Shown here: positions 1 through 64,000 of the stretch, piece by piece | Position numbering within the stretch: the first letter of the stretch is position 1 | Layout: every line of letters begins with the position of its first letter | Assembly: GCF_037975245.1 (NCBI RefSeq) | Contig: NC_092578.1 | Coordinates: 2,916,001-2,980,000, forward strand | Length of the DNA: 64,000 nt | Reading direction: 5' to 3' | From: Apostichopus japonicus | Taxonomy: Eukaryota > Echinodermata > Holothuroidea > Aspidochirotida > Stichopodidae | Program-made: the position numbers and the translations under genes | The notes under the pieces: model-generated | What the model was told of the DNA's origin: nothing | Seen by the model: only the letters and a program-made list of their open reading frames with translations | The model's database searches: none

Positions 1-3000
1 TTTGACTAAATGAAGCGAATTGAAACAACTTCCCCCATGCCGTCTGTAACCATGGCGATGATATCTCTTCGTGTTATAATTCATTAGAGTTTGTATATAA
101 TTCTATGAAACTATGGGCACTAGTTTGAAGTATTTTTACACCTGTTATTGTTGACTCGGAAACACCATAGGGTCATCGACATCAAACTCATTCCCATGAC
201 CATAGTGGGATGCTAAAACACTTAAACTTATGACTTCCTACCGTCCGAAGCCCGTTTTGGCATTGTTTCTCCGTCCTTAGGGGATCCTCCGTTGTATATC
301 TATACATATCTATGTATATAAATATGCAACGTTAAACGTTGAATATCTCTTAGGTTAGCCGCAGGTGATTTAAATATTAAAAAAAAACATTGTCTAAACT
401 TTAAAAGTAAACTCCAAAATATGGGAAATATTTGCACAAAACACACACACACAAACACAAAAAGAGAGGGAGAAAATAATATGAAAAAAAAATAACTGCA
501 CCTTGTGAGTTTAATCACAGATGTCCGACAGGTACCATCGGTTGAGAAGGGACATATACCGCCCCTACCCCCCTGTAGTCCCTTTCCTGTTGCTGATCAC
601 TGGAAACGGTTTCATAAATCGGAAGTGAATATTCTGTTATATCTAATCAAAGATTTGATAACCACTTCGAGCTACGCACGACACATACGATTAATGCATG
701 TCTTCTATATCGGCTCATATTCAACGGATTAACAGTTCAATCCACGCTGATCTGATCCCTTAATCCCTTATCAAATCGTAACTATAAACCTTGGGTAGGT
801 AAAAAAAAATGTAGTATTATATTTCTTCACATTTTTTTGGGCATAGCAATAGAGGAATGGTGGGTATACAGTGCTACAATTAAACCATATTTTGCAAATT
901 TAATTGACAGAATAATATGATTAGAAATGCTCACATGTTCGTCATCTATACAGTTCCAGGAATATGGTAAGACAAAATACTTTGATTTCAAACAGCTCTC
1001 ACATTATGCTAAGAGATATTGACTGGTGACCGCACTTCTACCAAGTTCTAAATGAAGTCACTTTAAAAATAAATAGATGCTATCAAATTATTTATCGCAT
1101 GTAAGTGATATCATGCGCTATTTAACGAATGGAATTCCAAACAGCATGGAGAGTATATTTAGTGTTAGGTATATATGTATTTATATGTATGTATATATAT
1201 ATAATTGTAATAGAATATAAATTGTAATAGAAAAGTGTATAAATATAAATATATATTTATGTATCTATCTATATATATATATATATATATATATTATACA
1301 CTTTTCTATTACAAGTTCAATTAAGTATTTGAGAATTGGTTTATACTACGAATATGTACAATATAGTTCACTTGCTATACATTAATTATTTCACAATTTA
1401 TTTGCCGTGTTTCCTCTTTCCGTGAGCTGTTGAATGTCTAACACGGAAAAGCCAGGTTACAAATTAAAAACTTCTTTGCCCGAACACTTTATTTTTATCG
1501 ATTTTGCAAATAACCGAATCGTCCAATTTTTTTTTGTAACATTTTCGACGATTAATCGTTATTATTTAACTTTAACAAATTTCGCTGTGATTGGAATCTA
1601 ATATGGAATACCGCTATTTTGAAGTAAAACAAAATCAACGCAAAAGGCTGCCCCCCCCCCCCACTCCTTCCCAAGGTGCACTATATTGATACTTAACCAT
1701 TATAAAATAACATTCTTACCTGCTTAAGGTCGAAATGCCGCTTTTATTATTAATAATCATAAAATATTTTACGTTATACAGTTAAAGAAAAAAACTTAAA
1801 ATAGACACGATTGAGTTTACAGTGTGCAATAACCGTCACCCTCACATTACAACCAAATCTGTTGGTAATTTGCCTTTACCTTCCCTGTTCAAACAAACCT
1901 CTACTTATAGGTTGGTCTACTGAGGAAGATGTCTACATACCAATTCACGGTAGATGTGTCCAAGACTATAGCCAACCTTTAATTTGCATTTCAAATGCAT
2001 AGCTTTGAATCTGTCACTTTTGTTGAAGTGATTGGACTATTAAACCAACTGAAGACTTACATATTGGTCTCCAAGAACTCTAAATATATCACATCCCTGG
2101 ACCAAATACATCCTTCTGCGCATTCGCACGGAATAACGTACATTACGGTAGTTTATATTTAGGCCAGTCATGTGGAGTAATGTGTATTTAGAGGGTGGGT
2201 GTGGTCTAAAGTGTTCATGAAACCGGTAGAAACAACGGAGTTTGTTTTGCAAAGAGATACTTTATTTCTAATTTTAATTTTACATTTGAAGGGACTTGGT
2301 GAAAATTGGCATTCAATTCACACATAGCGAGACTATTGATCCTTTATATTGACAGTTTGTACCATTTATAAGTGATTATGAAGCAATGAGATGTGACGTC
2401 ATAGTTGCATATAATAATATGATTTTTAACAAAGTGATATTTTAATCCAAGACATTTTAGTTATTTCGAGTTTCAAATTGAACTAATATTTCGCAAAAAA
2501 TTAAAAAACAAAAATTGGGGGGTTAGATTGTATTCGTATATGGTTAAGTGTCAGTTTTTCCTCTCGTAGGGGAAGGGAAAGGGTGGGGGGGGGGGGGTTA
2601 AGAGGATAAATTAACGGAAACACAGATATCAATTCATGAGATAATTTTATTTATTCCTGCAAGGCAAAAGTAATTTAATTTTACACGTGCCATCTGAAGC
2701 TATGTTTCATTATTACCCACGTGATTCATTATCTACGTATTCTAGTCTAGATTATCTGTACCACCAAAATTGGCAAACTTACATTGCTCACTAGACTGTA
2801 AGACTATACGAATCAACAGACGCTCGTATACTAATAAAAAAAAAGCACCTGTGCAACCCTGGATATTTGGGCTATAATAATACATAGAGCTATATATGTT
2901 TATCAGTGTGAAGCCTATAGATGTAAATAGATTCTTTGTTTCTATAAAAAGAAAGCCCCCAAAACAGGAAGAAATCAGCCGGATTTTGATGAAGTAACTA

Positions 3001-4129
3001 AAAAGAGATAAAGAAAATAAGAGCAGAAATTTGGGAGGCTTGTTATGCTCAAACACGATCATAAGTGGTTCTTGAAATTTGGGAGCACGTCCTTTTTTTG
3101 TCCACGGCATTTTTTTTTTATCTTACCTTAAACACCCTTGTAGCCGCTAGGGTTTAAAATCTGGAAGGCAATATCAGTTTTTTGGTTAGAACGGGGTAGG
3201 ATCTCGTAAATTAGGTCAGGATGTATATGGAGAGAGATTGAATTCATTCAATTAGAGAAAATAATGCCTGTGGTGGTGATATAGACTTTACGCATAAAAT
3301 ACAATATCTAGAGGATAAATTCACTACATTATTTGAAATATGTATTGTTTTATATCCAAACGAAATATTTGATTGATTTCGTGTATTTAAAATATTGCTA
3401 ATTGAAAAATAGAAAATTTCCTTTTGTATATAGATTTGCATAATTAAGAAAGACACAAAACGGAATAAATAAATAAATGAATGAAAGCGATGGAAAAAAG
3501 CGATCAAATTGATTAGTGTGTGGTTGGTTTCATATAGTATCGTATACTGCCGGACCTGCAAACAATGCAAAGATTGGAAATATGACTTTTTTCAGGGATG
3601 TCAGTTTGGCATTATCGTGAACTTTTGAAAGTTCATCTTTGCGTATTGCATGCACACTGCGGGATAACTGAGAACTTAGGCCATTGTGAACCTATGATTG
3701 ATTATTTGTGAGCATTTGATAGCTCGTAATAATATTAATTCCATACCATAACGGAATATTCTCTTCTCAGTTTCGTGTAGGCCTATACCGTACGTCAATA
3801 CCGTACGTAGTGTGTTAGGCTATGACCGAATGGGTTGAATATATATATGCTGTTATGATAGACATCCATGAAACTTCTAAATGAGGAACGAGCTGCACGC
3901 ACCCCCCCCCCCACCCTCTATAAAAAGCAATCCGAACTCTCCTCTTCGGCCGATAGGCAAACAAATAATCATTTGAAAAATGGTATATTGTCTGATAATC
4001 GTGTTAAGTATACAAAAATCTGGTATAGAAAGTTACTAAAAAATCCGTAATCACCAAATCTATATTGTCTTTGATCGGGGCACATGCGCATAAATCCTCC
4101 GTTGGCCAACAGTATACATTCCTTGCATA

Positions 4130-4165
<36 letters not shown>

Positions 4166-6855
4166 GGTATGCATTCATTACCAGTGATAAAAAACGTAGG
4201 TTGATACTTTTTTTGAGGGCGCACATCTGGAACAGAGATTTGGTCAAAACGTAACTTGGTCAGGTTACGAAGATGATGAGTTTTAAGGGAAGGGATTGGA
4301 TGCTCTATATATACGTACATGCACATGCCCATGCAGCTGTACAGCTTTATAGCGTTAATATGGGATCTGTTGTAAAATGGTGGCTCCCACATATTTTGTA
4401 CTCTTCGGGCTAAACCATTCAAAACATTGAAAATTATACTGACAAAGGGATTAACCACTATGAAAATAGAGAATTTTTCCCCCTGTGTAGTATACCATTA
4501 CTTTGTATTATTTTGACAGTATGTGCTCATCAAATATTGTTGTAGTTATAGTAAGTAAAGGATGACTTTATTATGTTCATGGAAAGAATTCGTCGCCCAC
4601 ACACCTCTTTCATATCAGTACCACTCATACAATGAAAACAAAAGTGTTGAACAATGAATAAAGAAAGAAAAGAAAAATCAAATTTTCGACTTTTATTTCA
4701 TTATATGATCTCAGCTTCGAGCATAGGATAGAAACAAAAAAGGCATTAGTCAAGAATGAACTTTAAGTTCAAGACTGGATATTCGTAACCGTATCCATCC
4801 ACAAGATGATCTCCCACCCCTCATCCCTCCACCCCTCCCCCCCCGCCCACCCCTCCCTACAACCATCCCGACCCTTTTTCCCATGTCGTTACTGAGTCCG
4901 GGTTCTAAATTGTCAAGTACATGGAGATCATATGGAATACCAGCACTACATATGTTATACATACAAAGAGAGGTGATGTTTCGGGGAACTTCTTTTGCAC
5001 TCCATTCGGAAACCTAACCCTTGAGAAAACGGTTGTAAGAGATTTCAGACTTCGCCCTCTATTGACCTTTGGCCTTGTTTATACAATAATTGGCACAACA
5101 TGAAAGCAATTAGTGCGGTTCTGGAGATCCATTGTCTTTTATTAATATTTTTACATTTTTCGCCTACCATCATGCATGACAAACGAGTGTTGCCTCTGGC
5201 AACAATTAAAAAGGATTCTTAAATTGATATAGGAAAGGTATGTGTGGGTCCCAAAGTAGAAGAATATAGTTGTCAAATATTATCAAGATTCTTCAAACAT
5301 CAATTTGCACGGTTCCAGGTTTGAAGTCTGTTAAGCAAAATTAACCTTTAACTTTGCCCTTTCTGCATTCTACAACGGTACTACTTTTACCGTACAGTTT
5401 TCGGGCGATCATATTTGACAGATGCCTTAGCAATTTTGCATTAACTGACCTCAAATTAGTTTTACCTTCAGGAAAGAAGGCTTTGTTAAGTCATTATGTA
5501 TGGGAAAGCAAGTGTCTAGTATTTGTTCGGTCAATGTTAACCATCGTTCTTTTGCTTTTGCCAGATCATGGGTGCAATGTTTCTGCGTTTTGACTTTGTT
5601 GACTACAGTTAACGTTTGACCTCCATCAAATGTTGAACACTCTCTTAGCAGCATAGTAAAACAAGTCTTACATGGCTGTGCCACCTTGCGGGTTTTAAGA
5701 GACATTAATTGTTTATCGGGTGTTTCGTAGTTTTCACCGTCGCTTACGCCAAATAGCTGTTGCCCCCCCCCCCCCCAAAAAAAGAAAGAAAATGAACAAA
5801 ATAGTTCTTAAAATCCTGAAGGAAAACGTCATATTCCGGGCTGAAACTTGGAAGGTTCTTAAGTCAGAGTTTCGTGAATTCTTTAGTGAAAATAATTATG
5901 ACATATATACTCCAACCCCCCCCCCCCCGCCCCTGGCCGTAGATCCCACTACTACCCTATACTTATAATAACATGGCGGGGAGGTCTCCACACTGATGAC
6001 GACACAGTAGTAGTATGGAAGCCTAGAAGAGACATCATAATACTGCATACATCCAGATATGCATGATAAGGACTTTGCGGACGCTCGTCGCCCAGCAAGC
6101 AAGTGTCAATGCTTCCATTCTAGTTGCTTATCCTAGCGCAAAAAAAGTTGAGCTGTTAAATTGGCACATTACACGATAGAATATCGCAGTTAGTAGTGTC
6201 AATGAAAGCTTCGTTCTATCACATGGCCTGTTCGACCACTGACCGTTTATTACTCATGACATCTTAGGCATATTCATAAACCACAGGCCTTCAATACTAC
6301 CGTACATACCGCACATGGTTTCGCAGAATCAGTAACCTACGTAGAAATTAAACAAACACATCGCATGTGCTATATGCCATACATTTAGGAAGAAAGTTAT
6401 TGATTACAAAAACGCACAAAGACAAGAAAAATACCTGCAAGTCAATACTAGGAGCACAGACAGCTGAATCCATTCACAATGTTACCAGTCACTTTTACGA
6501 ACACAAAAAATTAGTCTTTCTAGTCTCCAACACAGTTCATGATTGCCATGATCGTATAGAGTTCCTGCACATGCGTTATTCAGGGGTGGTACATGTACTA
6601 GCGCATGCGTATCAGTGATGTTGTAGAACAGACAAAAAAATATAAACAAACGCGTTACACGAGGCACGAGACACTTACTTGAATAACATCATACCAAAAC
6701 AGCTAATCTTCGTGCACGTTGCATTACAATACCATATTTGCTTTTTAATAACGCTTTGAAGGTAAATACCGACATTGTAAAACTTATCTTGCAGATATGC
6801 AGGGATACGAAAAAAGGCCACTAGCAGTGCAGCCGTGACAATCTACGCCGTTCCA
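1..6855. other. Intergenic region, no gene recognised
   Basis: No open frame here resembles a known protein, and those present are short or low in complexity (for example a Gly/Arg-rich frame at 4750-4962 on the minus strand, produced by a C-rich run). The region is AT-rich. It holds (AT)n runs near 1263-1293 and 4135-4162, a perfect 21-bp inverted repeat at 1222-1314 (listed separately), and homopolymer C or G runs near 1651, 2585, 3901, 5762 and 5917. A plus-strand TTTATT at about 6245, which reads AATAAA on the minus strand, is a possible polyadenylation signal for the fibrinogen-related gene ending at 6856, but it is 600 bp past the stop and unproven. Confidence 0.6.
1222..1314. repeat. 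Perfect 21-bp inverted repeat around an (AT)n loop
   Basis: The arms at 1222-1242 and 1294-1314 are exact reverse complements. They are separated by about 51 bp of almost pure A/T, including an (AT)n run. A partial third copy of the arm start (TTGTAATAGAA-like) lies at about 1204-1214. The structure could be a foldback MITE remnant or a hairpin-forming AT microsatellite. No coding content. Confidence 0.8.
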
Positions 6856-9800
6856 TTAAGAAGTGGGCCGCACCGCCATAGATGCATATTGTACAGAACT
6901 ATGGAATCCAGTGAGATCATACCATATAATACCTTGGGCTGAGCTCTCCGTCTCCTCTTGCCCTATATTAAGACCGTTCAAATTGGCGTACAGACAATCA
7001 CCATACCACCAGCCACCTTTGTAGATGATGGCACAATTATGACCCTGGGCGCGATCATGGTCTCTGTCTTTGGTAGTAAATGGCATGCCGTTGTGGAACG
7101 TCATAGCGTCACCTGAAAGATAAATAAAACACACACACATTGTAGACGACAATATTAAGACCAACAAAAAATATCAAATTTTTAAAGTTTTCATTTTTTT
7201 CCGGTTGTTGACGGATATGAGTTTTGTCACTGCTAAATCTAAGATAGTTTATTGAAGTGTCCTGTCAGTTGCCAACACTCGATATTCACCTTCTTGTGGC
7301 ACATGGACAGCACACAGTGACAAATTAGCAGCCTCACCCTAACCCCCACCCATCCCCACCCACACCACCCCTGACACGACCTTTACATCCCAAACGGAAC
7401 GAATTAAGTTTTCCTTAGCTATTGCAGGGATCGAATTGTTCATCTTAAATATTTCTATCAGTTTTCACTAAGGATGATAGTTGATGTTTGATTCTCCTAA
7501 ATTATTCTCACTATAAAGCAATACAGCTTTAGTTGTTTTGAACGTTCAATAAAGAGCCAAGCATAAAACTATTTTTGTTTTTGCTCAGAGCATTATCCGT
7601 TCCTCACTAAATTAAAATGTTGAGTTTAAAATCGTTTTGAATTCTCTAATAAAACATGTGGTATATTACCCTGTGTCACAACACACCATTTTTAATGTTT
7701 TTTAATTAAATTAACGACCTACGAGATGAAATTGATTTGTTGACATTTTACCTGCTGTTCCGTTGTAGTTACCAACAGAGAGCACGTAGTTAGAATTATA
7801 ATCGCCGACCTTAAAATACTTATAGTAAGCGTAAGCACGACGGCCGTTGTAAAGTTGCAGATCGATTCGTAGCTGGTATTCATCCTGTTTAAGCAATTGA
7901 TGAATCCTGTCTAGACCCAACCAGTGACTGAGGTTTGGGTCCCCGAAACCTCGGCGATAGCTGCCCATCCCTCGATCAAAATCAGTATTTACGTCAGTTC
8001 GTCTTTGAATAACCTGAAAAGAAAATGAAATAGATCGGAAGTTCATGACACCAGACACCAATTTGTTTGTAAAGTTATACTTTTAATTTTTTTAAATGTT
8101 CTCAGTTTTCCCCAGGGGCCGTAGAAGCCGCCTCCCTACCTCTCCCACCTTCAAAGGATCCGCGCGTGTCCACTCTATGCCCCCCCCCCCACAAAAATAG
8201 TATATGAAAATATTTCTTACAGTTACGGGAAAAAAAATACTTTCATAAAGATTTTAACCTTTTAACCACTTAGAAGTGGATTAAACAATGACGTAATAAT
8301 ACTGCACTTCACTAATATCAGAGGGAATTTATCATTTTGAAACTCATTTTTCTGTATCCGGCTCTGAATTGCTTTCAGTTCTCTGCATCTCATCAACATG
8401 TCCGCGTTGATAATGTATCATCTCTGCTTTCGTCGACATCACCTCACCTCACCTCACCCCTCCTCTCCTAACCTCACCCCTCCTCACCCCTCTCCTCCTA
8501 ACCGTTCCCACGCCCTCACACTTCCGACTATCATTCCTTATTGGCTATTCACTCTCTAGTTTGTTGCGTCATAAAGACCGATATATCCAGAGGGAGTAAG
8601 CTACCTCAATGGAAGACTGAGGAGTCTTACAGATATAACGAAACTGTGAAATAAACACATAACCTAGGTTGACGTCAGTACTGCAACATCTTGATCATAT
8701 TTTCTCATTTTATGACTGAAAATACATCAATGTCATGAAAAGCGTCTGAACATGAATAAAGTCAGAAACTGAAGCTGCTTAAATCATCATCCTTTGAAGA
8801 GGTGTATTCAGAAAGATATCTGGGAGAAAAAAATTATGTACGTACCGTCCACCCCCCGCCATCAGTTACGTCGCAGTAGGCCAGGAAAGGTCTGTCCACA
8901 TTCTGAGGTTGAATATAGAACACACCACTGGAACCTTGACCGCGCGTAAACAAATCCATACAGTCACGTGGTTGAATCCCAGACATGTGAACTATAGAAA
9001 TGAGAAAGTAGAGATAAAAAAGCTGGCAAAACAAAAAAAATAAAATGCAAACCGAAATTGATTTTATTTTACAAAGTTGGTTATGCGAGATGCAGGACAT
9101 ATATTGAACTATTCTGGCGACATGCTCCCGTTAACCCAATGGTTGAAACTTTCCAAAGAGAGTCTAAATGGATTTGTTGGAAGTTGTAACGTACTAAGGT
9201 CACCTACCACCCCCATCCTTTCCCCTGCCACATCCTCCTTTCCACACAACCTACCATGCACCCCCCCCCCCCCCCCCGTCAATACCGACACAAATCACAC
9301 ATCTTGTCATGAACATTTGCCCTTCCGCCCATGGGTTCGTCCTGTCAGTTGTCATGGCTATATGGGTGAACAAATCCGGCGGTTATCCAAAGCTGAAGTT
9401 TGTGCCCCCTTCCTGCCCTCATCTGTCTATAAATGCCTGATTACGTCATTCATTAAGAGAAACGGTGACGAAGCTTTATAATTTAGTTTAAAAGCGAATC
9501 CATCAGAACCGAAATATATCGCGATTTTTTTTAATTCTGCATTTGCATATCTTTTCATTATCTCGTAGCCTGTAGGGATAACAACCTTTTTTACTAAAGG
9601 AGGCCTCGATATCTATTATCGGTGATGGCCCCTTCTTTTTTCTTGCATATTTTGGTTGGTATTTTTGTGTTTTTACCCATATCAGGCCCTACGATCAGAT
9701 GATGAAGCTTAGTTAGCACATGGATTTCTTATATATATGCTCGAGGCTTCCAATGTTTCATCGCCGCACAAATCTCTCGCACTACATATAAGATAACTCT

Positions 9801-12800
9801 ATTTTAAGGTTCAGCTTGTAAGTAAGGCTTATGAAGGGTTCATCCTAGGTTTACATATAAATGTGGACATAAACACCGAAGCTCGATTCCCGTATTTGAC
9901 GCTCTTTTCAATCATGTTAAATATTTTCAAAACCACCATCTTTATACAACCCATCCAAATCTAACTTTCAAAAACGACGAAAGCACTTAAATTTTTGAAA
10001 CGATAAATACGGCATAATTTCCCGGATCAGGGATGGAGCATCCTTGAAACAATTTATGTAGACATTTTGGGATCTGATACAACAGCATTGAAAGTAAGTT
10101 CGTTCACCAGGTATATATGCTAATTGTGTTTTAGTATTATAGTAGCGCTTACTATACTAACCCTCGAGGCTTTGTATACTCGTAATAGGAACATTAGAGA
10201 ACAAGATTACGTAATATGGTACTCACCCCGTGCGGCCTTATACTCATACTACAAAAAAGGGGGAATTCTACTTGTACTCATATTGTTGTACTAACGCTAC
10301 AACTATGTGTCTATAGTCTGTGTGTACTATGTGTTGTTTGCCTCAGGCAGCTGGTCTGGGATGTGTTAGTGCGATCCCTGCCTCAGATCCCTGCGATCCC
10401 TGCCTGCCTGGGAAATGCTACAGTATACGGTATCATTTTCCCTTACTCAGAGACACAGGAGGGCAACCACGTCAACCTTTGAGCGGTGGGGGTGAGGGGG
10501 TGAGGAGGTTAACCGCCAGAAAAAAAATCAGGTTTATTCATAGCACCCAATAGCAGACAGAATTTTACCTAAATTTCTAATGGAAAGTACATAATTACAT
10601 AGCATGTATATATGTGGTAAGTACAACCTAAACAGTCTGACATTGTTTGTTTCAAAGTTGCTAAATGTAGAACCATTTCGCACCTATGCACTCTTCCTTT
10701 AAACAAACAACTTCCCAGAGGGGAGAGGACACCCCTTAGGCCCTTATTCTTATTCATAACTTTGGATTATAAATCTAACCTCAGAAAAAAATAATGATTT
10801 TCTCGTCGGCAATACTCTTCCTCTGTGATTTAAGTAGAAAAAAAAAGGATTCGAACGCGACCGCCATTTGTGACAACTGTTTGCGATAAATCAACACAAT
10901 AATTTCCATCGTTTTCTCTGGGGGAGTTTACTTTTAGAGAAAACAATAACGGCGGTTATGGAGCGCTTATGTACTTACATACAGTAGTGGTTTAAGGGCT
11001 TAACACATAAAACCTATAGATTCATGTATCGATCAATGAAAACATGGCTTAGAAGGTTAGAAACGGTCAAATTATTTAGCAAAAAAAAAAATTAACGAAG
11101 AAAGGAAAAGTGGAAACAGACCTATACGTCACGAAAGAGTTTATACGAATGAAGTCTCTAAGACATTTATTTGCATAAGCCGTGTCAGTTATGTACAGCT
11201 GGGAATGAAAAGAAATCACAAACGGGTGGAACTATTCCCAAGTCTCAACACATCTCCTACCCGCCCCGCCCCCCTCCACCCCAACCGTGCCTTTGTCGCT
11301 AACACTTCTGTTCTAAACTGTAAAATGTAATGTAATTCGTGATTTGGGATTAACGACTCATTCAAGACAGATTAACCGTTAGGTTATATTCTATAAATTT
11401 TCACGATACAAATAATACTAATCACGAACTGACAGACCATTTCCATAAATATCAACACGAGGTAATCAAATCAAGTGTTTCCGATTAATGAAAACTACCA
11501 GGGTTTCGAATGTCTATTTCATTCAGTTCCAATTTTATCGATTCCTTAAAAGATAAAGAACTACCCCCCCCCCTCCCCCCAAAAAAACCTCGCTACTGTA
11601 ACACGGTATTTTTGGCATTTATTGTCGTGTTAATTACGAATGTTCGTCCCTGCCGTTGTTTTATTACTTCTTCTATATCCAGTTTTCTAGAACAGTGAAA
11701 TTATTTGTACTGTTCACCCTCTGAAATTATAAACCTAAATTCAGAACCACTGGGACTCGTAACTAAGGAAAAGAAGTGCCTCGCCTTCGATCACAGAAAC
11801 ATTGGTAAAATGGCGGCGGAGAGACACGTCTAAGCAATGATTAAAACGACAGGGGTTGTTTACGCGATGTATATCTGCTGAGACTTTTAATCTTAAATCA
11901 GGCTAAATTTATGTGACTGAGGCCATGGGTGGCTAAGTGTGGCCGTGAGGTATGCATTGGCGTATATATGAATGCGGCCCATGGAACGAACATATGAAAA
12001 TAGGATCAAGTATGTATTTTTGTTTTTTGTTGATCAAACCATAGGTCATCTGAAAGAATAAACTTTACTGGATAGACAAAAAGGAAAAAAAAACATGAAA
12101 TTGTGTATATTTTAGGAAACTTTGTATCTAGGGCCTAGATATGATAGATAGTGCAGCCCGGGGGACTCGGGGTCAATTAGGGGAACTAGGAAAATGTGGG
12201 ACAAAGAATAATTATTTCTCATTTACATCATATACTTAATGTGAAACGAAGACTTCAAGAAGGTAGGGGGAGGGGGGTAGGTACATTTCTCTCCGGGCAC
12301 ATGCCTGTTTCTAGTCGACGCCACTGAGTGTATAAAACCGATACAGTCAAACTGCAGATATATTGTTACATTATCTTTAAGATTATATAGGCTTTATCAT
12401 TTAATTTAAAATATAAACAATCTAGGCCAACGGGTACAACATTTGAAACTTCATTTAATGTTATTCGTTATATGTCTTATCCACAGGCTATAAGCCAATC
12501 AGCAGCAATAATTTACCGCAATAAGATGAAGCTAGACGGTCATATGACGTCATCGATGATGTCATGATTAATCAAAAGGTTAATCATATATGAGGACGAC
12601 AGGGCGAGTAACTCACAGGAAATATTAAGGAAATATTGAAACTTACCAAGGTTAGTGGTAAGTATCGTATTTGGTGAGTGGTTTAACATTTACATCTATA
12701 TATGTTAATAACAACTAGTAGAGTTGAAAGGGCCCTGTAAGCTTCCAGTGTGACAGTCTTAGTGTACAAGGCGCATCATACCATGTAAGCAGAGATAGAC

Positions 12801-14421
12801 GCCGAACCGACCCATCAGCCTACCCCCCCCCCCGACTCATCCCGCCCGCTCCTCTCCTTACATCTCAACCTCAAACCAGATAAGGGTGGATTACATCCCC
12901 AGATCCCAAGGGCTATTAGAGTACCCAGGAAAATATGGAAGGAACCCTGGAAAATATGAAACAAATAATAGTATATTCTCATTTCGATAATATAAACCTT
13001 ACTAGGAAGCAATCGAGGGACCGTTGTCATTATTTTCCCTATCTGTGTCCTCGATCTTTCTAACAACTATTCATACATTAATAATCCGTCGTTCGTACGC
13101 ACGACTTCTACCATTACAATGTTACAATCATTATGACCTCGCCGGAGGAATCGTTTCCCTTTCTATTCCATAATTATGATAGCTGCGTTTGGTAATAGTT
13201 ACTTTGACATTTTCTGCGCACTTTCTCAGTACAAGGCAATACTAAATGAGCGTAAGACAACTGAGTTAGGCGAATGCCCTCCCAACCCTTTCTCCCATAC
13301 TTCCCTACGCGTGACAGAAAAAAAAAATCTGGTTATTATGTTCACTTTATGGATGTTGTACTTGCTAAGTTTCCGACTCATACACTGAGGATCGGTGTGC
13401 GCACATTTCCCAATCATAATCAGTCTCACAACCCCCCCCCCCCCTCCTCACGCCCCTTCCTCCATCCCACACCAGTTGTTATTGCCAGCAGGTTGTGATT
13501 GATCATGAAAATTGTGATAATATAAAAACAGACCATTAAATGGCAGTTAATGCTGGGTATTACCAAAACCAGAACATAGCAGGCCTGGGGAAAACTGCCT
13601 AGAAATTGGGTCCATATACTGACAAACTGGCTCAAAGCTCCAAAATTCTAATAAACTGCTTGGTGGTTGACGTACCCAAAAATATAATCGTAGACATTAT
13701 TATGAAATGAATGGTTATACCTACCACCAAGGCTGGTCACTGAATGGCTTAAATGTTGGAGTGTGTCCTCTATGTTTTTGATGGAACCTTTCACGTCCCT
13801 CAGTTGTTGCTTGATCTTCGCGTCTGCAATTTTAGACTCCTCGCATAATGTTTCCGAGTTCGGATTGCTTGTTTCGCGGTCTTCATTAGAGCTTGAAATC
13901 GAACAGACTTCGCAAGTCCTCTTAACTTCACCCATTTCAGTTTCGATGGACCTTACGATATTCTTAAAAGCTAATATCGTATGAACAAGTTGTGATCGAT
14001 CTTCTTCGTTAGGATCTGGTTCGTCGACTCTCGGTCTTTCTCGGGGAATTCCGTCCGGCAATGCTCGCCCAGGTAGTTTATCAGGCGGGTATTGGGTATA
14101 ATTCGGTACGGGCCTCAACTGTCGTCTGGTCGTCCTCCTCGGTGGCGTGGTTGGAACAAAAGGTGGTAGGCTGGTGGTAGTAGCCATGGTCGTTGTTCTT
14201 CGGACCTTCCTCGGTGTAGTTCGGGCCGGCGTCGGTGGGTTTTCGTCATCTAACCGATCATTCGCGAATTGATCTTCGTCATAGATATCGTTATTGTCGA
14301 TCGATGATAACCACGATGGCTCCTGCATTGAACTAAAACCAAAGGTGTCTCCGACCGCGAAATAAGGGGCCACTTGATTACAAACAAGCAAGATCACAAA
14401 CAAATCGAAAACTAAAATCAT
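6856..14421 (-). CDS. Secreted fibrinogen-related protein (FReD, ficolin/FREP-like), 4 exons
   Basis: Coding exons (minus strand): 14421-13725, 8991-8846, 8013-7752 and 7112-6856 (stop TAA at 6856-6858), giving 453 aa. All junctions are GT/AG with matching phases (1, 0, 1). The N terminus is hydrophobic (starting MILVFDLFVILLV) and looks like a signal peptide. Next come an acidic segment, a Thr/Pro/Arg-rich mucin-like stretch at about residues 60-105, and a helical, probably coiled-coil segment with three Cys (RTCEVC, ETLCEE) at about 140-230. The fibrinogen C-terminal domain fills the last three exons: PRDCMDL, AYCDVTDGGGWTVIQRR, DYNSNYVLSVGNYNGTAGD, then the Ca-site-like KDRDHD, HNCAIIY, GGWWYGDCLYANLNG and a terminal VRP. 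The four FReD cysteines for the two family disulfides are present. Such proteins bind acetylated or other glycans in invertebrate innate immunity; that role is family knowledge. The start is the first in-frame ATG after a stop at 14470-14472. An upstream non-ATG extension or an extra 5' exon cannot be excluded. Confidence 0.85.
8992..13724 (-). other. Intron 1 of the fibrinogen-related gene
   Basis: This 4.7-kb intron separates the signal/stalk exon from the FReD exons. No extra coding exon was recognised, and the flanking exons join in phase 1 without one. Contents: a C-run near 9260-9277, a C-rich stretch near 11230-11290, another C-run near 11563, and a palindromic TGACGTCA (CRE-like) at 12545-12552. 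No mobile element was identified with confidence. Confidence 0.5.
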
Positions 14422-15142
14422 GATGATGACAAGATATTTATTCTTAAAGTTTCTCGACAAAAATGAAATTTAACGTTGTTTTTTGGGGAGGAAGCAGCGA
14501 CTACAAAGTGTCTACACGTAGCTTCCAGCTGTGTTCGAATTCACATCCGTGATCTATTAACACCGAAGTCGGTTCGCTCGGATGGTAAAGTTTGTTCGTT
14601 GATAATTTTACAGCATGATGGTGCTGAGAACTGCATAGACCCAGAATGACGCACTGGTGTGGGAAGATAAGCGATGTCTGGAATATGGCAGTAATTCGTA
14701 GTTAATCCAGTGAGTAACGTTCAACAACTTCCTTAGCTTTCTGAGTTCAAACTGAGTTCTATGGGATTATGAGCAGATAAACAATGCATACAATGAAACA
14801 AAAGGTAAATCAATATCAATGAACCATTGATAATAAAGAAAATCACCATTGGAAAAACATAAAAAACACACGCATGCACACTAAAGATCCTCTTATTCTG
14901 TCGTAATCGCTTAGCAACCACCCAATACTTTCTACTCGTGCGGTAAACAACTGTTGCGACCCCATGGATAATGTGTGTGACCTGTTATGGTTTAAGTCAA
15001 TGGTATGAGTCATCGAGGTGATTACCCTCGTAGTGTTTTTGCGTACCAGGGAGCCGTACATGCTCTTATGGTGCAGCATATATGATCCTATGTCATGCAA
15101 CAAATTTGGTTTCTCAGGCGATATTCCGTACACTGCACACCA

Positions 15143-15193
15143 CCTGTTGAGACCAGGGAGTTGTTATGGAACATAACAACTCCCTGTTGAGAC
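15143..15193. repeat. Perfect foldback hairpin flanked by 11-bp direct repeats
   Basis: The arms CAGGGAGTTGTTATG (15154-15168) and its exact reverse complement (15172-15186) are separated by 3 nt. The outer sequence CCTGTTGAGAC occurs on both sides (15143-15153 and 15183-15193), the second copy overlapping the end of the hairpin. It may be a tiny foldback insertion or a replication-slippage product. No known family assigned. Confidence 0.85.
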
Positions 15194-15292
15194 GAGGCAC
15201 GTGTATGGTATAGGCCATACGGGAAATAATTGCTGATTTAATGTCCATACGAATTAAAATCATTACCAATCACCATGCAGCTTCATATGCCG

Positions 15293-15412
15293 GTATTAAA
15301 TATAATTAATACGGGCATTAAATATAATTAATACGGGCATTAAATATAATTAATACGGGCATTAAATAGAATTAATACGGGCATTAAATAGAATTAATAC
15401 GGGCATTAAATA
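15293..15412. repeat. 22-bp AT-rich tandem repeat, about 5.5 copies
   Basis: Units of the form ATTAAATATAATTAATACGG plus GC repeat head to tail. The left three units carry TATAATT and the right units TAGAATT, so one substitution spread through half the array. Noncoding. Confidence 0.9.
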
Positions 15413-15607
15413 GACCAATCACATCACTCATTCTCACTTGTTCATCTGATCTGATCACCGCGCCAACCTACAACTTACGTGAAAGATCTCCCTGCAGCTT
15501 TGACGGGGTCTGTGAATCACGTCCCAGTAACTCACACATTACTGGCCTATATATGGTTCAGAATGTAGACAACATAGCAGCCGGGAAGATACGATAGACG
15601 GGTAAGT

Positions 15608-16145
15608 GTCTTAATGTAGTACAATGACGTCTTAATGGAGTACAATGGCATCTTAATGGAATACAATGGCGTCTTAATGGAATACAATGGCGTCTTAATG
15701 GAGTACAATGGCATCTTAATGGAATACAATGGCGTCTTAATGGAATACAATGGCGTCTTAATGGAATACAATGGCGTCTTAATGGAGTACAATGGCATCT
15801 TAATGGAATACAATGGCGTCTTAATGGAGTACAATGGCATCTTAATGGAATATAATGGCATCTTAATGGAATACAATGGCATCTTAATGGAATACAATGG
15901 CATCTTAATGGAATACAATGGCGTCTTAATGGAGTACAATCATCAATGGCATCTTAATGGAATACAATGGCGTCTTAATGGAGTACAATGGCATCTTAAT
16001 GGAATACAATGGCGTCTTAATGGAGTACAATGGCATCTTAATGGAATACAATGGTATCTTAAAGGAATACAATGGCGTCTTAATGGAGTACAATGGCGTC
16101 TTAATGGAAAACGACGGCGTCTTAATTGAGTACAATGGCGTCTAC
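15608..16145. repeat. 21-bp minisatellite, about 25 copies
   Basis: The unit is CTTAATGGARTACAATGGCR followed by T. Because 21 is a multiple of three and the unit lacks stops in some frames, it gives long spurious open frames on both strands (7-residue repeats such as MEYNGVL on plus and YSIKTPL on minus). Two variable sites (GAATAC/GAGTAC and GGCAT/GGCGT) co-vary: GAG units are mostly followed by GGCAT and GAA units often by GGCGT, hinting at a 42-bp higher-order unit. The array is interrupted near 15939-15946 and the right end is degenerate. No start context, splice site or family similarity argues for coding. Confidence 0.9.
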
Positions 16146-17415
16146 GGTCTCAATTCCAAAGAGTGAAAGTTCACTTCATTTGGAAATGTGCCCTTCAATA
16201 CCACTGCCATCACAGTTTACCTGCATCGGGCATTTCAATATGCTCTCGCAGTAGATCTGGGAAATTTGAACTGAGGAAGTGACTTTTCCATGCTTTATAC
16301 TTCCATTTTAATTTCCATAATAAATTGAAGTTATGTTTGGTGGCTCCACGGTAGTGACATTTTGTAGAAGTCCTTTCAAGCAGTCTTTTGTTGCGCTTTT
16401 ACTTGGCAGGGCGGATCGGCAATTTAACTATATATACGTCTTTTTACTCTCTCTCTCTTATTTCCATTGCATTTGTATACAATTATAGGTTCCAACGAAT
16501 ACTATATAGGCCTATACATCCAACCCGCCCCCACCCTCGACTATCTATTTCTTGGCAGTGTCTATCTTTCTTGTTTTCGGACCAGTCTTACACTGATGAC
16601 CTGAGATATCCCAACGACCTTAAACGCGAGAAGATTTCAAGTTGCTGGCTTACCATGTTACCAAAGTCAATCTAAGCCAAGCAGCTTTTCTTGCTACCAT
16701 TACTTCTACCACGTTGAACTCAATTTCAGTCATGTGAACTTCCTGATAAGACGCCTGTATATTAACGATGCCCTCACCCTTCAATCACAAGGCGTAGAAA
16801 ACCAATTTTGTGTCTGGCTCCTATAGTGAAATTAACCAGTGAAATGCACGATGAAGCAGTGTGCGAAAATATGAATTTCGATTAGCTTAGCCTCATATAA
16901 ATCTGACATCAATTGTTCCACGTCTACACTTATCTCCAGCAAACAAATCACACGGTGGCCTCCTTCCTCACCCCCCCCCCCGAGTCCCCCGTCATGATAT
17001 AGACCCCGGTTACCTACTAGGAACCGTTGTCCCGCTTGGTCCGTGACGCGCTGATTTATTCTTGGTCGCGAAAGAAAAGTTAGAAGCGTCAAATGTGTCG
17101 CTTGTTCAAAGACCCTAGTACCGTCGGATAGGTCTGGGCAAGGTCTGGGTCAGAGGCAATTATTGCAAGTATTCCCCTATATCACCTTATACGTTTATAC
17201 GTATAACATACGTAAAACAATACGGTACCTCAACTTGTCAACTTGCGTAGCAGTTATATTGAGCTCACAATGTACATTGGATTGAAAATGCGCAAAATCG
17301 CAAAACTTCAGACTTATGGCAAATTAACAACTTGATATAAAGAGAAGAATGTATGGTTGCTCTCTCTCCCTCCAGTATGGGAACAGCTACCCAGCAACTA
17401 TTACTGCACCCAGTC

Positions 17416-17571
17416 CAGTGGCTTAGCCACGGGACTAGACCCCCCCCCCCCAAATATTTGCTCCCCGGCCCTCCCAACAAAATGATCAGAAAAAAAGAAA
17501 GTAGGTTCTGCCTACCCCTCAAAAGCTTTGGGCCCCCTAAAAAAAGGAAGTCTTGCTACGCTACGCCCCTG
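17416..17571. mobile_element. Small TIR element (MITE-like), 156 bp
   Basis: The left end reads CAGTGGCTTAGCC and the right end, on the opposite strand, CAGGGGCGTAGCG, an imperfect terminal inverted repeat. The interior has a C-run and no coding capacity. No clear target-site duplication was seen, so the superfamily is left open. Confidence 0.5.
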
Positions 17572-20500
17572 ATTTAATCCCTGCTGGTGTCAATCGCTGA
17601 TCTAGTCCAGGAATGTCGATCGCAATGTTGCAATGTCTCACTGGTTATATATCACATTGGTAACATTATAATTAGGTTTCATCTCATCAACTTATCATCT
17701 GGTCTCTATGCATCCTGTCGTCTAGGAATCTCAGAACCGTATTTACTACTCCGAGGAATCTCAAAGTAATATCGCTCCTCTAATTCGCTCAAAGGAGAGA
17801 TTTAATGAGACCAAATTATCGGTTCCAGAAACGCTTATCGATACAACATACTTGATTGTTAAATCATGAGCACGTGATATCGACGGCTTACCTTATACTA
17901 TCAATGTTACGACCAATGTTAATCAACTTAATGATCAATGACGGCTCATTTTGTGGTAACTTTCTTATTCCCACCTCCCTCCTCCCGGCATGACCGGTAA
18001 CCTGATAGCTCATCGTATTAAGAACCTTATTAGTTACAAAATTAAACATCCACCCAGAGTAATGTTTGTAACATTAATCAATCCGCCACTGTCAACTTTA
18101 ATCACATCATTAAGACATCAGAAACTTGGTACCACTGTAATGAAACATCTCTCTGCACACGTGTATTATTACATAAGGTGAAGACAATGTGTAGCTATTA
18201 GTCTACACCCCCGGGTTCAAAACCTTGGCAAGGAACCAGATTCTAGGGTCCTAATTCAAAATTACTGCTGTGACAATGTTGTTGAGCGGAATCTTATCTG
18301 GGAGATTGGGGTTTGTCTTTAACCATATCTGCACTGCAGTGAAGATAAATGGGATGGTTTGAGTGGTCATATGCTGGGGGCACATTCTCGCTTGCTAGAT
18401 GGGGTTGGGAGGGGGTGGGGGAATTAAGTAGCTACCTCTGGGAACAGGAATAGGTTCGACGACTATACGCCTGCCTCGTAACTCTCTGATCACTCGTGGA
18501 AAAGGGAAGGATTTAAGTAACCGTTGTTAATCCACGAACATAGATAGGGATTTGATCAGCTTCCGTTGGCTTCTACAACCCTTGGCATGCAATACCCTCA
18601 TCAACATACACTGTTACGAAGAAAAACACATTAAACAAAACTAGAACACTAAATCGGATTGTTTCTTGTATTATTCAACGCACACAGAAGAGATCCAATG
18701 TCAGGGTCGTAGCTACACTTCACTTTTGAGGGAAGCCCAAATCTTTTCTGACCATTTTTGTTCTTGGGGGGAGGGGAGGGGGTACCAGACAATAAAGTTT
18801 AATAAAGAGTCAATAATCTATTTTTTCCAATCATTATCAATATTTAAGTTGAAATGAATGATAAAGGAGGATAAAAGACAGACTTAAACATCATTTCTGG
18901 ATTGACAATTATCGTTACTTTAAGCCACACCGTCCTGAAATTAGTGAAACATAATTATACGGTAAATCTTTATGCCAATTGGCAAAAGTTGTTTTGATAG
19001 GTTTTTTTCTGTTTTCAGATTCTTGAAACATGGGTTGAAACTTTTTCTGAGATTTGTAAATTAAAATGTCTGTTCCAGTGTTATTCAATGGAGATTGAGT
19101 AAAATGAATTAAGAACATGATTTCCGAGGTAATACAGATAATTACATTAGTGACCATTTCTAGATACCCAAAGCAGGCCAAAGAATACCTCTTCAGAGAA
19201 GACTATCAAATTTTTATGTCATTTGTATTTTTTTGGTTGGATATGGTCTGTTGGGGTTTTGTAGTTTTGGTTGGATAAGGTTTATAATTAATTGATAACA
19301 TTATAAGCACACCATCGACAACGTAATAAATATAGTTTCCTAATTTGTAACAGATATTCTAAACCAGAATCCTGAGAAACACTGAGTTTTGATGACTTTA
19401 ATATACCAGGGATGTGTCAGTCAGAGAGATGGATATACATCAATATCACTATTAAGAACTTAAGCTTATCCATTACCATTTAGGGATGAGATAATCCTTC
19501 CCACTTTCAAACTTCCTGACTGACAGGTCTTAAGGGTCATTAATTAATGTTGCTTGTGTTTCTTGTAAAAAAAATGCTTTTCAGTTCATACTATGCATAA
19601 TAGCTGACAAGGGACATATGCTTTGAAGACAAAAGGTTTATTTAAGATAAGTTCACAGGTTCATTTCACAAAGAAAGTGAAAGTAGCTGTTGAAACGTTA
19701 AAAGTTTCTATATAGAACAACCTAGACACACATTTCTAACATCCAAAATGTTTTACAAATTACTCCAGTTTCCTATTTAAGTTGTCGAAATTAGCGCAGG
19801 ACAAGTCATGTCCTATTGCATAGAAATTTGTAAATGAGAAGCTCAGATTTAACGACTGGTAACAGTATCCTCGAGCAAAATTTGACTTTTTCTAGCCCTA
19901 CTACTGTTCTAACCTAGCTATTTACGACAAGGACATTGTAGGTCACTTGAGTTAAGGTGTAATCTGCTTGGGGTACTACTGAGCACTCAGCAGGGGTGAC
20001 ATTGGCAAACAGCAAGCTAACCTTCAAAGAGAAACTCTAGTGTTGGATATCTTCTCTCAATATAAACACATGACTACTTATACCTATTTCAATTCCCCCC
20101 TCCCCACCCCCCCCCCCCGCAGATGAGTATTAAGTAGAACAGCCATATGACATCAACGACAGCAAATGTAACTTTTATGAATTAGCTTGCCTACATATCC
20201 CTTGTAGTGATGCAATGTTGTGGTCCAATGACTTGAAAAATGACGCAAACCGTTAAGTAGAAAGCAACGATTTGTATGCTCGTGCCAGATATATCTGTCA
20301 AAATGCATTCAGAATACCTGAGGAATATAACCAAAAAAAGGCAATGTTTCTTGGTTTTCATTACGAGATAATTTGGGAATCTTTGTGCGATGCCTGAGGC
20401 CGTCCTTTTTCGCTAGTGACAATACAGTTGCCACGAGTTGCATAAGACGCCCTGACAAATCAATCCAACCATTCATTACATTAATGTGAGCCTACGATCA

Positions 20501-20935
20501 ATCGTTTGTCTACATTACCTTTGATCGCATCAACAAACTACCCATTACCTATGTGAATAATCAAACACACAAGTTAGACAAACTACTTCCCTACAAATGA
20601 TCAAAATGTTTGTTTAACATAGATATGATCACATTGTATATACTATTCCCCCCCCCTCCCCTTGACCCATCGACCTTGAGAGGCCATTGACCTTGAAGAC
20701 CCCATTGACCTCGAGGGCCCCATGTTTATCAAACACCAAAAATTTTTACTTTAGAAAAATGCTTGGGGTGTGATCAACCAGCTTGTCTAAGATATTATAG
20801 TTTAATCTCAAAACTGAGATCAAATCGACCATTCAAACTAATCTCTCCTTCTGCCATGTACTCTTCTTAAATCTTATCGCCTTTCTTTTGATCCCTAACG
20901 ACTGATCCTCGATGACTGATCCTTTAAATTCCTTT

Positions 20936-35578
<14,643 letters not shown>

Positions 35579-38500
35579 GACCGAACACGACAAGTGTTGT
35601 CTTTATTTTGTGTAGTTACAGGCCGAAAATCCCTTTCTGTGATCGTAAGTAAAGATTGGATCCCTACACAAGCTACAGTGCTAACTAATTGCCTTAGACC
35701 TTCTTATAGAACTTGCAGCAAAAACACTGTTGAAAATCTTTGCAACAGTACGAGCTTGGATGTGCTGCAAAACTTAGATATATCATTCACATGAGAACTA
35801 GTTCCACGACATGTACAGATGTGTGAAACTTTCCACAGATATTACAATATCTGTATTGGCGAATATGTAATGTGTCTGTCTGTTCAATACGGTATTTTTT
35901 TTTAATAATTATTAATTGCTTCGTTCATATCCGCTACTATGACTTAAAATTATTTCTATATTAACCTATGGGTAGAATAGATCTAATTTTGTAAATATAT
36001 AGAGCTTTATTTAGAAAATATACTGTACTTTTGCACAACTGAACAGTGTTTTCTGATCTGGTTAGATACTATCTTTATTTCTATTGCACGGATTTCTTCT
36101 ATTATTGCACGTGCCCGGCCCGAATCGGAAGTGAAACCAACAGCCGTGTCTATAATATGGCTCTAGAAACCAAAAGATAATAGCGTCCTCTACTTAGACG
36201 TAACACCACAGAAGTAATCGTAAACAAACGGTACTATGAAAAGTAGTCTTCTTTTTTACTTCGCAATTCTTTCTTTCAAAAGTCAAAATTATTAATCCAT
36301 GTAAAACGGAGGCTTTCAGAACGACAAAATATGACTGATAACTGTAAAGCATATCAGTCTTTTACAGTCAACTGTCAATTGTAAAAGTGGACAATTTTGT
36401 GAGAAGTTGTATAGTACTTTTGTGACATTTTCCGTAACAAAGAATGGTAACGCTGCCCAAGGGGAGGGGGTATATTTATTGTTTGTATCATGATGATATC
36501 AAGTTTACGATTTAATAAGGATGGGGTTCATTAAAACACCAACTCTCTCCCAAGAGGGGAAGGGGAGGGGAGGGGATGGAGCATTTAATATGGGCGACGG
36601 GCAGTAGATCATTGAATTGGCAAACTACAGAGGGTGCCACAAAAAAATTATCTCTACACTTCTTAACACAAATTCCAATAATTGAATGTTTTTCAACAAA
36701 ATTGCGGGCACTTGTTAATTATATTTCCAGTCCGCTTTTCATTTCTGTTACTTACGAAGAGGGGTACTTTTGTGGTCTGTTCAAACTGGGCCCACAAGTT
36801 GCCCGACTCCTCTACCCCTGCCCTTCCGGATCCCCCTTCCCCCCACCATTCTAGGAAATACCTTTCCATTATTTTAAATTAAGTTCTTACCAAACTACAC
36901 ATTATTTAGCGATTGATCTAACATTGAATACAAATAAAACACCATGTAGACATTAACTCAATGTTACATCATAAAATTTTATTAGTAAAATATGCATAAT
37001 TACACAAACATCACAAAAGAAATATCCTTCAAATATGTATTTTACCTGTATAGCCCAAATTATAGCAGCAACTGATAACAATTTACAATGATTGAGAGGA
37101 AACCTTTTATGATATCAATAATAAATGACCATGTACAGTACCCGTTAAGGGTTGATTGTTACACTCTCCTTCCCCCTAAAATCTGAAATCACGATAGCAT
37201 GAACTCAACTGTGGGGTTAAATTATGTTATTGGCCCTTCTTTTTGCAGTCTTCAGTTTTACATTTATTATGAAATTGAGAATACATTGTTCATCTCCCCC
37301 CTAGTTTCCTTGACCATGCAGCTGTGTCACTGTGACCACCCCCCCCCCGCCCTAAGGCCCTCATAATCATATTTCGCTTCCTACCAGTTTCGCTCAACTA
37401 TTTTTTCGTAATGTTGCTCTCCCCATCCATTTTTTCCCCTTCACCCTCCCCCCCCCCACTCCCCCCAAAAGACAAAGAAGTCTGTTAACTTTGGAAATAA
37501 CCTATAACACTGGCATGTGAATATGACTCAAGTGACTTCTGGTCATGTAAAACTTATCCCCAACCCCCTCCTCTTAAATCTCCCAAAACCCAATTAGACT
37601 AAGAATCACTTCATTAAATTTCCCAAAATAAAAAACGCATGTTCTAATTTCTTGCACTCATCACCATGTGACACACCCTTTTCTCAAGTGAATGGATGGC
37701 AGACAAATTGTGTTGTCGCCCTCAACCCCCTCCGACTGTAATTAAAAAAAAATTCTGGTCATACAGCTGGCTAGGCTGATGGTGACAGTGCCTTGTAAGT
37801 ACTACTGCAATGGGTGCAAATCCCAACAGGAATTTATACAAAGCCCTGATTTTGTGATATAACAATAGTTGTCATTTTGTAATGGTTCCTGTGACTAGTG
37901 CATTCCAAGTATCGATAATGTTTCTACCCGGTTCCCTGCCTTGATTAAACGCTATTTACAGGTTACATGATCAACACACAAAGTAGTGATGCCGTTGTAA
38001 ATATATCGTAGTTTATAATGTCTCATCGACGTGCTTCGCTCAGCTTCGTGATTTAAATTCCTACCGGCGTACATCTAAACATTTGCAGCATCACTGTACC
38101 AACCTTTACTGATCTATATCAAAGCACGATGAAAAATAATTTAAAAAACAATAAAAATAATAATAAATACTGACTGCACACCAAACTTATCCTTCCTGTG
38201 CTCTACAAATGTTAAAAAGAAAAAGGGCAAACAAGGAACACACTAACTTCAACCCTAAGTATTCTTTTGGAAAAATAGACTTGCTTCATTTTAATTTATT
38301 TTAATTAGATGAGCCTCAGTTTTGATCATAGCATATTATAGGGCAAAAAACTGACAAAAGTTAAAAAAAAAATTATAAATTAAAGACAGAAGGTACTAAA
38401 TCCTGAGCAGATGGAAACTACAAGACAAATTTCGCTAACATTTTCGGAGAGTTTGTGCAGTACAAAACGGGATTAAAAAATGAATTTTCAGACATAAATT

Positions 38501-39706
38501 AATAGCAAAATTTATGTAATGCATGCTGAACGAACAATGTTGTAACTAAAAGACTAAATAGGGTCTCGCCTTCTACTGCTGATTATTGGACAGACCAGTG
38601 CAGACTCAAGTGACATTAAATATTGGTACTTGATACAAGTGAAGCTATTGACATTAGATTGTACTCTAAATCTAAGCAGGACTAAATTTGTCTTACCAAA
38701 AATGAAGCAGGCTAGCTTAGACTGTAACAGACCACTGCAGTGAAAGCTAATTTCATAGTTGATAAGTGTTGGTATTGGATATATAGTAACCACAGGTTGT
38801 AATACAACATTTGTACAGGTACATCTTCTGTAGCAATCACTGGGCAGACCAGTTCAGATTCTAGCAGACCAGCTCAGACTGACATAGACCACTGCAGTGA
38901 AAGCTACTTTCATAGTTGATAAGTGTTGGTAATGGATATATAGTAACTGAAGGTTGTAATACAACTTTGTACGGTAATACATCTTCTGTAGCAATCACTG
39001 GGCAGACCAGTTCAGATTCTGGCAGACCAGCTCAGACTGAAACAGACCACTGCAGTGAAAGCTACTTTCATAATTGCTGCATTATTGATACTAATAAGAA
39101 GTGAAAATATTAACCTGAAGTACTCTAACACTTTTTTAGACAGGTTTTATCTTCTGTTACCTTCACTCAGCAGACCAGCAATAGACTCTGGCAGACCTGC
39201 TGAGACTGACATAGACCACTGCAGTGAAATCTATTTGCATAGTGGCTACAGGTTTGATACTATAACAAATGAAAATATTAACCAAAGGTTGTAATATAAA
39301 CACTTATGCAGGTTGCATCTTCTGTTGCAATCACTGGGCAGACTAACTCAGAAGACCAGCTCAGACTGAAACAGACCAATGCAGTGAAAGCTGCTTACAT
39401 GCTTATTGCATGTTACTCATAGCAAATGGTAATATTAACCTATTGTTGTAATCTACTTAGCAGACTGGGCCGACCAGTTCACACTACAGCAGAACATTAC
39501 AGCAAAAGCCCGCATTCACATTGACTTCATGTTTTACGTCAAACCTTAAATGCAAGTGGAAATATCGATGCGATGCGACTCAAAACTTACAAAGAGAAAC
39601 CAAAGAATTAATATCACAAGGTTTGGATTATTCTCACGACAGTCAATTGTAACAAATAGGCACGGTACACACACACACACAGAGAAGAGAACTTTTGACA
39701 GCAAGG
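35579..39706. other. Intergenic region between KARS 5' end and ATG9 3' end
   Basis: No gene recognised. The stretch just upstream of the KARS start codon should hold its promoter and 5' UTR, but no TATA box or unambiguous element was identified. A C-rich portion at 36500-37740 has several G/C homopolymers. The last kilobase is the 168-bp tandem repeat at about 38560-39510. The ATG9 3' UTR must lie here, but its polyadenylation site is not identifiable; AATAAA candidates on the minus strand occur near 38296. Confidence 0.5.
38560..39510. repeat. About 168-bp tandem repeat downstream of ATG9, roughly five degenerate copies
   Basis: Recurring marks are CAGACCAGTTCAGATTC, CAGACCACTGCAGTGAAAGC and CATCTTCTGT. 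The last recurs at about 38822, 38990, 39148 and 39316, giving periods of 168, 158 and 168. Inside each unit a shorter GCAGACCAGYTCAGACT motif is itself doubled. The array ends about 200 bp past the ATG9 stop, so it probably lies in or just beyond the 3' UTR. Confidence 0.8.
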
Positions 39707-42700
39707 TCAGACACTTTGCGTTGTATCCATTAAAGATGACTGTTCTTGAACCACTGGTAACGGGTGTTGAGGGAGGGTACTCCAGGAACCGCTCGGCATA
39801 TCTCCTTGGTCCTCGTGTTCAGATTCAGGCAGGGTCACTCTATTGTCATGAAGCTGAATAGTAAACAGAAAAGGAACAGTCAAACATTCAAACTTTCGAG
39901 CACTGTCTACACCTAAAGTCATTTACAACACTATTTAGAAAATTGGTCTCAGACATATCTGTAGTTAAACCTTTATTCCCCACTTCCCCTCCCACCTTTC
40001 TTAAAAAGAAAAAAAAAGAACTGTTGGTGAAGACAAATGACAGGCTTGACCTAAAGCACCATGCCCATCCTCGCTGCTTATATCTGATAATCATTCTTGA
40101 TGACAAAGAAGGGAAAATATTAGACATTGTGTCTCACAATAGTTGCTATCCATTTCATTTCCTTTATTTTGGTACCATGTGAAGAAAGTTACTTGAAAGG
40201 TAAAACCAACAGGATAAAATATTCAGTTCTTTCGTCCACTCATGTCTGTTACATTCAAATGTTGGCGTTCTGAATTAAATCGGAGTCTTTCCTGTTGCCA
40301 ATTTACTCACTATAATGACAATCGTTGCCAGATACATAATGATAATTAATTAATTGTAATGTTTGTATACTGGGGTGTGATTTTTAATTTGGTACTTTTA
40401 TAGTTGTGTGTCTTTGTCTGCATAAAACAATGAAGAAGGCTTGACACTCACCCTATGCATATACAGAGCACTAAAGTTCATATCGGCTGTGTTGAAATCC
40501 CTCGGCGTTCCGCCGGTCAACAGGGCACTATCCGGGGCCAGAGCACCTAGCTGGATACTCTCCAGGGGATTACTGGGGGATGTCATCACTGGACTGGTGG
40601 TATGAATGCTTTGAACAGAAAAAAATAAAAACCAGATATGCAAGAAAATGCATTGTTGTTTGGACGATGTAATAAGCTGCATTTTTTTTAAGGAACCTGA
40701 TATCCGTAGGTTCCTCTGTTCCGATATCATGTTAACAAGGTTAGATTGCTCTGTTTCATTGAACAATTAAATGACCACTGAATTCCTCTTAAAGAAATAT
40801 TCATAACTTTGGTCCTCATTATGAAAAATCACTATAGGAAGTATGAGTATTGTTGTTTTCTCCGGCTGAGTAATTCTGATCTTTTCCACTTGGAAAGTAA
40901 TGCATATGCATGAATCGTTGTTCTGAACTGACGAGAAACCCTGATCCTTCCCCTTGCAATGAAACCCTTCAGTACTGGTGTACAACTGGTGACCGCTTTA
41001 ATGAAGTAATGCATATGCATGAATTGCTGTTCTGAACTGCTGAGTATAAACCGGCCCTGATTATTCCCTTCAAATGGACCTGCAGTACTTCTTGAATAAA
41101 AGCAATGCATATGCATGAATTGCTGTTCAATGACCACTTAAAGTAAATTAATGCATATACATATGAATATTAATGATGTACATATTAACACAAATTAATG
41201 CATATGCATATAAGATCAAATAAATTAATGCATATGCATGACATCATTGCTCTTACCTGCTGAGTAACCCTGATCCTTCCCCTTGGAATGGACCCTCAGT
41301 GTTCGAGATACTGCCTTTCATCTTCTTCTGTTCTGGAGCTTTTACGGGAGACGTCATTGCTCCCTGAAGGGGTAAATAGGAGGGTGCTGTGGCTGCCCCC
41401 AGGGGGGAATCAGGACTCCTCTCTTCACTTGGTTGTTGTTGTTGTTGTTGTAAAGTTTGTTGTATAGCTAAGTTTCCAAGAATACTATTTAGCTGAAAAG
41501 GAAAGAGTGAAAAGAGGGAGAAAAAAAACTGCTGAAATCTGCTGTACGAGATGTGAAGTAAACCTGTATGCCACTATATTCATATACATGAATGTCATGG
41601 TAAGTCAGTACTCTTGTACTTCAATAAGTTGACCTGGCATCTGCTCCTGGATAAAATTAAGTTTAACTTGATGCCTTTAGTAAGACATATATAAATAAAT
41701 TTATATGTATACATATATATATATGAACATTCCATTTAATGTTAAATAGGTTGATCAAATCAGGGATTGGTTGATCAAACCAGGATTCAAGGTTTCATTC
41801 ACAATTCAATGAAAAGACAGTTCTTCTACACTATTTCATTAGAGATGAAGCAAACTCACCCCTCCTTCATCCAAAGATGACAAGGACTGAAGTGACGTTA
41901 CCAAGGCGATATTCTCAGCGTCCACTCTATTGGTCAGTTGGACTTCTTGCTGAGCTAGAGACAAAAAAACAAAACAAAAAAAACAATCTGAGTCAATTAA
42001 AACGACATGTTACTGCCAAAATCTCACTGTGTTACTTTCCAACCAGAAAATGATGCCATGCACGTTCAAAGAACAAAGCATTGTGTAACAGATTCATCGA
42101 CTCCCCCCCCCTCACCCCCCATGAACACCTACCTTTCTCTTTCAGGGCTCCTATAAATTGCTTACTCTCTTCTGGTGGCTGCCAATGTGGATTTGTCATC
42201 TACAGAAAGGAGAGAAAATATTAACAAATGTAAAAATCAATATAAAAACCATCATTGGTCCTGGGCTGTAATAATGACCTTGTGCAACCCTTTAAATATA
42301 TACCTATGAGTATTAATACCCTGGTGGCTTTCTTTTGTGAGATGTTTATACACTCATCAATGATAACTAAGAACAAGAATTTAGGAAAGGAGGAGGTGAG
42401 TTAAGGGGGCTATATGGAGTAGAGAGGGGGTGGGATCACTTTTCTAGTGAAGTCTATTAGGTTCATACTTTCATGGCATTGTGAGACCCTCTTTGGCCAA
42501 TTAACTTCTTTTTCTCCTTTTTAAGAACTGACCGAATTTTATATAGATAGTTTTTCATTGGCCACCCAGTAATTGTTCACTTATGGAATACAGCTTATAT
42601 TTACGGATAGTTAACCAATATTTATGGATTTTTGATCATATCAGTTATAAATTTATGAAATTCCTACATTATACGCATTGCGGATGCGTATCATTGTATC

Positions 42701-45700
42701 AAAACAATTACCATGTTGCAGTCTTCAAACTGATATCACTTCCAAGTAGCAAACTTTACTTTACGCTCAGAGAAAAATACCAATGGGTTTACTTCATTGC
42801 CTATTTACACAGCAAATTTCCGTAGCGCACATCACAGACAGGATTTCAAAGTAAATCAGTCTATCCTGAAACTAAAATCAATGTTTCACAATTGTATTAA
42901 CCCAAAACTGCAAATAACAGGCATCTAGGAGGTAATCAAAATATAAATTACTCTTAAAATAGTTCAATTTGAACAAACTGACATATTGTTAAGTAAACCC
43001 CCCAAAATTTTTTGGGCAAAAGCAAAACTAATAAATAAATTCATTATACCAAAAAAAAATCTTCGTAATTACCTTGAAGTGCATGAGAGAAAGCTCTGTT
43101 TTGCCATCTTCTGCCTGACGATATTGGTTAGCTTGAGTTCTTGGGCCAGTCAACCACTGTAAAACACATCAAACAGCAATGCCATAAATAATGTGATACT
43201 GTATGACAGTCTCATGAAATTGTTAGTTACTTCCAAACCAAATCAAAGTAAATGAAGATCGTGATAACTTGGGAGAAAATGGCTACTTTAACAATGTTTA
43301 TTGACTCACGCTTAGCTTTCATATGTAACAGACCAGAAACTCCCACGGCTGGCTGGCTGGGATATTACATATTTATACCAGTTTTTGTGATTGAGACAAA
43401 ATACACTGAAAACATAGAAGGCTGAACAATGATTTATATGATATTTAATATATAATATATAACATAACTATAGAATAAATACTTTTTTAAACTCCTTTGG
43501 TTTCTTGTGTTTCCTCTTTTTGACTATAAAATACTGACTTTATTAATCTTCCAAAGATTTCCTGCAGTTTTTCAAATTGAATAAACATCAATGATTTATC
43601 TTGGAATCACACGAGGCCTACATAACAGGGTTTATGCGCTGATAAAATCTTGGAAACTTTTAAAGGCCGACTTTAAAAGCCGTTGAGGAATGAAGACCGA
43701 ATTTACCTTTGGATTTCCATGGTTTCTGACATCCATCTGAGCAAAAGAGCAGACATCGCCCACGCCGATTACCTCCACGGTAAAGTTACGATAAAAGTCA
43801 ACGATATCTAACGCTCGCGGCCGCAGTTGGAAAATGAGTATGAAAGGTGTGACTATAGGGCTAAGTAATTCCTCGATGACATGCATCTATCGAAAATGGG
43901 GGAAAAAAAGAAAAAGATTAAAATTTATTTATAATTATACCAGCACTACTGGCTACTAAAAGGCTGCTAAACAAGACCATCTATTTTAGTATGGGATCCA
44001 TGGACCCCATGGGGTTTATGTGAAAGTTGGGGAGGCTGAGTAGAATTCGTCATGTCCCCCTAGGAGCCCATGGATGTAACAAAGGTTGAGCACCTAGCCT
44101 CAAAGAATAAAACTGAAATGAAGTTGAAGATTTACAATCTTGTTTGAGGACAAGGGCCCATCACAGGACTTTACAACTTACCCCCTGGGCATTGGTTAAC
44201 TTGTCATACCCACACACCAAAGTGTGCGCAATTCAAACAATCCCTCCTAGGGACACTACAGTGCACCACATCTACTATGTGTCCCCTGGGGGACTTCCCA
44301 TAGGGTGCAGCGACAGACCGGCGCACGCAACTATATCTACAAGTTACCCTCGCAAGTCCCCATTTATACACCTGGGAGAAGAGAGGCGAATGGTGATAAA
44401 AGTGCCTTACCGTAGAACACAACTTACTACTGATCTGGCCAGAACTCCAACCTGCAAACTTTAGATCACAAGTCCACTGCTGTAACCACTTGACCACAAC
44501 ACTATCGAGTTGAGTTCATAGCTAACCATATCAATAGATTCCACTACTGTGAAAGACCCTCTCCTTCCCCATCTCGCCCACCTCTATACACTAATCAGGA
44601 CCCTAAGCAATGACTGAACGAAGCTTAGGCTCACCCTTAGAACATTTTACCAATTTACACAACATAATGAATATTCATGGCAGGGGAAGGGGAAGGGGAT
44701 TGGTGTTATTTGTTTTATTTTTATCACTACTGTTTATAATTATGTATATTTTATCTCCTTTTTGTTCACAGAGTAATCCATTTTTCAGTTTTTCATCTCA
44801 CATCCTTTCCCATTAATGATTTCCATGTTCCTATCACACTGTTCTCTTCATATGATATGACAAACATTTACTGCATAAGGTAACTATTAGTACATGGTAA
44901 GAAGTTTAAAAGTAAAAATAATAATCAGCAGTTACTTTTACGACGCTTAAGCGACCACAAATGTGGGAGAAACCCGCAAGGGCTTATATATTATATTAAC
45001 TTACAAGTCGGGTGGCTTCCAATTCAACATTTTAACTCAAATTTGGAATCTTTTTTTTTTAATTTAGAAATTCATTTCAGATGGGAAAACCGTAGATTGC
45101 TCTTGGATGAGAAACCAACCTTACTATGACGCGGCCGGGTATCGAACCCGAAACCTCCCGAGGCTAAGCTTCGTTACTTTAAATGCCACTGTCTTTATCA
45201 ACTCATCCACAGCACCGGTATAAATGTAGCAAGCGAATACAATAATTTCCTTAATTGATTAATAGCAAATATTCACACCAAACCATACTTACAATCTTAT
45301 ACTGAAATAGCTGGGAGAATTCCGAGCGAACTTTATATGTGTGAGCCTGTCTCTTCCAGGAATCTGGAATATAATGGATCTGGGCTAAGATACTTGTCAG
45401 GAGGACTTCTGGACACCAAATTAAGTTCTGTTGAAACAATGTAATAATTTATCAGATATTAATTGTCTTAGCAATTAAGTATTACTGTAAATGTTTTAAC
45501 TTTTATAACAAAAGAGAATAATTTGAACGTTAGTCAGTAGTTAGTTAGACATATCTTTGGTACTTCATATGATGTAATACCTGAATTTTGAAATGTTAAG
45601 TGTCCCTTGTCCCCCCTTCTGAAGGGTTTACAGGGCAGGGGGGGGGCCCTGGGATACACAAGCTTCAACTGATACCAAAAATTTCTACCAACTAGCTATA

Positions 45701-48700
45701 CATGAGAAAACATCAATAAAAGGTAAGGAATGCTTGCTATACATTTCAACAACGTATCTTGTTTTGATCAACATTATGTTTGCAGCTAACATTTAGTACC
45801 ACAATGTAAATTCAAATGAGAGGGCCTGCTCTCCCCCCCCCCAGGGCCCCACCCTGGATACACCCTTGCATTGTATTCATAACAAACACCATCATCAGAG
45901 CTAGGATCTCACTCTCATTAGCTATAACTGCTACCGATGATGACAACAACCAAAGCATCACAAATAATTACGTCGGACTGGCAAAATGTGTTTGGGTGAA
46001 TAGTGACAGCCAGGGATCACGTTCCAGTAATATTTCACACTACCAAGAAAGCAGCAGGGGATGGGGGGGGGGAAGAAGTTTGGCTTTTTGTTGGCTGCAC
46101 GTACAGGCAAATATAACAAAAACACATGTTTACTTAAAAGATCAGTTTGAATATGGAAATGAACAAACCTCGTCTGGGATCAATGTCCTGCAAACTGTGA
46201 CGGCAACACCTACCGAATTGATGAAAAAAAAAAAACTTTTTTTTTACTGAGACGATATTTGGTCATTTGCTTTTATAGGTTGGGAAGTACTGACTTGATC
46301 AAATAAAATAAAATATGAGAAAAAATGAAAAAAAGGTTGATTTATAACCATAAACATGTTAAAATTATGAAAATGTCTTTGACAAAAGTGCTTCTCCACA
46401 TGAAGAAATGACAGCATAAAATAGAGCTTTGCTTGTCACAGATTCCACGATAAAGAGCATTTTATGAGGTGCAAAACAATACACGGTTATGTAGATGACA
46501 TAACACGGTTTAAAATTTCTTTTTAATTGATTAATTTATGCATCCATATGATGGATGGATTTATTGATTGATTGATTGGCAAATGCAGAAATGCAGATAA
46601 TATCACTCACTTAGCAGTGTCATAGTGGTGAGGATGTTTGTCAATAACAGTCAGAATAATGAGCACAGCCAATACTGAACCAGCAAAGTATGTATTGATT
46701 AATTTATTCATGCAATGATGGATTGAGTAATTGATTGGCAAATACCGATAATATCACTCACCTAACAGTGTCATAGTTGTGAGAACATGTTCCACAGTGA
46801 GGACATCTTCGTCAATAACAGTCAGAATAATGAGCACAGCCAACACCGAACCAGCAAAAAATGTAACATTCCTAGAAAAAGCCCAAAATTAAGGTTATCC
46901 TTAAAACTGATGGCAGATTACATTCTTTGAAATTCTATTCTTATCTTTGAAAAAAAAAAAAAAAGCACTACTCAACCTCCAAGGTGTTTGTATATGTCAC
47001 AGTTCCAGATCACATCTTCTTGTTTCGGAACGATAAGAAGTAATAAAATAATGCGATGTAATTAAAAAGTTTACAGAAGTTTAAACGTTAAACAGTTTGA
47101 GTACAAAAAGTAGGCAAGAAATTGAAATGCGAAAGTTTGTACAAAGAACAGTCATTTATATCCAGAAATCTTGTTTTCAGTGACATTGGCTGATAGGTTG
47201 AGAGGAAACATAGTCATGTGATCGACACTTTAATAAGGTCACTACTAAATGGGTACTGAGAGGCTTGTAGAGCAAGTTCGTTCCAATGTGTAGGAAATTT
47301 CACAACTATCAAACAGAAAACATGAAGATATTGCTAAAAACCAATCACAGAACAATATAACAACAGTTCACAACTGCAACTGCCCAGCTTCAAAGAATCG
47401 TTTTTGTTGGAAAACAGTCGTCGAGTTTAGGTTAAGCTCACCAGTTGTCCATGTTTGTGGTACGATTAGATGACTATGGACTTTGTTGACCTATCAGAAG
47501 CTAGGTCATGACAGTTGAGTTGAGGAGGGTGGGAGGAGGGTTCGCGTTCAGTCGGTCAGTGTGTGGTCGGATTTAAGAGCAAATTTCTTTCGGTAATGCC
47601 ACCCACCTCACCCTCCCCCTTTCCCCCTTGGTAAATCCTAAAACTAGATTCCCCAGCTAATAAAACAATGGTTTGTTGATGTTATACTTACTGAGCAAAG
47701 ATTGTGACAATGTTGGAACTGAATGAGTTGAGATACTTGCTGGCAGGTTTGTATCCTCTGTTCAATCTAGGGAGGGGGATAAAAGAGACATCAAAACAGG
47801 TACAAGCAACTACCGATTACGACATCAAGAGTTGAGGAGGTGGGGGGGGGGTGTATCCTCTGTTCAATCTGGGAATAGGGGTTGAAAGAGACATCAAAAC
47901 AGGTACAAGCAATTTATTGATTATAGAATATATTATAGATTATGATACCAAGAGGGTTAAAGTACCAGGAGTAGTAACAACAGCAAATCACAACAAAGTT
48001 CTTAAATTTTACACATATGCCCCTCTACTGCTTGAACCTCATCAAAAGAAAGAAAATCAAAATTGTAAAGCTGAAGAATAGTCTTATAAAATCCATTTGG
48101 TGTGCTTCTCAGACCAGTCTTGCATCTTTATACGCTACTTAAATTTTAATCAGTTTACGAATATGGTTAAAACTTACATAACGACAAACTTAACAGATCA
48201 AAGGTCATTCTACAATCGATTCATGAATGGGTTAATTCTTTGCTAGTTCTTCAAGACAAAAATATCGACAAATCATTGAAAAACTATTTCACTCCTACAC
48301 CCTAAGGGCTAAATGTCGTGCATACGGACAAGATCAAACATTCATCTCGTACCGTCGTAAAAACCATGGTGGGAGAGATTTTTAGAAAAAAATTTCCTCT
48401 GTTTAGCTTACCTTGCTTGGAATTCATGATCTAGTTCATTGAAATGTCTCAAGTAAAGTCTAGCATAGAGAGACCTTGAAGAAGGAAAGAAAAAAAAAGG
48501 GAAACTTAATATTGTCAATCGAGACAAGATGACATCATTCACTCTGCGGTTGCCAGACGCATTCTCAAAATATCACACAAACATAAGAAAAAAAAAGAAA
48601 AAAAAGGATGATATCTTCCCATACAAAGTGTTATGAGGATGTGATGTTGATCTAAGGATACAGAAAGTTTCCACCAATTTTTGTTTTAATCAGTAATAAA

Positions 48701-51700
48701 ATCACCTTTAACATTGCTATTTGAAAAAAAAGCGCCCATTAGATATTTATTTCTTTTTTTTTTTCTTTTCTATGGTCACAGATCCACAGTCAACACCATG
48801 AAGACTGAGACCCCAGTTGGAGAACACTTTAACCTTCCCAACTATACCATTAACGACATGTCCCTACAGGGGATTGAATCCTTAGATAGCCCCCCTGCCC
48901 TAGTACAAATCAGCAGAGGGAGGCTGTGGATGCAACGCCTTCGCACCATTCAACCTCATGGGCTCAACAGGAAGGACATGACTAACTTTTCTTCTGTCCC
49001 CCCCTCCATCTCCCCTTGTTCCCCCCCCCCACATCACTCCTCGTCTCACAGCTCTCTTCCACCCTTTTTTCTCCACACCTTTCTATCTTTGTCCTTCTCC
49101 AGTTTATTCCCTAACCCTTTCCCTTTATCCTCTGTTTGTCCCTCCACTGTTTATCTCCTACCTCTCCTCTTCCCCTCTTCTCTATATCCCTTGTCTACTT
49201 ATCCCCTTACATCTATCTCTTTGTGTTCACCATGCTCATTATTAACCTGTCTGTATTCTGTGTGTGTTTTTGTCCCTTCTGTTACTGTTACTTGTCATTT
49301 AGCCTCTGTAGAAGATCCTGCTAGGATCGAAACGTCAGGCCAACTTACCTTTACACATTAGATATTTTCACATAAATAAATGAGAACATCAAAAGGAAGT
49401 ATTAATAGATATTACAGGAAATGATCTCACCATTTCCTGGCTCCTAAGGCAGAGGGTTCTCGTTTGATCAGCTCTGCGTAGCTGAAGAATGAGTACAGAA
49501 TCTGCCAGAGTGATATGAATGGTGCAAGAAGCAGATTAGCTAATCCGACCCAAAGTATCGTTCTTGATAATCTGAAAAGAAAAAGGAAAGTCTTATGAAC
49601 TTTACACCCAGGTGTATAAATGGGGACTTGTGAGGTGACTTGTAAAAATAGTTGCGTGCGCCGGTTTGTGGCTGCCACCCTATAGGAAGTCCCCCAGGGG
49701 ACACGTGGCTGTGGTGCACTGTGGTGCACAGTGGTGGCCCAGGAGAGATTGTTTGAATTGTGCACACTTTGGTGTGTAGGTGTGACAAGTTACCAATGAC
49801 CAGGGTTAAGTACAGCGCGGCGAGACTTACTTGTAAGTTGCGCTATATAAGAACTGTTAATTATTATTATTATTATTTACACATAGTTACAAAAACAAAA
49901 CATTTTCACATTTGTTTTTTTCTCTTTCTTTATTCCTCACAATATTGATTATCTACATGCTACACACTCAATTGGATTCATTGTGTTGAGATTTCATTAG
50001 CAGCGTCTCCCTGGTTACTCTCTTTAAAGGTAGTCTGTATAGGCCCCAAATTATAGCACACTATAATTGCTAGAAGTTTTTCAAAAAGTACTTTCCTGGA
50101 GGTCTTTACTCTCCAAATTGTTCTCAGACATTTTTAAAGAACACACAAGATGACTGAATGTCCTAGTGAGGAAAATTTCCTCAAAGGTTGTAATAAAAAC
50201 AGTTTTAAAGAATATTGACCCAAGGTGACCATATTTGAATATCTAGCATATTTGGGGCCAATACAGCATAGCATACCTTTTAACTGAATATTTAAATCAC
50301 AACTGCTTGACGAGACACAATTATTTGGATATAAATCACACTGACGTGAACTTTTTAATAATTTTCCTGAAAATTGCAATTTTTTAAAGGAAGCCTTCAT
50401 CAGTGCAGTTAGTAGCCTGTACATCTTACCCTCTTACGGCAAAATATGGCCAACAAATAATTGACAGGGTTTAGTATCGAAACATCTAGCATTCTGTGTA
50501 CAACATTAATGACAGAAAAACATGGAATAAAAAAGAGATAACACTTGCTTATCTCACAGTAAACGATATATAAATCTACTCACTGTTTTGCTAACTCTTC
50601 TCGTTTAGACTTAGCTGCTGGTTTGTAGTCCTCCTTAAGCTCCCAGTAATTCTTGAACGGTGCCCAAGGTCCCCCTATCGTCAAATCAATAAAGTAGATA
50701 ATAAAGTACGAAGGAGAAATTATGAATGGACAGAGGACAGACAGACAGACAAATGGACAGACGGATTTGATGGGAAGAGAAAATTTACAAAGGTCATGTC
50801 TCAATTATGTCCTGCAATTTTCATGTTTAAAACTTTTAAAAATATATTATTATGTAGAAGTTTTCACTCTCCAAATGAATCCAGGATAGTGGGGGGTTTT
50901 AAATTTCTATCAAAAAATACTTTTTTTATTGGGGGGGGGGGGGTGTGTGTGGCAGTAAAATTTCTTATTAACATATGAATATGGCTGACCATTATTTGAC
51001 ATCCTAGCATATTTTATGGGTCAATACAGATGAGCTTTAAAATACTTAATTTTTCTAAATTTCATTTCCAAAAAGAAAAACCATTCTCCTTTTACCACCG
51101 GGTTCATGCTAGTAATATGGAAACCATGTTCAATACAAACAATACGAAGGATTAAAACTCACCACAAAAGATGAAATTAAGTCGCAACAGTTTAATAATA
51201 ACTAATTTGTGTATGGAATAAAGGGTATTTGTATTATATACTGCTGTAGGTTTTGGAAAGTGGATTTATGTATTTCATTCAAAAGTTGCACACACCAATA
51301 CCTATTCTAATGGCCTAAATTACCTCTACTAGTACCGATTGTGTATCAAGTCTACTGTTATGTTACTATAATATTGCTACCCAGACCAACCTCACAGAAT
51401 ATGAAAATCTCACCGCCATCCTCCCACTCCCCCCCCCCCTCCAACACTCACACCCAACCCACCCACATTTTTCTGAGATACAATCCACCCTATGATGGCA
51501 GACATTAAGGGACAGATCCAGGTTATTACAGCCACCATATTTTTTCACCATTTTGTTTATAGGATAAAATACGCAACGTTGCATCTTGACCTGAAATTTT
51601 AATTCAGTGTCAATAAATGCATTTTTCCTGGATCAAATTTGTATCAAATTTAACAGCGAGAGCAACCATAATGCTACCCTAACAACGTCTAAGAAAAGAC

Positions 51701-54700
51701 ATTTAGGTCCTCATCTTTGCATTGGTATTAATATTAGGCTTTGTAAGAATTAATCAAATATCAAACTTACAAAATAAAATCATCTCTAGGTTGTATTTCA
51801 GGCCATTGGTAACAAAGACTCTGAAAGGAAGAAAATTGTGATAATTTATCAACAAATCAATGTTATATCCTTTAAATATCAATACTCATTGAGCCATGAT
51901 ACTCCCAGTCTTAACTCCTTGTAGGCACAAATACATTTGCATCCCAACCAACAGGATATGACTACTTGAGACGGGTGTGTTCATTGGCCTTTGACAGTAG
52001 TTTGACTTCCACAGAGAAATGACTTCAAATGCGACCGGGTCAGCTTAAGAGCAAATGTAGACATTGGTCTACTCTGAGCGGATATTACTTAGCCTGTAAT
52101 TATGAACCTTAAAGATTCACACTGACCGCGGCACTTATCCGAACACAGCTATTTAGTGATGACTGAAGTGAGCCTGTGGTGCCTGATAACGAGGTCGCGG
52201 TACTTCCTGCCCCCCAGAGCCTTGTGGTGCCCAGTAACGAGGTACTCCCTGCCCCCCCCCACAGGTTTTAGGCTTCCAATCATGATAAGGAAACCAAATT
52301 TTAAAGAAAATAAGACACTGTAAGTTTGTACAGTCGATGAGTACTAAACTGAACATAAATCTGTAACATATCAAATTATCAATTAATTTTCCCTTTCTCT
52401 TCTATATTCATGTCTAATTTCTCATTGCGCTCACAAAGCCAAACATTCAAGGACGTTTATGATATACTTACACCTCCCCGAGGAATGGCAAGTTGTGTTT
52501 CAGGGGCAGTAGAGATTTGTTGACCATCGCAATTGTGTAATTTTTAAAACGGAGAATTCGGTGATAAATATCTGAGAATGAACGGAGCAAAGAAAATACC
52601 ACGATCAGCTCTTAGAAAAGAGTCCGAGGTTTTTACGTTGAAGAACAATAATAACCACATTACTACACAGCTTAATAAACTGTGACACTTCAGGTTCTTA
52701 ATTTCTTGTTTATTTGTTTGTTTCTTTGCTTCTGGCACATACTGGTAAAGTAACATTGATCAAGTCCTGCAAAACTGTGCCCATCTGATACTGGGGTATA
52801 CTTATGATAGTGTTTATTTGGTTACCATAGTAACCTCACTAGTGAGGTCTTCATTTGATGACAAACAACCAGACAACAGCATTACTATATTAATAGTTAG
52901 TAGAGTTACCTTAAGCTGTTACAAGTGTAAGCAGAATTACTTAGTTCTGTTTAGTATACTGTTACTACTAGAGTTACTTTAGTTTAATAAGTAACCTAGT
53001 TTTCTAGTGTGCTTTACCCAGTCTTGATACTAATGGTTTTAGCAAAGCTACCTTGCTCTATTACTACAGTAGTTTTATAGCACAGTTAATACCTAGTTCT
53101 ATTACTAGTGTTATGGCACAGTTACCTAGTTCTATTACTAGTGTTATATGGCACAGTTACCTAGTTCTATTACTAGTGTTTTTAGCAAAGGTACCTAGTT
53201 CTGTTACTAGTGTTTTAGCACAGTTACCTATTTCTGTTACACTTATTAAGACAGTAGTTACCTAGTTCTGTTACAAGTGTATTAGCACAGTTACCTAGTT
53301 CTGTTACTAGTGTTTTAGCATAGTTACCTATTTCTGTTACACTTATTTACACAGTAGTTACCTAGTTCTATTACTAGTGTTTTAGCATAGTTACATATTT
53401 CTGTTACACTTATTTACACAGTAGCTACCTAGTTCTATTACTAGTGTTTTAGAACAGTTACCTATTTCTGTTACACTTATTTACACAGTAGTTACCTAGT
53501 TCTATTACTAGTGTTTCAGTAGAACTTTACCTATTTCTGTTACACTTATTTACAAAGTAGTTACCTAGTTCTATTACTAGTGTTTCAGCACAGTTACCTA
53601 GTTCAGTTACTAGTGTTTAGCACAGTTACCTATTTCTGTTACACTTATTTACACAGTAGTTACCTAGTTCTATTACTAGTGTTTTAGCACAGTTACCTAT
53701 TTCTGTTACACTTATTTACACAGTAGTTACCTAGTTCTATTACTAGTGTTTCAGCAGTTACCTATTTCTGTTACACTTATTTACAAAGTAGTTACCTAGT
53801 TCTATTACTAGTGTTTCAGCACAGTTACCTAGTTCTGTTACTAGTGTTTCAGCATAGTTACCTCTTTCTGTTACACTTTTATCAAGTAATTACCTTGTTC
53901 TGTTATTTAGTGTTCTAGCACAGTACCTATTTCTGTTACACTTATTTACATAGTAATTACCTTGTTCTGTTACTAGTGTTTTAGGACAGTTACCTAGTTC
54001 TGTTAGACTTATTTACACAGTAGTTACCTATTTCTGTTACACTTATTTACATAGTAATTACCTTGTTCTGTTACTAGTGTTTTAACACAGTTACATATTT
54101 CTGTTACTAGTGTTTTTAGCACAGTTACCTATTTCTGTTAGACTGATTTACACAGTAGTTACCTATTTCTGTTAGACTGATTTACACAGTAGTCACCTAT
54201 TTCTGTTAGACTTATTTACACACTAGTTTACCTAGTTCTGTTAGACTTATTTACACAGTATTTACCTAGTTCTGTCAAGTCTGCTTTGTGTATGCACATC
54301 CTCTGCTCCTTCTGGACCTGCTGAACTCTCTTCAGAACATCATGCCAGGTAAGATTAGCAAGCTCAGACTTGAAAATAGAAGAGAAAAAACAATTCCACA
54401 AATCCATAAACTTTCGAATAAAGTGAAATTAAAGCGCCTAGTTTTGCAACAGAATATTAAAAATGTTATCAATGATGAATAAAATGTCAGGCAAGTGCAA
54501 CTCATATTTTTCAATACTCATCCTTCCTAGAATATACACAGCGAGAAATTCCATTTTTGTAATATGTGGTAATCGTCAAGCACCAATACAATCTGTTCTT
54601 TACTTAATTCTGCAAGTCACATGAGGTAATATATTCTACATTGAATTTAATTGTCATCTTTCAAAAAAAAAAAAAAAATCTGTGCTCATGACACCATCTA

Positions 54701-57700
54701 TTTAAGTGTTCCACTTTTCTTTGTCATCTTGGGCAGAGACTCACAACGGATGGAATAATTTTTCTGGAAGGAAACATCTTCCAGTAAATCTTGGGTCGTT
54801 AATTGATTCATTGATTAAGTAGGTCACTGTTTATATTAGTGTTGATTCTTTTACTGAGAATCATAGATCACATATTTTGACAGAACTATTATTCAAAGTC
54901 ACTGTATTTATCACACAAACGTGCATCTTTGCTACAAATTTGCATAACAAATAAGAAAGAAACAGGCATTCCATTGTTATTGTTTTAAACATACATGAAG
55001 ATTAAAGATGATCTCTTGTAGGCTGGGATTACTAGCAAATTGTGGATGACTAATACAGGAATATTAAATAAAGAGCAGCTATATTTTAAACAAAGATCGG
55101 TTACATTATAAACAAAGAGTGGTTATATTACAAACAAAGAGCGGTTATATTTATTAACAAAGAGTGGTCATATTTAAACAAAGTGCAGTTACAGGTTATA
55201 TTATAAAAAGAGAGTGGTTATATTATAAAAAAAGAGCGGTTATATTATCAACAAAGAGAGGTTCTATTGGTTATATTTTAAACAAAGAGCGGTTATGGGT
55301 TATATTATACACAAAGAGCGGTTATATTATAAACAAAGAGTGGTTATATTTTACCGCCAACTCTACTTACAGAGGAGACTTTCAGAGCAGACAGATAAAA
55401 TGCTCTGATCTCCCAGAATTGGTAGGCATTGTACAAGACTCTTGTAAGACGATGTAACCAAAAGATACCGGCAACTAGAAGACATGTTATAAGCACCGGT
55501 GGGCGTCTGTGTGAATATTAAGTAATGAGCACATGTTATAATGTTATAATGAGCTACACGTTATAAAGCATCGGTGAGCATCTGTTTGAATATTTAGAAC
55601 GAGAAGAGATGTGAATCAGAAAATTTATAACAGCTTTGATTATTTAACAGGAGGTACAAACTCAAACCCTCATCGTTATTAAACACACCCCCTCACCCCC
55701 CCTCCTCACCCCCAGAAACCAACCCCCTTCTCACCTCACACTCTTTTCAGCCAAGAGATACAAACCTTAACGATCATCATTAATAACCCATTTGCTAGGA
55801 GATACAGTACTTTTAATGATCATCTCCCTTGTGCAAACACAGCAGGAGAAATAACATATCGATGAAGGCGACATAATGTGATATATCTATGTACACTAGA
55901 CTGAAGACTTGAACAAGTCTTTTTAAAAATAAAAATATCAAATTATAGAAATATGTCTTTAGACATACAGCAGAGTCACTGCTGCTAGCAGCAGCCATGC
56001 TCAGTACTTAAGTTCATTGGTTTGCAAATTTATGTGCAAACTGCCTGTGATTACAAATTTTAAGTTCTTACAAGAATCCTTTTGACTGGAATTGTTTTCA
56101 ATATTATACAGTTGTATCACAAAATTAGGAAAAGAATAAACATGGATAAAAACGTTTCACCGCTTGTTGGGGGACTATAATATCACACATTGGGGGGGGG
56201 GGAGTGGTTACTCCCTGAAATGACTTTAAAAATTTCATGTCTCCCAAAAATGGAAGTCAATATTTTCTTAGGCTGTTTGAACAATTTGTTCCTTACAAGC
56301 ATATATAAGTTTTTATCATATAAGAAGAGTCTGATGTTTAAGTGTACTGAAACATCTTTAAAGAAAGAACTGTTCAGGTGCATCTTACAACTTTACAAGA
56401 CTAATAAGAGAACCAGGCAGCAGACTATATACCAGAGAACTCTCCGCTCGGCAGTATTAGTCATTCGAGTGTTATTGTAGAAATGTACAACATTCCATTC
56501 CATAGAGCTCCCCTCTTCCCCCCTCCCGCCCCACACACTGTCCCTCTTTAAATGAACTTACGGAGAGAATGTCCTAACAAATATGATTTTAGAATCATTT
56601 TACTCACTCTGTTGAACACTCTTTTATGACATCAGGAATAGATATTTTCTTTTCATGATCAAACAAGGTTGCATAATCCACACATCGCAGAAGAAACAGA
56701 GAAAACAGACAGATGAATAAAAATTGCCTGTTTGGAACAAGAACGAAAGAAAGGTTTATTCCTTCGTTTCTGTGACATGATATACGGTAGGCTTCAAAAC
56801 GAGGAAAAAAAAGAAAGAGAGAAAACGGCAGAAATCTGTATTTAGATCAAAAGGGGCACTGGAAGATTACAATGGTCAACTGGAATTTAAATACTGTACC
56901 CATCCAATATTTCCTGAAAAATCTCCGGTATGAAAGGATTGAATATAAATCCCTTCGCACGCTGCCCTAGTACTACGACTCGACTCGTCCTAGTCTTCGA
57001 TTATCTTGAAGACCCACTGGACTTACAACTGACCCCCATCACACTGACTGACCGACTGATCAGCACACACGACGACTGTTTGCTGTCAACGACCGGAGCT
57101 CGTTGAGGTGACATGCAAATTAATTAACCAGTGATTCGTTACACTTTGTTCAAACTGCACAGGTGTAGTTGCGAACCACTGTACACGGTCAACTGCCAGT
57201 TGGGCAAAACAATACCAGTTCAGTTTTCCTGACTATAATTTAAAAACTGTTCAAATCTTCACTGGTGGCAGTCTTAAACACGTGCACACTTCCCGACCTA
57301 CTCTCAATTTTCCATGTCATCATTGGTCTAGTTGAACCAGGTCATGCGGGAGGCTCCATAAAGTAAAAATTTGGCGACTCCTTGATATCTTAAAGCAGAC
57401 TTGATGACAATACTTACACTAGTTCTAATATTTGACTGAGCATCATACATAAATAGCCATGATTCTGATGAAAGAGATAAATGTAAGAAACGAACAGTTA
57501 AGGAACCTCAATTGATGCTGAAAAAATATCAAACCTCTAAAAGTTCAATCTCCCAGTTTTTTTTTTGCATTTTGTGGTAAAATATTAAAATATTTGTTTT
57601 ATATAACTTGCATGTACATATCATCCGGTAAAATACTTGGCAAATTATAGACAATTTTTTCTAGAAAATTTGATAATTCAACACTAGCTGTATGATTAAT

Positions 57701-59896
57701 AGCCAAAAGCCATACAAAGTATCAACTATCAATTAAGAAAACTATTGGCTATACAAGGTTACTACTTCATGGAAACATTTGTAACTTAAGAAGAAAAAAT
57801 TATCAGACATTAAGAATATATGTATTACGAACGGCTGACAAGACTGAACATATAGAATCCAGCCTTGACAGGAGTTTCATCAAAATCTTCAAAAATTATG
57901 GATGAGTTTTTTTTTATGCTTTATAAACATGTGACATTTTGCGACGATCCAAAAACTTGTTTAGAAAAGGATATTCTTGAGAAAAACGCATCCAGGTTCT
58001 CAATGTGATTCCATCGAGCTGAAAGAAATGAAAGATAAAGTAACGTTACATCCTCAATGGAGATAATCGTCCGAGATGACCCAAATTTCTGTTCGTACAC
58101 GCAATATTGGCTTCAGAGGTGGTCTGACAGGCAACTACTGTAGCTGCTTACATCAAATTTAGATGCGTTGTAACTAAAATACCACAAAATAGTTAAAATG
58201 ATCATAAAATTGGTGTCATCCCCAAAGCTGGTTTCTATTCACCAAACCTACACATCTCTCCTACAGTGTACATATTGGTGTTCTATTCACCAACCTACAC
58301 ATCTCTCCTACAGTGTACATATTGGTGTTCTATTCACCAACCTACACATCTCTCCTACAGTGTACATATTGGTATTCTATTCACCAAACCTACACATCTC
58401 TCCTACAGTGTACATATTGGTGTTCTATTCACCAACCTACACATCTCTCCTACAGTGTACATATTGGTGTTCTATTCACCAACCTACACATCTCTCCTAC
58501 AGTGTACATATTGGTATTCTATTCACCAAACCTACACATCTCTCCTACAGTGTACATATTGTGTTCTATTCACCAACCTACACATCTCTCCTACAGTGAA
58601 CATATTGGTGTTCTGTTCACCAAACTTGCACATGTCTCCTACAGTGTACATATTGGTGTTCTGTTCACCAAACCTACACATCTCTCCTACAGTGTACATA
58701 TTGTGTTCTATTCACCAACCTACACATCTCTCCTACAGTCTACATATTGGTGTTCTGTTCACCAAACCTACACCTCTCTCCTAAAGTGTACATATTGGTG
58801 TTCTGTTCACCAAACCTACACATCTCTCCTACAGTCTACATATTGGTCATTGTTATTTTGCTAGTTGTTTTGGACAACTAAAATGTGTTGTTCAGATAAC
58901 CAAAAGGTAATGCCTGGTTGTCTGAGGAACTGGGAGGGAAAAAACAATATTGATTTTTTTTCCTTGGCTGTGCTAACATATTGTTGTTAATAACCTTTCT
59001 TGTCAGTAATCTCCAGTCATTTACTAAAACCATTCCTTCTGATTTTGTCCTCTCATATAATTAGTTTAAGGCATGCCATGGTAGTCATCATCGTATTCTC
59101 ATCTCATTGTCACTTCATTTGACTAACAATTCGTCTCACATTTTATAAACATTCCCATGGAGCGAGCACATTACTGCTCTTGTATGTATGTATGTATATG
59201 TGATCTTCCCGCAAGCAGGAACTCGCGAAAGAAGCCGTGGAGGCTTATAGACTCGCAAGCTGACCAAAGCCAATCTCTCGGCACACATTCATTTAACGTC
59301 CATGTCAGGAAGTTGTTATTGAACAACACCCTTGCCAGACGACACACATTGCTGTCGGCGGGGAATCGAACCGGGGATCTCATGACTGGGAGACGCCAGC
59401 GTTAACCACTAGGCTATACACTCCGCCTTAGGCTATACACTCCGGCTATACACTCCGGCTATACACTCCGCTCTTAGAACTGTTCATTATCTACTCCTAG
59501 GTGGTCAGGAAAAAGTAAGGAAAATCTAACAGAAGTGAATGCAGTACCTGGGCTTCAGGAGGTGTTTGAGATGTTTGTTAAACCAGGTCAAATGTTGTTG
59601 TACTTACACTATTTTTAATTCTTATGCTAGGCTCTAGGTATCTAGTAGGAGCTATGTATATATTTGATTTTCAATTAACTTGGCAAAAGGGCTTTACATT
59701 CTCTGTTGTTTGAGTTCTTATACCTTTGTTGAACCTTACAGGGCTGGTGGTCGGGTGGGGGGGGGAGTGATGGAGGATTTTTACACTATTGCTTACCCCT
59801 GCCACTGTCTGGCACATGTAACATAACATCATGTTCATCCACATTGTCATCTTCTTGCGTTTCCAACCTCTGGTATTCTGTCTCCAATCGACTCAT
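39707..59896 (-). CDS. ATG9: Autophagy-related protein 9 (ATG9), complete, 22 exons
   Basis: Coding exons (minus strand): 59896-59797, 58018-57957, 57464-57418, 56727-56608, 55506-55371, 54368-54266, 52571-52472, 51820-51771, 50674-50584, 49571-49431, 48474-48412, 47766-47692, 46871-46762, 46209-46169, 45427-45293, 43886-43707, 43156-43073, 42199-42133, 41954-41860, 41492-41257, 40608-40452 and 39853-39707. They give 779 aa (human ATG9A 839) with all phases consistent. ATG9 is the trimeric lipid scramblase of autophagosome-seeding vesicles. Y8-QRLE is the conserved N-terminal adaptor-sorting signal. Then come HIENLDAFFSR, membrane helices at about 70-90 and 112-128, NLLLAPFISLWQILYSFFSYAE, LRHFNELDHE, LNRGYKPASKY, the helix AGSVLAVLIILTVIDED and VTVCRTLIPDE. 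The signature block is ELLSPIVTPFILIF, LRPRALDIVDF and NFTVEVIGVGDVCSFAQMDVR (459-512). The C-terminal tail is disordered, with six Gln at about 615 and ALYMHR near 731. An in-frame TAA upstream supports the ATG. Exons 3 (47 nt) and 14 (41 nt) are very short, and exon 2 uses a weak GTTTTT donor. Confidence 0.96.
40905..41310 (-). repeat. About 110-bp repeats copying the end of ATG9 exon 20, with ATGCATATGCAT palindromes
   Basis: The exon 20 end (41257-41306) is echoed at about 41037-41092 and 40928-40977, offset by 220 and 109 bp, so the underlying period is about 110 with one unit reduced to its palindromic part. Each echo carries roughly 45 nt of exon-like sequence (GGTCCATT..AAGG..GGATCAGGG..CTCAGCAG in the true exon) followed by the 12-bp palindrome ATGCATATGCAT or a near copy, seen about six times between 40901 and 41237. 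The copies lack a good GTAAGT donor. They produce a spurious open frame at 40832-41137. Confidence 0.8.
44155..44510 (-). mobile_element. tRNA-derived SINE, full head, intron 15 of ATG9
   Basis: On the minus strand the element starts with a polymerase III promoter-like head: box A TGGTCAAGTGG (44486-44496) and a degenerate box B GGTTGGAGTTC (44442-44452). A body follows that is shared with a second copy at 49605-49877 (AAATGGGGACTTG, GTTGCGTGCGCCGGT, AAGTCCCCCAGGGGACAC, CACACTTTGGTGTG). The two 3' tails differ. It is noncoding; open frames across it are chance. Confidence 0.8.
44920..45222 (-). mobile_element. tRNA-derived SINE, second family, intron 15 of ATG9
   Basis: The minus strand shows a tRNA-like head beginning near 45222 (GGTGCTGTGGATGAGTTG) and a perfect box B GGTTCGATACC at 45138-45148 within a CCCGGCC-type arm. 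The body continues to about 44920 with TTTGTGGTCGCTTAAGCGTC and an ATT-rich tail. The anticodon region does not fold as a genuine tRNA, so this is a SINE head rather than a tRNA gene. Confidence 0.7.
46527..46871 (-). repeat. 168-bp tandem duplication carrying ATG9 exon 13, second copy decayed
   Basis: Unit 1 starts near 46527 and unit 2 near 46695. Unit 2 holds the functional exon 13 (46871-46762). Unit 1 holds a decayed exon at about 46690-46610: the donor GTGAGT is kept (preceded by CTAA instead of TTAG), the acceptor AG is lost, and about 20 nt are missing, apparently by deletion between two GTGAG direct repeats plus a 2-nt loss. The decayed copy lies in the intron after the real exon, so a working splice there would require a new acceptor. 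Confidence 0.9.
47751..47965 (-). repeat. 102-bp tandem duplication across the ATG9 exon 12 acceptor
   Basis: Sequence from 47751 recurs at 47853. The first 16 bp of each copy correspond to the first 16 bases of exon 12 (true start 47766). The rest is upstream intron containing GAGACATCAAAACAGG. The intronic copy keeps a CCCAG|ATTGAAC acceptor, 102 nt upstream of the real one. If used, it would add intronic sequence to the exon and shift nothing downstream only by chance: 102 is a multiple of three, but stops would need checking. Confidence 0.88.
48777..49341 (+). mobile_element. Penelope-like retroelement 3' fragment, intron 10 of ATG9
   Basis: From 48777 the plus strand reads HRSTVNTMKTETPVGEHFNL, then INDMSLQGIE, LWMQRLRTIQPHGLN, to about 48977. 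This matches the order of conserved blocks at the end of the GIY-YIG endonuclease region of Penelope-like ORFs (RST..., HFN, WI.KL.T..P.GLN). After a 300-bp pyrimidine-rich stretch comes GATCCTGCTAGGATCGAAAC (about 49315), a sequence type common at the 3' end of such elements. The reverse transcriptase and the GIY-YIG core are absent. It is a truncated, inactive copy opposite to ATG9. Confidence 0.65.
49605..49877 (+). mobile_element. 5'-truncated SINE abutting ATG9 exon 10
   Basis: This shares its body with the SINE at 44155-44510 but lacks the tRNA-like head. It begins near CCCAGGTGTATAAATGG (49607) and ends in GCGCTATATAAGAACTG and an (ATT)n tail at about 49857-49877. It is antisense to ATG9, with its truncated end only about 33 nt upstream of the exon 10 acceptor (exon start 49571). 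The remaining polypyrimidine tract is CTTTCCTTTTTCTTTTCAG. The antisense frame runs openly through the SINE into the exon. Confidence 0.8.
53041..54275 (-). repeat. 34-bp minisatellite grown from the ATG9 exon 6 donor, about 36 units
   Basis: On the minus strand exon 6 ends ACAGAACTAG|GTAAATACTG. The array that follows directly repeats ACAGAACTAGGTAACTACTG plus about 14 bp (GTAAATAAGTGTA-like), alternating with a variant ACAGAAATAGGTAACTGTGC. The first unit therefore includes the last 10 exonic bases and the true donor, and nearly every unit carries AG|GTAACT, a good U1 match. The copy number is an estimate from length over period. The array occupies most of intron 6. Confidence 0.92.
55060..55350. 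repeat. About 22-bp AT-rich tandem repeat in ATG9 intron 5
   Basis: Irregular units of GGTTATATTATAAACAAAGA plus GC or GT, roughly 12 copies of 20-30 bp, end about 20 bp before the exon 5 donor (exon end 55371). Not exon-derived as far as can be seen. Confidence 0.8.
58225..58855. repeat. 47-bp minisatellite in ATG9 intron 1, about 13 copies
   Basis: The unit runs TTCTATTCACCAACCTACAC, ATCTCTCCTACAGTGTACAT, ATTGGTG. Copies of 46-48 bp differ by an extra A after CACCA, a lost G in TATTGGTG, and a few substitutions. Units with CACCAAACC and CACCAACC alternate in blocks, suggesting a three-unit higher-order repeat. All three plus-strand frames stay open across it, which explains the large but meaningless open frames at 58198-58864. 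The array ends about 200 bp before ATG9 exon 2. Confidence 0.92.
59185..59420 (-). mobile_element. tRNA-derived SINE, third family, intergenic side of ATG9 intron 1
   Basis: The minus strand has box A TAGCCTAGTGG (59406-59416) and box B GGTTCGATTCC (59362-59372) at a tRNA-like spacing. A body follows (TGTCGTCTGGCAAGGG, TTGGCTTTGGTCAGC, CACGGCTTCTTTCGCG) ending in a CATA-rich tail near 59185. On the 5' side the first 14 bp of the head (GGCTATACACTCCG on plus) are repeated about four times at 59412-59471. A genuine tRNA gene is unlikely because the T-arm and acceptor do not pair properly. It lies inside ATG9 intron 1. Confidence 0.8.
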
Positions 59897-60175
59897 TTCA
59901 AATAGATTGAATAGGTCGTATGGAACCTTTCTTTAAACCATATACAGGTAACACATAGCCACTTCCTGCAGGTTTGACAACAATACAGAAAACAATAAAA
60001 CATGCGTACACAAACACTGTCATAATCTGATCGATATCTGAAATTCATGTTTTGGTTTCAAGACAAAGTCTTTGAACTGTATGAGTTGCTTGCTACTTTA
60101 TTGACCTCAATGTCAACCTAGTCCTTCCCCCATCAATAATTAAGGTTTCTGCTCTGTTACACATTAGATTATTGG

Positions 60176-60665
60176 GTCATTCTATATCAAATCACCGAGT
60201 TTTGGAGTATGTTGTAGTTTGACCTCTTTTTACCAAATTTATTGTATGCTTGGAACACCATGAAAGAAGCATATTCTGCAAATTTTAGTTAGATTGCTTC
60301 AAAACTGGCCGATTTAGCACACAAATTGAATATTTGGACACTTTTAAGTTGACCTGACTCCAGAATGAATTTATAGCCTAATATTTTTTAATTTTCCATA
60401 CTATGGGATAGAGTCTATACGCTTCTGTAATAGAAAGGTAGTAGGATGTTTAGTTGCTGAGAAATGAGACCTCAAAAATGAAGAAAATGCCACGGTGGCG
60501 ACAAATTTCGGAATTCAAAAGTGTGATAAATCTGCCAATTTTGAAGCGATGCATCTGAAATTTTCAGAATATGCTTATTTTATGGTGCACTAATCCTGCA
60601 ATGAGGGTGGTTATTTTTGGAGAGAGGGCCCAGCAACAGCCATCCATGATTTGACGCGGAATGAC
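60176..60665. mobile_element. Nonautonomous TIR DNA element, about 490 bp
   Basis: The left end GTCATTCTATATCAAATCA and the right end, read on the opposite strand, GTCATTCCGCGTCAAATCA match at 15 of 19 positions. The interior has no coding capacity. A target-site duplication could not be fixed, so the superfamily is not assigned. Confidence 0.55.
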
Positions 60666-62229
60666 TATGTTAGTAACAGTTGACCACTACGCCAAACCTA
60701 ACCTAACATTAGAAGAGTGACACAAGTCACTGTCATTATTAAAAGAATCTGTCAACAATTCTCACAGAAAGTAGCATGTTTGCAAATTGTACTACACTTG
60801 CTTGGGTGATCAAAATAAACAATACTGCAAGAATCGAAATTGTCAATTTTATGTACAGGTATGTATCAATATTTCACACTGGCACCATTATGCTTTTTTA
60901 AATACCGTTTCAGGCTCAAATGGTAATGCAGTACATCTTTACATATAGACTAACTGGGCATGTATGTCACACCTCTAAATGACAAGGCCTCATTTCTTGT
61001 CAATAGCTACTAGCTAGGCTAACTAGTACTACTGTAGAAATAAAAAGCAACTCCATTCCGACCTGGCGTCTTGGTTAGTTGAATGAGAATTGAATTTATA
61101 TATATATGTTACAGCAAATTCTCTTAAAAACTATTTGCAAATGTATACCTGAACCAATTCTACTTAAGTCTGAACTTGCCCAAGAAAATAATGTTCGTCA
61201 TTCATCCGTCTTAGGCCTAAGTTAGGCCTAGCCTTAGTACATTGGGCATTGGCCTACCCAGACAAGACAATACAGGTCTTACCGCTTCTGACTGCTTGTA
61301 GGCTATATACTGAGTAAATCGTTTCACAGTTATTTGTGATTGTATTTTTTTGTGGTGTATTCCCTTCCTTCTATACTTGTCTAGTAGAGCAATCGATTTT
61401 AACAAAGGGATCTGTTGTTGTTCTCTCCGTTTACTTTGAAATCTGCTAACATTTTACGAGGACCGATAGTAGCACTAATACGACAATAATCACGTAATAT
61501 CCTATACGTTATTGCATCAATAACAACCGATGGTGTATATTCTGGGAAATAAACAAAACAATGACCTTTGTACCATGACGTCACGAGAAGCTGCAGTTGT
61601 ACGGGCAATGGTTAGTTTTATTTTTAGTGATGAAGACTGTTCTCCTGGGTACATGCGTATGAACGCGATGGAAGTGAAGAGGGGGGGGGGGGGGTGAAGT
61701 AGATAGTTCCCCTCTTAATGTGAGGGACAGGTGTATATATTTGCCCCTTCACTTTCCTAGCTAGTTTGCACAAGGAAAAAGAGTACCAGGAGCAATCAAT
61801 GTCGGTTCAATACTGACGGTCGGTGAACAGCAACTTCTCTAAATTACGATGAAACGCTGAACTTGCGATCGGTGATGCTAAAAATGTATCGCAAATTAAG
61901 ATACTCACAAAACATGAACTTAATACGGTATTTAAAGATAAAAAGGAGAAATGTCGAACCAACAGTCAAGAAAAATCCGGTCAAGATCAGTGAAAATAAT
62001 CGGCGTACAGTCGAAGTTTCGATTAAAAAAAGATAATTGATTTTTAAATACCAGTTCAAAATTTCGACCCCAGGTTTTTTATCTTCAAATTTCTAATGGC
62101 CTAGTGGGACAAACGTAAGCCTGCTAAGCTTAAATGTGCCAGATCCCACACTCCGCCAATCCCCTTCTACCACCACCACCCCGTCAGCGGCCACTAGTGG
62201 AAGCTTCCATTTGCGTGTTCCATAGCTAC

Positions 62230-62638
62230 CTGTAGACCAGGGTTTCTCTAACTTTTTTCCCCCATGAACCCCCTGTGGATGCCAGAGTTGTCAACGAACC
62301 CCCAACTTTTCGAGACACGATCTGAGTCAATTATTATACTATAATACGCATAACAGTGCTTTGTAAAAGATCAAGTTCATAGTGTAATAATGTAATGAAA
62401 AATGCACAGTACGGTAGTACTATGGCAACATATGCGTATGGAACGCGAAAAGAGTTTGTTGATAGGTACGACTTTTATACATTACTAAATTATATGATAT
62501 ATCAGATTTTAGTCCAACAAAAAGTACTCTAGTTTTGACTTTCAGCCTAAACGTTTCACCGTCGAACCTCCTGGGATGGACCCATGACGCACCCCCTGGG
62601 GGTTCATGCACCACAGTTAGGGAACCCCTGCTGTAGAC
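62230..62638. mobile_element. hAT-type MITE with 8-bp target-site duplication
   Basis: The element spans 62238-62630 (393 bp). Its ends CAGGGTTTCTCTAAC and, on the opposite strand, CAGGGGTTCCCTAAC form a 15-bp TIR with 12 matches of the hAT CAGGGGTT type. It is bounded by identical 8-bp repeats CTGTAGAC at 62230-62237 and 62631-62638, the target duplication length of hAT elements. Subterminal inverted blocks (CCATGAACCCCCTG on the left and its complement-like CCCTGGGGGTTCATG on the right) are also visible. No transposase is present. Confidence 0.9.
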
Positions 62639-64000
62639 GATTAACTCGTGTTTTCTAGCCAGGTCACTATTGAGTCTCATTAAAGGATAAATTCTCTATA
62701 GTTAATCATGTTCTTCAGTCATTCTGTACTCTATCATCCTATTCCTAATCATGCTGATAAAGATTTTTGAATCCGAGCACAACCATACTTGTTCATCCAA
62801 GTACTTCTCGAGTCAGGATACTTTTGTTTTATTATATAAGAATCTTGAAGTTATCCTAATAACCGTTAATGATCATAAACCAGTTGAATGTGATGATTTT
62901 GCTCGGATTTTGTTATATAGTTTGGTAAATTCAGAATGCCTCAATATGATCAGAATTTTTTATTTGAATTGTTATGAGAAAGTGTCAGTAGCAGACGACC
63001 GTTCCTGACGTTTAAACAGGCGAGTTAGACTAAAATAGTGTGATAATCCAAACATGCTATATAGCCTACTCGATCAGTAATTGATACGTACCGTACGTTG
63101 GAAACCATATCACTGATACATTGTCAACCTATAGGTACTTGACACCGTAATATCCAACATGTGTATAATACATTTATTTATGTATTCATTTATATATTTA
63201 TATATTTTGTGTGTGTTTTGTATTCCTGCCTTGGTTTTCTATGGTTGGGCTTTCCATGGGGCATGCATGTGCCCTTATTGTCCCTTTAACCTGTAATGTT
63301 ATGTGATATATGTTATGTGATGTTATGTTGTTTGATGTCAGCTGTCCTAACTGAAAAGAAATTAACGGACATCGCACACGATCTTAGCCAATATATTCAA
63401 CTAGACTGAGGAGCGACTCTAAGTTTGCATGACAATGCGACAGTCTGTACTACTAAACAATTATATGTTAGTTTCACCATGAGAATAGTTGTTTTCTTGC
63501 TGTTGGCATACAGCCCTAGATGATTTCCAGACAGGATACGGTAATGTACGTATCTGCTTGTTTTGGAGTTGAAAGCTCTTTGAAAAAGAACATCACTGAG
63601 CAATACTAATGATATAGACAATATAACACGATGTAATATAGTTGTAATTATGTTTCAATACTGATCTGGCAGCCTGTAAATGATCAAACATTCAAAACTT
63701 CACTGGAGCACACTAATTAGCCCCTCTTTGTTTTTGTATTCGTACGTTGGTCACGAGAGGTTTACTTTTCACCTACTAGACATGAACAGAGATTCTCGAG
63801 TTCTGTCACCCGCTCAGACATGGCGGATTCAGTGATCATTATCAAAACCTCACGTGGATTAGCCGCAAACTAACAAAAGAAAATCCCTTATTGCAAGTAA
63901 CCAAAACTCGTTTTTTTTTGCTGGTACCAAACTGTAGCCTCGTACTGAGTTGTCTTGACAACGGATATATTTCAGTAAACTGTTAAAGTCACTCAGTCAG

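Follow-up and report, generated by a model that had tools for sequence, protein, structure and literature searches.

Among described repeats that begin at a splice donor is the VNTR in intron 18 of human ABCA7, which has 25-bp units in about 24 reference copies and whose first GT is the donor of exon 18 (PMC5954066). As far as the available text of that report goes, one unit can be retained, leading to a premature stop, and blocking decay raised the stop-bearing transcripts; of the two frame-shifting isoforms, one arises from cryptic acceptor use and the other from unit retention, the figures quoted being 14 and 2% ‘respectively’, and neither varied with array length; the main effect of length was increased skipping of the exon that follows, an in-frame event of 44 residues (PMC5954066). 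A second source, in its accessible portion, describes variable internal tandem repeats located where human exons and introns meet: minisatellites that can alter gene structure, differ from one recent paralogue to another and reportedly give rise to novel introns (PMC2812944). In the Rogers model, as told in the part of PMC4974935 that is available, introns are gained by tandem duplication of an exonic segment that bears AGGT.

The array described here lies in intron 6 of ATG9 in the sea cucumber Apostichopus japonicus; the window, that is, the whole stretch of DNA that was analysed, is 64,000 nucleotides long and also contains KARS1. As in ABCA7 intron 18, to the extent that the available text describes it, the ATG9 array directly follows an exon whose donor is its first GT, carries a donor-like GT in each unit, and is so arranged that splicing from the donor of the next unit changes the reading frame and leads to a premature stop (for ATG9, by computation). 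Unlike the 25-bp, about 24-copy human repeat, it has 37 units of 31–41 bp and its repeat also includes 10 exonic bases; and whereas the ABCA7 next-exon skip is in-frame, skipping of ATG9 exon 7 (100 nt) would shift the frame (PMC5954066). The best reading of these structural features of the sequence is that the ATG9 array belongs to the ABCA7 intron 18 kind, which suggests that this kind of repeat is not a human oddity. The human boundary repeats, as presented in the available text, likewise consist of minisatellite copies at an exon-intron boundary; they are reported to form novel introns, whereas in ATG9 an existing intron holds the copies (PMC2812944). Similarly, the ATG9 tandem copies carry AG|GT (the bar marks the cut) as in the Rogers model but, unlike in the model as it is told there, no new intron results, and the copies sit in an existing intron without acceptor features (PMC4974935). 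Intron gain of the Rogers type was rejected for the units themselves, 0/36 of which reach the pyrimidine content of the lowest real acceptor (maximum 0.50 vs 0.56). A recursive splice site is a polypyrimidine tract followed by AG|GT; this candidate was rejected on the same measurement. In searches of the literature on repeats and splice sites and on A. japonicus, no title among the matches listed concerns the ATG9 locus, which is no proof of absence from print.

Structure of the array in ATG9 intron 6

We set the splice sites so that the joined exons translate to A. japonicus proteins, P0001 for ATG9 (20/21 introns) and P0121 for KARS1 (13/13 introns); the resulting set comprises 33 of the 34 introns, ATG9 intron 2 being left out. 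Donors were scored with a matrix built from the window's own 32–33 donors, with the scored site omitted each time, and exon comparisons used the 30 internal exons among the 36 coding exons of the two genes. The last base of ATG9 exon 6 is 54266; the boundary reads ACAGAACTAG|GTAAATACTG (in a fuller form, GACAGAACTAG|GTAAATACTG), with TAG|GTAAAT as the authentic donor. At the protein level, LTEL is joined to DIYH in the A. japonicus models P0001 and P0003 and in Holothuria P0002.

Tandem Repeats Finder reports an array with periods of 34 and 67 bp (rows 53014–54243 and 53090–54275; scores 874–880) that is in register with the end of exon 6; the final 10 nt of the exon are part of its first unit. 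A minisatellite consists of head-to-tail copies of a unit of roughly 10–100 bp, and with these periods the ATG9 array is one. Each of the 36 intronic units has a GT at the homologous place; this is AG|GT in 34/36 and TAT|GT in the two others (54095 and 53395). Together with the two AG|GT sites in the decayed tail and one beyond the tail at 52835, intron 6 contains 37 AG|GT sites. The preliminary description had placed the array well and had counted about 36 decoy donors after exon 6, a number that these totals bear out; its statement that the 10 exonic bases plus AG|GTAACT recur in almost every unit was too strong, for the exact TAG|GTAACT occurs in 22/36 units and the exact 10-mer in only 6/36 (one mismatch in 26, two in 3 and three in 1). 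Rfam gave no match at gathering score within the window, and an exact 50-base piece of the array was not found in viral contigs.

Table 1. Features of the ATG9 and KARS1 loci (positions in the window).
Feature	Position	Strand	Remarks
ATG9 coding exons	59896 to 39710	minus	letter-for-letter match to A. japonicus protein P0001
ATG9 intron 4 acceptor junction copy	55557..55635	minus	AG kept
ATG9 coding exon 6	54266..54368	minus	103 nt, ends ACAGAACTAG; spliced match to P0001
Exon-bound first unit	54242..54275	minus	34 nt: last 10 nt of exon 6 + TAG|GTAAAT donor + 24 nt of intron 6
36 intronic units	53014..54241	minus	31–41 nt each, partly paired as 67-nt block
Four decoys keeping exon 6 <250 nt	54232, 54197, 54163, 54129 (54129..54232; last base before cut)	minus	exon of 137, 172, 206, 240 nt
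Three AAG|GTAATTAC decoys	54062, 53961, 53894 (stretch 53894..54062)	minus	AAG|GTAATT, 7.57 bits, above real donor
Decayed array tail	52900..53013	minus	AG|GT at 52996 and 52910; end set by eye
ATG9 coding exon 7	52472..52571	minus	100 nt, normal splice partner of exon 6 (DIYHRILRF...)
ATG9 intron 11 acceptor junction copy	47829..47912	minus	AG kept
ATG9 exon 13 partial copy + donor, in intron 13	46589..46670	minus	TAA|GTGAGT at 46611, 6.38 vs 9.38 bits
ATG9 exon 20 end + donor copy, in intron 20	40899..40973	minus	GT lost
KARS1 coding exons	35578 to 20939	minus	letter-for-letter match to A. japonicus protein P0121
KARS1 sister array	23057..23360	minus	exon 13 end + donor as 86-bp tandem units

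Strength of the decoy donors and consequences of their use

With the window's donor matrix, the real exon 6 donor scores 6.75 bits and the common decoy TAG|GTAACT 4.72 bits. Most decoys score lower, most often by 2 bits because of the C at +5, a base absent from the real donors (0/33) and present in 29 of the 36 units (T in 5, A in 2). With regard to selection against G at this position, G is found in 0/36 units; the departures from C are few and some of them are in linked copies, so the lack of G is no evidence of such selection. The AAG|GTAATTAC decoys share an 11-nt sequence with the real donor of ATG9 intron 17; the one further site at or above the real donor's score is at 52910 in the array tail (6.80 bits). 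Candidates that score at least as high as the real donor occur in intron 6 at 2.4/kb, compared with 1.8/kb averaged over the other 32 introns (rank 13/33); weak candidates (at least 4.5 bits) occur at 18.3/kb, compared with a mean of 5.7 elsewhere (rank 2/33). The preliminary description spoke of dozens of near-equal donors. This has some basis in the predicted pairing with the U1 5' end, which is −6.4 kcal/mol for the common decoy and −6.7 for the real donor, and the real donor is itself the ninth weakest of 33; for the most part it does not hold for the scores, in which 33/37 AG|GT sites of intron 6 fall below the real donor and 4/37 are at or above it. That the decoys are hidden by RNA structure was rejected: three 146-nt stretches fold no better than their shuffles (z 1.17, 1.55 and −0.02).

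Computed translations predict that each of the 44 A(G/T)|GT sites tested in intron 6 would, if used, give a premature stop; for 43/44 the stop lies within the retained array, 12 residues past LTEL, and retention of one unit (the +34 site) shifts the frame and gives a stop in exon 7. New isoforms of the loop before HRILRF, as proposed earlier, are therefore unsupported, and the products of decoy use would be truncated. Between the two alternatives that had been offered, enforcement of the exon-proximal donor by position or exon definition appears better than noisy splicing that generates loop isoforms.

Donor choice has been studied in human cells, and in the available part of that work the upstream donor is favoured in exon-defined events with near-equal donors, is used exclusively in minigenes with two identical strong donors, and smaller exons are favoured (PMC9225289). 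The same source reports that without a strength filter about 60% of events favour the downstream donor, that the downstream donor is likewise favoured in strict intron-definition events, and that larger exons are mostly skipped when both donors are weakened (PMC9225289). At ATG9 exon 6, position and strength agree, since the four decoys that keep the exon below 250 nt (4.95, 3.94, 4.72 and 4.72 bits in the order of Table 1) are all weaker than the real donor; we assume, by analogy, that sea cucumbers would follow the human exon-definition rule.

Origin and effect of the ATG9 array

The best explanation, to which we assign a probability of about 0.72, is that the ATG9 array is a donor-anchored minisatellite that consists mostly of weakened decoys and is near-neutral, the latter being its most likely effect. 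The proposed starting point is a short local duplication whose segment ran from base −10 of exon 6 through the donor GT to about 24 nt into the intron; slippage or unequal exchange would have raised the number of units to 37, in large part by way of a 67-bp block of two units. What we observe is the copies, and it is the copying that we infer. Coding and splicing would then have held the exon-bound unit while the intronic units drifted; the C at +5 in most of the latter, seen both in the sequence and in the scoring, would weaken them as donors. The exon-adjacent donor should win: exon 6 has only 103 nt whereas the introns on either side have 1002 and 1694 nt, an exon-defined setting of the kind in which the upstream of two equal donors is preferred in human cells, and the decoys within reach of an exon below 250 nt are all weaker. 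If a decoy is used on rare occasions, the +34 site being the likeliest, the computed premature stop would follow and the message would probably decay. Several points count against this explanation: four sites reach or exceed the score of the real donor, which is itself among the weaker ones, the predicted U1 pairing is nearly equal, the homology ends at exon base −10, and similarity does not fall significantly along the array; so do the human results in which the downstream donor is favoured without a strength filter and larger exons are skipped when donors are weak.

Descent of the array from the exon 6 boundary is likely, as judged from the comparison of its copies, because their majority sequence, taken column by column over all 36, is the exact exonic 10-mer ACAGAACTAG. 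The preliminary description had proposed amplification from this junction, with which the array is continuous and in register, and had named a chance match as the outcome that would speak against it; the amplification probably did occur, for the intron copy of the junction (−20 to +10) scores 20, compared with at most 14 in 60 dinucleotide shuffles, and the best match to the 10-mer among the 29 other internal exons of ATG9 and KARS1 is 8/10. The exon-bound unit closely resembles its three neighbours, with similarities of 32, 30 and 31 out of about 34. An alignment had suggested homology about 22 nt into the exon, but this was rejected: from −22 to −11, upstream of exon base −10, the match is insignificant, with 700 of 3000 control exonic 12-mers fitting equally well or better. 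Along the array, similarity to the exon-bound unit shows no significant fall (rho −0.30, P 0.08, 34/36 units). The opposite course, in which the array was born within the intron from another site and the exon match is due to chance or to later conversion of the exon by the array, is in our judgement improbable; it would account for a match that spans only 10 exonic nt, and the third codon positions of ACA GAA CTA could be conversion products. Against it, 12/13 aligned proteins, spanning echinoderms and a mammal among others, conserve LTELD, which makes the exon the older partner; the conserved TEL|D alone fixes about six of the ten bases, and the majority of the copies agrees with all ten, in register with the cut, at a junction score that the shuffles do not reach.

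The effect of the array could also be other than near-neutral. Appreciable and perhaps regulated decoy use might lower ATG9 output, with array length as the tuning knob; we regard such a sink of unproductive splicing as unlikely, although a stop from each of the 44 alternative sites, the enrichment of weak candidate donors, the almost equal U1 pairing and a database isoform that reads into the sister array of KARS1 would all fit it, as would the ABCA7 report, whose available text describes one-unit retention as a real event that increases under a block of decay (PMC5954066). The same text, however, describes unit retention as unchanged with array length (PMC5954066), most of the ATG9 decoys lack the favourable +5 base, and both A. 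japonicus ATG9 models have the normal junction. When the read-through product was used as a query, a protein search found, among 46 candidates, one ATG9 relative that is 40% identical over 45% of the query and so too far removed to represent this product; the missing protein weighs little, because decayed messages would rarely leave one in a database. A different effect would be repair by re-splicing: after a decoy-to-exon 7 join, a second splice from the real donor to the AG of that decoy's unit would restore the normal message. The geometry permits this, with an AG at each decoy cut that would rebuild the exon 6–7 join, but we give it almost no credence: the 18 nt before the units' AG have a mean pyrimidine content of 0.35 and a maximum of 0.50, that is, no polypyrimidine tract, whereas the 33 real acceptors have a mean of 0.80 and a minimum of 0.56. 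Whatever its effect, the array is a natural experiment in splice-site choice, with one real donor followed by 36 graded, in-register copies.

KARS1 and other junction copies in the window

KARS1, 31 kb away, complements the ATG9 array with three equally strong copies of one donor: AAG|GTGAGT at 23277 (the normal donor), 23191 and 23105 each score 11.38 bits, and the second and third 86-bp units match the first at 85/86 and 84/86 bases. The start of the unit in exon 13 (GAGTACGGGCTC) and the flank of the donor (GAGTACAGGCTC) have GAGTAC in common; this motif is a possible seed of the duplication, although a completed duplication would look identical. The normal junction, NNNIK joined to EVLFF, is found in P0121 (isoform X3) and in three relatives (P0123, P0124 and P0128). 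P0122 (A. japonicus lysine--tRNA ligase-like isoform X2, clustered as three sequences) continues beyond the first donor into the array and terminates before the second, and is therefore compatible with decoy use and with retention of the intron alike; it is a database model and no proof of a transcript. Gene models near such arrays may thus hold array-derived ends, as P0122 does, or array-like exons, as in ATG9. In place of an exon, P0003, the older ATG9 model of A. japonicus, has about 100 residues similar to the translation of a 47-bp-type tandem array in ATG9 intron 1 (58229–58847); the window's copy of this translation contains stops, and the array-like residues look like a gene-model error.

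Among the 66 junctions in the set (33 donors and 33 acceptors), six have a copy in their own intron at z >4, in 6/33 introns: the donors of ATG9 introns 6, 13 and 20 and of KARS1 intron 13, and the acceptors of ATG9 introns 4 and 11. In ATG9 intron 13, the region 46589–46693 holds what is left of a small tandem duplication of exon 13, a partial and decayed copy that includes the donor. The idea that junctions are especially prone to duplication was rejected, as non-exonic 30-mers are copied locally at least as often: at a score of at least 18, local copies were found for 4/59 donor, 4/55 acceptor, 11/227 exonic, 4/35 mixed and 284/2841 non-exonic 30-mers, and at a score of 22 for 3/59, 0/55 and 228/2841 of the donor, acceptor and non-exonic ones (the sampled 30-mers overlap, and the non-exonic class includes the intergenic stretch, the arrays themselves and a few unmasked exons). 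The simplest view is that short local duplications abound in the genome and that some of them happen to include a splice site. A more elaborate scheme, which we offer as a speculation with little chance of being right, is that local tandem duplication in the A. japonicus genome repeatedly captures donors and that the arrays pass through a life cycle, in which young, armed arrays (KARS1) make unproductive or truncated messages and stay short, and loss of the +5 base (ATG9) makes an array tolerable, so that it can lengthen; if so, array length and the state of +5 would be heritable settings that tune housekeeping-gene output.

Four of the eight intronic arrays in ATG9 and KARS1 span a donor or start within 25 nt of one, and none lies in this way at an acceptor (placement P 0.004), a test that was chosen after the data had been seen and provides a lead only. 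In ATG9 intron 5, a 22-bp array (55064–55353) begins 17 nt past the exon 5 donor and shows no sign of origin from that junction. KARS1 intron 11 has a 22-bp array (25945–26027) that begins 20 nt past the exon 11 donor AAG|GTACAG; this donor is the weakest of the 33, and 21 other GT sites in intron 11 score at least as high. Outside both genes, at 15608–16143, is a 21-bp tandem array of about 25 copies that are 89% alike.
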